From: Wenzhouxiangella sp. 15190
Lineage (GTDB): Bacteria > Pseudomonadota > Gammaproteobacteria > Xanthomonadales > Wenzhouxiangellaceae
Length of the DNA stretch: 64,000 nt
Reading direction: 5' to 3'
NCBI RefSeq assembly: GCF_003417465.1
Contig: NZ_QVMV01000039.1
Span: 1-64,000, forward strand
Shown here: piece by piece, positions 1 through 64,000 of the stretch
Numbering within the stretch: position 1 is the first letter of the stretch
Layout of the letters: each line of letters opens with the position of its first letter
The notes under the pieces: generated by a model
Seen by the model: the letters and a program-made list of their open reading frames with translations, nothing else
Told to the model about the DNA's origin: nothing
Databases searched by the model: none
Translations under genes and position numbers: made by a program

Positions 1-268
1 ATCCGTACTCTTTTAAGCGCGCTTTTGATTCCTTTTGCCGCGCGAGGCAAAAGGAATTCGCCGAAAGAGCGCGCGCAGCGCGCCGGGCGAAACAGCAGTT
101 GACTTGTCGAGACCCGCACTGCGTCCGGTGCCGCCAACCGGCCCAGCGCCCAGCGCGCCACAGCTTGAAGGCGGCCGCCGGGGATGCAACCCCGATCAAC
201 CGGGGCGCCGCCCCCCGAGCCATCGGTTAAAATGGCCGCTTTGTTATCATCATGGAGGCACTCGACGC
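1..268. other. Gene-free 5' end of window, upstream of yebC
   Basis: No convincing coding sequence is seen here. The yebC frame stays open back to about 35, but that extension is Arg/Pro/Gly-rich and matches nothing in the YebC family, so it is not counted as coding. The stretch holds a long hairpin at 17-75 (listed separately). Just before yebC there is an AT-richer patch (about 226-252) that could contain the promoter, and a GGAGG ribosome-binding site at 254-258. Confidence 0.6.
17..75. repeat. Long imperfect hairpin with a perfect 12-bp core stem
   Basis: Bases 28-39 (ATTCCTTTTGCC) pair perfectly with 46-57 across a 6-base loop. The outer flanks (GCGCGCTTTTG near 17-27 and the GAAAGAGCGCGC end near 64-75) extend the pairing imperfectly. 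There is no T-run after it, so it is not a typical intrinsic terminator. It could be a dispersed intergenic palindrome or the mRNA 3' end of a gene lying before the window. Confidence 0.6.
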
Positions 269-1006
269 ATGGCCGGTCACAGTAAATGGGCCAATATCCA
301 GCACCGCAAGAAGGCGCAGGACGCCAAGCGGGGCAAGATCTTTACCCGCTTGATCCGCGAAATCTCGGTGGCGGCGCGCGAGGGCGGCGGTGATCCTGAC
401 AGCAACCCGCGGCTACGGTTGGCCATCGACAAGGCCAACAGCAACAATGTGCCCAAGGACAACATCGAGCGCGCCATCAAGAAGGCCACCGGCGACCTCG
501 AAGGCGCCTCTTACGAGGAACTGCGTTACGAGGGTTATGCACCCGGCGGTGTGGCGGTGATGGTCGATTGCCTGACCGACAACCGCAACCGCACCGTCTC
601 GGAGGTTCGCCATGCCTTCAACAAGTACGGCGGCAACCTGGGCACTGACGGCTCGGTGGCCTTCCAGTTCGAGCGTAAGGGCGTGATCACGTTCGCCCCC
701 GGCACCGGTGAGGACAAGGTGATGGAAGCCGCCCTGGAAGCCGGCGCCGAGGATATCGTCAATCACGAGGACGGTTCCATCGAAGTGCTGACCGAACCCG
801 AGGAATTCGAGGCCGTGCGTGACAGTTTCCGGTCGGCGGGCCTGGCATTCGAGGAAGCCGAGGTCACCGAGCGGCCCAACAACCTTATCGAATGTGACGT
901 CGAGTCCGGCAAGAAGGTCCTGAATTTCCTCGATGTGCTCGAAGACCTCGACGACACGCAGAACGTGTGGTCGAACGCGGATATTCCCGCGGAAGCCTAC
1001 GAGTGA
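269..1006 (+). CDS. yebC: YebC/PmpR family regulator (TACO1-like)
   Basis: This 245-aa protein begins [14 protein letters not shown], the hallmark N-terminus of the YebC family, and keeps the family length. The family was first described as DNA-binding regulators; later work links its members to translation of proline-rich stretches. The ATG at 269 is preferred because GGAGG lies 10 bases upstream and the family N-terminus starts there. Its stop TGA (1004-1006) touches the ruvC ATG at 1006, and the yebC-ruvC-ruvA-ruvB order is the usual one in proteobacteria. Identification is firm; the exact molecular role is family knowledge. Confidence 0.96.
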
Positions 1007-1494
1007 TGCGCATCCTCGGCCTCGATCCGGGCTCACGTAAGACTGGTGTGGGCATCATCGAGGGCGAGCGGCTCATCCATGCCGAGACGATCCGCCTGGG
1101 TGGCGGCCCGATGCCGGAGCGGCTGGGTCTGATCTTTACCGAAGTCCAGCGCCTGATCGCCGAGCACCAGCCCGGGGTGGCAGCGGTGGAAACGGTGTTC
1201 ATGAGCCGCAATGCGCAGGCGGCGATCAAGCTCGGCCAGGCGCGCGGGGCTGCCATCTGCGCGGCCGTCGGCGCCGGGCTCGAAGTGCACGAATATGCGC
1301 CCAGGGCGATCAAGCAGGCCATCGTCGGCCGCGGCGGGGCGGGCAAGGAACAGATCCAGCACATGACCCGCGTGCTGCTGAAGATCGAGTCCGACCTCGG
1401 CGAGGATGCGCACGATGCACTGGCCGCCGCACTGTGCCATCATCACACCGCACAAACCGCCAGCCGACTGCCGCCGGGAGTGGTATTGCGATGA
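1006..1494 (+). CDS. ruvC: Holliday junction resolvase RuvC
   Basis: This is a 162-aa endodeoxyribonuclease that cuts Holliday junctions made by recombination and driven by RuvAB. The four acidic catalytic residues of the RNase H-like fold are visible: D7 in LGLDPGS, E62 in AVETVF, and D134 and D137 in EDAHDA. The ATG at 1006 overlaps the yebC stop; an upstream in-frame start at 967 would lie inside yebC and adds residues the family lacks. The 3' end overlaps ruvA by an ATGA, so the two are translationally coupled. Confidence 0.97.
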   Translation: MRILGLDPGSRKTGVGIIEGERLIHAETIRLGGGPMPERLGLIFTEVQRLIAEHQPGVAAVETVFMSRNAQAAIKLGQARGAAICAAVGAGLEVHEYAPRAIKQAIVGRGGAGKEQIQHMTRVLLKIESDLGEDAHDALAAALCHHHTAQTASRLPPGVVLR

Positions 1495-2078
1495 TCGTCC
1501 GTCTATCGGGAACTCTCGTCTCACGCCAGCCGCCCGCGCTGGTTATCGATGTCGGCGGCATCGGCTACGAAGTCGAGGCCCCGCTCAACGTCTTTGATCG
1601 GCTGCCGGGCGATGGTGAGCCAGTGACGATCCTCACGCACCTGGTCGTCAAGGAAGACGCCCACACCCTCTACGGATTTCTCGCCGAGGCCGACCGCAAG
1701 CTCTTTCGCGAACTGCTCAAGGTCTCCGGAATCGGGCCGCGCCTGGCGCTGGCCATCCTGTCGGGTGTCAGCGGCGACGATTTCGCCCTGATGGTCGAGT
1801 CCGGCGACAGCCAGGCCCTGACCCGGCTGCCGGGCATCGGAAAGAAGACTGCCGAGCGCCTGATCCTGGAAATGCGCGGCCGGATTTCCGACCTGGGCGG
1901 CGAAACGGGTGCGGCCGGTGGCGGGGCGTTGAGTGCCGACGCGGAAGCCCGCGAGGCATTGACCGCACTGGGATACTCGTCCTCCGAGGCGCTGAAGATG
2001 GTCAGGGCCGTGGCTGACAAGGATCTGTCGGCGGAGGCCCTGATCCGTAATGCGCTGAAGAAGAAGATGCAGGGCTGA
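1491..2078 (+). CDS. ruvA: Holliday junction branch migration protein RuvA
   Basis: RuvA (195 aa) forms the tetramer that holds the four-way junction and loads the RuvB motors. The sequence shows the N-terminal OB-fold ([10 protein letters not shown], then [10 protein letters not shown]), two helix-hairpin-helix segments ([15 protein letters not shown] near residue 75 and [15 protein letters not shown] near 110) and the C-terminal RuvB-binding helices ([12 protein letters not shown]). The start at 1491 overlaps the ruvC stop as ATGA; the frame stays open upstream inside ruvC but without family sequence. The TGATG junction couples it to ruvB. Confidence 0.97.
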
Positions 2079-3115
2079 TGAACGAGGAAAGACTGGTCAC
2101 CGCCGAAGTCGACCGCGACGAGGCCCGCATCGAGGCCAGTCTGCGGCCCGATCGCCTGGGCGAATACATCGGCCAGCCGGCGATGAAGGAGCGCCTGGGT
2201 ATCTACCTCGAGTCGGCGCGGGGGCGTCACGAGGCGCTCGACCACGTGCTGATTTTCGGCCCGCCGGGCCTGGGCAAGACCACGCTTGCGCACGTCATTG
2301 CCCACGAGATGGGCGTCAACGTCCGCCAGACCTCCGGGCCCGTGCTCGAGCGCGCCGGCGACCTGGCCGCGATTCTGACCAATCTCGAGCCCGGTGACGT
2401 GCTGTTCGTCGACGAGATCCATCGCCTGAGCGCAGTGGTCGAGGAAGTGCTCTATCCGGCGATGGAAGACTACCGCATCGACATCATAATCGGGGAAGGG
2501 CCGGCGGCTCGCTCGATTCAGCTCGACCTGCCGCGTTTCACGCTGGTGGGTGCGACGACCCGGGCCGGATTGCTGACCTCGCCGCTACGGGACCGGTTCG
2601 GTATCGTCGAGCGGCTCGAGTTCTACGCACCCGACGAACTGACCGAAATCGTGATCCGTTCGGCCGGTATTCTCGATATCGAGGCCGACCGCGACGGTGC
2701 CCTGGAAATCGCCCGGCGCTCGCGTGGCACACCGCGAATCGCCAATCGCCTGCTCAGGCGGGTGCGCGACTTTGCCCAGGTGCGCGCCGATGGTCGCATC
2801 AGCGAAACGGTCGCGGCCGAGGCGCTGGAAATGATGCAGGTCGACGCCCGGGGTTTCGATTCGATGGACCGCAAGCTGCTCAAGAAGCTCGTGGAGGACT
2901 TCGGCGGCGGTCCGGTGGGTGTCGAGAGCCTGGCGGCGGCCCTGTCGGAAGAGCGCGGCACGATCGAGGACGTCATCGAGCCCTTTCTGATCCAGGAAGG
3001 TTTCCTGATGCGCACCGCCCGCGGCCGCATGGCCACGGCGGCGACCTGGAAACACTTCGGGCTCAACCCACCAGACAAGCCCGACGACCTGTTCAGCGAC
3101 CGCTCCGAGACATGA
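2078..3115 (+). CDS. ruvB: Holliday junction branch migration ATPase RuvB
   Basis: This 345-aa AAA+ helicase motor drives branch migration with RuvA. Walker A is GPPGLGKT at residues 61-68 and Walker B is DEIH in [10 protein letters not shown]. Sensor and arginine-finger regions ([19 protein letters not shown]) and the C-terminal winged helix ([15 protein letters not shown]) are all recognisable. Its ATG overlaps the ruvA stop by one base, and its own stop overlaps the next gene (ybgC) by ATGA, so DNA repair and Tol-Pal genes may share transcripts. Confidence 0.97.
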
Positions 3116-3533
3116 CTGAACCCTTCCGCTACCGCGTCTACTGGGAAGACACGGACGCCGGTGGCGTGGTCTACCACGCTCGCTACCTGGCGTTTTTCGA
3201 GCGCGCCCGCTCCGACTGGCTACGGGTGATGGGGTTTCCGCAGGTGCCCATGCGCGAGCGTGACAATCGCCTGTTCGTGGTGCGCCGCGTCGACACGCGC
3301 TTCATCGCCCCGGCCCGACTCGAGGATGAACTCGAGATCACGATCGACGTCGAACACCTGCGAGCGGCCTCGCTGACCTTCCACCAGCACATGGCTCGCT
3401 CGGGTGACGGCGAGCTGCTGGCCACCGCGCGCGTGGACGCCGCCTGCCTGGCCGCCGACCGCTTCGTGCCGGCGCGCATGCCCGAGGCATTGCGCACGGC
3501 CATCAAACGACAACAACAGAAACAGGAATCGCA

Positions 3534-3537
<4 letters not shown>
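3112..3537 (+). CDS. ybgC: Tol-Pal associated acyl-CoA thioesterase YbgC
   Basis: This 141-aa hot-dog fold thioesterase hydrolyses acyl-CoA or acyl-ACP thioesters and is classically the first gene of the tol-pal cluster. The 4-hydroxybenzoyl-CoA thioesterase signature is present as [21 protein letters not shown], with the catalytic Asp at 15 and the conserved His at 22. The gene overlaps ruvB at its start and tolQ at its end (both ATGA). In E. coli the protein associates with the inner membrane; no membrane segment is seen here. Confidence 0.93.
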
Positions 3538-4223
<686 letters not shown>

Positions 4224-4224
4224 C

Positions 4225-4659
4225 ATGTCGGACCAGCCTTATATTCGCCGGCGGCGCAAGCGCATGTCGGAGATCAACGTCGTGCCCTACATCGACGTGA
4301 TGCTGGTGCTGTTGATCATTTTCATGGTCACCGCGCCGCTGATGAACCAGGGCGTGGAAGTGGAGTTGCCGACCGGCCAGGCGGAGCCGCTGACCGACCA
4401 GGGCGATCCCTTGATGGTCACCGTCACGGCCGAGGGCGATCTCTACCTCGATACCGGCGATGCCGCCGAGCTGGTCGACGAACAGACCCTGGTTGAAACC
4501 GTCAGCGCCATCGTCGCCCGCAACCCGCAACTCCAGGTCACCGTCACCGGCGATCGCGATGTCGACTACCAGCACATCTATGGCGCCATGGTTCTTCTCC
4601 AGCGCGCCGGTGTCGCCTCCGTCGGCCTGGTGGGCGACCCTGAGCCCGAATCCGAATAA
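4225..4659 (+). CDS. tolR: Tol-Pal system subunit TolR
   Basis: TolR (144 aa) is the ExbD-family partner of TolQ, with one N-terminal membrane helix and a periplasmic domain. The critical Asp in the helix is D24 within YIDVMLVLLIIFMV; the preceding MSEINVVPYID is the family signature. The periplasmic part (about 45-144) has the expected size. It lies one base after tolQ. Unlike the other junctions of this operon, the gap to tolA is 171 bp and is filled by a repeat element. Confidence 0.96.
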   Translation: MSDQPYIRRRRKRMSEINVVPYIDVMLVLLIIFMVTAPLMNQGVEVELPTGQAEPLTDQGDPLMVTVTAEGDLYLDTGDAAELVDEQTLVETVSAIVARNPQLQVTVTGDRDVDYQHIYGAMVLLQRAGVASVGLVGDPEPESE

Positions 4660-4661
4660 GA

Positions 4662-4806
4662 ACCTCAGATGAACGCAGTTGGCCGCAGATGATCTTTGAA
4701 TCGACTTCGCGGGAGTGCCGCCCTTGACGGATCCTCGTTTCAATGACTCCGCTGTCTCGGAAGCCGGATTTTTTCTTTATCTGTGTTTATCTGTGTTCAT
4801 CTGTGG
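4662..4806. repeat. ATCTGTG-type intergenic element inside the tol operon
   Basis: The gap between tolR and tolA opens with CCTCAGATGAACGCAG and closes with a tandem of TTTATCTGTG / TTCATCTGTG units (about 4777-4806). The last unit is the inverse of the opening, so the element has inverted ends around a variable core of roughly 90 bases. It resembles in design the CACGGAA elements elsewhere in this window. It holds no credible gene and separates two genes that are normally close together. Confidence 0.65.
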
Positions 4807-4830
4807 ACAGATTTCTTTTTGAATCGACCG

Positions 4831-5784
4831 ATGCTCTCTCCCCAGCGAAAACAGGCAATCAAGGACGGTCTGGCGGCCTTCGGGTTGGCGATCGCCGTGC
4901 ATCTGGGGTTCGTGCTGATTCTGGTTGTCGGGACCTGGCAATGGGAGCCTTTCGAACACAAGCCGGTACCCGTGCGGGTGACCCTGGTCGACCGGGGCCC
5001 GACGGCGGTGGAGCAGCCCGAGGCGGTCGATGATGCAATGGAAGCCGCCGAGCGAGAGCGTCAGCGCCAGGAAGAACTCGAGCGCCAGCGTGAAGAAGAA
5101 GCCGAGCGACAGCGCCAGGCCGAACTGGAGCAGCAGCGCGAGGAAGAAGAGGCCGAGCGACGTCGACAGGAGCAGCTCGAGCAACAGCGCCGCGAAGAAG
5201 AGCAGCGCCGACAGGAGGAAGCCGAACGCCGCCGCCAGGAGGACGAGGAAGCCCGGCGGCAGGCCGAGGAAGAACAACGTCAGCTGGAGCGCGAGCGTCG
5301 CGAGCGCGAGGAAGCCCGCGAGCGTGAACTCGAGGAATTGCGCCGCCAGCGCGAACAGGCCCAGAGCGAGCGCGAGGAACAGCAGCGTCGCCTGGACGAA
5401 CTGTCCGAGCGCCGCGAGCGCGAGGCCGAGGAGCAGGCAGCCGAAGAAGAGGCCGAGCGCCTGCGCCTGGCCGAAGAGCAGGCTGCCGCCGACGCCCGGC
5501 GTGCCACGCTGCGGGAGGAGTATATTGCCACCTTGCGCGAGCTTGTGCGCCGAAGCTGGCTACGCCCACCGACGACCCAGCCCGGCGTCCGGTGCAATGT
5601 GCGAGTGTTGCAAGCGCCCAATGGCGGCATCATAGATGCAACAATCGTGTCGCCGTGCAATGCTGATGATGCGACACGGCGGTCGATCATCGCCGCAGTC
5701 AATCGAGTCGGGGAATTCCCCACCCAAGGATATGAAGATGTTTTCGAGCGCCAGATCACTTTTGAGTTCTATTACGACGGTTAG
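4831..5784 (+). CDS. tolA: Tol-Pal system envelope-spanning protein TolA
   Basis: This 317-aa protein is anchored by one N-terminal membrane helix (about residues 16-38, FGLAIAVHLGFVLILVVGTW) and reaches through the periplasm to TolB and Pal. Residues about 70-225 form a very long charged segment of Glu, Arg and Gln, a predicted helical or coiled-coil spacer. The C-terminal domain (about 230-317) has the TolA pattern with paired cysteines (VRCNV and VSPCNA). The ATG at 4831 is chosen because the protein then starts just before the membrane helix. The spacer is Arg/Glu/Gln-rich rather than the Ala/Lys-rich type of E. coli. Confidence 0.93.
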   Translation: MLSPQRKQAIKDGLAAFGLAIAVHLGFVLILVVGTWQWEPFEHKPVPVRVTLVDRGPTAVEQPEAVDDAMEAAERERQRQEELERQREEEAERQRQAELEQQREEEEAERRRQEQLEQQRREEEQRRQEEAERRRQEDEEARRQAEEEQRQLERERREREEARERELEELRRQREQAQSEREEQQRRLDELSERREREAEEQAAEEEAERLRLAEEQAAADARRATLREEYIATLRELVRRSWLRPPTTQPGVRCNVRVLQAPNGGIIDATIVSPCNADDATRRSIIAAVNRVGEFPTQGYEDVFERQITFEFYYDG

Positions 5785-7069
5785 CCTTCTTCTTTTGGCG
5801 CTGCTGGTTTCCGCCCCGGCGGCGGCCGAATTGCGTATCGAAATCGTCGACGGCGTCGAAGGCGCCATGCCGATTGCCGTCGCGCCATTTGCCTGGAACG
5901 CCGATATGCCCGAGCCGGATGCGGGCGTGGCCGAGATCGTCAGCGCGGACCTGCATCGCTCCGGCCTGTTCGATCCGATGGAAGAGGAGGAAATGGTCGA
6001 CCGGCCGTCGGACCCCACCGAGGTGCGTTTCGGCACTTGGCGTTTGCTCAAGGTCGATCACCTGGTCGTCGGTTCGGTGCGCGAGACCAACGACGGCATG
6101 GGCTACGAGATCGAGTACCACCTGCTCGATGTGCATTCCGGTCGCGTCCTGTTCTCCCAGGCGATGACCGTCGGCCTGGGCGATCTGCGCTTTGGCGCCC
6201 ATCGCGTTGCCGACGCCGTCTATGAAGAGTTGATGGGGGTGCCCGGTGCGTTTGCTACGCGCATTGCCTACGTGGCGGTGCGCGGCAGCGGCGAGGACGA
6301 GCGCTTCGAGTTGATCGTGGCCGATGCCGATGGGCACAATCCGCAAACGGTGGTGCGCAACAGCCAGCCGATCATGTCGCCGACCTGGTCGCCGGACGCC
6401 CGCAAGATTGCCTACGTGTCGTTCGCCACCGGCCGCTCGCAGGTGATCGTCCAGAACCTCTACACCGGCCAGAACCGCGTGGTCAGTTCCGGCAAGGGGA
6501 TCAATGGCGCGCCGGCTTTCTCGCCGGACGGGGAGAAGCTGGCGGTCAGCCTCTCGCGCAGCGGCAGCCCGGAAATTTGGCTCATCGATCTAGAAACCGG
6601 CAGCCGCGAACAATTGACGCACCACTGGGCGATCAACACCGAGCCAACTTTTTCGCCCGATGGAGAGCGCATCTATTTCACGTCCGACCGCGCGGGCCGC
6701 CCCCAGATCTACGTCATGGATACCGCCGGCGGCGATCCCGAGCGCGTCACCTGGGAAGGCCGCTACAATGCCCATGCCAGCTTCGGCCTCGAGGAACGCT
6801 ATCTGGCGGTCATTTACAGTGAGGGCGGCGAGGATTACCGGATCGCAATCCATGATCGCGAAACGGAGCGTTTGCGTGTATTATCTGACGGTCGGCTGGA
6901 CGAATCGCCGAGCTTTGCGCCCAACGGCAGCATGGTTCTCTATGCCAAGCGCCGAGAGGGCAGGAGTGAACTGGCAGCCGTCTCGGCTGACGGTCGCGTC
7001 CGGCAACGGCTGGTCCTGAGTGAGGGCGACGATGTTCGGGAACCGGCCTGGTCGCCACTGATTCGATAA
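5738..7069 (+). CDS. tolB: Tol-Pal system periplasmic beta-propeller TolB
   Basis: TolB (443 aa) is a periplasmic protein whose six-bladed propeller binds Pal and whose N-terminus binds TolA. The signal peptide ends near PAAAELRIEIVDG. TolB/WD40-like repeats such as SPTWSPDARKIAYVS, APAFSPDGEKLAVSL and EPTFSPDGERIYFTS follow in order. The start is placed at the ATG at 5738 because AAGGA lies 7 bases upstream; the ATG at 5732 is an alternative. Either start lies within the 3' end of tolA, giving about 50 bp of overlap. Confidence 0.95.
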   Translation: MFSSARSLLSSITTVSLLLLALLVSAPAAAELRIEIVDGVEGAMPIAVAPFAWNADMPEPDAGVAEIVSADLHRSGLFDPMEEEEMVDRPSDPTEVRFGTWRLLKVDHLVVGSVRETNDGMGYEIEYHLLDVHSGRVLFSQAMTVGLGDLRFGAHRVADAVYEELMGVPGAFATRIAYVAVRGSGEDERFELIVADADGHNPQTVVRNSQPIMSPTWSPDARKIAYVSFATGRSQVIVQNLYTGQNRVVSSGKGINGAPAFSPDGEKLAVSLSRSGSPEIWLIDLETGSREQLTHHWAINTEPTFSPDGERIYFTSDRAGRPQIYVMDTAGGDPERVTWEGRYNAHASFGLEERYLAVIYSEGGEDYRIAIHDRETERLRVLSDGRLDESPSFAPNGSMVLYAKRREGRSELAAVSADGRVRQRLVLSEGDDVREPAWSPLIR

Positions 7070-7119
7070 ACAAAATGAGATTGCCCCTAACAATGCCTGT
7101 ACGATTTTCAGGAGGTAGC

Positions 7120-7650
7120 ATGAAGACTGCACTGCGATTCATCGCCCTTGTCATGCTGGCCGCCATTCTGGCTGCCTGCGCGAGGGAAACGGTTGAAGAA
7201 CCCGAAGCTCCGGAGCCGCCGCCGACCCAGGAGCCGGCGGAAGAGCCTGAGACCGATCGCCTGGATCCACGTGATTTCACCGATCCTCGCAACCTCGACA
7301 ATTCCGACAGCGTGCTGAGCCAGCGCGTGGTCTATTTCGAGTTCGATCGCTCCAACGTCCGCGCCGAGTTCCGCCCGATCATCGAGGCGCACGCCGAGTA
7401 CCTGCGTGCCAATTCCTCGGCCCGGGTGATGCTGGAAGGTCACGCCGACGAACGCGGTTCGCGTGAATACAACCTGGGCCTGGGTGAGCGCCGAGGCAAC
7501 TCCGTCGAGGAGCTGCTGCGGGCCAATGACGTACCTTCGCGCCAGATCGAAGTGGTCAGCTATGGCGAAGAGCGTCCCGTATGCCGGGAAAGCAACGAAG
7601 ATTGCTGGCAGCGCAACCGCCGCGTGGAGATCGTCTACACGGCCCGGTAA
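7120..7650 (+). CDS. pal: Peptidoglycan-associated lipoprotein Pal
   Basis: Pal (176 aa) is an outer-membrane lipoprotein that grips peptidoglycan and binds TolB. The lipobox LAAC puts the lipidated cysteine at residue 20. A Pro/Glu-rich linker (about 21-60) leads to an OmpA-like domain with FEFDRSNVRAEF, EGHADERGSREYNLGLGERR and the C-terminal NRRVEIVY. The start at 7120 is supported by GGAGG at 7111-7115. Its TAA overlaps the ATG of the next gene by one base. A disulphide is plausible between the two cysteines in VCRESNEDCW. Confidence 0.96.
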   Translation: MKTALRFIALVMLAAILAACARETVEEPEAPEPPPTQEPAEEPETDRLDPRDFTDPRNLDNSDSVLSQRVVYFEFDRSNVRAEFRPIIEAHAEYLRANSSARVMLEGHADERGSREYNLGLGERRGNSVEELLRANDVPSRQIEVVSYGEERPVCRESNEDCWQRNRRVEIVYTAR

Positions 7651-8501
7651 TGGCACTGACGAACTTCACCAAGATACTGGCGATTTTGGCGGTCGGCTTC
7701 GTGCCGGCCGCCATCGTTCCGGCACAGGCTCAGGAGGATGGCAGCGATCTGGTCTACGACGTCCAGGCGCTGAAGGAGGAAGTGCGCGAACTGAGGGGGC
7801 TGGTTGAATCGCAGCAGCGCGAGATCGAAAATCTCCGGCGCCGTCAGCGTGACCAGTACCTCGATCTCGATCGCCGGCTCCAGTCGCTGGAGCAGGGGGG
7901 CAGTGAATCGACAGGCGACGAGGAGAGCGAGCCGGTACGCACCGAATCGCCCGAGGACAACCAACCCGTTCGTCCGGCGAGCGACTCGGTCGAGCCGTCG
8001 CGCCCGGACCGTGAAGCGCCCGAAGTGCGCGAGCCGATCGACGCAGAGGCCGAGATCACGCCGCTGGCCGAACCGTCCGCTGGACCGGCCCGCGAAATGG
8101 AGTCGGCCAGCGAGGAAGAGAAGAACGCCTACGACCGCGCGTTCCGGGCGCTGCGCGAGACGCGCTATGCCGATGCGGCCGAGGGCTTTTCCGCGTTTCT
8201 CGAAGAGTACCCCGAGTCGCCTTACGCGCCCAATTCACTCTACTGGCTGGCCGAGACCTATTACGTCACGCGTGATTTCGAGACCGCGCTGGATTACTTC
8301 AACGAGCTGCTGGAACGCTTTCCCGACAGCAAGAAACGGGGCGACGCCCTGCTCAAGATCGGCTTCAGTCACTATGAACTGGAGCGCTGGAACCAGGCTC
8401 GCGCTGCCCTCGAGCAGGTGCGTAGCCAGCATCCCGGAACGACCCTGGCCCGCCTGGCCGAAGGTCGGCTGCGCGACATGCGGCTTGCGGGGCACTACTG
8501 A
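7650..8501 (+). CDS. cpoB: Cell division coordinator CpoB (YbgF)
   Basis: This 283-aa periplasmic protein closes the tol-pal operon; in E. coli it couples PBP1B activity to Tol-Pal at the septum. It has a signal peptide ending near VPAQAQ, a coiled-coil trimerisation segment (about 30-75, VQALKEEVRELRGLVESQQ), a disordered acidic linker (about 80-150), and C-terminal TPRs (YDRAFRALRETRYADAAEGF, then SLYWLAETYYVTRDFETALDYF). The linker is longer than in E. coli. It overlaps pal by one base. PBP1B (mrcB) is also in this window. Confidence 0.93.
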   Translation: MALTNFTKILAILAVGFVPAAIVPAQAQEDGSDLVYDVQALKEEVRELRGLVESQQREIENLRRRQRDQYLDLDRRLQSLEQGGSESTGDEESEPVRTESPEDNQPVRPASDSVEPSRPDREAPEVREPIDAEAEITPLAEPSAGPAREMESASEEEKNAYDRAFRALRETRYADAAEGFSAFLEEYPESPYAPNSLYWLAETYYVTRDFETALDYFNELLERFPDSKKRGDALLKIGFSHYELERWNQARAALEQVRSQHPGTTLARLAEGRLRDMRLAGHY

Positions 8502-8516
8502 CGGGGTAGGGTCGAC

Positions 8517-8594
8517 GGTTTCCGGTTTCCGGTTTCCGGTTTCCGATTTACGGATCACCGACCACGGACCCCGTAACCCGTAACCCGTAACCCG
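8517..8594. repeat. Heptamer tandem repeats (GGTTTCC)4 and (CCCGTAA)3
   Basis: Directly after cpoB, GGTTTCC is repeated four times without error at 8517-8544. After a spacer of about 25 bases, CCCGTAA is repeated three times at 8570-8590 with a partial fourth. The spacer also holds ACGGA-like copies. No gene fits in the gap. The design (heptamers at both borders of a gap) resembles the other intergenic elements of this window. Confidence 0.8.
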
Positions 8595-8643
8595 TTTTCC
8601 GCTACCATGGCGGGTTTAGGGAATCTCAGGGGCCAATCCCGCC

Positions 8644-9504
8644 ATGATCGATACCGTCGTCTTCCCCGTAGCTGGACTCGGCACGCGTTTCCTGCCGGCG
8701 ACCAAGGCCATCCCGAAGGAAATGCTGCCGGTGGTCGACAAGCCGCTGATTCAGTATGCCGTGGAGGAGGCCGTGGCCGCCGGTGCGCGTCGCCTGGTTT
8801 TCGTCACCGGCCGGACCAAGAACGCCATCGCCGATCATTTCGACATGGCCTACGAGCTCGAAACCGAACTCGAGCAGCGCGGCAAGCACGAACTGCTGGC
8901 ACTGGCGCAGGATACCGTTCCTGACGGCGTTGAATGCCTGTATGTCCGTCAGCGTCAGGCGCTGGGCCTGGGCCATGCCGTGCTGTGCGCTCGCTCGCTG
9001 GTCGCCGGCGACGCCTTCGGCCTGATCCTGCCCGACGACCTGGTGGACAATGGTCACGACCCCGTGCTTTCGCAGCTGGCGCGGCACCATGCCGATACTG
9101 GCGCCTCGGTGATCAGCGTCGAGGAAGTACCACGCGAGAAGACAAGCTCCTATGGCGTGGTGGATGTCGAGTCCTTTGCCGGCCGAAGCGGTCGCATTCG
9201 AGGCGTGGTGGAAAAGCCCGAGCCGGAGAACGCGCCTTCGAACCTGGCCATCGTCGGGCGCTATATCCTGAGTTCGCGTATCTTCGAGCTGCTCGAACAC
9301 ACCGCACCCGACCACCGCGGCGAGATCCAGATCACAGACGCCATCGCCACGCTGCTCGACGAGCAGCCGGTCGATGCCTACCAGTTTGAAGGCCGGCACT
9401 ACGATTGCGGCTCCAAGCTGGGCTTTCTGCAGGCCACCGTCGATCTCGGTCGCAAGCACCCCGAGCTCGGTGCCGACTTTTCCGCCTGGCTTGAAAATTC
9501 ATAG
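8644..9504 (+). CDS. galU: UTP-glucose-1-phosphate uridylyltransferase
   Basis: GalU (286 aa) makes UDP-glucose from UTP and glucose-1-phosphate, feeding LPS, capsule and osmoprotectant synthesis. The nucleotidyltransferase signature VFPVAGLGTRFLPATKAIPKEMLPVVDKP stands at the N-terminus and the substrate region VEKPEPENAPSNLAIVGRYI is intact. The length equals the family's. The ATG at 8644 is the first before this signature. An intergenic repeat begins immediately after its TAG. Confidence 0.96.
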   Translation: MIDTVVFPVAGLGTRFLPATKAIPKEMLPVVDKPLIQYAVEEAVAAGARRLVFVTGRTKNAIADHFDMAYELETELEQRGKHELLALAQDTVPDGVECLYVRQRQALGLGHAVLCARSLVAGDAFGLILPDDLVDNGHDPVLSQLARHHADTGASVISVEEVPREKTSSYGVVDVESFAGRSGRIRGVVEKPEPENAPSNLAIVGRYILSSRIFELLEHTAPDHRGEIQITDAIATLLDEQPVDAYQFEGRHYDCGSKLGFLQATVDLGRKHPELGADFSAWLENS

Positions 9505-9643
9505 ACCACGGAAAGCACGGAATACACGGAACCTATACACGTTCCAGGGTTGTGCAAGGAATTCCCCGCCTTCATCTGAACGATTGACGCCGCAAGATAC
9601 AGGGCGGTCGTTCCTTCCGTGTTCTCCCGTGAATTCCGTGGTT
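9505..9643. repeat. CACGGAA-type intergenic element, copy 1 (galU-cysQ)
   Basis: This starts on the base after the galU stop with ACCACGGAAAGCACGGAA and related units, and ends with the inverse pattern (TTCCGTG units, last TTCCGTGGTT). About 80 bases of unrelated core lie between. Copies 2 (41940-42074) and 3 (58822-59013) share the borders but not the core. Confidence 0.8.
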
Positions 9644-9671
9644 CCAATAAACGATTTGAAGAGAGACCCAC

Positions 9672-10469
9672 ATGCAATTGAGTGAAATGCTGCCTCGTGT
9701 GCGCGAGGCCGTGGCCGAGGCCGGGGAGGCCATCATGGCCGTCTACAACAATCCGGCCACTACCGAGGTCGTCGACAAGGACGACAAGAGCCCGCTGACC
9801 GAAGCCGATCTGGCCGCCAATCGCATCCTGGTCGAGCGCCTCGAGGCGCTCACGCCCGATGTGCCGATCCTTTCGGAGGAATCGAAGCAGGCGCCCTGGT
9901 CGGAGCGAAAGCAGTGGAAGGAACTCTGGGTCGTCGATCCGCTCGACGGTACGCGCGAGTTTCTCAAGCGCAACGGCGAATTCACCGTCAACGTCGCGCT
10001 GGTGCGCGAGCACGAGCCCGTACTGGGTGTGGTTTATGCCCCGGCGCTGGATCGCTGGTATTACGCCTCGACCGAGGACGGTGCATGGCGCCAGGATGAC
10101 GCTCGCGAGCCCGTGCGCATCGAAGCCGGCCACAAGCAGTATGACCGGCCCTGGCAGGTGGTGGGCAGCCGCTCGCACAATACCCGCGAGGCCGAGGATT
10201 TCGTGGCGCGCCTGGGCTCGGCCGAGTTCGTCGCCATGGGCAGTTCGCTCAAGCTCTGCCTGGTCGCCGACGGTTCGGCCGATATCTATCCCCGTCTGGG
10301 CCCAACCTGCGAATGGGATACCTGTGCCGCCCAGGCGGTGGTGGTAGCCGCCGGCGGTCAGGTGGTCAACGCCGAAACCGGCGAGCCCTTGACCTACAAT
10401 GCCCGCGAAGAAGTGCTCAACCCCTGGTTCATCGTCTGCCGCGATCCCGATCCGGCCTGGTTCGAGTAG
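9672..10469 (+). CDS. cysQ: 3'(2'),5'-bisphosphate nucleotidase CysQ
   Basis: This 265-aa member of the inositol-monophosphatase superfamily removes the 3'-phosphate of PAP, a by-product of sulfate assimilation. The metal-binding motifs are clear: LTEADLAANRI and the SEES segment, the core DPLDGTREFL near residue 95, and the C-terminal CEWDTCAAQAVV. The GAAGAGAG before the ATG at 9672 serves as ribosome-binding site. It sits between galU and uup on the same strand, but the repeat element upstream suggests a separate start of transcription. Confidence 0.94.
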   Translation: MQLSEMLPRVREAVAEAGEAIMAVYNNPATTEVVDKDDKSPLTEADLAANRILVERLEALTPDVPILSEESKQAPWSERKQWKELWVVDPLDGTREFLKRNGEFTVNVALVREHEPVLGVVYAPALDRWYYASTEDGAWRQDDAREPVRIEAGHKQYDRPWQVVGSRSHNTREAEDFVARLGSAEFVAMGSSLKLCLVADGSADIYPRLGPTCEWDTCAAQAVVVAAGGQVVNAETGEPLTYNAREEVLNPWFIVCRDPDPAWFE

Positions 10470-10509
10470 CCGGACCGGCATGAATCCATTCATCCAAGCC
10501 TGACTGCCA

Positions 10510-12387
10510 ATGTCGCTCATTTCCATTCGTGAACTCGATTTCAGCATCGGTGGACCGCTGCTCCTGGAAAAGGTCGAGCTCGACATCGAGGCGAACGAGC
10601 GCGTGGCGCTGGTCGGCCGCAACGGCGCCGGCAAGTCCACGCTGCTCAAACTGATTGCCGGCGAAATAGAGCCCGACGACGGCGAGATCATTCGGGGCGC
10701 CAACGTGCGTGTATCGGCGCTGCCGCAGGAGGTTCCCGATTCTGCCGAAGGCAGCGTGTTTGATCAGGTTTCGCGCGGGCTGGGTGATGTCGGCGATCTG
10801 CTGGCGGAGTTTCACCGCTTGAGCCAGGGCGACGAGTTCGATCCCGATGCCTTCGCACGTGTCCAGGCGAAGCTCGATGCCACCGGCGGCTGGGATATCG
10901 ACCAGCAGGTCGAGCGCGTACTGGAACATCTCGCACTCGACGGCGAAGCGCGTTTTGCCGAACTTTCGGGCGGCATGAAGCGCCGCGTGTTGCTGGGGCA
11001 GGCTCTGGTGCAGCGTCCCGACGTGCTGCTACTCGACGAGCCCACCAACCATCTCGATATCGAATCGATCGAGTGGCTGGAGGGTTTCCTCAAGGAGTTC
11101 TCCGGCAGCCTGGTATTCGTCACCCATGATCGCCGCTTTCTGCGGAACCTGGCCACGCGGATCGTCGAGATCGATCGCGGGCAAGTGACCTCCTGGCCGG
11201 GTGACTGGCAGAACTACCTGAGACGGGTCGAGGAGCGTGCCCACGCCGAGGAGCTCGAAAACCAGCGTTTCGACAAGAAACTGGCCGCGGAGGAAGCCTG
11301 GATCCGTCAGGGCATCAAGGCGCGGCGTACACGCAACGAAGGCCGGGTGCGCACCCTGAAGAAAATGCGGGCCGAGCGGGCGCAACGGCGCGAGCGCCAG
11401 GGTAGCGTGCAGATGGAAGCCGCGAGTGCCGGACGGTCGGGGCGCAAGGTCATCGAGGCCGAGAACATCAGCTTTGCCTGGGACGACAAGCCGATGGTGC
11501 GCGACTTCTCCACCACAATCTTTCGCGGTGATCGCATCGGCCTGATCGGTGCCAACGGCAGCGGCAAGTCGACGCTGTTGCAGTTGCTGCTGGGTCAGCT
11601 GGAGCCCCAGGCCGGTACGGTCACCCATGGCACCAATCTGGAGATCGCGTATTTCGACCAGCACCGATCGGTACTGCGTGACGACTGGTCAGCGGCCGAG
11701 AACGTGGCCGACGGGCGCGACTTTGTCGAGATCAACGGCAAGCGCAAGCACATCATCGGCTATCTGCAGGATTTCCTCTTCACCCCCGAACGCGCCCGCG
11801 CGCCCATCAGCAAGCTCTCCGGTGGCGAGCGCAACCGCCTGCTGCTGGCCCGACTGTTCGCCCGCCCGTCCAACATGCTGGTCATGGACGAACCGACCAA
11901 CGACCTGGATGCCGAGACCCTGGAGTTGCTCGAAGAACTGCTGGGCGAGTACGCCGGCACGCTATTGCTGGTCAGCCACGACCGCGAGTTCCTCGACAAC
12001 GTTGTGACCGCATCGTTCGTGATGGAGGGTGGCGGCCGGGTCGGTGAGTATGTCGGTGGCTACAGCGACTGGCTCAGGCAGCGGCGGCCCGATGTATCGC
12101 CGACGGAGACCGCCAGTCGCAAGAAGTCGACGACATCCGGAGGCAAGCCCGGGAAAAAGCCGGCCAAGCTCAGCTACAAGCTGGCCCGGGAACTCGAGCA
12201 GTTGCCCGAAAAGGTCGAGGCACTGGAAGCACGCGTGGCCGAGTTGAGCGAACGGATGAACGACCCGGAGTTCTACCGGCAGGATCCCGAATCCATTACC
12301 CGCCATAACGCCGAAGTCGAGGCGGTCCAGGCCGAGCTGGACGCCGCTTACAGCCGCTGGGAAGAACTGGAAAGCCGGGGCGGTTGA
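10510..12387 (+). CDS. uup: ABC-F family ATPase Uup-like
   Basis: This 625-aa soluble protein has two fused ABC ATPase domains and no membrane segment, as in ABC-F proteins acting on ribosomes or nucleic acids. Domain 1 shows GRNGAGKST, LSGGMKRRV and LLLDEPTNHLD; domain 2 shows GANGSGKST, LSGGERNRL and VMDEPTNDLD. A charged linker (about 235-310, ABC-F interdomain arm) lies between them. A C-terminal coiled-coil extension (about 545-625) favours Uup over EttA or YheS. Uup is linked to precise excision of transposons and to ribosome function. Confidence 0.93.
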   Translation: MSLISIRELDFSIGGPLLLEKVELDIEANERVALVGRNGAGKSTLLKLIAGEIEPDDGEIIRGANVRVSALPQEVPDSAEGSVFDQVSRGLGDVGDLLAEFHRLSQGDEFDPDAFARVQAKLDATGGWDIDQQVERVLEHLALDGEARFAELSGGMKRRVLLGQALVQRPDVLLLDEPTNHLDIESIEWLEGFLKEFSGSLVFVTHDRRFLRNLATRIVEIDRGQVTSWPGDWQNYLRRVEERAHAEELENQRFDKKLAAEEAWIRQGIKARRTRNEGRVRTLKKMRAERAQRRERQGSVQMEAASAGRSGRKVIEAENISFAWDDKPMVRDFSTTIFRGDRIGLIGANGSGKSTLLQLLLGQLEPQAGTVTHGTNLEIAYFDQHRSVLRDDWSAAENVADGRDFVEINGKRKHIIGYLQDFLFTPERARAPISKLSGGERNRLLLARLFARPSNMLVMDEPTNDLDAETLELLEELLGEYAGTLLLVSHDREFLDNVVTASFVMEGGGRVGEYVGGYSDWLRQRRPDVSPTETASRKKSTTSGGKPGKKPAKLSYKLARELEQLPEKVEALEARVAELSERMNDPEFYRQDPESITRHNAEVEAVQAELDAAYSRWEELESRGG

Positions 12388-12409
12388 CCTGTCCCGGCCC
12401 GAACCGTTT

Positions 12410-12547
12410 CTACAGGCCGAAAATCCCCACGATGCCGATTACGATCAAGTAGATCGCCACGATCAGGTTGAGCAGCTTGGGCACGATCAGGATGGCAATG
12501 CCGGCGATCAGGGAAATGATGGGAACGAGTTCGAGATGGATGGTCAT
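12410..12547 (-). CDS. Small DUF3096-like membrane peptide (45 aa)
   Basis: Read on the minus strand, this gives a 45-aa peptide starting MTIHLELVPIISLIAG and ending IGIVGIFGL, followed by TAG. Almost all of it is hydrophobic, in two membrane spans (about 8-22 and 26-44) joined by PKLLN. The ATG at 12547 is preceded by AAGGA at a usable distance. Size and pattern match the small DUF3096 family of unknown function. It stands alone between uup (convergent) and chaC. Confidence 0.8.
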   Translation of the reverse strand: MTIHLELVPIISLIAGIAILIVPKLLNLIVAIYLIVIGIVGIFGL

Positions 12548-12653
12548 AGGGGGCTTCCTTGCGTTGGCGAATCGATACGATCGAGAACTGCTTCCCCCTT
12601 ACCCTAGCAGAAGCAAGTCGCGGGCTTCCGCTCGCCGGCATACCCGGAGTCGT

Positions 12654-13187
12654 TCAGCGACTTTCCGCCAGTCGGGCCCTGACCCGCCGCTCCAGGTCGA
12701 AGACGTGCTCGTCGGTCTCGCCGATTTCTCGCAGCGACTCGGCCAGCGCGAGCAGGTAATCGAGATTGTCGCCGCTCGGGCCGTGGGCGGACAGGATGTG
12801 TTCGGCCATGTCAGCCGGGTCCGCGGGGCCGATAAAGGCGGGATTGTCCCGGCCCGCCACGTAAAGCGTGCCGTTCACGGTGGTGTCGCGTTCGAGCAGG
12901 TGGATATCCACGCGGTGGTGTTCGTAGCCGTTCTTCTCGCGGTGATCGAGGTGTTCGAAGACTTCGTGAGCCACGCGGTAGGCCATGCCGCGGCATGCGC
13001 GGCCTGCTTCGGGGACCAGGGTGACGACCCGGCCCGGCGCGTCGGGCGTGCCCCGGTGATCGTGCGAGCCCTGCCAAAATCGGCGACCCCAGCCCTCGAT
13101 CTGCGCCGGCTCGCGGTCAAGGTACGGAAAGTCGACCTTGTAGATCAGCGAGCCGTAGCCGAAGACCCAGTCGCTGTTCTTATCCAT
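12654..13187 (-). CDS. chaC: ChaC-like gamma-glutamylcyclotransferase
   Basis: This 177-aa enzyme is predicted to split glutathione into 5-oxoproline and Cys-Gly in the cytoplasm. The substrate-binding FGYGSLIY motif is at residues 9-16. The catalytic-Glu segment is the family's LDHREKNGYEHH. The start at 13187 is used because the fold begins with DWVFGYGS; the 25 residues upstream are not family-like and overlap yajQ. It is divergent from yajQ with only 36 bp between the starts, so the promoters must overlap. Confidence 0.92.
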   Translation of the reverse strand: MDKNSDWVFGYGSLIYKVDFPYLDREPAQIEGWGRRFWQGSHDHRGTPDAPGRVVTLVPEAGRACRGMAYRVAHEVFEHLDHREKNGYEHHRVDIHLLERDTTVNGTLYVAGRDNPAFIGPADPADMAEHILSAHGPSGDNLDYLLALAESLREIGETDEHVFDLERRVRARLAESR

Positions 13188-13223
13188 GGGCACTCGTGCG
13201 ACGGTGTTAGTATTGGAGCTATC

Positions 13224-13706
13224 ATGCCATCGTTCGACATCGTCTCGGAAGTCGACCACCACGAAGTGGCCAATGCCGTCGACCAGGCCAATCGCGAAGT
13301 CGCCACGCGATTCGATTTCAAGGGAACCGACTCAAGCTTCGAGATCGATGGGCAGCGCATCACGCTTCGCACGGAGTCCGAGTTTCAGCTCGATCAGATG
13401 CTCGACATGCTCCATGGGAAATTGACAAAGCGGGGTATAGACCTCGAAGGCATCGAAGCCGACGAGCCCGAGATCGGTGCCAGGACCGCGATGCGCAATA
13501 TCACCATTCGCGAAGGCATCGACACCGATATGGCCAAGAAGATGGTCAAGCTCGTCAAGCAGTCCAGGCTGAAGGTGCAGGCCAGCATTCAGGGCGACCA
13601 GGTTCGCGTAACCGGCAAGAAACGCGACGACTTGCAGGCGGTTATGGCCTTGCTGCGCGAGGCCGAGCTCGGCCTGCCACTGCAGTTCAAGAACTTTCGT
13701 GACTGA
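13224..13706 (+). CDS. yajQ: YajQ family nucleotide-binding protein
   Basis: This 160-aa cytosolic protein begins MPSFDIVSEVDHHEVANAVDQ, the exact family N-terminus, and contains ATRFDFKGTDSS and VKLVKQSRLKVQASIQGDQVRVTGKKRDDLQ. YajQ homologues in Xanthomonas and Pseudomonas bind cyclic di-GMP, which matters here because two EAL proteins lie nearby; binding in this copy is inference. The ATG at 13224 is chosen over much earlier in-frame starts, which would read through chaC on the other strand. GGAG lies just upstream. Confidence 0.95.
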   Translation: MPSFDIVSEVDHHEVANAVDQANREVATRFDFKGTDSSFEIDGQRITLRTESEFQLDQMLDMLHGKLTKRGIDLEGIEADEPEIGARTAMRNITIREGIDTDMAKKMVKLVKQSRLKVQASIQGDQVRVTGKKRDDLQAVMALLREAELGLPLQFKNFRD

Positions 13707-13722
13707 TTCGGGGAGCAAGCAT

Positions 13723-14193
13723 ATGGCCGTGAAGCAAGCAATCAGAACCGGATCGATGTTGTTGGCTCTCTTTCTTTCGACCGCGGTCCTGGCCGAAGGC
13801 GATGATCAGGCCGAGCTCGCAAGTCTGCTCGAGACTTTTCTGGACGGTGCCTCGGTCAATGATGCGGCCGTCCACGACCGGTTCTGGGCCGACGACCTGA
13901 TCTACACCAGTTCGGACGGGCAGCGTTTCGGCAAGGCCGAGATCATGGCCTCGCTGGCCGAAGTCGGGTCTGCCGGGCAGGAAGAACCGCCACAGCCCCC
14001 GCAGTACTCGGCTCGGGATATCGACATTCGCGTATTCGGAGACAGTGCCGTCGTGACCTTCCGTCTCATGGCGTCACGCGATGGCGAAATCGTCGGTGAA
14101 TACCTGAACACCGGCGTGTTCCGAAAACGCGTGCCGGGCTGGCGGGCGGTTGCCTGGCAGGCCACCCGGGCCGGGCAGTCGAACGGGGAATAG
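13723..14193 (+). CDS. Secreted NTF2-like (DUF4440-type) protein
   Basis: This 156-aa protein has a signal peptide (GSMLLALFLSTAVLA) and a single NTF2/SnoaL-like domain: LASLLETFLDGASVNDAAVHDRFWADDLIYTSSDG, then RVFGDSAVVTFRLMASR and a final VAWQATR strand. This is the DUF4440 pattern, whose members range from small-molecule binders to enzymes; no specific ligand can be assigned. GGGAG before the ATG at 13723 supports this start over the ATG at 13699, which overlaps yajQ. It converges with the oxidoreductase gene, 3 bases away. Confidence 0.8.
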   Translation: MAVKQAIRTGSMLLALFLSTAVLAEGDDQAELASLLETFLDGASVNDAAVHDRFWADDLIYTSSDGQRFGKAEIMASLAEVGSAGQEEPPQPPQYSARDIDIRVFGDSAVVTFRLMASRDGEIVGEYLNTGVFRKRVPGWRAVAWQATRAGQSNGE

Positions 14194-14196
14194 CGC

Positions 14197-15243
14197 TCAG
14201 GGGATCAGGGCCAGTTTGCCGATCGTTTGGCCCGACTCGATACGGCGCTGGGCGTTTGCAGCGTCGTTCAGCGCGAAGGTCTCGACCGGCAACGGGGCCA
14301 GGCGGCTGTCGGCGAAACGCTCCAGCAACCACTGCATGCCTTCACGCATGGCTGGTGCATGCGACTGCAGGAAACTCAGGTTCGCCGCCAGCACGCTGCG
14401 ATTGGACTGCGTCATGTCCATGGGGTTGAAGCGCGGTGTTCGTAGCCAGTCGCGGGCGAGCTTGAACCAGTTCAGCCGGCCGTTTTTCGGCAGCATGGAG
14501 GCGAAGCCGTAGATCACCAGCCGTCCGGTCGGGGCCAGATGCTCGTAGCTCTGCTTGAGTGTGGCCACGCCGTTGGCGTCGAAGACCGCGTCGAAGCCTT
14601 CCGGCGCCAGGTGCTCCGCTTCCCTCCAGAGTTCCCCGGCGGATTTGTCGATGACGGCCTGCGCGCCCATCGAGCGGGCGTGTTCGACCTTGTGCGTGGC
14701 GCCCACGACGCCGATCGCCTGAACATCGGCCAGACGGGCCAGCTGCAGCAGGGCTGATCCCACCCCACCGGCGGCCGAGTGGACCAGCCAGGTTTCGCCG
14801 GGCCGGGGGTGAACCTGTCGGTGCACCATCCACCAGGCGGTGAGGAAGACGGTCGGCACCGTCGCGGCCTGTTCGAAACTCAAGGCAGCCGGCTTGGCAA
14901 AGACGCCCTCGGCCGGCAGCCGCAGATGACTGGCGTATCCGCTGAACAGGCTCAGGCCGATGACCTCGTCGCCGGGTTGCCAGTGCTCGACTTTCTCGCC
15001 GACGGCCGCGACGGTGCCCGCGACTTCGAAACCGGGTGTGATCGGATAACCGTGAAGTTTCTTTGCCGAAGCGTAGAGGCCCATGCGGATGATGCTGTCG
15101 GCGTAGTTCACCCCGCAGGCCCGGCAGGCAATGACCACTTCACCAGGGGCGGGCTCGGGAACCGATTCCTCGAGCAACTGCAGCGTGTCGAGGCCGCCCG
15201 GACGTTGGATCACAATCCGGTGCATGCGGCCTGCCGCCTTCAC
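14197..15243 (-). CDS. Zinc-less MDR quinone oxidoreductase-like protein
   Basis: This 348-aa medium-chain dehydrogenase/reductase is of the quinone oxidoreductase class. It has the N-terminal GroES-like fold (ACRACGVNYADSIIRMGLY, PGFEVAGTVAAVG) and a Rossmann domain with the NADPH motif VHSAAGGVGSALLQLA. The zinc-ligand pattern of true alcohol dehydrogenases is absent. The GTG at 15243 overlaps the stop of the upstream SET gene as GTGA and has GAGGA upstream; the ATG at 15225 is an alternative. It is the last gene of a three-gene coupled unit. Confidence 0.88.
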   Translation of the reverse strand: MKAAGRMHRIVIQRPGGLDTLQLLEESVPEPAPGEVVIACRACGVNYADSIIRMGLYASAKKLHGYPITPGFEVAGTVAAVGEKVEHWQPGDEVIGLSLFSGYASHLRLPAEGVFAKPAALSFEQAATVPTVFLTAWWMVHRQVHPRPGETWLVHSAAGGVGSALLQLARLADVQAIGVVGATHKVEHARSMGAQAVIDKSAGELWREAEHLAPEGFDAVFDANGVATLKQSYEHLAPTGRLVIYGFASMLPKNGRLNWFKLARDWLRTPRFNPMDMTQSNRSVLAANLSFLQSHAPAMREGMQWLLERFADSRLAPLPVETFALNDAANAQRRIESGQTIGKLALIP

Positions 15244-15575
15244 TCTTCCTCGTCCCAGCCGTAGTCGAAGGTGATTTCCTCGTCTGGCTCAATCGGGTGC
15301 AGGGCATAGAGTTCGTCCCCCCACCAGTCAGCATTGGGGTCGGAGGAATGATTGAGGAAACGCATCTCGTTACGGCCGTTGATGCCTTCCCATTCTTCGC
15401 TGTCCTCGTTCCACAGCCACAGCACGTGCATGCCGTTGCGCCTTGTCTCGGGACCCTCGTAGGTGCCGATGTAGTCGTCGGTATCGATTCGCTGGCGTGC
15501 GAACAGGCCGCGGCCATGAATGGGGGAGTCGGCTACGTAGGCCAAAGGGTTGTTGTCGTATTTTCTCTGGTTCAT
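15240..15575 (-). CDS. Small SET-domain protein (putative lysine methyltransferase)
   Basis: This 111-aa protein is essentially a bare SET domain, the fold of SAM-dependent protein-lysine methyltransferases, here without pre- or post-SET cysteines. Visible motifs are the N-terminal SPIHGRGLFARQ, the AdoMet-binding RFLNHSSDPNA (canonical NHSxxPN) and the C-terminal LHPIEPDEEITFDYGWDEEE with the catalytic Tyr of the xxDYG motif. The start at 15575 forms an ATGA overlap with the upstream unknown gene; a longer in-frame extension is low-complexity. Its substrate cannot be told. Confidence 0.85.
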   Translation of the reverse strand: MNQRKYDNNPLAYVADSPIHGRGLFARQRIDTDDYIGTYEGPETRRNGMHVLWLWNEDSEEWEGINGRNEMRFLNHSSDPNADWWGDELYALHPIEPDEEITFDYGWDEEE

Positions 15576-16663
15576 GTTTCGGCCGACCGCAGGCGGCCGG
15601 TCTCCGGGTCGGTGTGGAGTTGCTGGGTGGCGTCGAAATGCCTGAGTCCGCGTGCGGCGAGGTCGCGCATGACCCGATTGGCCGATTCCGGCCGCAGGGG
15701 ATAGATATGCATCATGCGGCCGTCTTCGACCACCGTCCATGCGAGAAGGCCGATATCGGGATGATGGTGGACGGTGATGCCGTCGGCATGGTTCGTCGGC
15801 CCGGTCGAATCGATCATGCTGGCGTTGTCGGGGTCGAAGACCACCGGCGGATCAGGTCGGGCACGCCAGTCGATCGCGTGGCTGTCGAGCAGGGTGGTCA
15901 GGGTGCGGAAGGCGCGCAGCCACAGGGCATAGTCGTCGTTGTTGCCGGGAAACTGGTCGAGGCTGATAAAGGGAATATCGACGTGTTTTCTTGATGGATC
16001 CCAATGCGCGCGCAGCCCGGCCGGCAATTCGTGCTCGTGTTCGTGATCGGCATCGACCAGGATCTGTTCGACCACGGGCCAGAAGCCCCCCAACCCGGCG
16101 CCGTCGAGCTGGACGTGCTGCAGGGCGATGAGGTCGGCCAGCGTGAGCAACTGGCCGTGGACCGTCTCGAGCCCGGCGCTTTCGCTCAGCAGGGCGCGCG
16201 CGGGCGGGTCGATGCTGGCGCGTTCAAACAACTCCGCTTCCAGCGCTTCCTCGAGGGCCTCGGCCTCGTCTTCCGGGCATATCAGGGTCACCGGCAGCGC
16301 CAGAAACTGTCCCTGGGGCGATTGCTCGGACGGCTGCAGCCCGGCGTGCGGCATCTTCGAGCGATGCGCGCCGATGGCGAGAACGCGCGGCTCGAACCCG
16401 CGCTCCCGCAGCGTGGATTCGGCCAGTTCCTCCAGCGCCTGCCAGACCGGAAAGCCCGGCCGCATCAACTCGAATGGTTCGAACAGACTTGCTGAAAGGA
16501 CCAGCATGGTTTGCTCGACCGCAGGGACGACGCGATGGAGGTCCTCGGCGAGGTGGCCGGCGAGTCGTTCGGCCTCGTGCCGATCCAGGGTGCGTCCGGG
16601 TGATTCGCCCGGCTCGATTTCCAGTCCCGCCAGCAGGCGGATATGATGCATGCTTTCATTCAT
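15572..16663 (-). CDS. Conserved-looking hypothetical protein (363 aa)
   Basis: I do not recognise this protein. It is acidic, without a signal peptide or clear membrane helix, and reads like an intact cytosolic protein with codon use like its neighbours. A His/Asp-rich stretch (LVDADHEHEHELPAG, near 205) and HHHPDIGLLAW (near 300) could bind metal. The ATG at 16663 starts MNESMHHIRLL; MHHIRLL at 16651 is an alternative. It heads a unit in which it, the SET protein and the MDR enzyme overlap by 4 bases each. It is divergent from the acetyltransferase with 15 bp between starts. Confidence 0.7.
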   Translation of the reverse strand: MNESMHHIRLLAGLEIEPGESPGRTLDRHEAERLAGHLAEDLHRVVPAVEQTMLVLSASLFEPFELMRPGFPVWQALEELAESTLRERGFEPRVLAIGAHRSKMPHAGLQPSEQSPQGQFLALPVTLICPEDEAEALEEALEAELFERASIDPPARALLSESAGLETVHGQLLTLADLIALQHVQLDGAGLGGFWPVVEQILVDADHEHEHELPAGLRAHWDPSRKHVDIPFISLDQFPGNNDDYALWLRAFRTLTTLLDSHAIDWRARPDPPVVFDPDNASMIDSTGPTNHADGITVHHHPDIGLLAWTVVEDGRMMHIYPLRPESANRVMRDLAARGLRHFDATQQLHTDPETGRLRSAET

Positions 16664-16678
16664 GATTCGGACTGTGTC

Positions 16679-17152
16679 ATGACCATGACCAAACAGCTTT
16701 CGTGGCGCGTGGAGCGTTTCGATGAACTTTCACTGGACCGACTCTATGCCGTCCTGGCCGCCCGCGTGGCGGTCTTCGTGGTCGAGCAGGACTGCCCCTA
16801 CCAGGATCTTGACGGGCTCGATGACTGCGGACTGCATATCGGTGCCTGGTCGGGCGGGAGCGTGCTGGCGTATGCCCGGGTACTGCCGCCGGGACAGCGC
16901 TTTGCCGAGCCCTCGATCGGCCGTGTACTGACCGTGGAGACGGTGCGGGGCACGGGGTTGGGGCGCGAGCTGATGCGTCACAGTATTGCTGCTGCAGAGC
17001 GCTGTTTCCCGGGCCGGGCGCTGCGTATCTCGGCCCAGCAGTACCTGGAGCGGTTTTATACCGAGCTTGGATTCGAGACGGTCAGCGAGCCGTATCCGGA
17101 AGACGGCATTCCCCACGTCGAGATGTTTCGACCCGTGAACTCAGAAAAGTGA
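16679..17152 (+). CDS. ElaA-like GNAT acetyltransferase
   Basis: This 157-aa GNAT-fold protein follows the ElaA pattern: WRVERFDELSLDRLYAVLAARVAVFVVEQDCPYQDLDGLD at the N-terminus. The acetyl-CoA loop follows (RVLTVETVRGTGLGRELM, variant of Q/RxxGxG/A), then SAQQYLERFYTELGFE and the terminal IPHVEMFRP. The acceptor substrate is unknown in this family. Starts at 16679 and 16685 are both possible. It ends 12 bases inside the convergent DUF1232 gene. Confidence 0.88.
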   Translation: MTMTKQLSWRVERFDELSLDRLYAVLAARVAVFVVEQDCPYQDLDGLDDCGLHIGAWSGGSVLAYARVLPPGQRFAEPSIGRVLTVETVRGTGLGRELMRHSIAAAERCFPGRALRISAQQYLERFYTELGFETVSEPYPEDGIPHVEMFRPVNSEK

Positions 17153-17710
17153 GATGGGCGACTTGCCGCTGCTCCCACCACCGCCGCCACGGCGTCGCCG
17201 CCGGCGCATACGAGACAGCAGGGCCTGTTCACGCGACTTCAGAAAATCGCCGCGATTGAGCTCTTCCGGTTTCATGCCGCGCCGCTTTGCTTCGGCCTTG
17301 CGATACTTCACGAAATCCTGATAGGCATCGATCTCGGGCTTGAGCTCGCGTGTCATCAACTCAATCATGATGGCATCGTCGAGAAAGCCCAGGCCGGGAA
17401 TGTTGTCCGGGATTAGATCCTGCGGGTCGTTGAAGTAAGCCAGGGCGGCCAGCACGCGCTGACGGCCGACATCCTGCATGCCCCAGCCTTCGTCTTCGAG
17501 CATGTCGATGAGCAGGCCGAGCATGTCGAGCCGTCCGCGTACGAACTCGCTGCTCTTGCCCCGGCCAGAGGCTTCCTCGATCAGTTTTCGCGCACTGGCG
17601 ATGATCTGATCGGGGTTTTGTTCGCGGGTGTTGTCCATGGCCTTGCGGGCCATTTCGCGAAAGCGTTCGAGATCCTTATCGGAAAAGTCGAGAGTGATTC
17701 TGAGGCTCAT
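17141..17710 (-). CDS. DUF1232 (YkvA-like) protein
   Basis: This 189-aa protein contains the YkvA/DUF1232 core YFNDPQDLIPDNIPGLGFLDDAIMIELM near residues 94-121. The N-terminal part (LDFSDKDLERFREMARKA) and the basic Arg/Gly-rich tail are outside the domain. The family is of unknown function and often membrane-associated. The ATG at 17710 is chosen because the sequence looks structured from MSLRITLDFSD. The last 12 bases overlap the acetyltransferase gene tail to tail. Confidence 0.82.
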   Translation of the reverse strand: MSLRITLDFSDKDLERFREMARKAMDNTREQNPDQIIASARKLIEEASGRGKSSEFVRGRLDMLGLLIDMLEDEGWGMQDVGRQRVLAALAYFNDPQDLIPDNIPGLGFLDDAIMIELMTRELKPEIDAYQDFVKYRKAEAKRRGMKPEELNRGDFLKSREQALLSRMRRRRRRGGGGGSSGKSPISLF

Positions 17711-17831
17711 GGGTGGATTCCCTTGTAGTTCTTCAAGAGTGAGCGGGTCAAACACATAGCGTAGATCGCAGCCCGCGGGCCGTCAATGGTTCCCGGGTCG
17801 CGCCCGCACCTGACCGGAGATTCCTTCGATA

Positions 17832-18206
17832 TCAGGCGCCGGCGATGAACAGCCATACACAGCAGATCATACCGCCCAGCCACATCAAGGAACGCGCGAG
17901 GTGGATGTCGGCCAGATAACAGATACCGTAGGCAATGCGAAAGGCGACGAACGCCACAGCCAGTGCGTCGACCATCGGCTGGTCGGCGCCTGCTACATGC
18001 GCTACCAGAACGGCGGCCGCAAAAAACGCAAACGCTTCGTGTGAGTTCTGCTGCGCCCACCAGGCCCGCTTGCGATAGCCGGTAACCGACTCGTACCAGT
18101 CGCGTGGACGGCGATTGTTGAACGTTTTGTCGCCCGCCTTGGCGACGCCTGCGAATACGAGCGGCATCAAACCGGCGATCAGCACGCACCACAATGCGAT
18201 GGTCAT
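17832..18206 (-). CDS. MAPEG family membrane protein
   Basis: This 124-aa protein has about four membrane helices (IALWCVLIAGLMPLVFAGV, EAFAFFAAAVLVAHVAG, ALAVAFVAFRIAYGICYL, SLMWLGGMICCVWLFIAG) and the MAPEG pattern with AQQNSHEAFAFFAAAVL and FRIAYGICYLAD. MAPEG proteins are membrane glutathione or eicosanoid-metabolism enzymes in eukaryotes; the bacterial ones are mostly uncharacterised. It stands alone; the gaps on either side show no gene. Confidence 0.87.
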   Translation of the reverse strand: MTIALWCVLIAGLMPLVFAGVAKAGDKTFNNRRPRDWYESVTGYRKRAWWAQQNSHEAFAFFAAAVLVAHVAGADQPMVDALAVAFVAFRIAYGICYLADIHLARSLMWLGGMICCVWLFIAGA

Positions 18207-18375
18207 AACCCGTCAGCTCCCTGGAAAAACTCAGTTTACACTAGTCGACCGGGGCCACCGGCTTGCCGAAAGAACCGGGGGTAAGTAGTCTGGTCAGCAA
18301 CGAGGGATTAATAACAACAAAAGGGGATCCAGGCCTTATGAAAACCGCGATTGTCCACTTTTCTGGAAGACCTTC

Positions 18376-20541
18376 GTGCGTGCCGGCCTAAGCTTGCTTG
18401 TCGCACTGGCGGTGTTTTTGGGTGGACAGCTGTTGCTGGCTCGCACCATACACGGTGAGCAGCAGCGCGACGCCGAATTGCAGCGTTTTCTCGCCCTGCA
18501 GGAGTTGGCGGCCAGCAGGGCACGGCTCGAAGGCAGGCTCGGTGCTAATCTCATCAGCGTACGAACGCTGCGAGCCGAAATCGCGCTCAATCCGGATCTG
18601 GAAACCCGGCGTTTCGAGCGGCTGGTTTCGGAGCTGCTGACCGCGGAACTCCATACCCGCCACATTGCCGCCGCGCCCGATCTCGTGGTGCGCTATGTCT
18701 ACCCGCGGGAAGGCAACGAAGCCGCCCTGGGGTTCGACTACCGAACCAATCCCGAGCAGTATCAATCGATCCGGGCTGCCATCGAGGCTGGTGAGATCGT
18801 CATCAACGGCCCGGTGGACCTGGTGCAGGGCGGTCGCGCCCTGATCGGGCGGGTTCCGGTCTACCGGCGCGATGACGGAGCGTTCTGGGGCGTCATTTCG
18901 GTCGTCATCGATCACGAGCGGTTGTTCAAAGACGCCGGGCTAACGACTTCAAGCGATTGGCAGATCGGATTGCGTGGCCGGGATGGTGAAGGCCTGGCAG
19001 GGGAAGTCATTCTAGGGGACCCGGCCTTGTGGCTCGAGGAACCGGTGACGGTTCCGGTTGAATTGCCGGTCGGTCGCTGGGTGTTGGCAGCAGTGCCGGC
19101 CGAGGGAGACTGGGAATCTCCCCTGTTTTCGTATCGCTGGCAGTGGTTGCTCGGTTCAGCCCTGAATGCGGCATTGGGGCTGTTGATTTTCGGTCTGCTC
19201 GCCAGCCGAAGCCGGCTAAAGGGCGCATTGTCGACCATCAGCCACCAGGCACGATTCGACAGCCTGACCGAGTTGCCCAATCGCCAGTACTTCATGCACC
19301 AGCTCAGTGAGGCGATTTCCCGGGCGAGGCGGGAACAGGGTCGATTCGCTTTGCTCTTCATCGATCTCGATCATTTCAAGGAGATCAATGATTCGCTTGG
19401 GCATGAAGCTGGCGACGAACTTCTGCAACTTGTCAGTGAGCGCATTCGAGCGACCTTGCGTGGTCATGATCTGGTTGGCCGATTCGGCGGCGACGAGTTT
19501 GTCGTGTTGCTGCACGATCTGTCCGATCCGGTGGATGCCGAAATCGTGGCCGGGAAGCTGCTGCATGTGCTCCACCCGGTGTTGTCCATCCAGGGGCACG
19601 ATGTCACCATCGACGGTTCCATCGGTATCGCCGTTTATCCCGAGGACGGTCACTCCGCCGGCAATCTGCTCAAGCACGCCGACCTGGCCATGTATGCCGC
19701 CAAGTCGGCCGGGCGGGGCACCAGTCACTTCTTCAACGATTCGCTTCGGCAACAGGCCGAGTCGCACCTGAGGCTGCATAATCAAATCAAGCAGGGACTG
19801 GCTCAAGACCAGTTTCAGGTTTATTACCAGCCCATCGTGGAAGCCGCCAGCCGGCGCCTGGTCTGTGTCGAGGCATTGGTGCGATGGCAGCATCCGCAGC
19901 GAGGTCTGGTCGGGCCGGGCGACTTCATTCCCGTGGCTGAGCGAACCGGCGTGATTCGCGACCTGGGGAATTTCGTGTTGCGCAGGGCCTGCAGGGATCT
20001 CGTCTCGATGCAGCGTGTGGGCCTGGATATCCGTCTGGCGCTCAATCGTTCGGCGAGAGAGTTCAATGACCGGCAGACGGTCATGCGCTGGCTGGAGGTG
20101 ATCGACAAGACCGGGGTGGCCCGCGAGCGTCTCACCTTCGAAATCACCGAGTCGGTGCTCATGCCGGACCAGATCCGGCAGCATCGGCTGTTACGTCGCC
20201 TCAATGCCGAAGGCGTGAGCCTGGCCATCGATGACTTCGGTCAGGGCTACTCCTCGATCACCTACCTCAGGAAGTTTCCCGTCAGTCAGATCAAGATTGA
20301 TCGCGTCTTCGTCCAGGGCATGAACGAAAGCCCCGAGCAACTCGCCCTGGTCGAAGCCATGGTGAAAATGGCACAGGCCCTGCATCTGCAGGTGGTGGCC
20401 GAGGGTGTGGAAACCGCCGAGCAGGCCGATCGCCTGACCGGGCTGGGCTGCCAGTTGTTGCAGGGCTATCTCTTCGGTCGTCCCATGACGCTGCAGGACC
20501 TGCTCGAACGATTCGGCGCCTCAGCGGGACTCCGGCAGTGA
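18376..20541 (+). CDS. Membrane CHASE-GGDEF-EAL cyclic-di-GMP enzyme
   Basis: This 721-aa inner-membrane protein has one N-terminal membrane helix (about 5-22), a periplasmic CHASE-like sensor domain (about 25-245, with VDLVQGGRALIGRVPVYR and WGVISVVIDHERLF), a second helix (about 255-275), then GGDEF and EAL domains. GGDEF is intact at 371-375, with the inhibitory RxxD site (RGHD) five residues before it. EAL is intact at 499-501, with N, ExTE-like FEITES, IDDFGQGYSS, KID and EGVE motifs all present, so it may be bifunctional. The GTG start at 18376 has GGAAGA upstream. The sequence remains protein-like a few codons further back (FWKTF) without a standard start codon, so the true N-terminus is uncertain. 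Confidence 0.9.
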   Translation: MRAGLSLLVALAVFLGGQLLLARTIHGEQQRDAELQRFLALQELAASRARLEGRLGANLISVRTLRAEIALNPDLETRRFERLVSELLTAELHTRHIAAAPDLVVRYVYPREGNEAALGFDYRTNPEQYQSIRAAIEAGEIVINGPVDLVQGGRALIGRVPVYRRDDGAFWGVISVVIDHERLFKDAGLTTSSDWQIGLRGRDGEGLAGEVILGDPALWLEEPVTVPVELPVGRWVLAAVPAEGDWESPLFSYRWQWLLGSALNAALGLLIFGLLASRSRLKGALSTISHQARFDSLTELPNRQYFMHQLSEAISRARREQGRFALLFIDLDHFKEINDSLGHEAGDELLQLVSERIRATLRGHDLVGRFGGDEFVVLLHDLSDPVDAEIVAGKLLHVLHPVLSIQGHDVTIDGSIGIAVYPEDGHSAGNLLKHADLAMYAAKSAGRGTSHFFNDSLRQQAESHLRLHNQIKQGLAQDQFQVYYQPIVEAASRRLVCVEALVRWQHPQRGLVGPGDFIPVAERTGVIRDLGNFVLRRACRDLVSMQRVGLDIRLALNRSAREFNDRQTVMRWLEVIDKTGVARERLTFEITESVLMPDQIRQHRLLRRLNAEGVSLAIDDFGQGYSSITYLRKFPVSQIKIDRVFVQGMNESPEQLALVEAMVKMAQALHLQVVAEGVETAEQADRLTGLGCQLLQGYLFGRPMTLQDLLERFGASAGLRQ

Positions 20542-21561
20542 TGTGACCCGCACACTGCCGGGTTGCTCCCGCCAGTGAAGCCGGTCGGCCATTGCGGCTG
20601 TGACGTGGATGGTTCCGTCGGCGTCGACGCGCATGACGCGTTCGACGCTGAGATCCCGGGCGACCCGCCCCCATTCTTCCGCTCCCGCGACGGCCAATGC
20701 CGTCGCAGCCGCGTCGGCCCTTCCGCCCTCGCTGGCGATGACCGTCACTGAGCTAACCTGATCGGCTGGGTAACCGTTGCGCGGATCAACGATATGCCCG
20801 TGGCGAATGCCCTCGCCCTGGCGGTAGCGCCTGTAGTTGCCCGAGGTGAAGACGAACTCGCCGTCCTCGACGTTCAATCCGGCCAGGTAATGACCGCCTT
20901 CACCGTCCGGGTGCTGTACGGCAGCCCGCCAGGGTCGACTGCCGCGTCGGCCGATCACGCCCAGGTCGCCGCCGGCATTGACGATGGCGTGTTCGACCCC
21001 GGCTCCGACCAGAATATCGAGTGCCCTGGCAACCGCCACGCCCTTGATATAGGCCCCGAAGTCGAGTTGGACCGCCGGATTGCTGCTCGAGACTGTTTCA
21101 TCGCCGAGTTCGAGGTCGCTCATCGAAGGGGCTTGCTCGACCATTTTGGCAACGCGTGCTTCAGGTGGTGGCGGCCCGTCGGGCAGATCACTGGCGTGGA
21201 AGCCCCACTGCGACAGGAGTCGGCCGATGGCGGGGTTGAACAGCCCGCCGCTTGCGGCTTCGAGTTCTCGTGCGTGCCGGATGATTTCGATGGTCTCGGC
21301 CGAGAGTGTGATCTCGCGGTCTTCGGCGATGGCCTGGTTGATGTCGGCGAGCCTGCCCGGCTCCCAGGCATGCCATTGTCGGTGCATCCGCTGGAACTCC
21401 CGGTCGATTGCGGCTATGGCCTCGGGAGTGTCGTTCTTCGCGTGCAGGGTGATGGTGACTTCCGTGCCGAAGGCCGCGAGTCGATGGTGGGTGAGTTGCG
21501 GTTCACGGCCGCAGGCCGACAACAGGCTTGCCACAAGCAGGGAAAAAAGGAGCGTCCGCAC
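20521..21561 (-). CDS. apbE: FAD:protein FMN transferase ApbE
   Basis: This 346-aa lipoprotein has its lipobox LLSAC at about residues 13-17. ApbE attaches FMN covalently to periplasmic or membrane flavoproteins such as NqrB/C or RnfD/G. Motifs include FGTEVTITLHA, the KGVAVARALDILVGAG segment, HAIVNAGGDL and GHIVDPRNGYP with the metal- and FAD-binding pattern. No nqr or rnf genes are in the window, so its targets are elsewhere. Its last 21 bases overlap the convergent GGDEF-EAL gene. Confidence 0.92.
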   Translation of the reverse strand: MRTLLFSLLVASLLSACGREPQLTHHRLAAFGTEVTITLHAKNDTPEAIAAIDREFQRMHRQWHAWEPGRLADINQAIAEDREITLSAETIEIIRHARELEAASGGLFNPAIGRLLSQWGFHASDLPDGPPPPEARVAKMVEQAPSMSDLELGDETVSSSNPAVQLDFGAYIKGVAVARALDILVGAGVEHAIVNAGGDLGVIGRRGSRPWRAAVQHPDGEGGHYLAGLNVEDGEFVFTSGNYRRYRQGEGIRHGHIVDPRNGYPADQVSSVTVIASEGGRADAAATALAVAGAEEWGRVARDLSVERVMRVDADGTIHVTAAMADRLHWREQPGSVRVTSLPESR

Positions 21562-21572
21562 CGCTTTCTCGA

Positions 21573-22076
21573 TCAGCGGAAGTGATTCGGCTGGCCGGGT
21601 ACGCGGTGGAGCCAGCCTTCCGCGTTCGTCTTGCGGCTGCCGAATCCGCTCAACGTCAGTCGGGCTTCCAGACTCCAGGGCAGACGCACCACATCGCCCG
21701 CTGCCAGGGCGTCGAGCTGCTGCAGGCTGGCCGGCCGGGCGGGCATGGGAATACGCAGAACCTCGCGTCCACGCGAGGAAATGACCAGGGGTGCTTGTTG
21801 CTCGCCGGCGGCGAGGGGTTCATCGTCGAGCTTGACCGTGACCGAGGCGCCGTCGAGTCGGAGCGGCTCGTCGTTCACGTTGCGCAGGCCGAGTGCGACG
21901 ATGATGCCGTCGGATGTTCTTTCGAGACCATCGAGGGACACCTGCGGCGGCTGATTGGTGATTTCGCGGAGGTTGCCGCTGCATGCGGCAAGCACTGTGG
22001 CTGACAGGAAGAGAGTCAAGATCCGCAACGCCGTCCGATTCAAAAGCCGCTCCCGAATCCGTAAGTGATCTTTCAT
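21573..22076 (-). CDS. LEA14/WHy-type lipoprotein
   Basis: This 167-aa protein has a hydrophobic N-terminus and lipobox LAAC (SATVLAACSGN). A single LEA type-2 (water stress/hypersensitive response) beta-sandwich follows: PPQVSLDGLERTSDGIIVALGLRNVNDEPLRLDGASVTVKLDDEPLA. The family is found in stress-related or uncharacterised bacterial lipoproteins. It sits 11 bp upstream of apbE and 30 bp downstream of the ABC permease, so it may be co-transcribed with both. The function is not known. Confidence 0.82.
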   Translation of the reverse strand: MKDHLRIRERLLNRTALRILTLFLSATVLAACSGNLREITNQPPQVSLDGLERTSDGIIVALGLRNVNDEPLRLDGASVTVKLDDEPLAAGEQQAPLVISSRGREVLRIPMPARPASLQQLDALAAGDVVRLPWSLEARLTLSGFGSRKTNAEGWLHRVPGQPNHFR

Positions 22077-22106
22077 GATAAGTCCTTCGCGAAATCGATT
22101 TCGGTA

Positions 22107-22964
22107 TCAGGGCAGCTTTCGATGTGCTGATGCGTGCGTTCTCGGGTCGATCCTTTCCTGCAGCCGGTCGGTCAATCGATTGATGGACAGGACGAGTCCG
22201 AACAGTGCCAGGGAAGCCGCCAGGAAATTGCCGTAGTGGCCGGCGAGTATTTCCTGCGAGGCCTCGGCGATCATGATGCCCCAGCTGATCGAGTCCTGCA
22301 GGCCGATGCCGAGAAAGCTCAGGACCACTTCCGCCTTGACCGCGGCCACGAATACCAGCGAGGACTGAACCAGGAGCAGCGGTGCCAGATTGGGCATGAT
22401 ATGGCGCAACAGGATCCGGAACGTGTTCAGCCCGCCTGCGCGGGCGGCCAGGATGAATTCCCGGTGCCTCAGGCGCATCGTTTCCGTACGCACCAGGCGG
22501 GCCGTCAGCGTCCAGAAGCTCAGTATCATTGCCAGGTGCATGGCGCCGGGCCAGTCCCGCAGGGCGACGGCAACGGCGGCAACGAACAGGTAGAACGGGA
22601 CGGCATCGATCGTGCCGATCAGCCAGGTCGCCACGCCGTCGATCAGCCCATGGGCGAAAAATCCGGCCACCCCGCCGATCGACGCCCCGATGACGACCGT
22701 CGAAACGGCGACGACGACGCCCACCTCGAAAGCGGTGGCGGCGCCGGCCAGCAGGCGTTGCAGCACGTCCTGGCCCAGCCGGTTCGTGCCCAGCCAGTGC
22801 TGTGCCGACGGCGGCTGGTGAAGCTCGCCGCTGATGGCGGCCCATTCAGTGCCCCACAGGCCCGACCAGACGCCGGCGGCGGCCACCAGGTAGGTGAGTA
22901 CGATCGCCAGCGACAGGGTCTCCGGTGCGGGCCGCCACGGCTGTTCAGGCTTGGGAAGCGTCAT
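22107..22964 (-). CDS. Oligopeptide-type ABC transporter permease (DppC/OppC-like)
   Basis: This 285-aa inner-membrane permease follows the DppC/OppC pattern. It has a first helix (LAIVLTYLVAAAGVW), the family's QHWLGTNRLGQDVLQRLLAGAATAF, and the EAA loop region (REFILAARAGGLNTFRILLRHIMPNL). The last membrane segments include LSFLGIGLQDSISWGIMI. It overlaps the DppB-like gene by 4 bases. No ATPase gene follows; a LEA14-type lipoprotein gene does. Confidence 0.9.
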   Translation of the reverse strand: MTLPKPEQPWRPAPETLSLAIVLTYLVAAAGVWSGLWGTEWAAISGELHQPPSAQHWLGTNRLGQDVLQRLLAGAATAFEVGVVVAVSTVVIGASIGGVAGFFAHGLIDGVATWLIGTIDAVPFYLFVAAVAVALRDWPGAMHLAMILSFWTLTARLVRTETMRLRHREFILAARAGGLNTFRILLRHIMPNLAPLLLVQSSLVFVAAVKAEVVLSFLGIGLQDSISWGIMIAEASQEILAGHYGNFLAASLALFGLVLSINRLTDRLQERIDPRTHASAHRKLP

Positions 22965-23920
22965 GCGCTGCGTGACCTCGGATCGAGCAGGCCGGTAAGC
23001 AGGTCCGTGGCGGTCAATGCCAGCACGAACAGGATCGACGAGAAGCTGACGACGGCCATCAGTACGGGCTGGTCGCCCGACATGACGGCGTTCCAGGTGA
23101 CCAGGCCGACGCCGGGGATGCCGAAATGCGACTCGATGATCAGGCTGCCGGAGATGACGATCAGCGGGATCGCGACCATGACGCGTGTCAGGATCGGCGG
23201 CGCGGCTGCCCTCAGGACATAGCCGGTCGCGATGCGACGCGCCCGGAAACCGTAAGCGCGCGCCGTGCGCACCGGCGGATCGGCAAGGACGTCACGAAAT
23301 ACCGCGCGAAAGAAGCGCAGGTTGTAGCCCATGTTCGCGGCGATGAGTGCCATTGTCGGCACGGCCGCATGCTCGAGGTAGTCGACCGGGCCGTCCAGGC
23401 GCCAGCCGCGAACGGGAAACCAGTCGAGCCAGACGCCGAAGACGGCCTGGAGGGCGATGACGATGATGACCAGCGACAGGCTCATGCCGGTGGCCGAGGC
23501 GAGATCGCAAAATCGATCCAGGTGGCCATGCGGGCGCCACGCTGCTGCCAGGGCCAGCACCAGGGCCAGCACGATGCCAAGCAGGAATCCCGGGGCCACC
23601 AACAGCAGCGACACCGGGACGGTGCGCAGCAGGATGTCGAGTACCGGTTCACCGCTGGCGTAGCTATGGCCCAGGTCAAGCCGGGCGAGGTTCACCAGGT
23701 AGCCGGCGTAGCGCAGGGGGAAGGGGCGATCCTGGCCCATGGTGTGGCGCACCTGTTGGATCTGTTCGGGCGTGGGGTTGCGCCCGAGTTGCTCCCAGGC
23801 CGGATCGGGGCCGAAGTGGACGGTCAGCGTGAAGCTGATGAGGGTGACCCCGAGCAAAAGCGGCACGGCGCTGAAAAGCCGCCTGGCAAGGAAACGACTC
23901 GAACGTTCGCCCGCCTTCAT
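22961..23920 (-). CDS. Oligopeptide-type ABC transporter permease (DppB/OppB-like)
   Basis: This 319-aa DppB-like permease has an N-terminal helix (RLFSAVPLLLGVTLISFTLTVHFGPDPA), the domain start YAGYLVNLARLDLGHSYASGEPV, and the EAA loop (DPPVRTARAYGFRARRIATGYVLRAAAPPILTRV). The terminal helices include LFVLALTATDLLTGLLDPR. The ATG at 23920 overlaps the stop of the substrate-binding gene as ATGA; the longer frame upstream lies inside that gene. Permease B and C together form the channel. Confidence 0.9.
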   Translation of the reverse strand: MKAGERSSRFLARRLFSAVPLLLGVTLISFTLTVHFGPDPAWEQLGRNPTPEQIQQVRHTMGQDRPFPLRYAGYLVNLARLDLGHSYASGEPVLDILLRTVPVSLLLVAPGFLLGIVLALVLALAAAWRPHGHLDRFCDLASATGMSLSLVIIVIALQAVFGVWLDWFPVRGWRLDGPVDYLEHAAVPTMALIAANMGYNLRFFRAVFRDVLADPPVRTARAYGFRARRIATGYVLRAAAPPILTRVMVAIPLIVISGSLIIESHFGIPGVGLVTWNAVMSGDQPVLMAVVSFSSILFVLALTATDLLTGLLDPRSRSA

Positions 23921-25704
23921 GGACGATCGTCGGAAACGTCGACAAAACGCAGGAAGAAACCGCCGACCATCTCCCGGTCCGGCAGCATGCGCACGTGTCG
24001 TTTCCACAGGTGCAGGCGTGTTCGTGCCAGTGAGCCGATGATGACGCAGTCGTCGATCACCATGCGGTTGAGTCGGCGATAGAGCCGGGTGCGATCGGGC
24101 CCGGCGCGCATGCTGGCCGCCCGCTCGTACAGCCGATCGAACTCGGGGTTGGCGTAATTCATGCTGTTGGCGCCGGGCGCGGCATTGGGGCCGTAGAACA
24201 GTTGCAGGGCGTACTGGGCATCCGGGTAGGCCAGGGTCCAGCCCAGCAGAAAAATATCCAGTTCGCGCTGGCCGATGGCACGAGCGTATTCACCAAAGCT
24301 GGCGAATGGTCGGGGCTGGAAGTGACCGGGCGGAAAGCCGACGGCCTGCATCCAGGCGCGGAACTGCTCGAACATCTGCCGTTGCTGGACGCTCGCCTCC
24401 AGGCCGTAGGTCAGCCGCGGAAGTGATTCTCCCTGCCAGACGGCCGCCTGGAGCCGCTCCTTCGCGCGTTCGGGGCGATGCGCGATGGAATTCTCGGCAA
24501 CTTGCGGATCGTGACTGTCGAGTAACGGTGGAATGACCCCGGCGAAGACCCTTCCCAGGCCGTGATAGAAGGCCTTGTTCTTCGCCGACCAGTCGAAGGC
24601 ATCGCGCATGGCGCAGCGCAGCTCGCGGTTGCGCCGTTCACGTTGGGGATCGTCGTTGTAGCCGATCGCCGGATTGGCCATGTTGAACCCGTGGAACACG
24701 AAACCGGCTTCCAGGCCGGTAAGGCTGTGATAGCGCTCGCGAATGGATGGCTGCAACGACAGCGGCTGGCGGGTTTCGAGCACCCGGTCGGCCATTTCCG
24801 GCGGCACCATGACGACGTCCACGCCGCGACTTGATTCAAAGCTGCTCCAGCGCGCCGTCGGTTCGGTAATGAAATGGATTTCCAGGCGGTCGAGCAGGGG
24901 ATAGGGTTTTCCGTTTATTGCGGCCAGTCCGTAACCGGCATGCCGGTCGGCGTCGTAGCCCTCTTCGTCGAGTTGAATGGTGCCGCGGTCGAAGTGCGGG
25001 TTCGGTTCCAGCACGGCCAGCGATTGGTCGAAGCGTTCGAGTACGAAAGGGCCGGAGCCGACCGGTCGCACGCCAAATTCCTGTCCGTAATGCTCGACCG
25101 CTTCACGCGGCACGATGGCGGACAGCGCCATGGCCAGTGTATGCGTGAACTGGGGAAAGGCTTCGGTCAGCTCGATGCGAATTGTGCGTTCGTCGACGGC
25201 CTGCAAGCCGGAAACCGGCTGCTCGGGGTCGGTGATTTCCACGCCGTCTTCCAGCCCCGCGATGCGATCACGCCAAAGCCAGGCGCCCCGCGAGCGTGTC
25301 TCGTCCATGAAGTGGCGCTTCATGGAATAGACCACGTCCTGTGCAGTCACGGGCCGTCCCCGAGCGTCAGGGAAGGCCGGGTCGTCCGCAAATCGTGCGT
25401 CGTCGCGCAGGCGAATTCGGTAGACCAGTCCATCTTCCGAGACTTCGGGAAACCCTTCGGCCAGATTGGGCGTGAGTTCGTAGGGTCGTTCCAGATACTT
25501 GTAGCGATAAAGGGTATCGAACAGGTTTTTGACCAGGGTGGCGGCATAGACATTGTCGGCATGTGCCGGGTCCAGGCTGCTCGGTGCCCCGTCGATGGCA
25601 TGCCGGTAGACCTTTTCCGATTGATCGGCGCCCGGATCGGGCTGCTGGCAACCTGCCATTGCGGACATGGCCAGGCAAAGCGCGGCCAGGCGAATGCAGG
25701 ACAT
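23917..25704 (-). CDS. Oligopeptide-type ABC substrate-binding lipoprotein
   Basis: This 595-aa SBP_bac_5 family periplasmic binding protein has a lipobox MAGC placing the lipid cysteine at residue 19. The mature part shows the family pattern: YRHAIDGAPSSLDPAHADNVYAATLVKNLFDTLY, then LTPNLAEGFPEVSEDGLVYRIRLRDDARF and TAQDVVYSMKRH. The start at 25704 has GGGAG upstream and yields the signal sequence directly. The ligand is probably a peptide but could be another small molecule. It leads a unit with two permeases but no ATPase subunits. Confidence 0.9.
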   Translation of the reverse strand: MSCIRLAALCLAMSAMAGCQQPDPGADQSEKVYRHAIDGAPSSLDPAHADNVYAATLVKNLFDTLYRYKYLERPYELTPNLAEGFPEVSEDGLVYRIRLRDDARFADDPAFPDARGRPVTAQDVVYSMKRHFMDETRSRGAWLWRDRIAGLEDGVEITDPEQPVSGLQAVDERTIRIELTEAFPQFTHTLAMALSAIVPREAVEHYGQEFGVRPVGSGPFVLERFDQSLAVLEPNPHFDRGTIQLDEEGYDADRHAGYGLAAINGKPYPLLDRLEIHFITEPTARWSSFESSRGVDVVMVPPEMADRVLETRQPLSLQPSIRERYHSLTGLEAGFVFHGFNMANPAIGYNDDPQRERRNRELRCAMRDAFDWSAKNKAFYHGLGRVFAGVIPPLLDSHDPQVAENSIAHRPERAKERLQAAVWQGESLPRLTYGLEASVQQRQMFEQFRAWMQAVGFPPGHFQPRPFASFGEYARAIGQRELDIFLLGWTLAYPDAQYALQLFYGPNAAPGANSMNYANPEFDRLYERAASMRAGPDRTRLYRRLNRMVIDDCVIIGSLARTRLHLWKRHVRMLPDREMVGGFFLRFVDVSDDRP

Positions 25705-25832
25705 CGCTATCTCCCTGAAAAATCGACTTGAATCCCCACTCCCGGCCTGCGGGTGGCAAGTACCGGGGTCGTGTGCATGCACATAACAGTAGCGGATGGC
25801 GGTGATGGCTCACAAGCACCCACGGGCTGTTT

Positions 25833-25897
25833 TTGGCAAGGGTTGCAATTTATGGCAAATGCCGATATTGTCAATAGCCAAAATTGGCAATTGCCGG
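25833..25897. promoter_or_regulatory. TGGCAA/TTGCCA motif cluster before the EAL gene
   Basis: TTGGCAA (25833-25839), TTGCAA (25843-25848), TGGCAA (25853-25858), a near-palindrome TATTGTCAATA (25866-25876) and the perfect palindrome GGCAATTGCC (25886-25895) are packed in 65 bases. They end 18 bases before the EAL start. The stretch is clearly AT-richer than the surroundings. It may be an operator of a dimeric regulator and the promoter of the EAL-DUF6502 unit. No sigma-54 -24/-12 pair with the right spacing is present. Confidence 0.45.
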
Positions 25898-25914
25898 AAA
25901 AGAGGGAATTTCTC

Positions 25915-26661
25915 ATGGACGTTCAGCTTGCGCGCACGCCGCCGCTTCAGGCAACGGCCGACTTCTGCACATTCGCCGTCCACGAGATTCGCGCGCTTGA
26001 TCCATCGCGGGATCGATTCGGCAGTGCCTATCGCTGGTACGAGGCGTTGATTCGACCTCACGGCCGCCATTGCGCGAGGTCACCGGGTGATTTCATCGAT
26101 CGTCTCTATCTCGAACGGCCGGTAGTCAGTACCGATCTGGAGGTACTGGGCCGGGTTGGCGACTGGTTGCTCGAACAGGAGAAGCCGACACGGATCAGCA
26201 TCAATACGCACCCGGAGTCGCTGACCAACAGCCTGTTCGTGGAGACCGCGCTCGACTTTCAGAACAAGGCCGCTCTGGGCGGGCATTCCATTTGCCTGGA
26301 ACTGATCGAATACGGCCGTAGCCGGGACAAGAATTCCCTGGTGAAAAATGCCCAGCGTCTGCGACGGGCAGGATTGCTGATCGCGCTCGATGATTTCGGG
26401 AGTCGGGTCAACTGTTTCGACCTGTGCGCCGCCGGGATCGTCGACCTGCTCAAGATCGATACCAGTGTCACGAGCGCCGTGCATGTCGACCGCAACCAGC
26501 GTGCCATCGTGGAAAGCATCAAGACGCTTGGGCGGGGGCTCGGTGCGGGCGTGATTGCAGAGGGTGTCGAAACGTCCGACCACGTGGATGCACTGCGCAG
26601 GCTCGGTGTCGAGTATGCCCAGGGCTTCCATTTTCACAAACCTCAATTGCTGGAGATCTGA
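25915..26661 (+). CDS. Stand-alone EAL-domain protein (putative c-di-GMP phosphodiesterase)
   Basis: This 248-aa protein is a single EAL domain without sensor or membrane part. The catalytic set looks complete: WYEALIR, ISINTHP (Asn), LELIEYG (second Glu of the ExxE pair), ALDDFGSRVNCFD, LLKIDTS, AEGVET and the final YAQGFHFHKPQ. The DDFG loop continues SRVNCFD instead of the usual TGYSS, so activity is likely but not certain. The start at 25915 has GAGGG 8 bases upstream. One base separates its stop from the next gene, so the two are surely co-expressed. Confidence 0.87.
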   Translation: MDVQLARTPPLQATADFCTFAVHEIRALDPSRDRFGSAYRWYEALIRPHGRHCARSPGDFIDRLYLERPVVSTDLEVLGRVGDWLLEQEKPTRISINTHPESLTNSLFVETALDFQNKAALGGHSICLELIEYGRSRDKNSLVKNAQRLRRAGLLIALDDFGSRVNCFDLCAAGIVDLLKIDTSVTSAVHVDRNQRAIVESIKTLGRGLGAGVIAEGVETSDHVDALRRLGVEYAQGFHFHKPQLLEI

Positions 26662-26662
26662 G

Positions 26663-27523
26663 ATGTCTGGAGCACTTGCTCAAGAGCAAAACAGCCAGGA
26701 TATCGGATGGCTGGTTGATGCCATGACGCGCATGGTGCGACCCATCGTTCGTTTTGCGATCGGGCGCGTTTCCTGTGCAGCACTGGTCAATCTCGTCCGC
26801 GAGGTTTATGTGGAAGAGGCCAGGGAGTATCTAGAGAAGCAAAATCCCGATCGCAAGGTGACCCGTTCCGCGTTGGCTCTTCTTTGCGGCATGGATGGAC
26901 GTGCGATCAAGGCCTTTGAAGACAACGCCGATCGCGAGTATGTGCCTTCGGACGTTTGCTCAGAGGCCCACATTCTCGAAATGTGGAACATCGACGAGGC
27001 CTTTCTTGATTCAGATGGGTCGCCGGCCGAACTGTTGATCCATGGACCACAGGGAACATTTCAGCGCCTCGTCAGTCGGGCGGCGGGGCGCGCGGTCACG
27101 CCCCAGACAGCGCTCGATCGACTGCTCGAGAGCGGCAATGTCGAGTTGACCGACAACGAAACGCGGGTGCGGCTCATCGATCCGTTCTACAAGCCCGTCA
27201 AGGATTCCGAGAAGACGGCCATCGAGGCTGGCAGCTTGGCAATCAACCGCTTGGGGCGAGCTGTTGTGCACAACACCAGCCGCGTCCCGGCCGGCCAATC
27301 GACCTGGCTGCAACAGGATAGATGGTCCTTTCGCATACCGAGAGATCGCCTCGACATCATTCAGACCGAGGTTCGGACCATTCTCGAGCGCCACATCGTG
27401 GAGTTGGAGGAATACCTCGAATCCGAGGAAAAGAAGCCGTCGGAAGCGACCGAATGTTCCGTAGGAATTGGCTGGTACTACTGGGAGGAGGACAGCACCA
27501 AGGGTGCACAACAGCCAGCCTGA
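26663..27523 (+). CDS. DUF6502-like protein
   Basis: This 286-aa cytosolic protein matches, from memory, the DUF6502 pattern. An N-terminal helical region has MVRPIVRFAIGRVSCAALVNLVREVYVEEAREYLE and ALALLCGMDGRAIKAFED, which resembles a helix-turn-helix. A middle region follows (RLVSRAAGRAVTPQTALDRLLESGNVEL, looking like a winged helix), then a C-terminal amphipathic helix (IIQTEVRTILERHIVELEEYLESEE). A regulatory or DNA-binding role is inference. It follows the EAL gene by one base and precedes the repeat protein by 55 bp. Confidence 0.75.
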   Translation: MSGALAQEQNSQDIGWLVDAMTRMVRPIVRFAIGRVSCAALVNLVREVYVEEAREYLEKQNPDRKVTRSALALLCGMDGRAIKAFEDNADREYVPSDVCSEAHILEMWNIDEAFLDSDGSPAELLIHGPQGTFQRLVSRAAGRAVTPQTALDRLLESGNVELTDNETRVRLIDPFYKPVKDSEKTAIEAGSLAINRLGRAVVHNTSRVPAGQSTWLQQDRWSFRIPRDRLDIIQTEVRTILERHIVELEEYLESEEKKPSEATECSVGIGWYYWEEDSTKGAQQPA

Positions 27524-27578
27524 TGTAGATCAATCTCCCACTTTATAAATTCTGAGTTTAAAGCTCGAGGAGGGCACT

Positions 27579-28475
27579 ATGTTTAGCACGGTAGAGAAGT
27601 CTGGCACCGGTATCGGCAAGAGCGGCACCGGCATTGAAAAGAGCGGTACGGGTATCGAGAAGAGCGGTACCGGCATTGAAAAGTCGGGTACCGGAATCAG
27701 GCGCTGGCAGATCCTGTCCCTGGTCGCGTGCATATTGTTCGCCACCCAGGGCCTGGCTACAGAACCGCAGGTGCTGGTCTCGACCGGCAACGATCAGGTG
27801 CTCGTGTCCGTGCATTCCGATGACGGCATCCTGGTGGGGCGGGCTGAGATGCCCGACCAATCGGGCTATTACCAACTGGCCCTTTACTCGGCCGTGGGTC
27901 CGGTTGGATCCGATGCCGTGTTTCAGCCGATGGTTGCCGGTTCCGGCAGCGGTTCCTCGAAGGAAGTGGCTGGTTCCGGAAGCGGCTCCTCGAAGGAAGT
28001 AGCCGGCTCCGGTAGCGGTTCCTCGAAGGAGGTAGCCGGCTCCGGCAGTGGCTCCTCGAAGGAAGTGGCCGGCTCTGGCAGCGGTAGCGCGGGGGAAAGC
28101 TGTGATTCGGGCACCGGTCTCATGGTCGCGGGCTCGGGTAGCGGCAGCGCCGGCGAAGGCTGTGACGCCCAGGTGCTGGTCGCCGGCTCCGGCAGCGGCT
28201 CGGCCGGCGAAGCCTGCGACAGCGGCGGATGGCTAGACGTAGCGGGCTCGGGCAGCGGCTCGGCCGGTGAAAGTACGGGCTGTGCCTATCCGACTAGTGC
28301 CTGGGGTATTGCTGAAGTGGTCGTCGATCGTAGTGGCGCCCATGTCGTGGTTCACCGGATCAAGGGGAGCCAGGCCGAGGAGTTCCTCGTTGCATTCCTG
28401 CCCGGTTCGAACGGCGAGTTTGCTGATTCGCCGCGCCAAGGTCTGGACGATCGCGGTTTTGTCGCAACGCCCTGA
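27579..28475 (+). CDS. Secreted glycine/serine repeat protein with pre-signal KSGTGI repeats
   Basis: I do not recognise a family for this 298-aa protein. Residues 7-40 are five tandem KSGTGI(E/G) heptads. RR and a hydrophobic, signal-like segment follow (43-60, ending QGLA). After a short domain (61-118) come four perfect VAGSGSGSSKE units (119-162) and four more VAGSGSGSAGE units spaced by cysteine-containing inserts (163 to about 231), then a C-terminal domain of about 65 residues. Repeat copies differ at synonymous codon positions. A strong ribosome-binding site (GAGGAGGG) precedes the ATG. It may be a surface or periplasmic protein with an extended signal region; export is inference. Confidence 0.8.
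   Translation: MFSTVEKSGTGIGKSGTGIEKSGTGIEKSGTGIEKSGTGIRRWQILSLVACILFATQGLATEPQVLVSTGNDQVLVSVHSDDGILVGRAEMPDQSGYYQLALYSAVGPVGSDAVFQPMVAGSGSGSSKEVAGSGSGSSKEVAGSGSGSSKEVAGSGSGSSKEVAGSGSGSAGESCDSGTGLMVAGSGSGSAGEGCDAQVLVAGSGSGSAGEACDSGGWLDVAGSGSGSAGESTGCAYPTSAWGIAEVVVDRSGAHVVVHRIKGSQAEEFLVAFLPGSNGEFADSPRQGLDDRGFVATP
27597..27698 (+). repeat. Five 21-bp tandem repeats coding KSGTGI(E/G)
   Basis: Units start at 27597, 27618, 27639, 27660 and 27681; the last lacks its seventh codon. The protein motif is constant while third positions differ (for example GGC-ACC, GGT-ACG and GGT-ACC for Gly-Thr). Copy-number change would keep the reading frame. Confidence 0.9.
27933..28271 (+). repeat. Eight VAGSGSGS-coding repeats
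   Basis: Four 33-bp units (VAGSGSGSSKE) run from 27933 to 28064. Longer units of 60, 54 and 60 bp start at 28065, 28125 and 28179, and the last copy starts at 28239. All keep VAGSGSGS with varied synonymous codons. The longer units carry cysteines (CDSGTG, CDAQ, CDSGG) absent from the short ones. Confidence 0.9.
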
Positions 28476-28516
28476 TTCGGAGACCCGAAGCTGCGTTGTT
28501 TGTTCAGCGGGCGTTT

Positions 28517-28549
28517 GAGTCGTCAATATTCCCTTCCCGTTGACGACTC
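28517..28549. repeat. Perfect 10-bp inverted repeat after the repeat-protein gene
   Basis: GAGTCGTCAA at 28517-28526 pairs perfectly with 28540-28549 across a 13-base loop. It lies 41 bases after the stop and 15 bases before a terminator hairpin. It could be an mRNA-stability hairpin or a protein-binding site; there is no T-run. Confidence 0.7.
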
Positions 28550-28563
28550 ATGCGTTGTTGGCT

Positions 28564-28589
28564 GCCCCGGCTCTGCCGGGGCTTTTTTA
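28564..28589 (+). terminator. Rho-independent terminator of the EAL/DUF6502/repeat-protein locus
   Basis: GCCCCGG (28564-28570) pairs perfectly with CCGGGGC (28576-28582) across a 5-base loop and is followed by six T. It is the clearest intrinsic terminator seen in the window. It ends the rightward unit just before the convergent sirB2-like gene. Confidence 0.9.
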
Positions 28590-28615
28590 TGCTTCCGTCT
28601 CGACCTGGACCGGGT

Positions 28616-28978
28616 TCAGAGCGGCTTGTGCAGGGCCAATGCAGCGATGCACAGGAAGACGACCAGGGCCAGCAGGTAGAGCGAAGTGGCGCGGGCCTGG
28701 CGTTCTGTCCTGAATGCGAGAATTCCCAGCACGATGTAGGCGATCACGAGCAGGAGCTTGACGCCCAGCCAGGAGAAAATGGGCCAGCCCACGATGATCC
28801 ACAGCGTGACGCCCGAGGCCAGCAGCAGCGTGTCGACGATATGGGGCGCAATTTTCCAGACCTTGTGCTTCAGGGGTTGCTGCAGCACAAGCCGGATGAA
28901 TCCGCGCAGCGCGAAGCCGATGCCGCTGGTCAGCGCAAGGATAATGTGGATGTTTTTCAGTAGCGGATAGTAGTGCAT
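28616..28978 (-). CDS. SirB2-like four-helix membrane protein
   Basis: This 120-aa integral membrane protein has four helices: about 8-26 (IHIILALTSGIGFALRGF), 43-66 (PHIVDTLLLASGVTLWIIVGW), 70-87 (FSWLGVKLLLVIAYIVLGIL) and 96-115 (ATSLYLLALVVFLCIAALAL). This is the SirB family (DUF) pattern, once tied to invasion-gene regulation in Salmonella but functionally unclear. The ATG at 28978 is chosen because the family begins with YPLLKNIHI; the longer frame adds a non-family tail. Confidence 0.83.
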   Translation of the reverse strand: MHYYPLLKNIHIILALTSGIGFALRGFIRLVLQQPLKHKVWKIAPHIVDTLLLASGVTLWIIVGWPIFSWLGVKLLLVIAYIVLGILAFRTERQARATSLYLLALVVFLCIAALALHKPL

Positions 28979-29102
28979 GAGTGGGTAAGTATGCGCCGGG
29001 GGCGTGGAAACGGTTGTTTGGTGGTCTGTGTGCGAGGATAGTGTACCCGTGTAGTTTCCCACTACCTGCATTCCATCGACAACGAAAACGGGATGAAACC
29101 GC

Positions 29103-30998
29103 GTGAATCAGAGCACTCCGGCAGCGTATGAAGACCTGATCGACCGTATCCTCGAGCGCGTCGGGCGACGGCTGGTGGTTGGACTGCCGCTGGGACTCGG
29201 CAAGCCGAACCGGCTTGTCAATGCGCTCTACCGACGCGCCTGCGAGGACCGGGGGCTGCAGCTCGAGATCGTCACGGCACTGTCGCTGGACCTGCCGGAA
29301 TCCTCGCACTGGCTTGCCAAGCGCCTGATGGATCCGGCTGTCGAGCGCCTTTTCGGCGCCGATTATCCGCGGCTGGATTATGTTCGGGACCAGCATGTCG
29401 GGTCCGTGCCGGACAACATCCGGATCACCGAATTCTACTTTCAGTCGGGAGCGGCACTGGGCGTGTCGCTCATGCAGCGCCACTACATCTCTTCGAATTA
29501 CACGCACGTGGCCCGTGACCTGGTCGACCGCGGCATCAACCTGTTACTGCAACTCGTCGCCGGACCCGAACAGGGGCGTTACAGCCTGTCGTGCAATCCC
29601 GACGTAACCCTGGACGTCACGAAACGTCTGCGTGAGGAAGCCGACTGGCCGTGGATGGCGGTGGCCCAGGTGCATCCGGACCTGCCTTTCATGCATGGGG
29701 ACGCCGTGGTCGAAGCCGATTTCTTCGACGAGATCCTCGACGAGGATCCGCGGCAGCCGTTGTTCCCCGTGCCGCGCGCCTCGGTCTCGCTACAGGATCA
29801 TGCCGTGGGCGTCCATGCTTCCCGGCTGCAGGCCGACGGGGGGACGCTGCAGATCGGCATCGGTTCGCTCAGCGATGCCCTGGTCAATGCCATGCTGCAT
29901 CGCCAGGACGACAATCGCACATACCGGGAACTGATCGGCCGGCTCGATGCCCCTTCAGCCAGTTTCGAGCATCTCGGCGGCTTCGAGAAAGGGCTCTACG
30001 GCGCCAGCGAGATGTTCATGGACGGTTTCATGCATCTCTATCGGGCCGGGATTCTCAAGCGCGAAGTATTCGATGATCTCCAAACCCAGCAGCGGGTCAA
30101 CGCCGGCGAATCCGTCGAACAGGCGGGCACGGGCGCTCTCATGGATGGCGGGTTTTTCCTGGGCAGCGGTGAGTTTTACCGTTTTTTACGTGAACTCGAT
30201 GAAAGCGAGCGGCCACGGTTCAGGATGCATGGCGTAGGGCGGATCAACCAGCTCTACGGCGGGCAGGAAGCGCTGGAAGTCGCACAGCGTCGGCATGCCT
30301 GCTTCATCAACACATGCATGATGGTCACGGCCACCGGCGCGGCCGTGTCCGACGGGCTGTCCGACCACCAGGTGGTCTCCGGCGTGGGCGGTCAGTACAA
30401 CTTTGTGGCCATGGCGCATGCCATGGACGACGGGCGCTCGGTGCTGATGCTCCGTTCGACGCGCACGGACAGCAGCGGCGGCACGTCGTCCAACATCGTC
30501 TGGGAGTATCCGCACACCACGATCCCGCGCCATCTCCGCGACCTGGTGGTTACCGAGTACGGCGTGGCCGAACTGCGAGGCCGGACCGACGAGGAATGCA
30601 TCAAGGCGATGGTTGACATCATGGACGCCCGTTTCCAGGACGAATTGGTCGAACAGGCGAAGAAGGCGGGCAAACTGGATGCCGACTGGACGGTGCCGGC
30701 GGCGGCCCGGCGCAATACGCCGGAGTCTCTTGAGCAGGCCTTCGCCGACTATCGGTCGATGTTCCCCGAATATCCCTTCGGCAGCGACTTTACGGAAGTC
30801 GAGCAGCGGTTGATTCCCGCCCTTGAGCGATTGAAGCGGCTATCGTCGGACAAATTGGGCCTGTTACAAGCACTGCTGCGTGGTCGGCCCGGAAAGCATG
30901 CCGAGGAGCTCGAACGGTTGGGTTTGGCTGACCCGGCTTCGTTCAAGGAGCGAGCGTACGCACGGCTTGTTGCCGCAATGCTGGAAGATGGCGATTGA
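29103..30998 (+). CDS. Acetyl-CoA hydrolase/transferase family protein
   Basis: This 631-aa protein of the CoA-transferase family I (acetyl-CoA hydrolase / 4-hydroxybutyrate CoA-transferase) shows the C-terminal signature SGVGGQYNFVAMAHAMDDGRSVLMLRSTR and the typical VVTEYGVAELRGRTDEECIKAMVDI. The N-terminal domain has LVVGLPLGLGKPNRLVNALY and IGSLSDALVNAML. It is longer than the usual 430-500 residues, with an extra C-terminal helical part (about 540-631). The start is a GTG with a weak ribosome-binding site. The acyl substrate is unknown. Confidence 0.85.
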   Translation: MNQSTPAAYEDLIDRILERVGRRLVVGLPLGLGKPNRLVNALYRRACEDRGLQLEIVTALSLDLPESSHWLAKRLMDPAVERLFGADYPRLDYVRDQHVGSVPDNIRITEFYFQSGAALGVSLMQRHYISSNYTHVARDLVDRGINLLLQLVAGPEQGRYSLSCNPDVTLDVTKRLREEADWPWMAVAQVHPDLPFMHGDAVVEADFFDEILDEDPRQPLFPVPRASVSLQDHAVGVHASRLQADGGTLQIGIGSLSDALVNAMLHRQDDNRTYRELIGRLDAPSASFEHLGGFEKGLYGASEMFMDGFMHLYRAGILKREVFDDLQTQQRVNAGESVEQAGTGALMDGGFFLGSGEFYRFLRELDESERPRFRMHGVGRINQLYGGQEALEVAQRRHACFINTCMMVTATGAAVSDGLSDHQVVSGVGGQYNFVAMAHAMDDGRSVLMLRSTRTDSSGGTSSNIVWEYPHTTIPRHLRDLVVTEYGVAELRGRTDEECIKAMVDIMDARFQDELVEQAKKAGKLDADWTVPAAARRNTPESLEQAFADYRSMFPEYPFGSDFTEVEQRLIPALERLKRLSSDKLGLLQALLRGRPGKHAEELERLGLADPASFKERAYARLVAAMLEDGD

Positions 30999-31010
30999 TC
31001 TCCGTTTACG

Positions 31011-31070
31011 TCATTCGAACATTGGAATTTCGAATTTGTTTGGGATTTGGGGCTTCGAATTTGGTGCTTT
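31011..31070. repeat. GATTTGGTGCTT-type intergenic element, copy 1
   Basis: An AT-rich run begins TCATTCGAACATTGGAATTTCG and ends with GAATTTGGTGCTT. Copy 3 (52141-52202) matches it at roughly four of five bases along 60 bases, and copy 2 (32643-32682) is a partial inverted copy. It lies between two convergent genes. Confidence 0.75.
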
Positions 31071-31087
31071 AAACGTCGGCTAGGGCT

Positions 31088-31939
31088 TCAGCCGCCTGTA
31101 GCATTCAACCATTCCCCAATTGCCTCCGCCGTCCGATCCGGCTGCTTCATCCACGCGTAATGATCCGCCTTTTGTGCATCGCCCTTGGCCTCGATCACTC
31201 GCTTCGAGACATCGCACCCGGTCAGCTTTCCGACAAGCCACTCCAGCGACCCGGGTGGCACGAACCAGTCGTCGGCCATGTCCAGCGCCAGTACCGGTAG
31301 CTCCAGCGCCTGGAGAGCGGCTTCCAGGTCCATGTCCATCCCTGCAGGGCGGTATTGCCCCGAGCGCGCGCTGCGTGCCCAGTCGGCCATCACGTCGCGC
31401 GCTTCGTTGCCGGCAAAGCCGATGCGCTTGCCAGGGTAGTAGCCGAATAGACTGCCCAGGAAGGGAAAGGCGAACATCGTGGCCATCATCACCGCTTTCA
31501 TCGGCCAGGGAAAAACACGCCAATAGGGTGAGCCGCCGGCGACGATCACCAGTCCCCGGCAGCCTTGTGGTTCGGTGGCGGCGCTCAGGCAGGCGAACTG
31601 AGCACCCAGGCTGTGGCCGCCGAGAAGGTGGCCTTCCGGTGCATGGTCAGAGATCGCCCGGCGGGCGGCGCCGATATCATCGATCAGTTCGCGATAGCCC
31701 CAGTTCGATTGCCGGCTTGCGCGCAGGCTCGATGAACCATTGCCGCGCCATTCATGGATGAAGACCTCGATGCCGCGTTCTGCCAATGAATGGGCGAAAC
31801 GGATGAACAGGCGCGCACTCAGTCCCATGCCGGGCAGGAACAGCAGCGTGTGGCGAGGCTGCTCGGCGCCAACATGGATCAGTTCGAAACGATGACCGTC
31901 GCGGCTGGTGACGGAAATAACGGGCTGGTCGTGGGGCAT
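31088..31939 (-). CDS. Alpha/beta hydrolase
   Basis: This 283-aa alpha/beta-hydrolase fold protein has the nucleophile elbow GGHSLGAQ with Ser110. The oxyanion region is FLPGMGLSARLF. The likely acid is in LALDMADDWFVPP and the catalytic His in KADHYAWMKQPD. EWRGNGSS early in the sequence is common in this serine-esterase group. No specific substrate can be named. It is transcribed divergently from the CMD-family gene. Confidence 0.85.
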   Translation of the reverse strand: MPHDQPVISVTSRDGHRFELIHVGAEQPRHTLLFLPGMGLSARLFIRFAHSLAERGIEVFIHEWRGNGSSSLRASRQSNWGYRELIDDIGAARRAISDHAPEGHLLGGHSLGAQFACLSAATEPQGCRGLVIVAGGSPYWRVFPWPMKAVMMATMFAFPFLGSLFGYYPGKRIGFAGNEARDVMADWARSARSGQYRPAGMDMDLEAALQALELPVLALDMADDWFVPPGSLEWLVGKLTGCDVSKRVIEAKGDAQKADHYAWMKQPDRTAEAIGEWLNATGG

Positions 31940-31950
31940 GGGGCTTGAAG

Positions 31951-31978
31951 TGTGAAGTGTTAAGTGTGAAGTGTTAAG
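31951..31978. repeat. Two 14-bp tandem repeats upstream of the alpha/beta hydrolase
   Basis: TGTGAAGTGTTAAG occurs twice in direct tandem (31951-31964 and 31965-31978), with a partial copy on each side. It starts 11 bases upstream of the hydrolase start codon, so it lies in that gene's 5' leader or promoter. It is another short tandem of the kind seen in other gaps here. Confidence 0.75.
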
Positions 31979-32048
31979 TGATAGGTACTACTGGGGTTGG
32001 GTTGGGGTTTATAGTTGCTTGCTTTCATTAGAAAGGACAGTATTTCTT

Positions 32049-32642
32049 ATGGCACATATTGATCCATTGCCGGCAGATCATACCCCGGAGTTGGGCGATA
32101 CCTTCCGGCATTTCGAGGAAATCCTGGGCTTCGTGCCCAACAGCTTGCTCACCATGCAGCGGCGGCCGAAGATCGTGCACGCCTTCGGCGAGTTGACCGC
32201 CGCGGTGATGGATCCCGAGGGCAGCGTGGATCCGGCCTTCAAGCGTCTGCTGGCGCATTTCGCCAGCCGTGCGGCCGGCTGCCAGTATTGTGAGGCGCAT
32301 TCACTCGTGGCCGCCGGCATCAGTGGCCTGTCCGACGAAAAGCTCGAGGCGCTGTGGGAATACCAGACGAGCGAGCACTACTCGGAAGCCGAGCGTGCGG
32401 CGCTGGATTTCGCCCTGGCCGCCGGCTCGGTGCCCAACGGCGTCGACGAAGAACTGATGAATCGACTCAAGCAATACTGGAGCGACGACCAGATCGTCGA
32501 GCTATTGGCGGCGGTGTGCCTGTACGGGTTCCTCAACCGCTGGAACGATTCGATGGCTACTGATCTCGAAGAAAGGCCCAGGGCGCTCGGCGAACAAGTG
32601 CTCAAGTCGGGTGGCTGGACCGGTGGAAAACACGTTGGTTGA
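32049..32642 (+). CDS. Carboxymuconolactone decarboxylase/AhpD-like protein
   Basis: This 197-aa all-helical CMD/AhpD-superfamily protein has the redox motif CQYCEAHS with C78, C81 and H84, as in alkylhydroperoxidase-type members. The preceding segment (FKRLLAHFASRAAGCQYCEAHSLVAAG) is the core of the fold, and the C-terminal half repeats helical pairs (AERAALDFALAAGSVPNG). The ATG at 32049 is used because the family sequence begins IDPLPADHTPELGDTF. A role in peroxide or quinone stress is inference. Confidence 0.87.
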   Translation: MAHIDPLPADHTPELGDTFRHFEEILGFVPNSLLTMQRRPKIVHAFGELTAAVMDPEGSVDPAFKRLLAHFASRAAGCQYCEAHSLVAAGISGLSDEKLEALWEYQTSEHYSEAERAALDFALAAGSVPNGVDEELMNRLKQYWSDDQIVELLAAVCLYGFLNRWNDSMATDLEERPRALGEQVLKSGGWTGGKHVG

Positions 32643-32682
32643 GGCAAATTCTAAATCCGAAGCACCAAATCCGAAACGAAAC
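32643..32682. repeat. GATTTGGTGCTT-type intergenic element, copy 2 (inverted)
   Basis: Read on the minus strand, this carries CGGATTTGGTGCTTCGGATT, matching the conserved part of copies 1 and 3. It begins right after the stop of the CMD-family gene. Confidence 0.7.
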
Positions 32683-32705
32683 CCATCAGGACGAGCCGTT
32701 CTATT

Positions 32706-33731
32706 CTACGAATCCAGGGCCTCGAGAAACGAAGAGACGTCTTCCTTTGACGTCGCCCAGGAACACACCAGTCTGGCCAGGTCGTCATGGCCCGGCCAGA
32801 TGTGGAACTGGAATCCTTTTTCCTTGAGTGCGGCCAGCTTTTCGGGCGCGGCTTTCATGAAGACTTCGTTGGACTCCACCGGCCAGTAGAGCGAGGCGCC
32901 CGGGATGGTTTCGATGCCCCTGGCCAATTCTGCAGCACGCGCGTTGGCGATTCCGCCGAGTTCCAGCCACAGGTCCTCGTCGAGCATGGCCAGCAGCTGG
33001 GCCGAGACGTAGCGCATCTTGGAAAAGAGGTGGCCGGCGCGCTTGCGTCGCCGCTCCATGCCTTCCAGCCACTCGGGATGGCCGAACACGACGATCGCCT
33101 CCGCCGTAAGCGCCCCGTTCTTGGTCGCGCCGAAGGAGAGCACATCCACGCCGGCTTTCCAGGTCGTCTCGGCGGGATGGCATCCAAGGTGATGCACAGC
33201 GTTGGCGAAGCGCGCACCGTCCATGTGCAGGTGCAGCCCCCGCTCGTGCGTGACGTCGGCGATGGCCCTGATTTCTTCGGGCCGATAGCTGGTGCCGCAC
33301 TCGGACGCCTGGGTGATCGACACGACCGAGGGCTTGACGTTGTGAACGCCGTGCGCGCCCGCGCTGTCTATGGTGGCCGCCACCGTATCGGCATCGAGCT
33401 TGCCGTTGTCGCCGGCCAGTGGCAGCAGCTTCGCGCCGCCGGAGAAGAATTCCGGCGCGCCGTTTTCGTCGTTGTGGATGTGGGCGAGTTCATGACACAG
33501 CACCGCGCCCCAGGGCGGACTCAGTTCGGCGATGGCCACACAGTTGGCCGCCGTGCCGGTGGCGATCGGCAGGACGCGGCAGTCGGTGTCGAACAGTTCC
33601 GAAAAGCGTTGATCGAGCTGCTTGCTGTAGCTGTCGTTGGAATAGGCGGTGGCAAAGCCCTCGTTGGCCCGCGAGATCGCCTCGATCATGGCCGGATGGG
33701 CCGGTGCTTCATTGTCGCTTGTGAAATTCAT
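32706..33731 (-). CDS. ltaE: Low-specificity L-threonine aldolase
   Basis: This 341-aa PLP-dependent enzyme splits L-threonine (and allo-threonine) into glycine and acetaldehyde. The PLP lysine is K204 in SFGATKNGALTAE; HMDGARFANAVH carries the cofactor-binding Asp. The N-terminus MNFTSDNEAPAHPAMIEAI is the family's. The ATG at 33731 is preferred; the longer frame reaches into the inverted-repeat region upstream and is not family-like. It stands alone. Confidence 0.92.
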   Translation of the reverse strand: MNFTSDNEAPAHPAMIEAISRANEGFATAYSNDSYSKQLDQRFSELFDTDCRVLPIATGTAANCVAIAELSPPWGAVLCHELAHIHNDENGAPEFFSGGAKLLPLAGDNGKLDADTVAATIDSAGAHGVHNVKPSVVSITQASECGTSYRPEEIRAIADVTHERGLHLHMDGARFANAVHHLGCHPAETTWKAGVDVLSFGATKNGALTAEAIVVFGHPEWLEGMERRRKRAGHLFSKMRYVSAQLLAMLDEDLWLELGGIANARAAELARGIETIPGASLYWPVESNEVFMKAAPEKLAALKEKGFQFHIWPGHDDLARLVCSWATSKEDVSSFLEALDS

Positions 33732-33791
33732 CGAATGGTGTGATGGGTTGCTGAACCGAATCGATAGCCTAGCATCGTGTTGGGGGTGAGG

Positions 33792-33999
33792 GCGTGGGGT
33801 GGAGGTGGCTATGGCCAATCACTGGGCGAACGGCTTGGGTGGCCGTTTTCAGTGGATCGGCTTTTGGCTGCTGATCGAATTGTGTTCGAGCAACTCAATG
33901 CCCGGATATTCTCCCAAGCGCATGGACAGCGCAAAGTGCGGACAACTGGGCGCCGACTTCCGCGCCCTGTGCTTGGCCATAGCCACCTCCACCCCACGC
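33792..33999. repeat. Inverted repeat with perfect 27-bp arms
   Basis: The left arm 33792-33818 starts GCGTGGGGTGGAGG; the right arm 33973-33999 is its exact reverse complement. The 154-base interior shows further imperfect pairing just inside the arms (GGGCG/CGCCC). No transposase-like coding sequence lies within. Confidence 0.9.
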
Positions 34000-34032
34000 C
34001 TGAAAGGTAGGAGGATCTCCAACCCCTTTCAG

Positions 34033-34245
34033 AACGGGTGGTGCCGGGAAATGCCGGTTCTGAGGCGGTGCGGAATTCTTGGTCAATGTCATCCGCTCTT
34101 GCTGCGATGCATGCGTTGGCTCGAAGGCAAGCATGATTCGTTCGGCCAGGGCCGAATCGTACCGGCACCAGAAAGCCCCCATCGCAATGCCGGCCACGAT
34201 CGTCGCACACCGCATCAGGGCCGGCATTTCCCGGTACCACCCGTT
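34033..34245. repeat. Inverted repeat with 25-bp arms (one mismatch)
   Basis: The left arm 34033-34057 (AACGGGTGGTGCCGGGAAAT...) pairs with the right arm 34221-34245 at 24 of 25 positions. Imperfect pairing continues inward for roughly 20 more bases (CTGAGGCGGTG against CACCGCATCAG). The outer flank on the right also carries a GCGTGGG/GGTTGGAG motif on the minus strand like the arms of the first inverted repeat. Confidence 0.85.
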
Positions 34246-34293
34246 CCCTACTCCAACCCACGCCCACGCCGCGACAAGCGACAATAGATTCCC

Positions 34294-37200
34294 ATGAGCA
34301 AAATCCCGACTTTCGAACCCGCCGAGGTGATGCAGCGCGACATTGCCGGGCTGAAGCGGCGTCACAAGCAGCTGGCCCGCTTTCGCGGTCCGGCCGAGAA
34401 GCGTCAGCGCCTGTTCGACGAATACCGGCAGTGGCTGGATGACTCGCGGGCGCGGCGCCAGTTGCGGGCCGAGAACCGGCCCGACACCGGCGAGCCGCCG
34501 GATCTGCCGATCAGCGCGCATGCCGAAAGCATCGTCGAGGCGATCCGCGACAACCAGGTGGTGATCGTCGCCGGCGAGACGGGGTCGGGCAAGTCGACCC
34601 AGCTGCCAAAGCTGTGCCTCGATGCCGGTCGCGGCGAGCGCGGGCTCATCGGCTGCACGCAACCGAGAAGGATTGCCGCGCGCTCGGTGGCGCGCCGCGT
34701 GGCGGAGGAATTGGGCACCGAACTCGGAAAGGCAGTCGGTTTCCAGGTGCGCTTCACCGACCGGGTTTCGGACGAGAGTTATATCAAGTTCATGACCGAC
34801 GGCATCCTGCTGGCCGAGGTCCACCACGACCGCCTGCTCGATGCCTACGACACCCTGATCATCGACGAGGCGCACGAGCGCAGCCTCAACATCGACTTCC
34901 TGCTCGGTTACCTCAAGCGCCTGACCCGCCGCCGGCCGGATCTGAAGATCATCATCACCTCGGCGACCATCGATACCGAGCGTTTCGCCGAGCACTTCGA
35001 CGACGCCCCCGTGATCACCGTCGAGGGCCGCGGCTATCCGGTCGATATCCAGTACCAGGAACCGAAGGAGAGCGAGGACCTGCCGCAGCAGGTCCGGCGC
35101 GCGGTCGACACCGTCAGCCGCATCGACTCGCGCGGCGACATCCTGGTTTTTCTGCCCGGCGAAAGAGAAATCTTTCAGGTCTCGAGGGCGCTCAAGCGCG
35201 CCAACCTGTCTCACACCGAGGTGCTGCCGCTCTACGCCCGATTGCCCGCGGCCAGCCAGGACCGGATCTTCAAGACCGGTACGGGCCGGCGTATCGTGCT
35301 GGCCACCAACGTGGCCGAGACCTCCCTGACCGTCCCGGGCATCCGCTTCGTGATCGATTCGGGGCTGGCGCGGATTTCGCGCTACGCCGCGCACTCCAAG
35401 GTGCTGCGCCTGCCTGTGGAGCCGGTTTCCCAGGCTTCCTGCAACCAGCGCGCCGGGCGCTGCGGCCGCGTCGGTCCGGGTACCTGTATCCGGCTTTTCG
35501 ACGAGACCGATTTTCTCTCGCGCCCGGATTTTACCGAGCCGGAGATTCAGCGCGCGGGGCTGGTCGGCGTGGTGCTGGAGATGCTGGCCCTCGGACTGGG
35601 TGACCCCGAAGATTTTCCCTTCGTCGACGCGCCGCCGAAGCGGCTGATCGGCGAAGCGCGCCAGAGTCTGTTCGAGCTCGGTGCGATCGACGAAGAACGT
35701 CGGCTGACGAAGCTCGGGCGCCAGCTGGCGCGCCTGCCGGTCGATGTCCGCCACGCCCGCATGCTGGTCGAGGCGGCCGAACGCGGCGCCCTGGCCGAAA
35801 TGCTCGTGCTGGTGGCCGGCCTGTCGATCCCGGACGTTCGTGATCGCCCGCTGGACCAGCAGCAGGCGGCCGACCAGGCGCACCAGCAGTTCATGGTCCA
35901 GGGTTCGGATTTTCTGACCCTGCTCGAAGTGTGGCGGTGGTGGCAGGATGTGCGCGCCGAAAACTCCCGCAGCCAGGCCGACAAGCTGGCCCGCGGGCAT
36001 TTCCTCGCGCCCCAGCGCCTTCACGAGTGGGGGCAGCTCCACGGCCAGCTAAAGCAGATCGCCCGTGACGAGCGCTGGCGCGTGAGCAAGCTCGGCGCGG
36101 CCGAACCGGAAGCCATTCATCGCAGCCTGCTGGCCGGCCTTCTGGGCATGGTCGGCCAGCACCAGGAGAGCGGTGAATACCAAGGCGCACGCGGTCACAA
36201 GTTCCGGATTTTCCCCGGCTCGGTGCTGGCCAAAAGCAATCCCGGCTGGATCATGGCCGCCGAGCTGGTCGAGACGGCGCGGCCCTATGCGCGCATGGTC
36301 GCGCCCGTGAAGCCCGAATGGCTGGAACAGCAAGGCGCGCACCTGCTCAAGCGCCGGGTATTCGACCCGCACTGGGACAAGCGCTCCGGGCGGGTGATGG
36401 GTTACGAGCAGCTCAGCCTGCACGGGCTTGTGCTGGTCGAAAAGCGCCGGATTCACTACGGACCGCACGACCCGGACACCGCCCGCTCGATCTTCATTCG
36501 CCACGCCCTGGTTCGTGGCGAGATACATGCAAAGGCCGAGTTTCTCAAGCGCAACGCCGCACTCAAACGGGAACTGGCCGAGCATGAGCACAAGCGCCGC
36601 CGCCGCGATGTGCTGGTCGCCGAAGCCGAGCTGGAGGCTTTCTTCGCCGAACGCCTGCCGGCCGACATCTACACCACCAAGGCCTTCGCCCGCTGGTACG
36701 AGAAACTCGACGAGGACGAGCGAGAACATTTGCTCTACGACCGCGCCACGCTGCTGAGAGACGAGGCGCCGCTGGCCGGCCAGGAGGCTTTCCCCGAGTC
36801 GCTGGCCATGGGGCCGGAGCGCTTTCGCCTGCACTACCATTTCGATCCGGCCTCCGAGCGAGACGGCGTCACGCTGGATTGTCCGCTGCACCTGCTCAAC
36901 CGGCTCGATCCCGGCCGGCTGCAGTGGCTGGTGCCCGGGTTGCTCGAGGAGAAGGTCACGGCGTTGATTGCGAGCCTGCCCAAGGCCAAGCGTCGTTCCC
37001 TGGTGCCGGCGGCCGATTATGCGCGCGCGGCCATCGAATCCCTGGGGCGACCGGAGGGCGCGCTGCTCGACCGGCTGGCCGAGGCGCTCACACGCATGTC
37101 GGGGATGACCGTGGAAGCGGGCGACTTCAAGCTCGAGAAGCTGCCGCGACATCTGAATATCCTGGTGCGCGTGCAGGGCGAGGGCGGGAAAATCCTGGGC

Positions 37201-38145
37201 CAGAGCAGGGATATCGACGAACTGATCGAACGCTTCAGTGACCAGGCCCGGCGCGAGTTCATGGACCGCCAGGCCGGACAGTGGCAGCGCGACGGATTGG
37301 GTCCGGAGGAGTTTCCCGACCTGCCCGAGGTGATCACGACCCGCGGCGGCCACCGCGCATGGCCGGCACTGGTGGACCAGGAAAATCGTGTCGGCATTCG
37401 GCTTTTCGACACCGAGGAAGACGCCCGGGTTGCCCACCGGGAAGGCCTGCTGGTACTTCTGCGGGAAGCGCTACGCGACAAGTGGAAGTACCTCAAGAAG
37501 AATCACGGCCTGTCGCGTGAGGCCCAGCTGGCCTGGACACGCATGGAGGATGTCGGCTCGCTCACCGAAGCGCTGCGCAACCTGGTGCTGAGACGCTTTC
37601 AAGACGACGCCTGGACGATCCGGAACGTGAATGCCTTCAATCGGTTGGTGAGCACCGTTCGTCGGGAATTGCTGGGAAAATATGGCGAACTGGCCGAAAC
37701 TGTAGACGAATGTCTTCGAAAATGGCATGAATTGTCGATGTGGATCGATAGCCTGGAAGCGGCGGTACCGTCCGCATTCGATGACATGCGCAGTCAATTG
37801 GACGATCTGATGTATGCCGGTTTTCTCGACGACATCGAAGCCGACAGGCTGGCGCATTACCCGCGCTATCTCGAGGCGCTTCGCCTGCGGCTGGAAGCGC
37901 TGGAACTCGACCCCCGGCGCGACAAGCAGCGCATGGACGAGGTCCAGCCGTGGTGGCAGCGCTATTTCGACCACCTGGCCGAGGGTGGCTGGTACACCCC
38001 GGCACTCGATCGCTATCGCTGGCTGGTCGAGGAATATCGCGTCCAGCAATTCGCCCAAAAGCTCGGGACGGCGGAAAAGACATCACCGCAGAGACTCCGG
38101 TCGGCCTGGTCCGAGGTGGTTTCCGAGAGTCGGGAGATTGCGTGA
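34294..38145 (+). CDS. hrpA: ATP-dependent RNA helicase HrpA
   Basis: HrpA (1283 aa) is a DEAH-box RNA helicase; in E. coli it acts in mRNA processing and rescue of collided ribosomes. Walker A is GETGSGKST at residues 94-102, DEAH is at 191-194, the SAT motif is ITSATIDTERF, and motif VI is QRAGRCGRVGPG. The helicase-associated and OB-fold regions follow, and the long C-terminal domain unique to HrpA (DUF3418) fills about 700-1283. Length matches the family. The inverted-repeat region lies just before the start. Confidence 0.96.
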   Translation: MSKIPTFEPAEVMQRDIAGLKRRHKQLARFRGPAEKRQRLFDEYRQWLDDSRARRQLRAENRPDTGEPPDLPISAHAESIVEAIRDNQVVIVAGETGSGKSTQLPKLCLDAGRGERGLIGCTQPRRIAARSVARRVAEELGTELGKAVGFQVRFTDRVSDESYIKFMTDGILLAEVHHDRLLDAYDTLIIDEAHERSLNIDFLLGYLKRLTRRRPDLKIIITSATIDTERFAEHFDDAPVITVEGRGYPVDIQYQEPKESEDLPQQVRRAVDTVSRIDSRGDILVFLPGEREIFQVSRALKRANLSHTEVLPLYARLPAASQDRIFKTGTGRRIVLATNVAETSLTVPGIRFVIDSGLARISRYAAHSKVLRLPVEPVSQASCNQRAGRCGRVGPGTCIRLFDETDFLSRPDFTEPEIQRAGLVGVVLEMLALGLGDPEDFPFVDAPPKRLIGEARQSLFELGAIDEERRLTKLGRQLARLPVDVRHARMLVEAAERGALAEMLVLVAGLSIPDVRDRPLDQQQAADQAHQQFMVQGSDFLTLLEVWRWWQDVRAENSRSQADKLARGHFLAPQRLHEWGQLHGQLKQIARDERWRVSKLGAAEPEAIHRSLLAGLLGMVGQHQESGEYQGARGHKFRIFPGSVLAKSNPGWIMAAELVETARPYARMVAPVKPEWLEQQGAHLLKRRVFDPHWDKRSGRVMGYEQLSLHGLVLVEKRRIHYGPHDPDTARSIFIRHALVRGEIHAKAEFLKRNAALKRELAEHEHKRRRRDVLVAEAELEAFFAERLPADIYTTKAFARWYEKLDEDEREHLLYDRATLLRDEAPLAGQEAFPESLAMGPERFRLHYHFDPASERDGVTLDCPLHLLNRLDPGRLQWLVPGLLEEKVTALIASLPKAKRRSLVPAADYARAAIESLGRPEGALLDRLAEALTRMSGMTVEAGDFKLEKLPRHLNILVRVQGEGGKILGQSRDIDELIERFSDQARREFMDRQAGQWQRDGLGPEEFPDLPEVITTRGGHRAWPALVDQENRVGIRLFDTEEDARVAHREGLLVLLREALRDKWKYLKKNHGLSREAQLAWTRMEDVGSLTEALRNLVLRRFQDDAWTIRNVNAFNRLVSTVRRELLGKYGELAETVDECLRKWHELSMWIDSLEAAVPSAFDDMRSQLDDLMYAGFLDDIEADRLAHYPRYLEALRLRLEALELDPRRDKQRMDEVQPWWQRYFDHLAEGGWYTPALDRYRWLVEEYRVQQFAQKLGTAEKTSPQRLRSAWSEVVSESREIA

Positions 38146-38276
38146 TATTCATCCCAGATTTCGGGCAGAAGAACCTGAATTAACGGAACTTTTATCGTCT
38201 GGGGATAGTCCTTTGACGTGAAATAACAGTACAATTGTGCTTTATAGTGTCCAGACCAGCCAGGAGAATCCTGATA

Positions 38277-39584
38277 GTGAGACCAGTGAAGTTCATATCC
38301 GCCCTGCTGTTTTCGGGTTTCGTCGCGATGGCGTCTGCCCAGACGATCGAGCCCAGCGGCATTTCATTCAAGGTGAGCGGTTCGCCCGATTTCCCTATCC
38401 TCGACACGGGGGCAGGCAGCATTCTTGAATATGACCTTTCCGCTGACCGCATCGATTTCAGGCTTGGCGCGACCGGATCTTACGACAATCCGTTCTTCTG
38501 TTTCGACTTTTCCAGCCCGGACAGTGCGGCCGTCACCCTGAACGCCACGGATGCCAACGGCCACGCGGTGATGGATGCGGTTGGCCTGGCTTCCGAGCTC
38601 AGTTACAACCTCGCTGACACCATTTCGTTTTCACCGTCGAGTTCGGTGCAATGTTTCTTCCAGGATAATGCCGAGCAGAATCCGAAGTTCGGCCTGTTCG
38701 GTGAACTGGCCGACAATCAGAGCACTGAAACTGTGGACGAAGGCTCGCTGTTTAGCGACACGTTCGCGGCGTTTCCGGAACTGAATATTCAATATCCCAG
38801 CTTGCAAATCAATTCGGGCGAATCACTCAGTTTCGGTGATGTAGCGGTGTCTCCGGGCGACGTGATTGATTACAAATTGGTAATCGAAAACACCGGCAAC
38901 GCTGCTGCCGACGAACTGGCTTTCCAGGAAGTTTTTCCGGAATATCGGACCGTTAATGACCTGCCAGAATCTCACTTTACAGCAGCTTTGAGTGAGGGGA
39001 TTTGGCGGTGTGTGCCTTCTGGTAATGCTGTGTGTCCCGGTACGGCAGTAGAAAATCCAGAAATCCCTGGTACTACCGAAGGGTTTGGTTATCTGCGGTT
39101 TGAGCCCGGATCTCTTGAATTGCCTGCCGGAACCTCCTCACTTACCTTTACTATAACTCGGCAGGTAATGATTGGATCTGAAGGGTCCATAAACTTGTTT
39201 GCCGGTGCCGTTGATGGGTCAGGTAGTATCGCTAAAAATGCAGCCGCGAAAGAAACCCTATCTATTCTTGAGGACCCGGCCAGCATGGCGTTCGTTCAGC
39301 AGCCGACAGATTCTGTATTGAACGAGCCAATCAATCCTGCGGTTACCATCGAGTTGCTGGACGATAGTGGCGCACGACTGGATGTCGATAGCAGCACGTC
39401 ACTTGATCTCTACCTGTGGACCAGTGATGAAAACAGTGCGAACCGAATCAGGAATGGCGTAACTCCCGAGAACGGTTTGTACACATTTGACAATATCGTT
39501 ATTGAGACAGCGGGGGAGTACTTTCTAAGAGCTGAAGTCGAAGGGCTTACAGACGTGGATAGTCAGACTTTCATAGTTGACTGA
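38277..39584 (+). CDS. Secreted DUF11-like protein of lower GC
   Basis: This 435-aa protein has a signal peptide (VKFISALLFSGFVAMASA, cut before QTIEP). A DUF11-like or immunoglobulin-like repeat follows (VSPGDVIDYKLVIENTGNAAADELAFQEVFPE), then a second beta-rich domain (ITRQVMIGSEGSINLFAG) and a C-terminal Ig-like part (MAFVQQPTDSVLNEPINPAVTIELLDDSG). No catalytic motif is seen. The GTG at 38277 has AGGAG 10 bases upstream; a GTG at 38286 is also possible. From about 38,800 on, codons are AT-richer than in neighbours, as for acquired or fast-evolving surface proteins. Confidence 0.78.
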   Translation: MRPVKFISALLFSGFVAMASAQTIEPSGISFKVSGSPDFPILDTGAGSILEYDLSADRIDFRLGATGSYDNPFFCFDFSSPDSAAVTLNATDANGHAVMDAVGLASELSYNLADTISFSPSSSVQCFFQDNAEQNPKFGLFGELADNQSTETVDEGSLFSDTFAAFPELNIQYPSLQINSGESLSFGDVAVSPGDVIDYKLVIENTGNAAADELAFQEVFPEYRTVNDLPESHFTAALSEGIWRCVPSGNAVCPGTAVENPEIPGTTEGFGYLRFEPGSLELPAGTSSLTFTITRQVMIGSEGSINLFAGAVDGSGSIAKNAAAKETLSILEDPASMAFVQQPTDSVLNEPINPAVTIELLDDSGARLDVDSSTSLDLYLWTSDENSANRIRNGVTPENGLYTFDNIVIETAGEYFLRAEVEGLTDVDSQTFIVD

Positions 39585-39724
39585 CAAACATCCTAGCGGG
39601 CACTTCAAACCTGGCATAGATGCCTTCGGACGTTTGCGAAATCCTGGGATGAAGGCCATAGTGCTTCCGGCAACTCCCACTCCGCTTCGGGTGGAGGCCG
39701 ATTGCCTGGCCGATCGAGCGCAAA

Positions 39725-41902
39725 ATGACGGATTGGACAGAGGGACTTGAAGCGGGTAACGCTCGTTTCACTCAACTTATTTTGCGCTGGATCGATAACT
39801 ACGCGCAGAGAACGGGAAAATCAGTAGGCCATTTGCAGCATTTGCTCCAGGTGCTTGCTGAATCCCCCGGTACAAAATCGGAACAGGCGCTATCTAGCGT
39901 CTGGCACGCGCTCTCCGCCCTTTCCCGCATAAAACCCGAGCGAGCCGTCGTAGAGGCCACTATTCTCCTGCCCCTGGCTCTGGAATCGCAGGATGCGGAG
40001 CCGCAGTTTCCGACTGAATGCTCTAAAGAAGTGGCCGGTCTCCTGGAACAACTCAGGACGCTGACCTTCTTCGGCCGGACCTACCTGCCGGACGACCAGG
40101 CCCGGGCCGAGGGCCTGAGGCAGCTGCTGATGGCGCTGGTGGCCGATGTGCGCGTGGTGTTGATCGCGCTGGCCTGGCAGATCGCGCGACTGCATGCCGC
40201 TCGTGACGCCGATGAGGCCACCCGGCGCGAGGTGGCGCGCGAGACGCAGCTGATCCACGCACCGCTGGCCAATCGCCTGGGTATCTGGCAGTTCAAGTGG
40301 GAGCTCGAGGATCTTTCCTTTCGTTACCTGGAACCCGAGACTTACCAGCGTATCAGCCGGCTGGTGGCCGAGAAGCGTTCCGACCGGCAGGCGTTTATCG
40401 AGCAGTTCATGAATCGTCTGCGCCAGCTATTGGTCGACTCGGACATCGACGGCGATGTCAGCGGCCGGGCCAAGCACATCTACTCGATCTGGCGCAAGAT
40501 GCAGCGCAAGGGGCTGGATTTTCACGAGCTTTTCGACGTACGTGCCGTGCGGGTGCTGGTCGACACGGTGGAGCAGTGTTACACGGTCCTCGGCCTGGTT
40601 CACACCCGTTGGCATCCGGTGCCGGGCGAGTTCGACGATTACATCACCAATCCCAAATCCAATCTCTACCAGTCGCTGCATACGGCGGTGCGTACCGACA
40701 GCGGCCGGGTCGTGGAAGTGCAGATTCGCACGCACGAGATGCATCGTCACGCGGAACTGGGTGTGGCGGCACACTGGCGCTACAAGGAAGGCGGTCCGCG
40801 CGACGACGCGCTTGAGAAGCGAATCGGCGCGATGCGCCAGCTGCTCGAAGCGCAAGAGGAGGGCGATGACGAAGCGCTGCTGGAGAGCTTCAGTAATCTC
40901 ACGACCGAAGACCGCGTCTATGTGCTCACACCCAAAGGCGAGGTGCGTGACCTGGCTGCAGGAGCGACGCCGCTGGACTTCGCCTACCTGATTCACACCG
41001 AGGTCGGGCACCGCTGCCGGGGCGCCCGGGTCAACGGCCGCATCGTGCCGTTGACCTACCAGCTTCGCAACGGCGATCGCGTCGAGATTCTCACCACCCG
41101 GGAACCCAGGCCTTCGCGCGACTGGCTGGTTCCGCGACTGGGCTACATCGGTACGGCGCGGGCCCGGGCCAAGGTGCGGCAATGGTTCCGCCAGGCCAAC
41201 CAGGAAGAAAACCTTGCCGCCGGCCGGCAAGCGATCGAAGCCGAGTTTCGTCGGCTCGATCTCGACCAGGAAGAAATCCGCAAGGTGATGGAGAAGTTCA
41301 ACGCCACGCGCGTCGAGGATCTCTTCGTCAGTGTCGGTGCCGGTGACGTGACGGCCACCCAGGTCGCCCAGGCGGTCGAACGCCTGCATGCGCGCGAGCA
41401 AAAGGAAAGCGAGGGAATTGCGTTACAGCGTCGACCCGTGGAAAGCGATGGCGGCGACGACGTGCGCATCGAAGGCGTGGGCAGCCTGATGCACCATATG
41501 GCTCGTTGCTGCCAGCCCGTTCCGGGCGATCCCATCGCCGGCTACATCACTCGCGGACGGGGCGTGAGCATTCATCGTCGGGACTGCCGACAATTTCTCA
41601 ACCTGCAGGGTAGCCAGCCCGAGCGAGTACTCGACGTACAGTGGGCCAGCGGACCGCGTAGCCGTTATGCCTCAAGGATCGCGATCAACGCCTGGGACCG
41701 GCGCGAACTCATCAAGGACATCGGTACCTTGCTGGCATCCGAGAAGGTCAACGTCACCGGGATGAACGCCCGACATGCCGACAGCAGCGACGAAGTCGAG
41801 ATCGAACTCACGGTTCAGGTAGAAGATTTCGATCAGCTCGCCACGCTACTCAATCGCCTCCAGACCATCCCCAGCGTCACCGACGCCCGTCGGTTACGTT
41901 AA
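39725..41902 (+). CDS. relA: (p)ppGpp synthetase RelA
   Basis: RelA (725 aa) is the ribosome-associated stringent-response enzyme making (p)ppGpp from ATP and GDP/GTP. The synthetase domain shows GRAKHIYSIWRKMQRK, the RelA-type acidic EFDDY at 302-306 (bifunctional SpoT-type enzymes have RFKDY) and EVQIRTHEMHRHAELGVAAHW. The N-terminal hydrolase-like domain lacks the HD and ED residues, so it should be synthesis-only. A TGS domain (YVLTPKGEVRDLAAGATPLDFAYLIH) and a C-terminal ACT domain follow. The ATG at 39725 has no obvious ribosome-binding site. Confidence 0.95.
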   Translation: MTDWTEGLEAGNARFTQLILRWIDNYAQRTGKSVGHLQHLLQVLAESPGTKSEQALSSVWHALSALSRIKPERAVVEATILLPLALESQDAEPQFPTECSKEVAGLLEQLRTLTFFGRTYLPDDQARAEGLRQLLMALVADVRVVLIALAWQIARLHAARDADEATRREVARETQLIHAPLANRLGIWQFKWELEDLSFRYLEPETYQRISRLVAEKRSDRQAFIEQFMNRLRQLLVDSDIDGDVSGRAKHIYSIWRKMQRKGLDFHELFDVRAVRVLVDTVEQCYTVLGLVHTRWHPVPGEFDDYITNPKSNLYQSLHTAVRTDSGRVVEVQIRTHEMHRHAELGVAAHWRYKEGGPRDDALEKRIGAMRQLLEAQEEGDDEALLESFSNLTTEDRVYVLTPKGEVRDLAAGATPLDFAYLIHTEVGHRCRGARVNGRIVPLTYQLRNGDRVEILTTREPRPSRDWLVPRLGYIGTARARAKVRQWFRQANQEENLAAGRQAIEAEFRRLDLDQEEIRKVMEKFNATRVEDLFVSVGAGDVTATQVAQAVERLHAREQKESEGIALQRRPVESDGGDDVRIEGVGSLMHHMARCCQPVPGDPIAGYITRGRGVSIHRRDCRQFLNLQGSQPERVLDVQWASGPRSRYASRIAINAWDRRELIKDIGTLLASEKVNVTGMNARHADSSDEVEIELTVQVEDFDQLATLLNRLQTIPSVTDARRLR

Positions 41903-41939
41903 CCGGCAAAAATCTTCAAACCCAAAGCAAAACCATAAA

Positions 41940-42074
41940 ACCACGGAAGACACGGAAAGCACGGAAATGCCTGATTGGTAGAGAGTGCTTCGAAGGGTGA
42001 AGAATTGCCCGTCGAGGTGAGCTCTTTCGTCAGAAAAGCTTTTCTTTTCCGTGAATTCGGTGTTTTCCGTGGTT
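41940..42074. repeat. CACGGAA-type intergenic element, copy 2 (relA / glycosyltransferase)
   Basis: The left border has ACCACGGAA, GACACGGAA and GCACGGAA units; the right border has TTTTCCGTG, TTTTCCGTGG inverses. About 85 bases of core lie between. Here the element lies between two convergent genes. Confidence 0.8.
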
Positions 42075-42097
42075 CCTGCTTTTTTGCGTCTTTGTGG

Positions 42098-45000
42098 TTA
42101 GTCGTTCTGCGAAAGTGAACTCAGCATCTCGTTGATGGCCCGCCGGGCCGCATCGAAGCTGAAGTGTTCCTCGACGTTGGCCAGGCCGCCGTCGGATAGC
42201 CTCGTCCAAAGCGCTTCGTCGCTGTAGGCGCGCACGATGGCCTCGGCAAAGCTCTCGGACGTGTCGGCAATTAGTACGTCTTTGCCGTCTTCGAGATACA
42301 TGCCTTCAGCCGCGCAGCGGGTGGCCACGACCGGCAAGCCCCAGGCCATCGCCTGGTTGACTTTGCCCTTGACGCCGGCACCGTAGCGTAGTGGGGCGAC
42401 TGACAGTCGACAGCCTTCCAGGTAGGGTGTGAGATCGGCCACGTAGCCGTGGATGACAACGCCGTTACTGCGTCGTTCGCGCAGGGATTCGGGCATGCGG
42501 CTACCGATGATGTGCAAGCGCACATCAGGAATCTCGCTTCTCACCAGCGGCATGATCTCATCGATCAACCACTCGACCGCATCCAGATTGGGCGGATGCT
42601 GGAAACCGCCGACAAACATCAGGTCGCGTCGGTGGGCCCATGCCCGACTGCGCCCATGGATGTGATGAATATTCGACAGAACCTGGATACGCGCCTCGGG
42701 TACTAGCTGATCAAGCAGTTCTTTCTCGGCCGGGCTCACAACCAAAGTGGTATCGCATTGGCGGATCAGCGTCAGCTCCGACTTGCGGGTTCTTTGAGCA
42801 GTTCGTCGGGCCTTATCGTCACCGCAAAGCTGGGCCAAGCGCTCTTCGCGCAGGAAGTGCAGATCCACGGTATCGAACACCACCGAGGCTTGTCTGCAGT
42901 GCTTTCGAATGGCGTCGATCAACGGTTCGAGTACGTAGTGACGGCTGACGATGACCTGGGTGAGCCGGCTTCCGTATTCGGTCAGCCAGGATTCCGCATC
43001 ACTCACCCAGGGGTGGTGCAGTACTTCGATACCCCGCGCCTGTAGGTCTCGCGAGTAGCGTGCGACCCATGCCAGGTTCTGCGGCATGAAACTCACCCTG
43101 AATCCCATGTCGCGCAGGATCGTGAGAATGGCGACCATACGCATCGAGCCGGAGTCCTTGTCCGGTTCGGGAGTGGTGGCGTCGATGATCAGAACATGAC
43201 CGCTTAAGCGTCGGTAGCGAGCCGAGTGAACTCCTTCGGGTCCGGGAGTCGGGTCCGGCTGCTTCTGCAACTGCTGTTTCCAGCGTTGCTGGAATTTCTT
43301 GCGGTTAACGGCCTGAAATCGCTTGGTGCCCGAAGATTCGTCGGTGCCCGAACTGATACCTTCATGATGCACGATGGTACAGGCCGGCTGATAGATCACC
43401 CGCAGGCCGCGTTCGCGTACACGGAAGCACAGGTCGGTATCTTCGTAGTAGGCGGGTGCGTAGTGCGAATCGAAGCCCTCGAGTTGCTCGAACTGGACGC
43501 GCTCGATGGCCAGGCAGGCGCCCGAGACGTAGTCGGTTTCGCTGGCAAAGCTGTACTCGGGCCGATCGGGCCGATCGCCACGGCCGTAGTTCCAGCCCGA
43601 GCCATCCTTGAAAATGATTCCGCCGGCCTCCTGCAGACGGCCGTCCGGATAGACCAGCCGCGCGCCCACAATGCCGGTATCGGGGAAACGACTGAAAGTC
43701 TGGATCAGGGCCTCCAGCCAGCCTTCGGTGACGGTGGTGTCGTTGTTCAGAAAGACCAGATAGCGGCCACGAGCCGCTGCGGCGCCGGCATTGCAGCTGG
43801 CGATAAAGCCGCTGTTGGTGGTGTTGCGGATGACTCGCAGGCCTCGACAGGCTGCGAGGTACTCAGCGGTTTCATCGCTTGAGCAATCGTCAACGATGAT
43901 CAATTCGCTTTCGATATTATGACTGTTGTATGCAGCAATCGAGTTGAGACAGGCTGAGGTGTAGTGCGCCTTGTTGAATACAGGCACCACGATGCTCACT
44001 AGCGGCTCAGAGGTCGTGTCGAGGGTAACCGGTTCGAGGGTACCCTCCGATGGTTCCATGGCTTCGAATGTAACGGGAGCCTCGGGGGAGGTATGTACCC
44101 CTTGCTGCATCAACTCGAGCGTGCCGCGCACACCGTGTAGTCGCAAGTGGAGCCGCAGCCGCCGAAGTAGTAAAGGCCACTGCAAGGGGTTGTAGACGCG
44201 TCGGCGAATGGCGTTGGCGGCGACGCGGTTGGCCACGCGCAGCGGTCGAGTCAGACGCCAGGATCGGCTTGCGAAAATGGTTTGGAGTTCGTGATCGAGG
44301 TGCTCCGCCCGGGCGAGCTGTGCTTCGGTGTCTTTGTGGGCCAGCTCGAGTTCCCTTTCCGTCGCTTCAAGCTGGCTTTGTCGATCGGCAAGGCGCTGCT
44401 GGACTTCGGACAGGCGTTCCTTGTGCTCTAAGATTTCGCCCTCGAGCCGCTGCGCCCACTGCGTGCGATCGGTGGCCAGCCGTTCCTGCTTCCGGGCCCA
44501 GTCGGTTCTTTTCTCGAGGTCGATGCGCAACGCTTCGACCTCATCGCGTAATGCCGCGTGCTGTCGTCGTGTGTCCACCAGGTCGGCGGCCTTGCTCGCG
44601 GAACGCAGTGCGCTGCTCGTACTCGCGCTTGCGGCCGGTGGTTCGGCCGTTCGCAGGCCCACGATGCCATCGAGTGTCGAAAGCGTTTCGCTGATCGACG
44701 CCTCGGCGGGTAGTGCGGCCCGCAATGCCTCGAGCTGTCCGGACCGCTCGCGCAGCGCCCTGACGGCCCTGATGAGCGACTCAGGGTCGGGATCGAAAAG
44801 TATCCCGTCGGTTTCGTGGCGAATGCGTTCGATGAAACTGCCCGTGCGCGTAGCCACCGGTACGAGGCCGAGCGCCCGCGTTTCGGTCAGGGCATAGTTC
44901 CAGGTCTCCGCTACCGTGGACAGGAACAGGGCGGCCTGCGCGCCGATGCGCGCGAGGTGGTCCGGCAACTCGTCATGACGGTAGTCGAGGACGACATCGA

Positions 45001-46528
45001 CCTCGGGTTGGCCGAAAAAGCGCATGCCGTGATGACCGCAGCCCAGCAGCGTGATGCGGGCGTGCTCGCGAAGTCCTTCGATGGCGGCATCGAGCAGCCC
45101 GAGTCCCTTGCCCGGGGACAGTCGGCCGACGACGACCAGGTTGAGCCGGCCGTCGGGCAGGGCGCTTGGCAGGACCTCGGGCGCATCGGATGACCAGCCG
45201 GCGAAGCCGTGGGGGACGACTTGCGCCTCCTGGAGGGGGTCATCGACCAGTGTTCGCCAGCGTTCAAGGACGTGTTCGGCTGGCGCTGCCAGGGCGATCT
45301 CGTGCTTTCGGACGGCTTCCAGCCAATTTTCGGCCAGTGCTTGCCAACGTCCTGCGCGACGCTCGGCGAAAAGGAAATTGTCGCCGGAATCGTTGATGGC
45401 TCGATCGAGTTCGATTCGGCCGTCCTCACCGGCCCAGGCGAGCGGATCCTGGTCGAGTACCGGCCAGGCCGGGTAGTAGTCGTGCAGCATTTCTACCGTC
45501 GGCAGGCCGGTGGCCAGGGCATCCAGGCTGTGGCCGATCAAGGAAGAGACGATGATCCGTGCCACGCCGTAGCGCCGTATCACGGTGTGGAGTATCTCGC
45601 GATACTGCGCGTGTGTGCTGTCCGTGCCGGCGATGGCCGGCGCCAGTGTCCATTCGCGGATGCAGGCCCGGCCGGGTCCGGCCGCATACAGCTTGAGCCA
45701 CTGGCCGTGAATCGTGCCGTCGGTATGCCCGCCGGCCGACAGCACGAGGTGACGGTGGCCGTCGTCGGCGGTAATGAGATCATCGATCCAGCGCGCTACG
45801 CCGCCGCCCCAGTCATGACTGATATGCAGCACCACGGGTTGCCCGTCGAAGCCGAACAGGGGCAGGGGCGCGGTCACACTTTCTCCGGCCACGGCCTCGA
45901 TGGCCGTGGCCAGGTGTCCAAGGGCCGCGCGCAGGTCCGGGGTGTGTGGCCCGCCATCGTCGCGGCCCTGCGGATCGTGGATCCAGAGACCGTCGTAGAT
46001 CCAGCAGTGCTCGCTTTCGGCTTGTTGAATTGCTTCTTCGGTCCGCCCGGGCGGTACGATCGCCAGGCGTTCGGGCCGGTACCGAACCGGTGTCCAGCGC
46101 AGTTCGGCCGCCGCCTGGACGATCGAATCGACCGTGCTGCCGTCTTCCGGGTCCATCAGGCCGGCCGAAGGGTCGAGGCCGCGCTGGTGGTTGCCCGGCA
46201 ATGTCAGCAGCGGTGGACAGTCGGGGGAAGCCAGTAGGTGGCCCAGGCGGGCGGCGAATCGGCGCGGCAGGGCGAAGCCCGGGGCCAGCAGCACGACGCC
46301 GTTTTGAGTACGCTTCGGGTCAATCTCGCCCAGCCAGGTCCACCACGAACCGCGGCTGCCGGGCAGAACGTCCAGGCCTTCACCAACCGGTCCGCCCTCG
46401 CTGGAAATGATGTCGCCGGGGAGTTCTCGCCGCACGGCGTCGAGCCAACCGCGATCGATGGTCACCCCGGGCTCGGCTAGAACGACGACCAGCGGCGAGA
46501 TTCTGGTTGTGCTGTCGGAATCAGTCAC
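42098..46528 (-). CDS. Triple-module glycosyltransferase (GT4-coiled coil-GT2-GT4)
   Basis: This 1476-aa protein has an N-terminal glycosyltransferase with a GT-B fold (about 240-620; GRLSPGKGLGLLDAAIEGL, SGFIE-like region and ETRALGLVPVATRTGS). A coiled coil (about 650-760) follows, then a GT2 family GT-A domain (about 845-1080; SIVVPVFNKAHYTSACLNSI, DDCSSDETAEYL, FLNNDTTVTEGWLEAL). A second GT-B module closes the protein (about 1110-1470; DKDSGSMRMVAIL, VGGFQHPPNLDAVEWLIDEI, PLRYGAGVKGKVNQAMAWGLPVVAT). Such fused enzymes build O-antigen or cell-surface polysaccharide. No other polysaccharide gene adjoins it. Substrates cannot be told. Confidence 0.88.
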   Translation of the reverse strand: MTDSDSTTRISPLVVVLAEPGVTIDRGWLDAVRRELPGDIISSEGGPVGEGLDVLPGSRGSWWTWLGEIDPKRTQNGVVLLAPGFALPRRFAARLGHLLASPDCPPLLTLPGNHQRGLDPSAGLMDPEDGSTVDSIVQAAAELRWTPVRYRPERLAIVPPGRTEEAIQQAESEHCWIYDGLWIHDPQGRDDGGPHTPDLRAALGHLATAIEAVAGESVTAPLPLFGFDGQPVVLHISHDWGGGVARWIDDLITADDGHRHLVLSAGGHTDGTIHGQWLKLYAAGPGRACIREWTLAPAIAGTDSTHAQYREILHTVIRRYGVARIIVSSLIGHSLDALATGLPTVEMLHDYYPAWPVLDQDPLAWAGEDGRIELDRAINDSGDNFLFAERRAGRWQALAENWLEAVRKHEIALAAPAEHVLERWRTLVDDPLQEAQVVPHGFAGWSSDAPEVLPSALPDGRLNLVVVGRLSPGKGLGLLDAAIEGLREHARITLLGCGHHGMRFFGQPEVDVVLDYRHDELPDHLARIGAQAALFLSTVAETWNYALTETRALGLVPVATRTGSFIERIRHETDGILFDPDPESLIRAVRALRERSGQLEALRAALPAEASISETLSTLDGIVGLRTAEPPAASASTSSALRSASKAADLVDTRRQHAALRDEVEALRIDLEKRTDWARKQERLATDRTQWAQRLEGEILEHKERLSEVQQRLADRQSQLEATERELELAHKDTEAQLARAEHLDHELQTIFASRSWRLTRPLRVANRVAANAIRRRVYNPLQWPLLLRRLRLHLRLHGVRGTLELMQQGVHTSPEAPVTFEAMEPSEGTLEPVTLDTTSEPLVSIVVPVFNKAHYTSACLNSIAAYNSHNIESELIIVDDCSSDETAEYLAACRGLRVIRNTTNSGFIASCNAGAAAARGRYLVFLNNDTTVTEGWLEALIQTFSRFPDTGIVGARLVYPDGRLQEAGGIIFKDGSGWNYGRGDRPDRPEYSFASETDYVSGACLAIERVQFEQLEGFDSHYAPAYYEDTDLCFRVRERGLRVIYQPACTIVHHEGISSGTDESSGTKRFQAVNRKKFQQRWKQQLQKQPDPTPGPEGVHSARYRRLSGHVLIIDATTPEPDKDSGSMRMVAILTILRDMGFRVSFMPQNLAWVARYSRDLQARGIEVLHHPWVSDAESWLTEYGSRLTQVIVSRHYVLEPLIDAIRKHCRQASVVFDTVDLHFLREERLAQLCGDDKARRTAQRTRKSELTLIRQCDTTLVVSPAEKELLDQLVPEARIQVLSNIHHIHGRSRAWAHRRDLMFVGGFQHPPNLDAVEWLIDEIMPLVRSEIPDVRLHIIGSRMPESLRERRSNGVVIHGYVADLTPYLEGCRLSVAPLRYGAGVKGKVNQAMAWGLPVVATRCAAEGMYLEDGKDVLIADTSESFAEAIVRAYSDEALWTRLSDGGLANVEEHFSFDAARRAINEMLSSLSQND

Positions 46529-46664
46529 GTGGTTGGAGTGGCATGAGAACGTTATTCGGGGTCGAGGACCTGACGGTATACTGCCTTAAACCGGTCCGGC
46601 CGGTCGGGTCCGTCGCCGCAAACGGGCAATTATCCTTCAACCACAGGCTCCTGTCACCTCGCGT

Positions 46665-48959
46665 ATGGCCAGCAAGCCACGGCGCCGCCGCAAGCAACGA
46701 TCAAGGTCGAGCAAGTCGAAAAGCTCCCGGCGCTTGCCTCGCTGGCTTCTGCGCTCGCTACTGTTCGCGTTGGGGCTGGCCATCGGCTTGCTGGGACCCT
46801 GGGTGTGGTGGCTCGACCGGGAAGTGTCGTTGCGCTTCGCCGACCGGCACCTGACAGAAGCCAGTCGTGTCTATGCCCGCCCGCTGGAATTGCACGACGG
46901 CCGTGCCTTGTCGCACCGGGATCTGCTCGTGGAACTCGAAGCCACCGGCCTGCGGGCCGGTTCCCCCGAGCGTCCGGGGCGATTTCGCGTGGAAGGCGAG
47001 CGCATCGACTTACATCTGCCGGCGTTCGACTTTCCCGACGGTCATCAACCCGCGCAGCGCGGTGCTGTACGGGTTCGGGGCGGACGGGTCGAGTTGCTCG
47101 GTGAGGCCGCCGTTCTGCGCCTGCCGCCGGCCGAACTGGGGCGCATCCTGCCGCTGGACGACCGCGTCCGGACAATGCTGGAACTGGCCGAGTTTCCACC
47201 CCTGCTGGTCGCCGGTGCCCAGGCGGTCGAGGACCGGCGCTTCAAGCATCATTTCGGCATCGACCTGCGCGGGCTGGCGCGGGCCATGTGGGCCAACCTG
47301 CGCGCCGGGGAGGTGGTGCAGGGCGGCAGCACCGTCACCCAGCAACTGGTCAAAAACCTGTTTCTTACGCCCGAGCGCAGCCTGCTTCGCAAGTTCAACG
47401 AGGCGATCATGGCCGTCAGCCTGGAACTGCGTTTTTCCAAGGCCGAAATTCTCGAGGCCTGGCTCAACGAGGTCTACATGGGCCAGGACGGCCGGCGCGC
47501 CATCCACGGTTTCGGCAGGGCGGCCGAATACTACTTCGGGCAGCCGCTCGAGGCGCTGGATGCCGGCCAGATCGCGCTGCTGGTGGGCATGGCGCGCGGC
47601 GCGTCCTGGTATCACCCGCTGCGCAACCCCGAGCATGCGCGCGATCGCCGGAATCTCGTGCTGGCCATGTTCCACGAGACGGGATTGATCGGCGAGGCGA
47701 CCCTGCAGCGCCAGCGTCAAGCCGGCCTGGGATTGCGCCCCTCGCTGCGTTCCGGCGCCAGCCAGTACGGCGCCTTCCTGGACCTGGTCGGCCGCCAGCT
47801 GCGGTCCGATTATCGGGATCGGGACCTGCGCGGCACCGGCCTGCGCGTGTTCACCACGCTCTCGCCTTCGGCACAGCGTCGGGCCGAGACGGCACTGGCC
47901 GAGGGCCTGGTCCGGGTCGAGAGCGAGCCCGACTTCTTGCAGGGGGCCATCGTGCTGCTCGAGCCCGATAGCGGCGAGGTTCGGGCGCTGGTCGGCGATC
48001 GCGTGCGTGGCCGGCACGGCTTCAACCGCGCACTCGACGCCCGCCGCCAGGTCGGGTCGGTTATCAAGCCACTGGTCTACATGCTCGCTCTGGCCCGGCC
48101 GGAAGCGTTCACGCTGGTCACGCCGGTGGCCGACGAACCGCTGACCGTCGATATTTCGGGTTCGGGGCCGTGGCAACCCGTCAACCATGATGAAGTCAGC
48201 CATGGAAAGGTTCCCCTGCTCGAGGCGCTGGCGCGAAGCTACAACCAGGCTAGCGTGCGCGTCGGCCTGGCTGTCGGCGTCGATGCGCTGTTCGAGTTGA
48301 TGCGCCAGCTTGGTGTGGCACCGGGACGCGATGCACACCCCGCGGCATTTCTGGGGGCCGTGAACCTCACACCCCTGCAAGTCGCCCAGCTTTACCAGCC
48401 GATTGCCTCCGAGGGCTACAGTGCTCCCGTTCGCTCGGTGCGCGAAGTCGTCGATTCCGACGGCGAGACCATCGCCCGCTATCCGCTCAGACTCAAGTCG
48501 CTGAAGCAGCGCGAGGCGCTGGCACTGGTGGACTTCGCGCTGCGCCGCGTGGTCACACACGGCACCGGCCGCTCGCTGAGCCGTCTGCTGACCGACGATC
48601 CGGGCGTGCGCGGCAAGACCGGCACTACCAACGATCGGCGCGACGCCTGGTTCGTGGGTTACACGAACGACTGGCTGGGCGTGGTCTGGGCCGGTCGCGA
48701 CGACAACAAGCCCGCCGGTGTCGGCGGCGCCAGTACCGCGCTGCCGGTGTGGGCCGGGCTGTTCAATGAGTTGCCCACCCGGCCCGTGCGATCCGGCTGG
48801 CCCGACAGCGTCGAGTGGTTCTGGGTCGAGTGGCCGCAGCCGAAACTGGCGGCCGAGTACTGCGACGGGGCGGTAGCCATCCCCTTCATTGCCGGCAGCC
48901 AGCCCGAGGTCCTGTCGGACTGCCTGGAGCGACGCGGTTCCGGGCCATTCAATCGCTGA
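46665..48959 (+). CDS. mrcB: Penicillin-binding protein 1B (bifunctional)
   Basis: This 764-aa class A PBP polymerises and cross-links peptidoglycan. A basic N-terminal tail and one membrane helix (about 30-50) are followed by a UB2H-like region (about 60-150), which binds the activator LpoB in enterics. The GT51 domain has E189 in EDRRFKHHFG and GGSTVTQQLVKNL. The transpeptidase has S465-V-I-K468, S525-Y-N527 and K651-T-G653. The UB2H region favours PBP1B over PBP1A. CpoB, its partner in E. coli, is encoded earlier in the window. Confidence 0.94.
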   Translation: MASKPRRRRKQRSRSSKSKSSRRLPRWLLRSLLFALGLAIGLLGPWVWWLDREVSLRFADRHLTEASRVYARPLELHDGRALSHRDLLVELEATGLRAGSPERPGRFRVEGERIDLHLPAFDFPDGHQPAQRGAVRVRGGRVELLGEAAVLRLPPAELGRILPLDDRVRTMLELAEFPPLLVAGAQAVEDRRFKHHFGIDLRGLARAMWANLRAGEVVQGGSTVTQQLVKNLFLTPERSLLRKFNEAIMAVSLELRFSKAEILEAWLNEVYMGQDGRRAIHGFGRAAEYYFGQPLEALDAGQIALLVGMARGASWYHPLRNPEHARDRRNLVLAMFHETGLIGEATLQRQRQAGLGLRPSLRSGASQYGAFLDLVGRQLRSDYRDRDLRGTGLRVFTTLSPSAQRRAETALAEGLVRVESEPDFLQGAIVLLEPDSGEVRALVGDRVRGRHGFNRALDARRQVGSVIKPLVYMLALARPEAFTLVTPVADEPLTVDISGSGPWQPVNHDEVSHGKVPLLEALARSYNQASVRVGLAVGVDALFELMRQLGVAPGRDAHPAAFLGAVNLTPLQVAQLYQPIASEGYSAPVRSVREVVDSDGETIARYPLRLKSLKQREALALVDFALRRVVTHGTGRSLSRLLTDDPGVRGKTGTTNDRRDAWFVGYTNDWLGVVWAGRDDNKPAGVGGASTALPVWAGLFNELPTRPVRSGWPDSVEWFWVEWPQPKLAAEYCDGAVAIPFIAGSQPEVLSDCLERRGSGPFNR

Positions 48960-49002
48960 ATCCCTGTACCATTGAGCCAGTTGACTGGCTGAAGCCTCTG
49001 GC

Positions 49003-49527
49003 ATGCAATCGATCCGTTCCTTCTCCCGATTTCCGGCATTCGCAACCCTCGCGCTGTTGGCGATGATGGTATTGGCTGCCTGCGCCCCCTGGCAGCCGAC
49101 CCTGGATGATCCCGAGATCGCCGAGCAGGTACGTGCACCGGAGGGGGGTGAAGAGCCGAGCGGCCTTCAGGTCTATCCCCTGCGCAACCCGGCCGTTCGC
49201 GAGCTCGAAAGCGCGGCCGAGGCGGCCCGCGAAAACGGCGACTTCGATCGGGCCGAGGCCTTGCTCGAGCGTGCGCTGCGCATCGAGGACCGCGACCCCG
49301 AGTTGCTCCAGCGCATGGCCGAACTTCAGCTCTCGCGCGGGCGGTGGGAGCAGGCCGAAAGCTACGCCAGGCGCTCCTGGGAGCTGGGTCCGCAGGTGGG
49401 CGACATCTGCCGCCGCAACTGGCGCACCATGGCGCTGGCGCGTGAACGCGACGGCCAGGTTGTGGCGGCGGCACGCGCGCGCGAACGCGTCGAAATCTGC
49501 CCGCTCGAGCCACCCGAGCGTTATTGA
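49003..49527 (+). CDS. TPR-containing lipoprotein
   Basis: This 174-aa protein has a lipobox LAAC (MMVLAACAPW) and one or two tetratricopeptide repeats (AAEAARENGDFDRAEALLERALRIEDRDPELLQRMAELQLSRGRWEQAESYARR). It lies 43 bp after mrcB and directly before the helicase gene with no gap. The mrcB neighbourhood suggests a periplasmic scaffolding role near PBP1B, but that is inference; sequence-wise it is only a small TPR lipoprotein. Confidence 0.8.
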   Translation: MQSIRSFSRFPAFATLALLAMMVLAACAPWQPTLDDPEIAEQVRAPEGGEEPSGLQVYPLRNPAVRELESAAEAARENGDFDRAEALLERALRIEDRDPELLQRMAELQLSRGRWEQAESYARRSWELGPQVGDICRRNWRTMALARERDGQVVAAARARERVEICPLEPPERY

Positions 49528-51435
49528 ATGAGCCAATCGCTGGCCACGCTGTTCGGACCCGACGGTGCGCTGGCCGAAGCGTTGCCGGCTTTCCGTCCCC
49601 GGGAAGGGCAACTCGAACTCGCCCGGACCATCGATCGTTGTCTTGAGGCGGGCCAGGATCTGGTGGCCGAGGCGGCGACCGGCACCGGCAAGACCCTGGC
49701 TTACCTCGTGCCGGTGCTGCTCAGGGGTGATCGCACCATCATTTCCACCGGCACGCTCAACCTGCAGGACCAGTTGTTCCGGCGTGACCTGCCGCTTGCG
49801 CTCAAGGCCCTGGGCGTGGAGCGCAAGGTCGCGCTGCTCAAGGGGCGGGCCAACTACCTGTGCCTGCACCGGCTCGAGCGACACGTCTCCGAGCCGGAGC
49901 TTTTCGAAGACGTTATGGATGAGCTGCGCACGGTGCAGCGCTGGGCCCGGCACACCAACAGCGGCGAAATCAGCGAGATCGACGAGATTCCGGGCGCCTC
50001 GCGCGTGTGGCCCCTGGTGACTTCCACGCAGGACAATTGTCTGGGCAGCGATTGCCCGTTTCTCTCGGATTGCCACCTTGTGCACGCCCGGCGGCAGGCC
50101 CAGGAGGCCGATGTCGTGGTGGTCAATCATCACCTGCTGTTCGCCGACATGGCGCTCAAACAAACCGGTTTCGGCGAGGTGTTGCCGGGTGCGGAGACCG
50201 TCATTATCGACGAGGCCCACCAGGTGCCCGAAACCGCCATGCGCTTTTTCTCGCAGGGCTTGAGTGCCTGGCAGGTACGTGAACTCGCCCGCGATACCCT
50301 GGCAGCGAGCGCCGGTGCGGCCGGCAGCCTGAAGTTGCTGCAAACCCCTACGGCCAACCTGCGCGCCGCACTCGAGCAGGCAGTGAGCGCCAACGTCGAC
50401 CTGCCGCGCCGGGGCGAATACTCGGCCCTGCGCGGTTGCCTGAATGAGTTTCAGACCCTGGCCCGTTCACTCAACGATCTGGCCCGCGCGCTCGATCCAC
50501 TGGCCGAGCGCACACGCGATCTGGCCAATTGCGCCGAGCGCGCCTGCGTTCTGCACGACGGCCTGCACGCTTTTCTGGAGGGCAAGGAAGGCTACGTGCG
50601 CTGGTTCAGCAGCCGCAACGGGCGTTTCCAGCTCAATCTGACGCCGCTGGATGTCGCCGCGCCGCTGACCGAATTGCGTGAGCGCGTGCCGGCGAGCTGG
50701 GTCATGACCTCGGCCACGCTGGCGGTCAACGGCCGTTTCGAGCATTTCACCCGCCGGCTCGGCCTGGATTCGGCCGAGGAACTGGTCGTCGAGAGTCCCT
50801 TCGACTACCCCAACCAGACGCGGCTGTGGATTCCCGAGAACCTGCCCGAGCCGCGCGATCCGTCGCATACCGAGGAATTGCTCCAACAGGTCCTGCCGCT
50901 GCTGCGTGCCGCCGGCGGCAGGGGCTTCCTGCTGTTTACCGCCCATCGTGCGCTGCAGCGCGCGGCGCAGTGGCTGCGCGCACACACCGATTTCAACCTG
51001 CTTATCCAGGAAGACGCACCGCGCCACGTGTTGCTGGAACGTTTTCGTACAACACCCAACAGCCTGCTGCTGGGTGCAGCGAGTTTCTGGGAGGGCGTGG
51101 ACGTCCCCGGCCGGGCGCTGAGCGTGGTGGTCATCGACAAGTTGCCCTTTGCCGCCCCGGACGACCCGGTGCTCGAAGCCACGCTCAAGGCGGTTCGCGA
51201 GGCCGGCGAGAATCCCTTTACCACCGTCCAGTTGCCGCAGGCGGTGCTCGCACTCAAGCAGGGCGCCGGACGGCTGATCCGGCAGTGGAACGACTTCGGC
51301 GTGCTGGTTCTGGGTGACCCACGCATCACGCAGAAACCCTACGGCCGGATCTTCCTCAAGAGCTTGCCGCCGATGACCCGGTCGAAAAGTGCGGCCGAAG
51401 CGGCCGAATTCCTGCGCGAGAGGCTGGCGGCATGA
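49528..51435 (+). CDS. yoaA: DinG/YoaA-type XPD-like DNA helicase
   Basis: This 635-aa superfamily 2 helicase with an iron-sulfur cluster belongs to the XPD/DinG group. Walker A is ATGTGKT at residues 50-56, the four putative cluster cysteines are C112, C171, C176 and C182, and the DEAH box is at 228-231. Motif VI is QGAGRLIRQWND. The length matches YoaA (about 640 aa) better than DinG (about 710). YoaA pairs with HolC in E. coli in DNA-damage tolerance. It starts on the base after the lipoprotein stop and overlaps tsaB by ATGA. Confidence 0.9.
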   Translation: MSQSLATLFGPDGALAEALPAFRPREGQLELARTIDRCLEAGQDLVAEAATGTGKTLAYLVPVLLRGDRTIISTGTLNLQDQLFRRDLPLALKALGVERKVALLKGRANYLCLHRLERHVSEPELFEDVMDELRTVQRWARHTNSGEISEIDEIPGASRVWPLVTSTQDNCLGSDCPFLSDCHLVHARRQAQEADVVVVNHHLLFADMALKQTGFGEVLPGAETVIIDEAHQVPETAMRFFSQGLSAWQVRELARDTLAASAGAAGSLKLLQTPTANLRAALEQAVSANVDLPRRGEYSALRGCLNEFQTLARSLNDLARALDPLAERTRDLANCAERACVLHDGLHAFLEGKEGYVRWFSSRNGRFQLNLTPLDVAAPLTELRERVPASWVMTSATLAVNGRFEHFTRRLGLDSAEELVVESPFDYPNQTRLWIPENLPEPRDPSHTEELLQQVLPLLRAAGGRGFLLFTAHRALQRAAQWLRAHTDFNLLIQEDAPRHVLLERFRTTPNSLLLGAASFWEGVDVPGRALSVVVIDKLPFAAPDDPVLEATLKAVREAGENPFTTVQLPQAVLALKQGAGRLIRQWNDFGVLVLGDPRITQKPYGRIFLKSLPPMTRSKSAAEAAEFLRERLAA

Positions 51436-52088
51436 TCTGCTTGGCGTTGGAAACCGCGACCGATTTCTGCTCCGTGGCGCTGGAGGTCGACGGCGAAATC
51501 AGCGTGCGCGAGGCTCTGGCGCCGCGCCGCCATGCCGAGTTGCTGATTCCATGGATTCGCGAACTGCTCGAAGAGCGCGACATTGGTTTTGGCGACCTCG
51601 ATGCGCTGGCCGTCTCGCGCGGCCCGGGTGGCTTCACCAGCCTGCGCATCGGCCTGGGCGTGGCCCAGGGCATCGCGCTGGCCCACGAGCTGCCGATCCA
51701 CGCGGTCTCGACGCTGGCCGCGCTCGCCCGCGCCGCCGACTCTGAATGGCACGCCAAACACGTCCTGGCCGTGCTGGATGCACGCATGTCGGAAGTGTAT
51801 GCGGGATTTTTCGACAGCCGCGACGGCGACCACGTCGCCGTGGCCGACGAAGTGGTCGTGCCGCCGGCCGGCCTGGCGCTACCGCACGAGGGCCCCTGGC
51901 TGGCCGCCGGCTCGGGCCTGGCGAGCTACGGCGACGAACTGGAAAGCGTTCTGGCGGGAAAGGTTTCCGAGAAACACCCGGACATCTGGCCGGATGCCCG
52001 CAGCGTGCTGGCCCTGGCCGAAACGGTCGAGCCGGTGCATGCCTGGGAGCTCGAGCCCAAATACGTCAGGGATGATGTCGCCAACTAA
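51432..52088 (+). CDS. tsaB: tRNA threonylcarbamoyladenosine complex protein TsaB
   Basis: TsaB (218 aa) is the ASKHA-fold partner that activates TsaD in making t6A on ANN-decoding tRNAs. The N-terminus MICLALETATDFCSVALEV, LIPWIRELLEERDIGFGDLDALAVSRGPGGFTSLRIGLGVAQGIA and the C-terminal EPKYVRDDVAN are clear family marks. It overlaps the yoaA stop, a common arrangement. The yoaA-tsaB pairing, with overlapping genes, is also seen in enterics. Confidence 0.95.
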   Translation: MICLALETATDFCSVALEVDGEISVREALAPRRHAELLIPWIRELLEERDIGFGDLDALAVSRGPGGFTSLRIGLGVAQGIALAHELPIHAVSTLAALARAADSEWHAKHVLAVLDARMSEVYAGFFDSRDGDHVAVADEVVVPPAGLALPHEGPWLAAGSGLASYGDELESVLAGKVSEKHPDIWPDARSVLALAETVEPVHAWELEPKYVRDDVAN

Positions 52089-52140
52089 ATCAATTTTCTA
52101 AACTCCAATGCCACCTGCATTCCGCTGAGCCGCATTTTGG

Positions 52141-52202
52141 TCATTCGGTTATTGGAATTTCGATTTTGTTTGGAGTTTGGTGCTTGGGATTTGGTGCTTC
52201 GT
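52141..52202. repeat. GATTTGGTGCTT-type intergenic element, copy 3
   Basis: This begins TCATTCGGTTATTGGAATTTCG and ends with GGATTTGGTGCTTCG, closely like copy 1. It occupies the gap between tsaB and the convergent ptsI. Confidence 0.75.
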
Positions 52203-52276
52203 CTTTCGTCGCACATAACGTGAGCTATGCGGACCGGACCATCAATGGCGGGTGGTCGAATACGGAATATCGCCTC

Positions 52277-54019
52277 TCAGCGTGCCCCACCGGAATGCCG
52301 GAGTCGCTCCAGCAGCTTGGCGCTACGCTGGTCGCCGTGCGCGCGAAAGCGCTCAACGATGTGGCGGCAGCGATCGGCACTGGCCTCGATCAGGCTTTTC
52401 TTGACCGGGGCCACGCGTGCCGGCGGCATGCTGAAATGTTTTACACCCAGGCCGAGCAGCAGGCGGGCAGCGCGTTCGTCTCCGGCCAGTTCGCCGCAGA
52501 CAGTCACCTCCAGGTTCCGGCGTTGGCCGACATCGACTATGCGGCCGAGCAGTTCAACGATGGCCGGATGGGCCGGTTCGTAGAGGTAGCTGACCAGCTC
52601 GTCCTGACGATCGATGGCCAGTACATACTGGATCAGGTCGTTGGTGCCGATGGACAGGAAGTCCAGCTCGGTGGCCATGGCCTCGACATTGAGAGCCGCC
52701 GCCGGTGTTTCGATCATGCCGCCGACAGGAAGCTCGGGATCGATTTCCAGGCCGTCGGCGCGCAGCGTTTCGCGGCATTGCGCGATCAACTGGCGGGCCT
52801 GGGCAATTTCTTCGATGTTGGTCAGCATCGGCAGGAGGATGCGGACCGGGCCCTCGACGGAGGCCCGCAGGATGGCGCGTAACTGGTCGCGAAACAGGTC
52901 GGTGACCGAAAGGGACAGGCGCAGGCCGCGAAGGCCCAGGGCGGGGTTGGGTCCACGCGTTAGTGACAGGGAATCGGGGAGCTTGTCGCCGCCGGCGTCC
53001 AGGGTCCGGATCGTCACCGGCTTGCCGGCCATGGCCCGGATGGCGTTTCGGTAGGCGCGGTACTGGGCTTCCTCGTCGGGAATGTGCTCGTCGAGGAACA
53101 GGTACTCGGTGCGCATCAGCCCGATGCCGTCCACGCCGGCCTCCATGCAGCGTTCGAATTCAATCGGCAATTCGGCATTGCCGTGCAGCTGGAAGGTCTT
53201 GCCGTCGGCGGTGCGCGATGGCCGGGACAGGAATCGTTTGAGTTCGCTGCGGTGACGTTGGCTGGTCGACTGTTTTTCGGCGTAGTGGCGCTCGAGGTTT
53301 TCGTCGGGACTGACCAGCACGGCGCCGTAGTGACCGTCGAGCACGACCCGTTCGCCCTCGGTCAGCAGGTCCAGCGCATGGTGGACACCCACCACCATCG
53401 GGATTTCCAGGCTGCGCGCCAGGATGGCGGTGTGCGACCACGGCCCGCCGTGCTCGGTCACCAGGCCGGCCACCCGGCGCTGGCTGAGAACGGTCAGGTC
53501 CGCCGGTGTCAGTTCGGCCGCGATCAGGACGGTGTCGTCGAGCCGATGCGGCACCTGGGTGCTGAACAGGGCCGAAGGCTGGTCGGCCAGTTCTCGCTGG
53601 ATCAGGCTGACGACCTGTTCGAGGTCTTCGCGGCGCAGCGCCAGGTATTCATCGTCGAGGCGCCGGAACTCCTCACGCAGTTGCTCAGCCTGTTGGGCCA
53701 GGGCCCATTCGGCATTGATCCGGTTTTCACGGATGCGATCGCAGGCAGACTCGATCAGCATCGGATCCTGCAGGATCAGGCGATGCGCTTCGAGCAGTTC
53801 GCGTGCGGTTTCGCCGCCGGATTCGCCGACACGGTCCAGGACACCCGAAAGAAAGTCGTCGCCGCGCTGAACGGCGCGCCGGACCCGCTCGATCTCGGTG
53901 TCGACGGCATCGGCTTCCAGATGGTATTCGGGCAGGGCCAGCTCGCCCGGCGTGAGCCGGTGCACCTTGCCCAGCGCAATGCCGGTGGTAACGCCGATGC
54001 CGGTCAGGGTCAGGCTCAT
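52277..54019 (-). CDS. ptsI: Phosphoenolpyruvate-protein phosphotransferase (EI)
   Basis: This 580-aa enzyme I takes phosphate from PEP and passes it to HPr. The phosphorylated His is H196 in EHGGPWSHTAILARSLEIPMVVG; the PEP-binding C-terminal barrel has GIGLMRTEYLFLD and the end FLSIGTNDLIQYVLAIDR. It lacks the GAF domain of PtsP (EI-Ntr) and is the length of EI. With no sugar permease beside it, it may serve a regulatory phosphorelay. The start overlaps the HPr stop by ATGA. Confidence 0.93.
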   Translation of the reverse strand: MSLTLTGIGVTTGIALGKVHRLTPGELALPEYHLEADAVDTEIERVRRAVQRGDDFLSGVLDRVGESGGETARELLEAHRLILQDPMLIESACDRIRENRINAEWALAQQAEQLREEFRRLDDEYLALRREDLEQVVSLIQRELADQPSALFSTQVPHRLDDTVLIAAELTPADLTVLSQRRVAGLVTEHGGPWSHTAILARSLEIPMVVGVHHALDLLTEGERVVLDGHYGAVLVSPDENLERHYAEKQSTSQRHRSELKRFLSRPSRTADGKTFQLHGNAELPIEFERCMEAGVDGIGLMRTEYLFLDEHIPDEEAQYRAYRNAIRAMAGKPVTIRTLDAGGDKLPDSLSLTRGPNPALGLRGLRLSLSVTDLFRDQLRAILRASVEGPVRILLPMLTNIEEIAQARQLIAQCRETLRADGLEIDPELPVGGMIETPAAALNVEAMATELDFLSIGTNDLIQYVLAIDRQDELVSYLYEPAHPAIVELLGRIVDVGQRRNLEVTVCGELAGDERAARLLLGLGVKHFSMPPARVAPVKKSLIEASADRCRHIVERFRAHGDQRSAKLLERLRHSGGAR

Positions 54020-54285
54020 TCACCTTCTCCGAAACGGTCGGCAACGAGCCCGGCGATGGCCTCGGCGGCTGCATCCTCGTCGGGTCCGTCGACTTCCAGC
54101 GTCAGCCGGCTGCCGCAGGGCGCGGCCAGCAGGAGGACGCCCATGATCGATTTGGCGTTCACGCGCTTGTCCTGGTGGCTGAGCCAAACCTGGCTGTCGA
54201 AACTCGAGGCGCTTTGCACCAGCTTGCTGGCCGCGCGGGCGTGCAGACCGAGCCGATTGATCAGTTCGAGTTCGATTTCCTTCAT
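54016..54285 (-). CDS. HPr family phosphocarrier protein
   Basis: This 89-aa HPr has the EI phosphorylation site His15 in NRLGLHARAASKLV and Ser46 in VNAKSIMGVL, the site used by HPr kinase. HprK is encoded four genes away, so Ser46 phosphorylation is plausible. It could be called ptsH or npr; the sequence does not decide. It overlaps both neighbours by 4 bases (EIIA upstream, EI downstream). Confidence 0.93.
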   Translation of the reverse strand: MKEIELELINRLGLHARAASKLVQSASSFDSQVWLSHQDKRVNAKSIMGVLLLAAPCGSRLTLEVDGPDEDAAAEAIAGLVADRFGEGE

Positions 54286-54659
54286 GCCCGCACGATCCCC
54301 TGGCTACCGCCTCTGGCGGCGAGCTCGGCGAGTTCAGTCGGTGCCGTGCCGGCGTGGTTGATGACCTTGAGCAGCATCGGCAGGTTCAGTCCCGACACCA
54401 CCGGCATGCCGCATTCGTCGGCGGTCTGGCTGGCCAGGTTGTGCGGCGTCGCTCCCGGCAGGTCGGTAAGAACGACGGCGCCCTGTTTGTCCGCACCCGC
54501 GGCGAGGGCAAGGCGCAATGCCTCGAGGGTTTCCTCGACCCCGGACCGATACTTGACCGCGACCGTCGTGACATTCACCGGTCGGTCGAGAATATTCTCC
54601 GCTTCCAGCCGGATGGCTTCGCCGAGACCATCGTGCGTGACCAGGATGATGCCCGTCAC
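54282..54659 (-). CDS. Mannose-type PTS EIIA domain protein
   Basis: This 125-aa EIIA(Man)-fold protein has its phosphorylation His at 9 in IILVTHDGLGEAI, and GAVVLTDLPGATPHNLA typical of the family. It is a free EIIA without EIIB or EIIC partners nearby, as found with HPr/HprK in many proteobacteria, where it is thought to be regulatory. It overlaps rapZ and HPr by ATGA. Confidence 0.92.
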   Translation of the reverse strand: MTGIILVTHDGLGEAIRLEAENILDRPVNVTTVAVKYRSGVEETLEALRLALAAGADKQGAVVLTDLPGATPHNLASQTADECGMPVVSGLNLPMLLKVINHAGTAPTELAELAARGGSQGIVRA

Positions 54660-55516
54660 TGTTCCAGCTCCCGGTGACTGACCAGTACGCGCATGCCTTC
54701 TTCGCGCAATTCCCGTGCGATGCGATCGACGATGTAGACCGACCGGTGCTGGCCGCCGGTGCAGCCGATGGCCACGGTCACCATACTGCGCTGGTCCTCG
54801 GCCAGGGCCGGCAGCCAGCGCCGTACGAAGGTCAGGATGTCGCTGCAGAATTCGTCGACGATGGGGTGTGATTCAAGATACTTGCGCACCTGGGCTTCCA
54901 GGCCGGTATGCGCATGCAGCCCCGGCTGCCAGTGCGGATTGGGGAGGCAGCGCGCATCGAACACCATGTCGACATCACGCGGCACCCCTTTCTTGAAGGC
55001 GAAGGATTCGAGCACCAGCGACTGGACCGATTCGTTTTCGCTCACGCCGATGGCGCGCCAGACCTGTCGCCGCAGTTGATGGATGTTGCTCTCGGAGGTA
55101 TCGATGATCCAGTCGGCCTTTTCCCGGATCGGTTTGAGCAGTTTGCGTTCGGCGGCGATGGCCGTCTCCACACCCCCCAGGTCGCTCAGTGGATGGCGTC
55201 TGCGCGTTTCGCTGAAGCGCCGCACCAGGACTTTCTCGTCGGTGTCGAGGTACAGCAACTGGAAGGGCCGGTCGCCCGGCAACGAGCCGAGAAGCTCCGG
55301 GAGTCTTTCCAGGCCCTCCGGGCCCGAGCGGGCGTCGATGCCGATGGCCACCCTCGGATAGCGTTCAGGCTGGCTGTGGACCTCGCGCGCCAGGTCCGGC
55401 AGCAGCCCGCCGGGCAGGTTGTCGACGCAGTAATAGCCGAGGTCTTCGAGCGCGTGCAGGGCCACGGTCTTGCCGCTGCCCGACAGGCCGGAAATGATGA
55501 TCAGCGGGTTGCTCAT
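54656..55516 (-). CDS. rapZ: RNase adapter protein RapZ (YvcJ family)
   Basis: This 286-aa P-loop protein has GLSGSGKT at residues 10-17 and the C-terminal domain with TVAIGCTGGQHRSVYIVDRIARELR. In E. coli it binds the small RNA GlmZ and guides RNase E, controlling glucosamine-6-phosphate synthase; whether that circuit exists here is unknown. Its start overlaps hprK's stop and its end overlaps the EIIA gene. Confidence 0.95.
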   Translation of the reverse strand: MSNPLIIISGLSGSGKTVALHALEDLGYYCVDNLPGGLLPDLAREVHSQPERYPRVAIGIDARSGPEGLERLPELLGSLPGDRPFQLLYLDTDEKVLVRRFSETRRRHPLSDLGGVETAIAAERKLLKPIREKADWIIDTSESNIHQLRRQVWRAIGVSENESVQSLVLESFAFKKGVPRDVDMVFDARCLPNPHWQPGLHAHTGLEAQVRKYLESHPIVDEFCSDILTFVRRWLPALAEDQRSMVTVAIGCTGGQHRSVYIVDRIARELREEGMRVLVSHRELEQ

Positions 55517-56463
55517 TGTTTGTTTTGGTGGTCGGCCAGAAGCCTGCCGTGCCGCTCCACGAATTCCGCCGCCGCGTCGAAACCCTTCATGCGCAACATG
55601 AAGTCGCGCACGGCGGCTTCAGCGATAACCGCCATGTTTCGACCGGCCAGCACCGGCAGGTTGATCTGCGGAATCTGCAGGTCAAGCACCTGGCGCTGGG
55701 CGTCGTCGCCGCGCAGCCGGTCGGTCTCGGTCCCCTCGGGGTGCGGCAGGTTGAGGTTGATGATCAACCGCAGGTACTTGCTCGCCTTGATGGCCGCGTC
55801 GCCGAACATGCGGCGGATATTGAGGATACCCAGGCCACGGACTTCCAGGCATTCCTTGAGGACCGGCGGGCAGGAGCCCTCGACGATGTCGGGGGTGAGT
55901 TGCGTGAACTCGGGTGCATCGTCGGCGATCAGGCGGTGGCCGCGAGTGAGCAGCTCCAGCGCCAGTTCGCTCTTGCCGGTGCCCGATTCGCCGGTAATCA
56001 GCACGCCGATGGTGAAAATCTCCATGAATACGCCGTGCAGGGTCTCCCGGGCGGCCAGCCGGCGCGAAATCTGGTATTCGAGAAAATTGACCAGTTCCCA
56101 GTCGTTGTGGCTGGAGGTCAGGACGGGTGTATCGCTCTCGCGGGCAAGCTTGACCAGGTCGTCGGCCACTTCCAGGCCGTTGGCAACGATGATGGCCGCG
56201 GGACGATCGTCCATGATCCTGGCCAGGGTTTCCCAGCGGGTGCGGGAGTCCAGGCCCTCCAGCCAGTCGAATTCCTCGCGCCCGATGACCTGGATGCGGG
56301 TCGAATGAATCGGTGTGAGAAAGCCGACTAGGGACGGCCGGGAGTGAAAACCGGTGGGCTCGAGTTCGCGCTTGCCGGCTTCCGACTTGCCGCTGATCCA
56401 ATGCAGATCGAGACGGTCCGAAAACTGCTCGTAGAGTTCGGCCGGCGTGACGCGCTGGGTCAT
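55513..56463 (-). CDS. hprK: HPr kinase/phosphorylase
   Basis: HprK (316 aa) phosphorylates or dephosphorylates HPr on Ser46. The P-loop GESGTGKS is at 158-165 and the family signature is EVRGLGILNIRRMFG. The N-terminal domain is TPIHSTRIQVIGREEFDWL. Enterics lack this gene, so its presence helps place the organism outside them. It overlaps ptsN and rapZ by 4 bases each. Confidence 0.95.
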   Translation of the reverse strand: MTQRVTPAELYEQFSDRLDLHWISGKSEAGKRELEPTGFHSRPSLVGFLTPIHSTRIQVIGREEFDWLEGLDSRTRWETLARIMDDRPAAIIVANGLEVADDLVKLARESDTPVLTSSHNDWELVNFLEYQISRRLAARETLHGVFMEIFTIGVLITGESGTGKSELALELLTRGHRLIADDAPEFTQLTPDIVEGSCPPVLKECLEVRGLGILNIRRMFGDAAIKASKYLRLIINLNLPHPEGTETDRLRGDDAQRQVLDLQIPQINLPVLAGRNMAVIAEAAVRDFMLRMKGFDAAAEFVERHGRLLADHQNKQ

Positions 56464-56930
56464 TGCGTCGGGGTGTCGGCCGGGTTGGCCGACAACAGTC
56501 GCAGCAACTCGTCGGGATCGTCGATGGTACGCAACGCTTCGCGCTGGGATTCGCGACCGAGGCGTTCAGCCATCTCCGCGAGTAGCCGGAGGTGAGTGTC
56601 GGTACATTGCCCCGGCACTGCCAGAGCGAAGAAAAGGTCGACCTTCTCGTGATCGGGCGCATCGAAGTCGATCGGGCGCTTGAGGCGGATCATCGCCCCG
56701 GAAACGTTTTCCTGGTTGTCGACGCGGCCGTGTGGAATGGCCACGCCCTGTCCCAGGCCGGTCGATCCCAGCCTCTCGCGCTGGCACAGACTGTCGAAGA
56801 TGTCGCGGGCGTTGGCGCTGCCGGGGGCGGCGGCCAGCAGTTCGGCCGCCTTCTCCAGCAGGGCCTTCTTGCTCGAGACGGAGATGTCGACCGCGATACG
56901 ATCGAGTGCGAGCACATCAACAAGCTGCAT
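56460..56930 (-). CDS. ptsN: Nitrogen-regulatory EIIA (PtsN)
   Basis: This 156-aa EIIA-Ntr (fructose-type fold) has the phosphorylation His at 67 in GLGQGVAIPHGRVDN. PtsN links nitrogen/PTS state to potassium transport and stress. It lies 32 bp downstream of hpf and near rpoN, the classic rpoN-hpf-ptsN arrangement. It begins the chain of six overlapping PTS-related genes. Confidence 0.95.
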   Translation of the reverse strand: MQLVDVLALDRIAVDISVSSKKALLEKAAELLAAAPGSANARDIFDSLCQRERLGSTGLGQGVAIPHGRVDNQENVSGAMIRLKRPIDFDAPDHEKVDLFFALAVPGQCTDTHLRLLAEMAERLGRESQREALRTIDDPDELLRLLSANPADTPTQ

Positions 56931-56962
56931 GAGATCGGACCCCTTTTGTCGTGCCGCCGGGC

Positions 56963-57283
56963 TCAGCCTGCCTCGGCCGGACGCGAATTGCGGTGAGACG
57001 TGACCTTGTCCTTGTGGCGCCGGACCTGGCGGTCGAGCTTGTCCATGAGCGCATCGATGGCTGCATACATGTCCTCCGACTGGGCCTCGGCGTGGAGCGG
57101 GTTGGTGCGGCCGCCGACGGTAATCGTGCCCTCGACGGTGTGCTGCAGCTTTTCGAGGTGCAGCACGAAATGCCCCGAGATGAGATTGTCGAAATGGCGC
57201 TCGAGGCGCTCGGTCTTTTCGGCAATGTAGGCTTTCAGGGCCTGGGTGATTTCAATGTTCTGTCCAGTGACTTCCAGTTGCAT
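56963..57283 (-). CDS. hpf: Ribosome hibernation promoting factor
   Basis: This 106-aa short HPF/YhbH binds 30S subunits and promotes 100S dimer formation in stationary phase. The beta-alpha fold start MQLEVTGQNIEITQALKAYI and HFVLHLEKLQHTVEGTITV are evident. The start at 57283 has AAGGAG upstream; a longer frame is not family-like. It is located between rpoN and ptsN. Confidence 0.94.
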   Translation of the reverse strand: MQLEVTGQNIEITQALKAYIAEKTERLERHFDNLISGHFVLHLEKLQHTVEGTITVGGRTNPLHAEAQSEDMYAAIDALMDKLDRQVRRHKDKVTSHRNSRPAEAG

Positions 57284-57335
57284 CAGGTCGCTCCTTGTTG
57301 CGCGAGTCAATGTTAATACAGTCCGGCGCGGGGGG

Positions 57336-58751
57336 TCAGCCCGTTTGCAGCCGGGCGGCCCGGCGCCGCTGGGCCGAGCCGGGGATACCGAGCTGCTCGC
57401 GGTACTTGGCCACGGTTCGCCGTGCCAGCTTGATACCGCCCTCGGCCAGTCTCTCGGCGAGTGCCTGGTCGGACAGCGGTTCGCCCGGGGGCTCCTCCGT
57501 GATCAGTCGGCGCACCCGGGCCTTGACCGCCGTGGCGGCGATTTGCTGACCGTCCTGCGTATCGATTCCGACCGAGAAGAAGAACTTGAGTTCGAAAACG
57601 CCGCGCGGCGTGTGTGCGTATTTTTCGGTGGTTGCGCGCGAGACGGTCGATTCGTGCACGCCGATGGACTCGGCGACTTCGCGCTGCAGGAGTGGCTTGA
57701 GCCCGGATTCGCCCATGCTGAAAAATTCGTGCTGGCGCTCCACGATGGCCCGCGTGACCGCCTGCAGGGTCTGGTTGCGCATCTCCAGGCCGCTGATCAG
57801 CCAGCGCGCCTCCTGCAACCGGTTTCTGAGGTATTTCTTGTCCTCGCCGCGGGCCTGTTTGGCCAGTTTCATGTACATGCCGTTGAGCTGCAGGCCGGGA
57901 TCGTTGTCCGGGTTGAGGGTCACACGCCAGCCCTCCTCGGACGGATGGATGTAGACGTCGGGCACGATGTAGTTCTCGTCGTCCCGGCCGAATCGCGAGC
58001 ACGGATGCGGGTTGCAGCGGCGGATGACCGCCAGGGCGGCCTGAATTTCGGACTCACCCATGCCGGTAGCGCGCACCATCGCCCGAATGTCCTGCTTGCC
58101 CAGTTCCTCCAGGTGTCGCTCGACCAGGTGGCAGGCCAGGCCCAGTGCGGGGGTGCTCGACGGCATGGCCTTGAGCTGAACCAGCAGGCTCTCGCCCACG
58201 CTGCGGCTGGCCACGCCGATCGGCTCGAAGTGCTGGACGCGTTCTAAAACCGCGGCGACTTCCTCGGTGCTGACCAGGTACTCCGGTGCCAGCGAGGCAC
58301 GCAGCGTGGAAAGGTCGTCCTGCAGGTAGCCTTCTTCGTCGAGCGCGTAGATGATGGCGCGCGCGATGGCCTCGTCGGTCTCGCTGAACCCGGCCAGGTT
58401 GACCTGCCAGAGCAGGTGCTGCTGCAGCGACTCGTCGGCGCGGTCGCTGATGAATTCGTCGTAATTGGGAGCGGGGCCGGAAGTGACCGAGTAGCCTTCC
58501 GGCAGGTCGTCGAATCCGTAGTCGTCGCCGTAGTCGACTTCGAGGTCGCCGTCGAATTCTTCGGTTTGCTCGTCGCTGTCGCCCGGCGCTTCCTCGCTGC
58601 GCTCGAGCATGGGGTTGGTGTCGAGTGCTTCACGGATGGTCTGGCGCAGCTCGATACGGTTGAGCTGTAGCAGGGCAATGGCCTGGCGCAGCTGCGGCGC
58701 CAGCTTGAGCTTCTGGCCCAGCTTGAGCTGGAGACTAGCACCCTGTTTCAT
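57336..58751 (-). CDS. rpoN: RNA polymerase sigma-54 factor
   Basis: Sigma-54 (471 aa) directs activator-dependent transcription of nitrogen and other genes. Region I begins MKQGASLQLKLGQKLKLAPQLRQAI with the Gln/Leu-rich activator-interacting part. An acidic linker (about 50-85) follows, then core-binding and helix-turn-helix regions (VHESTVSRATTEKYAHTPRG). The RpoN box ARRTVAKYRE is at 443-452. A CACGGAA element lies directly upstream, between it and lptB. Confidence 0.96.
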   Translation of the reverse strand: MKQGASLQLKLGQKLKLAPQLRQAIALLQLNRIELRQTIREALDTNPMLERSEEAPGDSDEQTEEFDGDLEVDYGDDYGFDDLPEGYSVTSGPAPNYDEFISDRADESLQQHLLWQVNLAGFSETDEAIARAIIYALDEEGYLQDDLSTLRASLAPEYLVSTEEVAAVLERVQHFEPIGVASRSVGESLLVQLKAMPSSTPALGLACHLVERHLEELGKQDIRAMVRATGMGESEIQAALAVIRRCNPHPCSRFGRDDENYIVPDVYIHPSEEGWRVTLNPDNDPGLQLNGMYMKLAKQARGEDKKYLRNRLQEARWLISGLEMRNQTLQAVTRAIVERQHEFFSMGESGLKPLLQREVAESIGVHESTVSRATTEKYAHTPRGVFELKFFFSVGIDTQDGQQIAATAVKARVRRLITEEPPGEPLSDQALAERLAEGGIKLARRTVAKYREQLGIPGSAQRRRAARLQTG

Positions 58752-58821
58752 GACTTCGATTCTACGCCCAAAAGCCAGAATCGGACCAGTTGGGGCTTCG
58801 GCGAAGCCGCAAAACCCATGG

Positions 58822-59013
58822 AACCACGGAAAGCACGGAAAAGCACGGAAAGCGAGCGGGCATCAAATGCCGCAGCTCGGGATCAGCGGATCCGCGATGC
58901 TCGAGAATGGGGCGTTCAGGTGGTGAAGGATGAGCAAGAGTCCGTCGTTGCATTGCACCAGGGGCGTATACACTCGTTCCGTTCTTCCGTGAACTTCCGT
59001 GTCTTCCGTGGTT
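58822..59013. repeat. CACGGAA-type intergenic element, copy 3 (rpoN / lptB)
   Basis: The left border reads ACCACGGAAAGCACGGAA with further AGCACGGAAA units. The right border reads TTCTTCCGTG, ACTTCCGTG, TCTTCCGTGG, the inverse of the left. Core length is about 125 bases, the longest of the three copies. It lies upstream of the rpoN start and downstream of the lptB stop. Confidence 0.82.
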
Positions 59014-59029
59014 ACACGGTTTTAGGGCT

Positions 59030-59749
59030 TCAGAGCCGGAATTCGCGCCCGAGGTAGACGTTGCGCACGTTCTCGTCGGCCATGACGTCGGCCGGCACGC
59101 CGTGGGTCAGCAGACGGCCCTCGCTGATGATGTAGGCGCGGTCACAGATGCCGAGGGTCTCGCGCACGTTGTGATCGGTGATCAGGATGCCGATATCGCG
59201 TTCGGTCAGATGCCGGACGATGTTCTGGATTTCGCCGACGGAAATGGGGTCCACGCCGGCAAAGGGTTCGTCGAGCAGCATGTAGGACGGGTTGGCGGCC
59301 AGTGCGCGGGCGATTTCCACGCGCCGGCGCTCGCCCCCGGACAGGCTGATGCCGGACTGGTCGGCCAGATGACTGACCGAGAACTCCTCCATCAGGCGCT
59401 CGAGTTCGTCTCGGCGAGCGGTTCGGTCGAGGTCGCGCCTGAGTTCCAGCACGGCCATGATGTTGTCGGCCACCGACAGGCGTCGGAAGATCGAGGCCTC
59501 CTGCGGCAGATAGCCCAGACCGTAGCGGGAGCGCTGGTTCATGCTCGAGCGTGTGATGTCGCGCCCATTCAGCTCGATGCGGCCGCCATCGGCGGCGACC
59601 AGGCCCACAACCATGTAGAAGCAGGTGGTCTTGCCGGCACCGTTGGGTCCGAGCAGCCCGACGATCTCGCCGGTGTCGACCTGCATCGACATGCCGTGCA
59701 CCACGGCGCGTCCCTTGTAGCGTTTGGCGAGCTGCTCGGCAATCAGCAC
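59030..59749 (-). CDS. lptB: LPS export ABC ATPase LptB
   Basis: This 239-aa ATPase powers LptFG to lift LPS from the inner membrane. It has GPNGAGKT at 34-41, [15 protein letters not shown] and [14 protein letters not shown], and the family's [18 protein letters not shown]. It follows lptA by 3 bp. rpoN lies downstream after the repeat element, the usual gene order. Confidence 0.96.
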
Positions 59750-59752
59750 GGG

Positions 59753-60283
59753 TCAGTTCGGCTCCGCACCTTCGTTTTCATTTTCGCCTTCCTCGCCGTC
59801 GACGACTTCCGGCTCGATGGACAGGCGAACGCCGCCTTCGCCGCGCACACCCTGGGTATCGAGGTTGTAGACCAGACGATCGCCCGAATAAGTGCCGCGG
59901 GACTCCTCGATGTGGGCGTTGCCGATCAGGGTGACGGTGCGTTCGACGAGGCTGTAGACGACCTCGTCTGAATGGCCGGTGGTCTCGCCGCCTTCCTCGG
60001 TGACGGTGCGCCAGCGAACCGGAGTGCCGAACAGCTCGATGCGTTCGTAGCCGTTGTTGCCGCGGTAGGCAAAGGCCTCGTCGGCCGTTACCTCCATTTG
60101 GCCGCGGGTGATGCGGACATTCTCGTCCAGATGGGTGGCGCCCCGCTCGTTGTCGAACGACACATATTCGGCGTCGACACCGATGCGTTCATTGTTCTGG
60201 GCCTGGGTCATCGGAGCGGTCAGGAGCACCAGGATCACGACCGCGAGATGCCACGGCCGGCTCGAGTTCACCTTGTACGCCAT
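59753..60283 (-). CDS. lptA: LPS transport periplasmic protein LptA
   Basis: This 176-aa periplasmic bridge protein has a signal peptide (LAVVILVLLTAPMTQA) and an OstA/LptA-type beta-jellyroll (IGVDAEYVSFDNERGATHLDENVRITRGQMEVTADEAFAY). The acidic C-terminal tail (EEGENENEGAEPN) is typical. The ATG at 60283 is required to give the signal peptide, so the first 95 bases overlap the end of lptC in another frame. Confidence 0.92.
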   Translation of the reverse strand: MAYKVNSSRPWHLAVVILVLLTAPMTQAQNNERIGVDAEYVSFDNERGATHLDENVRITRGQMEVTADEAFAYRGNNGYERIELFGTPVRWRTVTEEGGETTGHSDEVVYSLVERTVTLIGNAHIEESRGTYSGDRLVYNLDTQGVRGEGGVRLSIEPEVVDGEEGENENEGAEPN

Positions 60284-60803
60284 CGGTCAGTTCCAGTAGG
60301 TTGTTGTCCAGTTCGATTCTCAGACCGCCGGATTGCAGCAGAGATTCAGCCTGCGTCATCGTCACGCGCGTGTCGGAGGTGATTGTACGCGCGCGCCGGT
60401 CGTAGCGCAGACGTTCGGTCTTCACCTCGATGTCGCCGCGCTCGCCGCGGTGCGTCAGGGTTACGTTGCCCTCGAGTACCAGCACTGCATCGTCGCGTAT
60501 CACGCGGCCGCCGTCGGAAGTGCCGTGCCAGTCGGCCGCCTCGGGCTCGATGTGAAATTCCGGCGATCGCAGGCGAGCGATGCGCTCGGCCCAGACATGC
60601 TCGAGCCTGGGCCCGGAGAGCGTGAGCTCGACCCGGTCCTGTTCGTCGCGAAACCTGGCGGAGTAGTCGCTGAGCGTGTAGTCGAACTGCGTGTCGGGCA
60701 TGGTGATCGGCGGGGTGGCACTGCGGTCGGTGGGCATCAGCCAGCGAATGCCCAGCGCCACGATCAGCGCCAGGCAGGCGATCAGCACCACCCGCCAGGT
60801 CAC
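60189..60803 (-). CDS. lptC: LPS export bitopic protein LptC
   Basis: This 204-aa protein with one N-terminal membrane helix (VVLIACLALIVALGIRWL) passes LPS from LptFG to LptA. The periplasmic part has DTQFDYTLSDYSARF and the OstA-like DAVLVLEGNVTLTHRG. The GTG at 60803 overlaps the kdsC stop as GTGA; an ATG further upstream lies inside kdsC in another frame. The end extends about 25 residues beyond the usual stop point (after LTDGVQGELEP) and overlaps lptA by 95 bases. Confidence 0.9.
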   Translation of the reverse strand: MTWRVVLIACLALIVALGIRWLMPTDRSATPPITMPDTQFDYTLSDYSARFRDEQDRVELTLSGPRLEHVWAERIARLRSPEFHIEPEAADWHGTSDGGRVIRDDAVLVLEGNVTLTHRGERGDIEVKTERLRYDRRARTITSDTRVTMTQAESLLQSGGLRIELDNNLLELTDGVQGELEPAVASRGRDPGAPDRSDDPGPEQ

Positions 60804-61303
60804 TCGAAGCGGCCCTGCCAGGCTTCCAGCAGGCCCCGCTCGGCGAGGATGCGCTCGCAGACCTCGCGCGCGGCACCGTGGCCGCCCGGATTCTGGGTGA
60901 CGAAATCGGCCCGCTCGCGAATCCAGGCGCTGGCGTCGGCCGGCGCGCACTTGAATCCGCAGCGCCGCATCGCCGGCCAGTCGACCAGGTCGTCGCCGGT
61001 GTAGGCGCACTTTTCGCCGGTGAGCGACAGCCGTGCCATCAACTCATCGAGCGCAGCGGCCTTGTCCTCGCGGCCCTGGACGAGGTGTTCGATACCCAAC
61101 TCGGCGGCGCGGCGGGCGACGATCGGCGAGTTGCGGGCCGTGATGATGGCTACGGCAATGCCGTTGTGCTGCAGGCCCTTCAGGCCAAGCCCGTCGCGGG
61201 TATGAAAGGTTTTGATTTCATGGCCGTCGTCCGTGTAGGCGATGCGACCGTCGGTCATCACGCCGTCGACATCGAACACGGCCAGGCGGATGTCGCTGTT
61301 CAT
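60800..61303 (-). CDS. kdsC: KDO-8-phosphate phosphatase KdsC
   Basis: This 167-aa HAD-family phosphatase removes phosphate from KDO-8-phosphate in LPS core synthesis. The catalytic DxD is D11 and D13 in AVFDVDGVMTDGR. It has the short tetrameric architecture without a cap domain. It overlaps kdsD by ATGA and lptC by GTGA. Confidence 0.95.
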   Translation of the reverse strand: MNSDIRLAVFDVDGVMTDGRIAYTDDGHEIKTFHTRDGLGLKGLQHNGIAVAIITARNSPIVARRAAELGIEHLVQGREDKAAALDELMARLSLTGEKCAYTGDDLVDWPAMRRCGFKCAPADASAWIRERADFVTQNPGGHGAAREVCERILAERGLLEAWQGRFE

Positions 61304-62277
61304 ACCACGCCGGCCTGCAGCAGATCCTGGAAATTCAGTGCGCCGACCAGTTGTCCGTCGGCGTCGGTGACCAGCACACCCTGAATGCGGTGGTTCTGCA
61401 TCAGCTCGACGGCCGCGGCGGCGAGCTCATCGGCGCGGATGGTGCGCGGGTTGGCGGTCATGATGTTTTCCGCCGGGTTGCTGCGGATGTCGCCGAGGTT
61501 GTCGACGTGGCGGCGCAAGTCGCCGTCGGTGACGATACCCACCAGCGAGCCTTCGTCGTCGAGCACGGCACACATGCCCAGGCGGCTGCGCGTCATCTGC
61601 ATGATCGCCTCGGCGATGCTCTCACTCTTGTGGATCGTGGGCAGCGCCTCGCCGGTATGCATCAGGTCGCTGATGCGCAGCAGCAGCCGGCGCCCCAGGC
61701 TGCCGGCCGGGTGCGAGCGGGCGAAATCCTCGGCGGTGAAGCCGCGGGCGTCGAGCAGTGCGATGGCCAGGGCGTCGCCCAGGGCGAGTTGGGCCGACGT
61801 GGAAGCCGTGGGGGCCAGCCCGAGCGGGCAGGCCTCGCGGTCGACGCTGGTGTCGAGGTGTACGTCGGCGTGCCGAGCCAGTGTCGAGCCCGGGTTACCG
61901 GTCATGGCGATCAGGCGCACGCCGAGCCGCTTGAGGCCGGGCAGAAGCTGCAGGACTTCCTCGGTTTCGCCGGAATTGGACAGGGCGAGCACCGTGTTGT
62001 GTTCGGCGATCATGCCCAGGTCGCCGTGGCTGGCTTCCGCCGGATGCACGAAAAAGGCGGGCGTTCCGGTCGAAGCCAGCGTGGCGGCCAGCTTGTTGGC
62101 GATATGGCCGGACTTGCCCATGCCGGTCACCACGACGTGGCCCGGACCTTCGAGAATCAGACGGCATGCGGCCACGAAGCGCTCGTCCAGGCGCCGGGCG
62201 AGCGAATGGATCGCGCGGGCCTCGGTCTCGAGAACTTCGCCGGCGGCGTCGAGCAGACGGCGGGCATCGATATTCAT
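61300..62277 (-). CDS. kdsD: Arabinose-5-phosphate isomerase KdsD
   Basis: KdsD (325 aa) converts ribulose-5-phosphate into arabinose-5-phosphate, the precursor of KDO. A SIS domain comes first (GHVVVTGMGKSGHIANKLAATLASTGTPAFFVHPAEASHGDLGM), followed by two CBS domains (LMHTGEALPTIHKSES, IMTANPRTIRADELAAAAVELM). The length matches the family. It overlaps kdsC by 4 bases and lies 33 bp downstream of the Ca/Na exchanger gene. Confidence 0.95.
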   Translation of the reverse strand: MNIDARRLLDAAGEVLETEARAIHSLARRLDERFVAACRLILEGPGHVVVTGMGKSGHIANKLAATLASTGTPAFFVHPAEASHGDLGMIAEHNTVLALSNSGETEEVLQLLPGLKRLGVRLIAMTGNPGSTLARHADVHLDTSVDREACPLGLAPTASTSAQLALGDALAIALLDARGFTAEDFARSHPAGSLGRRLLLRISDLMHTGEALPTIHKSESIAEAIMQMTRSRLGMCAVLDDEGSLVGIVTDGDLRRHVDNLGDIRSNPAENIMTANPRTIRADELAAAAVELMQNHRIQGVLVTDADGQLVGALNFQDLLQAGVV

Positions 62278-62310
62278 GCTGTCGATTCTAATCCACCGGG
62301 CATGCGGCGG

Positions 62311-63291
62311 TCACCGCGCCAGGACGGCTTCCCAGATCACCCAGGTTTGATAACCCAGGTAACTGGCGAAGAGGAGCAGGGCGGCGGGCCGGTTGATCAG
62401 GCCGTGACCGCCGCGGCGCCAGGCCAGTACCAGCAGCAGGACGGAGATGGCGAACATCACGGCCAGGTCGCGGTTGAGCAGAATCGACTCGATGACCATC
62501 GGGTGAATGACGGCCGCGATGCCAAGGACGCCGAGCAGGTTGAACATGTTTGAACCCAGGATATTGCCGATGGCCAGGTCATCCTCGCGCTTGTAGGCTG
62601 AGGCGGCCGCTGCGGCGAGTTCCGGCAGGCTGGTGCCCAACGCCACGACGGTCAGGCCGACGACGGCTTCCGTCACGCCCATCAGCAGCGCCAGCGTCAC
62701 CGCACCCTTGACCAGTACATGGGCGCTGAGTGGCAGCAGAACCAGGCCGACGAGGGTCCACAGGACGGCGGTTCGCGTCGGCATGCCGGTGGGCACTTCC
62801 CCGGCGAGCGCGGCGCTCAATGGATCCTCGCCGCCGCTTTTGACACCCAGCATGATCATGCCGCCGACAAGCGCAAACAGGCCGATAAGGAGGATCACGC
62901 CGTCGGCCCGGGAAAACTGCAGATCCCACATCAGGACCAGGGTGAGCAGCATGATCAGGGCCAGGACCGGCACTTCGCGCTTGAGGGTGGCCGACTCCAC
63001 CCGTAGCGGATAGATGAGTGCGGTCAGGCCGAGAATAAGACCGATGTTGGCGATGTTCGAGCCCAGTGCATTGCCGATGGCCAGCGAGGGTTTGCCCTCG
63101 AGCGATGCGATGGCGGATACGATCATTTCCGGGGCCGAGGTGCCGAAGCCGACGATGGTCAGGCCCACGATCAGGGTGGACACGCCGAAATTGCGTGCAC
63201 AAGCCGAGGCGCCGGTCACCAGTCGGTCGGCCGCCCAGATCAGCAGCACGAAGCCGGCAAGCATTTGCAGCACAGCGATGGTGATCGTCAT
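62311..63291 (-). CDS. yrbG: Calcium/sodium exchanger (YrbG family)
   Basis: This 326-aa membrane protein has about ten helices and the duplicated alpha-repeats of CaCA exchangers. The first is GFGTSAPEMIVSAIASLEGKPSLAIGNALGSNIANIG and the second is GTSLPELAAAAASAYKREDDLAIGNILGSNMFNLLG. In E. coli the gene also precedes kdsD. The upstream gap to the divergent ibaG is 104 bp. Confidence 0.93.
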   Translation of the reverse strand: MTITIAVLQMLAGFVLLIWAADRLVTGASACARNFGVSTLIVGLTIVGFGTSAPEMIVSAIASLEGKPSLAIGNALGSNIANIGLILGLTALIYPLRVESATLKREVPVLALIMLLTLVLMWDLQFSRADGVILLIGLFALVGGMIMLGVKSGGEDPLSAALAGEVPTGMPTRTAVLWTLVGLVLLPLSAHVLVKGAVTLALLMGVTEAVVGLTVVALGTSLPELAAAAASAYKREDDLAIGNILGSNMFNLLGVLGIAAVIHPMVIESILLNRDLAVMFAISVLLLVLAWRRGGHGLINRPAALLLFASYLGYQTWVIWEAVLAR

Positions 63292-63395
63292 TCAGCTTCC
63301 AGAAAGGTTCGGGCAGGCGGCCGGGGCGATTGCGTTAAACTAGGCGTGCCTCGTAACTTCATTGGCCACCTGTTTTAACTTCCCCCGAGCAGATC

Positions 63396-63644
63396 ATGGA
63401 TGTCACCGCAATCGAAGCACGTATTCTACAAGCAATGCCCGATGCACGGGTCGAGGTCGAATCCGGCGACAACGTTCATTATGTCGCACGTATCGTGAGC
63501 GAATCGTTTGCCGGACTTTCTCGTATCCAGCGGCATCGCCAGGTGCATGCCGCAGTCGGCGAAGCTCTCGGCCGCGAGATTCATGCCATGAGTCTCGATC
63601 TCAAGACCCCGGAAGAAGCCGGGCAGTCTTCGGCACAAGGCTGA
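63396..63644 (+). CDS. ibaG: BolA-family protein IbaG
   Basis: This 82-aa BolA-like protein (formerly YrbA) works with monothiol glutaredoxins in iron-sulfur cluster handling and acid stress. The family features are [32 protein letters not shown], with the conserved RxQRHR-type helix and His. It lies 4 bp before murA, a common pairing. It is divergent from yrbG. Confidence 0.92.
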
Positions 63645-63648
63645 TTCC

Positions 63649-64000
63649 ATGGCCCGAATCCAGATCCGGGGTGGTCGACCGCTCGAAGGGTCGGTCGAGA
63701 TTTCCGGTGCCAAGAATGCCGTGCTGCCGATTCTCATGGCCGCATTGCTCACCGAAGAACCCTGCCGCCTCGTGGGCGTACCGCATCTCAAGGACGTCAC
63801 CACCACCATGGAACTGCTCGGCCAGATGGGCGTTTCCATCGCGCTGGGCGACCGCTTGAGCGTCGAACTCGATGCCTCGGCCATGGAAAGCGACATCGCC
63901 CCCTACGACCTGGTCAAGACGATGCGGGCCTCGATTCTGGTGCTCGGCCCGCTGCTGGCCCGGCGTGGCGCTGCCCAGGTTTCCCTGCCGGGTGGCTGTG
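63649..64000 (+). CDS. murA: UDP-GlcNAc 1-carboxyvinyltransferase MurA (5' part only)
   Basis: The first 117 codons of MurA, which adds enolpyruvate to UDP-GlcNAc in the first committed step of peptidoglycan synthesis. [21 protein letters not shown] with the conserved Lys of GAKNA, and [20 protein letters not shown] are visible. The fosfomycin-target cysteine lies right at the end of the window (GGC). The gene continues past 64,000. Confidence 0.94.

Follow-up and report, generated by a model that had tools for sequence, protein, structure and literature searches.

The three intergenic elements bounded by inverted CACGGAA arrays in a 64,000-nucleotide stretch of the Wenzhouxiangella sp. 15190 genome (hereafter the window) are probably gene-less members of a cassette superfamily built around GxxExxY genes and spread by a protein that recognizes its own units. 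Cassettes of this class are widespread and apparently undescribed.

CACGGAA arrays in the window and its genome

All three copies described by the initial annotation are present (Table 1), and its account of their surroundings was accurate. Copy 1 begins on the base directly after the TAG stop codon of a galU-like open reading frame (ORF; 8644 to 9504) and is followed by a cysQ-like ORF (9672 to 10469). Copy 2 is flanked by a RelA/SpoT-like ORF (39725 to 41902, plus strand) and a convergent ORF (42098 to 46528, minus strand), and copy 3 splits lptB-like (59030 to 59749) from rpoN-like (57336 to 58751) genes, both on the minus strand. The names of these neighbors were read off the translations, without a family-library search. 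The octamer CCACGGAA has six matches in the window, all of which are the outer ends of the three copies; as six single octamers were reached in 2 of 100 shuffles, the single octamer is weak evidence. An Rfam scan of the window gave no match at gathering scores.

Table 1. Positions of the CACGGAA elements, their arms, and a probable decayed relative in the window
Feature	Position	Strand	Description
CACGGAA element copy 1	9505..9643	.	galU-like/cysQ-like gap
Left arm, copy 1	9507..9531	+	CACGGAA x3: 9507-9513, 9516-9522, 9525-9531
Right arm, copy 1	9615..9640	-	TTCCGTG 9615-9621, degenerate TCCCGTG 9625-9631, TTCCGTG 9634-9640
CACGGAA element copy 2	41940..42074	.	Between convergent genes
Left arm, copy 2	41942..41966	+	CACGGAA x3
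Right arm, copy 2	42047..42071	-	TTCCGTG, TTCGGTG, TTCCGTG
CACGGAA element copy 3	58822..59013	.	Between lptB-like and rpoN-like genes
Left arm, copy 3	58825..58850	+	CACGGAA x3
Right arm, copy 3	58985..59010	-	TTCCGTG x3
Probable decayed sister-flavor element	4662..4806	.	CACAGATGAA-type right arm 4776-4805, degenerate left arm from ~4662; by eye

The tandem form is sounder evidence: the window's own genome (3.13 Mb, 55 contigs, 99.8% complete) contains CCACGGAA-N(0-6)-CACGGAA 29 times in the forward and 32 times in the reverse orientation, compared with none in either orientation for a control pattern read backwards. These amount to approximately 35 paired elements (34 strict pairs plus copy 1 of the window) of the form (GGAAC)CACGGAA-NN-CACGGAA-NN(N)-CACGGAA, core, and inverse ending in GTTCC. 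In the stretches around the matches, 34 of 39 left arrays had a right-hand partner no more than 260 nt away by a strict rule, and no right array was unpaired; copy 1, whose middle right unit is degenerate, is among the five left arrays that fail. Core lengths range from 11 to 147 nt, and a BLAST comparison of cores against cores found no match among the genome's elements at an E value of ≤0.01. The initial description of constant inverted borders made of tandem units and enclosing unlike cores thus extends to the whole genome, and neither outcome that the initial annotation named as refuting it was observed, as the cores lack homology and almost every border has its partner. A search of the 35 elements for a GxxExxY remnant found none (best E value, 3.1), so they are gene-less, and their superfamily membership is by borders only. 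The elements sit between genes, often convergent ones. Seven of the 35 were scored as lying inside an ORF, a rough figure, at least partly because spurious ORFs were counted; copy 1 is among these seven, yet it lies between two genes. In the probable decayed sister-flavor element of Table 1, the right arm consists of three TTTATCTGTG units and the degenerate left arm is CGCAGATGAA-like.

Inverted arrays around GxxExxY genes

CACGGAA is one flavor of a superfamily of arrays with the unit CRCNRA[AGT] and a period of 9 to 10 nt, a pattern to which the window copies conform. Among the matches listed, CCACGGAA-NN-CACGGAA-NN-CACGGAA is spread over many bacterial phyla and also turns up in archaeal genomes. 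At least 120 stretches of IMG/VR viral contigs also bear CACGGAA tandem arrays. Among 116 listed loci with CACGGAA triple arrays on cellular contigs, the sole credible independent recurrent neighbor family is GxxExxY; the other recurrent clusters were judged by eye to be reading frames that overlap on the same stretches, or genes common to related MAGs. At all eight listed loci having GxxExxY, the gene lies within 18 nt of the array. GxxExxY was found in 19 of 41 genomes of relatives, and in 38 of 50 genomes holding CACGGAA arrays versus 55 of 299 genomes in a phylum sample, an unmatched background from one phylum. The other 12 CACGGAA-array genomes, including three Methanosarcinaceae, show no GxxExxY.

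Taking the genes with usable flanks as the starting point, inverted tandem arms surround GxxExxY in 22 of 23 cases from relatives (23 of 29 matches were used, with fragments and contig ends excluded), 48 of 69 from the phylum sample, and 26 of 30 from CACGGAA-array genomes, compared with 2 of 300 random positions treated alike. The unit varies by element (for example, CGCAAAG, CGCAGAG, CACGAAG, CGCAGAT, CACCGAA, or CACGGAA) but is common to both arms. CACGGAA arms border GxxExxY genes in Desulfobacterota, Planctomycetota, Verrucomicrobia, and Pseudomonadota. Neither the window's own, nearly complete genome nor any of 24 congeners (many incomplete) yielded a CACGGAA-type GxxExxY gene, although CACGGAA arrays are present in 8 of the 25.

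The GxxExxY protein (TIGR04256/PF13366) matches Pfam PF13366 PDDEXK_3 with an E value of 1.5e-40. The best Foldseek matches to its structure model (pLDDT of 87) are largely PD-(D/E)XK nucleases, with weak E values of approximately 1e-3 and above, and include SSO0001 (a Cas4-family protein), lambda exonuclease, and Holliday junction resolvase. The predicted catalytic residues are present at 84/84 (D), 79/83 (E), and 83/83 (K). Judged from the model and these residues, GxxExxY is a small protein of predicted PD-(D/E)XK nuclease fold and a putative nuclease. A PDB sequence search with GxxExxY gave no match at an E value of ≤1. The name appears in a portion of PMC8934634; in open-license PMC literature, we found no function for GxxExxY and no account of these elements or of repeats flanking the gene, which leaves absence from print unproven.

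Unit sequence and protein lineage co-vary. Across 87 elements, protein identity was related to unit difference with a Mantel r of -0.51 (0 of 1,000 permutations as extreme), and the correlation was still -0.46 for pairs below 60% identity. When each protein was compared with its nearest neighbor in a different genome, the two had an identical unit in 51 of 87 cases, against a permutation mean of 7.2 and a maximum of 16. The 36 elements whose unit ends in A or T fall into a single clade (support, 100/99), and the units of the other 51 end in G. Within this large A/T-ending clade, a well-supported subclade mixes Desulfobacterota, Planctomycetota, Verrucomicrobia, and Pseudomonadota with the units CACGGAA, CACGAAA, CACAGAA, and one CGCGAAT, and two further CACGGAA cases lie elsewhere. 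The test covered the 87 of 122 genes with usable flanks; those dropped had no detected arm or fewer than three recognizable units, and one was a duplicate. The pattern used for unit assignment itself fixes part of the motif, and CACGGAA units set by hand at eight loci in an earlier test (n = 84) are excluded from the test with 87. Common descent of arms and gene would account for part of the co-variation, with constraint on the units needed too. Arms and gene may co-vary through joint descent only, and co-variation alone is no proof of recognition.

The number of arrays also follows the gene for one flavor. Across 41 genomes, the 8 with an intact CGCNAAG-type GxxExxY gene hold 14 to 137 CGCRAAG arrays (median, 25.5), and the 33 others hold 0 to 25 (median, 2), the highest count being that of G015, whose gene is broken. 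The P value for this difference is 1.4e-5, or 2.6e-4 within the genus, both made optimistic by the kinship of the genomes. Repeat abundance thus tracks the gene for CGCRAAG and GxxExxY but does not for CACGGAA in Wenzhouxiangella.

Constraint on the units at orthologous sites

Six element sites are common to the window's own genome and the sister species G003, in aligned stretches that are approximately 76 to 89% identical. Element lengths at these sites are 130/133, 186/181, 141/129, 106/63, 65/63, and 77/75 nt, an agreement reached by only 8 of 720 pairings. Of 168 outer-unit positions, 16 differ; three arms register-shifted by a 3-nt spacer account for 14 of these, and the remaining nine arms differ at only 2 of 126 unit positions. 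Spacers differ at 15 of 24 positions, and orthologous cores are no closer than shuffles in five of six pairs (P = 0.024 for the sixth, whose core is 11 nt long). Since the 40-nt flanks of the shared sites are themselves only 57 to 82% identical by global alignment, where shuffled cores of 76 to 132 nt score approximately 54 to 59%, neutral drift is enough to explain unrelated cores, and no border-writing process is needed. These patterns fit units under selection around a drifting core, and the similar lengths argue for old, inherited copies rather than current movement.

The initial annotation had taken constant borders with unrelated cores to suggest a mechanism that makes or spreads the borders. 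The making half is not supported by the comparison of orthologous gaps, in which lengths and units are kept and spacers and cores are close to shuffled. The spreading half is plausible for the wider superfamily, in which unit and GxxExxY protein co-vary; no insertion was caught.

Of 31 full-arm elements, 2 have the same outer spacer on the left as on the right (random mean, 4.9), and since this is no more than chance, one arm was not copied from the other. The same spacers bear on the view that the elements are host-owned hairpins, either bidirectional terminators or mRNA 3'-end structures kept at gene ends, which share only their style with GxxExxY elements. Under that view, the intergenic and often convergent setting is expected, as are the TTTT found 5 to 20 nt past the right arm in 23 of 35 elements and the AAAA found before the left arm in 20 of 35, and units would be constrained even in genomes without a cognate gene, as they are. 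A terminator, however, needs pairing rather than a fixed sequence, and the spacers are unpaired across the arms; the coding strand of gene-bearing elements has no excess of G-U-compatible differences (23 compatible, 21 not); and hairpins predict neither unit-protein co-variation nor sharing across phyla. We therefore regard a purely host-owned origin as unlikely, if still worth weighing.

Candidate routes of spread and likeness to known systems

A cassette of this superfamily has approximately three 7-nt units per end, spaced at 9 to 10 nt and inverted, with a core whose sequence would be irrelevant and which, in other genomes, holds one gene, GxxExxY. In the reading that we favor, GxxExxY proteins would bind units of their own flavor, hold the two ends together, and cause any DNA between such borders to be copied or inserted, whether or not it contains a gene. 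The Wenzhouxiangella copies would then be relics of a CACGGAA-type protein that is no longer resident, with units still under selection in the genus. We infer this nuclease-driven system from association. A bolder claim, that GxxExxY drives an undescribed mobile element, in which a stand-alone nuclease of 120 residues with the PD-(D/E)XK fold reads the arrays of 7-nt units and spreads any DNA bordered by two inverted ones without a known transposase or integrase, so that much of what bacteria and some archaea have in the way of intergenic tandem-repeat cassettes would be one transposition system of evolving sequence specificity, is one we hold tentatively and would sooner expect to fail than to stand.

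GxxExxY is a common small protein whose lineages track the bordering units, with the same flavor and lineage recurring across phyla, and this link gives a concrete and cheap handle on its function and specificity. Such cassettes would account for a large class of intergenic repeats. If GxxExxY moves them, they represent a route of transposition without a recognized transposase; if it does not, the selection on units in gene-free genomes still requires a reader.

GxxExxY might instead be a passenger or defense-like gene in cassettes moved by a third party that reads the units. Genes for PF05635 four-helix-bundle proteins (the 23S intervening sequence [IVS] type) lie between inverted tandem arms in 24 of 30 cases, mostly heptamers with element-specific units; by their sequences, these cassettes appear to have the same layout, so GxxExxY does not have it to itself. 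We nevertheless consider a passenger role quite unlikely, as unit sequence follows GxxExxY lineage and CGCRAAG array counts follow the presence of the CGCNAAG-type gene. In the window, facing heptamer arrays of CGGTTTC (five units) and CCCGTAA (four units) at 8510 to 8600, just ahead of the galU-like gene, look like the type around PF05635 genes.

Congener gaps orthologous to those of the window hold different flavors. The gap of copy 1 contains CACGGAA in the window's own genome, CGCAAAG in G003, CACCGAA in G010, and no element in G009 and G007. In the gap of copy 2, CACGGAA lies within a CGCAAAG element in G003, CGCGAAG occurs alone in G024, and G016, G009, and G339 have none; copy 2 itself is apparently nested within a decayed CGCAAAG-type element whose right remnant is at approximately 42080 to 42100. 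The gap of copy 3 is occupied by CACGGAA in the window's own genome and G003, by a CGCAGAT type in G014 and G005 (right arm only), and by a heptamer type in G008, whereas G012 and G002 lack an element there. The genus also has a site that was filled more than once, since the GxxExxY genes borne by its CACCGAA and CGCAAAG elements belong to different clades. The compared congener gaps yielded neither an exact empty site nor a target duplication. Recent amplification in G022 was considered as proof of mobility and rejected, as the close copies lie within a larger repeat; several CACGGAA elements of this genome (L559 to L576) are embedded in a dispersed repeat longer than themselves, whose flanks are conserved. 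At L563 (contig C97 of G022), positions 500 to 770 hold stacked right arms with alternating TTCGGTG and TTCCGTG flavors in a tandemly repeated segment.

Concentric nesting of flavors and unrelated cores are what one would expect if borders were written de novo around arbitrary DNA by reverse transcriptase or fold-back copying, a view close to that of the initial annotation. Neither the window's own genome nor G003 has an RVT_1 match, however, left and right spacers differ, so the arms are not copies of each other, and orthologous elements hold similar lengths while the core drifts, which makes de novo writing very improbable.

Miniature inverted-repeat transposable elements (MITEs) are short and gene-less with terminal inverted repeats, as are the CACGGAA elements, but we found no transposase-encoding parent with CACGGAA-type ends.

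In REP-RAYT systems, as treated in parts of PMC2817692 and PMC3116915, a gene lies between inverted short repeats, many gene-less pairs exist, repeat and protein co-evolve, and copy number follows the gene. CACGGAA elements resemble REPINs (and the related BIMEs) in their inverted pairs of conserved repeats, variable middle, and many copies, and the dose of CGCRAAG arrays with GxxExxY resembles the REP-RAYT relation. The GxxExxY protein is unrelated, however, with a predicted PD-(D/E)XK fold versus the Y1/HUH transposase of RAYT; each end here is an array of tandem 7-nt units where a REP end is one palindrome; and these cassettes occur across several bacterial phyla and archaeal genomes, with the cognate gene of CACGGAA missing in Wenzhouxiangella. 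That the CACGGAA elements are themselves REPs or REPINs mobilized by a Y1 (RAYT) transposase is hardly credible despite the shared layout, including a repeat-flanked cognate gene (same sources), as no Y1_Tnp was found in the CACGGAA-array genomes G003 (99% complete) and G010 (75% complete) and the three Y1_Tnp loci of the window's own genome are without CACGGAA or TTCCGTG.

The 23S rRNA IVS with an S23/four-helix-bundle ORF, for example in Coxiella burnetii, likewise encloses a small ORF between inverted terminal repeats, and tandem GACAGAT heptamers adjoin the ORF (from a section of PMC4990558). It differs in lying within 23S rRNA, from which it is excised by RNase III, whereas the window copies lie between protein genes and the related gene is GxxExxY. 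Apparently intergenic PF05635 cassettes with heptamer arms do, however, occur among the 30 cases above. The TAACTGA repeats of Beggiatoaceae are also intergenic tandem heptamers of scattered phylogenetic distribution, but almost all are direct only (169 direct sets versus one inverted) and mostly upstream of start codons, according to part of PMC4679880. The window itself holds a one-sided TGAAGTG heptamer array at 31946 to 31980.

Follow-up and report, generated by a model that had tools for sequence, protein, structure and literature searches.

Exported peptides that carry the sequence RG[ST]GR, which is found in PatS and PatX, hold the regulator HetR off DNA; in filamentous cyanobacteria, HetR acts together with PatS, HetN, and PatX. 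In E. coli, PdeR and MlrA form a trigger phosphodiesterase pair, and such pairs are known. HetR and its RG[ST]GR peptides make up a textbook bacterial pattern-forming circuit that has been described only from filamentous cyanobacteria, and in which PatX is exported and matured to HRGTGR, the form that inactivates HetR (PMC12756182). The DNA consensus of HetR is GGGN5CCC, and its acidic peptide-binding residues are E253, E254, D256, D270, and D278 (PMC4649674).

The cassette and its upstream array

In the window (the whole 64,000-nucleotide stretch of Wenzhouxiangella DNA that was analysed), genes for an EAL protein, a DUF6502 protein, and an exported repeat protein form one cassette (Table 1). 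An earlier sequence-only reading had placed one base between the EAL and DUF6502 genes and 55 bp between DUF6502 and the repeat gene, and both spacings agree with ours, as does the strong terminator with which it closed the cassette. Further, the neighbourhood search that it had proposed located the three families together in 23 other Wenzhouxiangellaceae genomes, in most of which the cassette occupies the same chromosomal site. Because most of the orthologous loci that have long flanks keep the neighbouring genes, a mobile cassette was ruled out for the genus. A search for riboswitches and sRNAs gave no match near threshold.

Table 1. Features of the cassette in window coordinates
Feature	Position	Strand	Description	Basis
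Putative sigma-70-like promoter	25843..25871	+	-35 TTGCAA 25843-25848, 17-bp spacer, -10 TATTGT 25866-25871	read from sequence
Operator-like array	25853..25900	.	three 16-bp direct repeats TGGCAAATGCCGATAT / TGTCAATAGCCAAAAT / TGGCAATTGCCGGAAA	
EAL gene	25915..26661	+	predicted stand-alone EAL-domain c-di-GMP phosphodiesterase, 248 aa	PF00563, E=2.3e-32
DUF6502 gene	26663..27523	+	predicted HetR-like DNA-binding regulator, 286 aa	PF20112, AF2 model, Foldseek, profile score
Repeat-protein gene	27579..28475	+	exported, 298 aa, no known family	kept downstream of DUF6502 in orthologues
(E/G)KSGTGI heptad array x5	27594..27698	+	N-terminal, ahead of signal sequence	
Signal sequence / hydrophobic segment	27699..27758	+	RRWQILSLVACILFATQGLA	sequence, AF2 helix 43-56
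VAGSGSG(S..E) repeats x8	27933..28277	+	extracytoplasmic, inserted between beta-domain halves aa 64-104 and 243-275	
Intrinsic terminator-like hairpin and T-run	28564..28590	+	stem of 8 G-C pairs	
Motif peptides of the proposed circuit			EKSGTGIEKSGTGI, VAGSGSGS	

The AT-rich motif cluster noticed earlier ahead of the EAL gene corresponds to the operator-like array, which overlaps the putative promoter and is conserved in orthologues: the lag-16 self-match in 23 orthologous upstream regions was 0.447, compared with 0.256 ± 0.011 in shuffles and 0.26 further upstream of the array. A consensus promoter scan did not flag the putative promoter; orthologues combine CTTGCA/TTGACA with TATTGT at identical spacing. 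A genome-wide scan with the 16-bp repeat pattern detected no second site at <3 mismatches.

The Wenzhouxiangellaceae array is of a TGKCA type, with a 16-bp period, and the TGGCAA array was absent from distant DUF6502 operons. Upstream of DUF6502 in distant taxa lie palindromes of the TGGGA-N5/6-TCCCA type (14 and 16 of 60 loci, compared with ∼0.3 expected, and none at other gaps), which are in turn absent ahead of the Wenzhouxiangella cassettes. The GGG/CCC half-sites of these palindromes resemble those bound by HetR, but they are spaced by N7/8 instead of the N5 of GGGN5CCC, and the Wenzhouxiangella array differs in type. A genome-wide regulon of TGGGA sites was considered and rejected, as some of the extra matches look like chance.

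DUF6502 and its likeness to HetR

The window protein scores above the family cut-off for DUF6502 (PF20112, E=5.8e-10, 38.9 bits compared with the Pfam cut-off of 27), a family that we detected in 60 of 274 sampled gammaproteobacterial genomes, about a fifth. A literature search found no paper naming DUF6502, in keeping with the earlier remark that it has no defined function, and Pfam gives neither DUF6502 nor DUF5666 (PF18914) a function. DUF6502 was sought in viral contigs, and HetR homologues in plasmids and viral contigs, without a match.

The AF2 model of DUF6502 (pLDDT 81) has as its best Foldseek match in the PDB the HetR-DNA complex 4j00 (E=5.6e-5, probability 1.00), over the full length and 308 columns, although with a TM-score of only 0.41 and an rmsd of 9.7 Å; apo HetR ranks second, and the next fold has E=0.05. 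The match takes in the HetR DNA-binding domain, flap, and hood at this low TM-score, and the C-terminal alpha-beta-alpha-beta order of DUF6502 resembles the hood domain. With hhalign, the DUF6502 profile scored 32.7 against HetR (150 column shuffles reached at most 22.5), with a Prob of 32% and a HetR profile that consists of two near-identical sequences; the best segment places DUF6502 columns 160-245 on HetR 185-270. When the alignment was split, the score was 26.7 for Wenzhouxiangellaceae only (shuffle maximum 20.5), weaker than the whole, and 22.1 for distant taxa only (shuffle maximum 22.0). A PDB sequence search with DUF6502 profiles returned nothing relevant.

The likeness has limits. 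The HetR Pfam models PF03574 and PF18460, both of which match HetR itself, gave no match in six DUF6502 proteins (hmmscan, E<=10), and in the hhalign register the acidic HetR residues E253, E254, D256, D270, and D278 correspond to W221, S222, R224, R238, and I246. Because these models do not match, the acidic pocket is not conserved, and the arginines flanking the peptide core are not both present in the partners described below, we do not file DUF6502 as a member of the HetR family. Overall, DUF6502 is probably, like HetR, a DNA-binding regulator, with a HetR-like predicted fold.

The exported repeat protein and its GTG motif

Neither Pfam nor NCBIfam has a family that matches the repeat protein, and a fold search with its model, which is mostly of low confidence, gave none either. 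Its N-terminal EKSGTGI x5 heptad array adds to the earlier description of the protein. The heptad units differ from one another synonymously at 52% of codons and nonsynonymously at none; the repeats drift synonymously, the peptide stays fixed, and selection acts on the peptide of the repeats. Because synonymous changes affect about half of the codons, an RNA- or DNA-level role of the repeat-coding DNA was ruled out. A P-loop reading of GKSGTG was rejected by eye on the grounds of wrong spacing and of E instead of G in most repeats. When 369 gammaproteobacterial genomes were searched with a strict DNA pattern for SGTGI repeats, the window was the sole match, because relatives vary. Motif arrays flank a single hydrophobic segment on both sides in almost every Wenzhouxiangellaceae and Lysobacterales protein; in most aligned orthologues, this segment ends in an AxA-like cleavage site.

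At 60 diverse DUF6502 loci across Pseudomonadota, the downstream ORF contained G[ST]G in 57 cases, compared with 27 in shuffles, and the stricter pattern [ILMVF].GTG[ILMVF] in 33; for the latter, shuffles gave 1.7 and a set of 255 control ORFs gave 2. The partner exported beside DUF6502 shares the G[ST]G core of PatX (HRGTGR) but lacks both arginines of RG[ST]GR. The domains of the partners vary (DUF5666, Calx-beta/fn3, or none), and the GTG motif persists, appearing singly in unrelated partners and multiplied in several lineages. Many distant partners are DUF5666 lipoproteins, but the partner encoded in the window lacks this domain. Overall, the core is DUF6502 with an exported GTG-motif protein, phylum-wide and without EAL.

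A proposed self-regulating peptide circuit

We propose, with a probability of about 0.52, that the cassette encodes a HetR/PatX-like self-regulating peptide circuit, in which DUF6502 controls its own operon, the G[ST]G motif of the exported neighbour is its ligand, and a c-di-GMP phosphodiesterase has been added. From the computed features we infer that DUF6502 would bind DNA as a HetR-like regulator, acting on its own operon via the repeat array over the promoter, and that it would recognise a short G[ST]G motif in the exported protein encoded downstream, much as HetR recognises the RG[ST]GR of PatS and PatX. The cytoplasmic (EKSGTGI)n that precedes the signal sequence in Wenzhouxiangellaceae may bind DUF6502 directly or remain after signal cleavage, and the VxGSGSG repeats would go outside as a possible peptide source. 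The product would carry copies of the motif in the cytoplasm and outside, so that its synthesis would feed back on DUF6502, and the co-transcribed EAL phosphodiesterase would link the circuit to c-di-GMP; peptide binding, the sign of the feedback, and the role of EAL are likewise deduced. Unlike PatX, the partner is larger and is translated next to the regulator, the motif stands in tandem arrays, an EAL gene is added, and the host belongs to Pseudomonadota. It counts against the circuit that distant partners carry the motif in their exported part and none on the cytoplasmic side, so that the peptide would need to re-enter or act before export.

DUF6502 could instead be an ordinary local autoregulator, repressing or activating an envelope or adhesin gene, with a GTG motif that is structural (a linker, fold cap, or surface repeat) and unrecognised by DUF6502, and with EAL tuning expression via c-di-GMP. 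Such a regulator would account for the operator-like arrays and the tight operon without a peptide ligand, surface proteins commonly have Gly/Ser repeats, and most motif-bearing partners are DUF5666 lipoproteins in which the motif often stands directly ahead of the first beta strand. However, the motif survives the change of partner domain, multiplies in several lineages, and in Wenzhouxiangellaceae and Lysobacterales is found on the cytoplasmic side. Moreover, two DUF5666 paralogues with the operator but without DUF6502 immediately ahead of them lack the motif. We consider an ordinary autoregulator less likely than the peptide circuit.

The role of EAL bears on a second alternative, which refines the model of the sequence-only reading: as a trigger enzyme, EAL would bind DUF6502 and keep it inactive until c-di-GMP is available, as with PdeR and MlrA, and the repeat protein would be the regulated matrix or adhesion product. 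The EAL start was set at the ATG at 25915 because orthologues give no support to a longer ORF with a GTG start at 25753. Consistent with a trigger enzyme, EAL and DUF6502 are adjacent in 24 of 24 cassettes, and the catalytic residues E43, N97, E129, E132, D159, D160, K180, E216, E219, and Q236 are identical in all 24 EAL orthologues. Here, the likeness to PdeR/MlrA is one of gene adjacency to a predicted DNA-binding regulator; EAL stands alone at 248 aa, and DUF6502 takes the place of the MerR-type regulator. In contrast, among 85 scanned loci outside full Wenzhouxiangellaceae-type cassettes, an adjoining EAL gene was found only at L074, one of the two halves of a split cassette (at two others, an EAL gene lay merely within a few kb), and the shared GTG motif is left unexplained, making a trigger enzyme quite improbable. 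EAL is a lineage-specific, family-level addition. The earlier suggestion that c-di-GMP turnover and a possible winged-helix protein control a Gly/Ser-rich product holds insofar as the EAL catalytic residues are kept, DUF6502 looks like a DNA-binding regulator, and the third protein is exported; it falls short in that the core pair lacks EAL and that the Gly/Ser repeats resemble a short peptide motif copied in tandem more than they do a regulated surface structure. Finally, the arrays on either side of the hydrophobic segment could make the repeat protein a membrane-tethered antagonist with an uncleaved signal, a cytoplasmic EKSGTGI array that sequesters DUF6502 at the membrane, and an external repeat domain as sensor, but the AxA-type site and the lack of a cytoplasmic motif in distant partners render this very improbable.

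Returning to the peptide circuit, we tentatively extend it, at somewhat less than even odds, to a widespread HetR/PatX-related family in Pseudomonadota, in which DUF6502 would sense the motif G[ST]G in the exported neighbour and would regulate further exported proteins as well as its own operon; the Wenzhouxiangella protein would supply tandem arrays on either side of the membrane, with c-di-GMP turnover wired in. The proposed circuit cheaply predicts specifics, namely the operator sequence, the ligand motif, and the pocket residues. Overall, the results suggest that proteobacteria have a widespread and so far undescribed counterpart of a peptide-signalling circuit known from cyanobacteria alone; if true, this would assign functions to DUF6502 and DUF5666, both uncharacterised families, would suggest an older or convergent origin of HetR-type signalling logic, and would provide tractable hosts in which to test that logic.

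The EAL-DUF6502-repeat-protein cassette

The sequence-only reading had proposed a three-gene cassette in the window, and its genes, gaps and terminator-like hairpin were all confirmed: the EAL and DUF6502 genes are separated by 1 base, and the repeat-protein gene follows after 55 bp. The "AT-rich motif cluster" reported before the EAL gene is also present but is better seen as an ordered array of 16-bp repeats.

Coordinates of the cassette features and of two operator-bearing lipoprotein genes
Feature	Position	Remarks
EAL gene	window 25915-26661	PF00563, E=2.3e-32
DUF6502 gene	window 26663-27523	PF20112, E=5.8e-10
Repeat-protein gene	window 27579-28475	no Pfam or NCBIfam model matched
Terminator-like hairpin	window 28564-28590	3' of repeat-protein gene
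DUF5666-type lipoprotein gene	L227 2301-3629	TGGGA-N6-TCCCA upstream, no GTG motif
DUF5666-type lipoprotein gene	L234 5927-7489	TGGGA-N6-TCCCA upstream, no GTG motif

DUF6502 was present in 27 of the 43 Wenzhouxiangellaceae genomes searched. Co-occurrence of the three families elsewhere was borne out: an EAL gene lies directly 5' of DUF6502 in 23 further genomes of the window's genus and related genera, Wenzhouxiangella sediminis among them, and the repeat protein lies 3' of DUF6502 in all 23 (G034 has its cassette divided between two contigs, as L074 and L052, and a contig end truncates the repeat protein of G027). Most long-flank loci of the window's genus keep an oligopeptide ABC transporter upstream, and genes for SirB2 and an acetyl-CoA hydrolase-like protein downstream, which makes the cassette a chromosomal locus passed on vertically.

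The EAL protein shows no variation at its ten catalytic positions across 24 of 24 orthologues, even though overall identity falls as low as 27%, and the sequence thus makes it very probably an active c-di-GMP phosphodiesterase. Its Pfam match begins at model position 31, yet the EAL motif is retained. One whole genome of 3.1 Mb (G000) carries 21 EAL-domain matches, a heavy investment in c-di-GMP. Among 85 DUF6502 loci without the full family-type cassette, an EAL gene adjoins DUF6502 only at L074, the split-cassette half, and therefore EAL lies outside the wider DUF6502 system; at L165 and L178, an EAL gene is in the vicinity but separate.

The repeat protein begins with (E/G)KSGTGI heptads (2-7 copies in relatives) ahead of its signal sequence, continues with a signal-like hydrophobic segment, usually with an AxA-type site at its end, and closes with a beta domain whose two halves (aa 64-104 and 243-275, pLDDT near 90) are separated by VxGSGSG repeats, mostly 6-16 copies, where the model is of low confidence. 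Among the five window heptads, 52% of codons show synonymous differences and none a nonsynonymous one; for the eight external units of the window gene, the figures are 55 and 0%. Picking units by motif pattern biases these figures toward peptide constancy at the pattern positions, but all five heptads are contiguous, as are external units one to five, so that no unit was missed there. Because the units differ synonymously and never nonsynonymously, selection on the repeats acts at the peptide level.

A motif downstream of DUF6502 across Pseudomonadota

DUF6502 genes were drawn from class-wide and phylum-wide samples, and the next gene was read at each locus. G[ST]G occurred in the next ORF at 57 of 60 loci (shuffles average 27). 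The stricter [ILMVF].GTG[ILMVF] occurred in 33 of 60 downstream ORFs; the figure for shuffles was 1.7, and among 255 control ORFs it was present in 2. The consensus, (D/E)-(G/R)-G-I-G-G-T-G-I, stands shortly after the export signal of the partner, whose gene often shares a 4-bp overlap with the DUF6502 stop. Simple pattern rules class 38 of 56 partners as lipoproteins and assign Sec-like signals to 13 and Tat-like signals to 5; tandem motif copies occur in several lineages (L183, L205, L210, and L213). Because partner domains vary (DUF5666 in six of the 10 tested, Calx-beta/fn3 in one, and none in three), it is the motif, not a domain, that DUF6502 neighbors have in common. At the DNA level, a pattern encoding GGIGGTG with an added hydrophobic residue matched in 19 of 60 DUF6502-bearing genomes versus 15 of 214 others, with 17 of 34 matches directly after DUF6502.

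One genome of the family, G011 (genus g5), holds 17 DUF6502 matches, at loci including L067, L072, L073, and L075-L078. At those inspected, the gene after DUF6502 encodes a small exported protein, in most cases one that combines a GTG/GSG motif with a WGxAE-type core, and EAL is absent; the set is a paralogous expansion of the pair. A second Wenzhouxiangella DUF6502 subfamily (L059, L066, and L068-L071) adjoins a short-chain dehydrogenase gene, and at these loci neither a recognizable GTG-motif exported partner nor a known operator was found. L093-L103 (Lysobacterales and other gammaproteobacterial MAGs) form a distinct lineage, in which DUF6502 accompanies an (IEKSGTGI)n/VxGGGTG repeat protein with motif arrays on either side of the signal sequence and no EAL; several have asnS-type genes on one side and a HIT-family gene on the other. 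The very small secreted partner at L165 (about 1749-2150), with two VGTGK(G/N)GNLT repeats, is nearer in size to a PatX-like precursor than other partners are.

Putative operators

GGGA-N5-TCCC lies upstream of 14 and GGGA-N6-TCCC upstream of 16 of 60 distant DUF6502 genes (about 0.3 expected), and no GGGA/TCCC palindrome was found at the other gaps tested in these regions. The published HetR DNA consensus is GGGN5CCC (PMC4649674). Because a palindrome of this type also precedes two further DUF5666-type lipoprotein genes, neither directly 3' of DUF6502, a small DUF6502 regulon is suggested, with these genes (L227 and L234) as candidate members. The Wenzhouxiangellaceae operator is different, consisting of three 16-bp repeats, TGKCAAWTGCCRWWWT, over a putative promoter (lag-16 self-match 0.447 versus 0.256 +/- 0.011); the rest of the genome contained no site below three mismatches to the array repeat. 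We infer that DUF6502 binds both the palindromes and the 16-bp array.

Resemblance to HetR and a proposed mechanism

The AlphaFold2 model of DUF6502 (mean pLDDT 81, pTM 0.66) had as its best match among 350,542 PDB chains DNA-bound HetR (4j00; E=5.6e-5, probability 1.00, whole protein), followed by apo-HetR, with unrelated winged-helix proteins from E=0.05. At a TM-score of just 0.41 and an rmsd of 9.7 A, the modeled likeness is one of topology, with domains placed differently. A 98-member DUF6502 profile scored 32.7 against HetR residues 185-270 (HetR sequence confirmed against PDB entries). None of 150 column shuffles scored above their maximum of 22.5, and within-block shuffling reached 29.3 once in 100 trials. 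Sub-alignments gave the same register with weaker support, and HetR Pfam models did not match DUF6502. PatS6 joins the HetR hood domain as an extra strand, contacting E253, E254, D256, D270, and D278 (PMC4649674). In the weak alignment, HetR's acidic pocket residues align with DUF6502 W221, S222, R224, and invariant R238, and the proteobacterial motif, unlike HetR-type peptides, is without paired arginines and often has D/E close by; these differences would fit an altered ligand chemistry. The DUF6502-partner system is HetR/PatX-like by fold and motif, but DUF6502 is kept out of the HetR family because several defining features were looked for and not found. In the literature searched, which covers few subscription journals, DUF6502 is absent by name, DUF5666 is mentioned in a few papers, and HetR-family or HetR-like terms led to a single paper, on cyanobacteria.

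In cyanobacteria, exported PatX is cleaved to HRGTGR, which inactivates HetR (PMC12756182). By analogy, the G[ST]G motif in the neighboring protein may be the signal to which DUF6502 responds. In the window's lineage, the heptads could meet DUF6502 in the cytoplasm because they precede the signal sequence, and feedback would then need no re-import. The external repeats could supply a diffusible peptide, and the EAL enzyme presumably brings c-di-GMP input.
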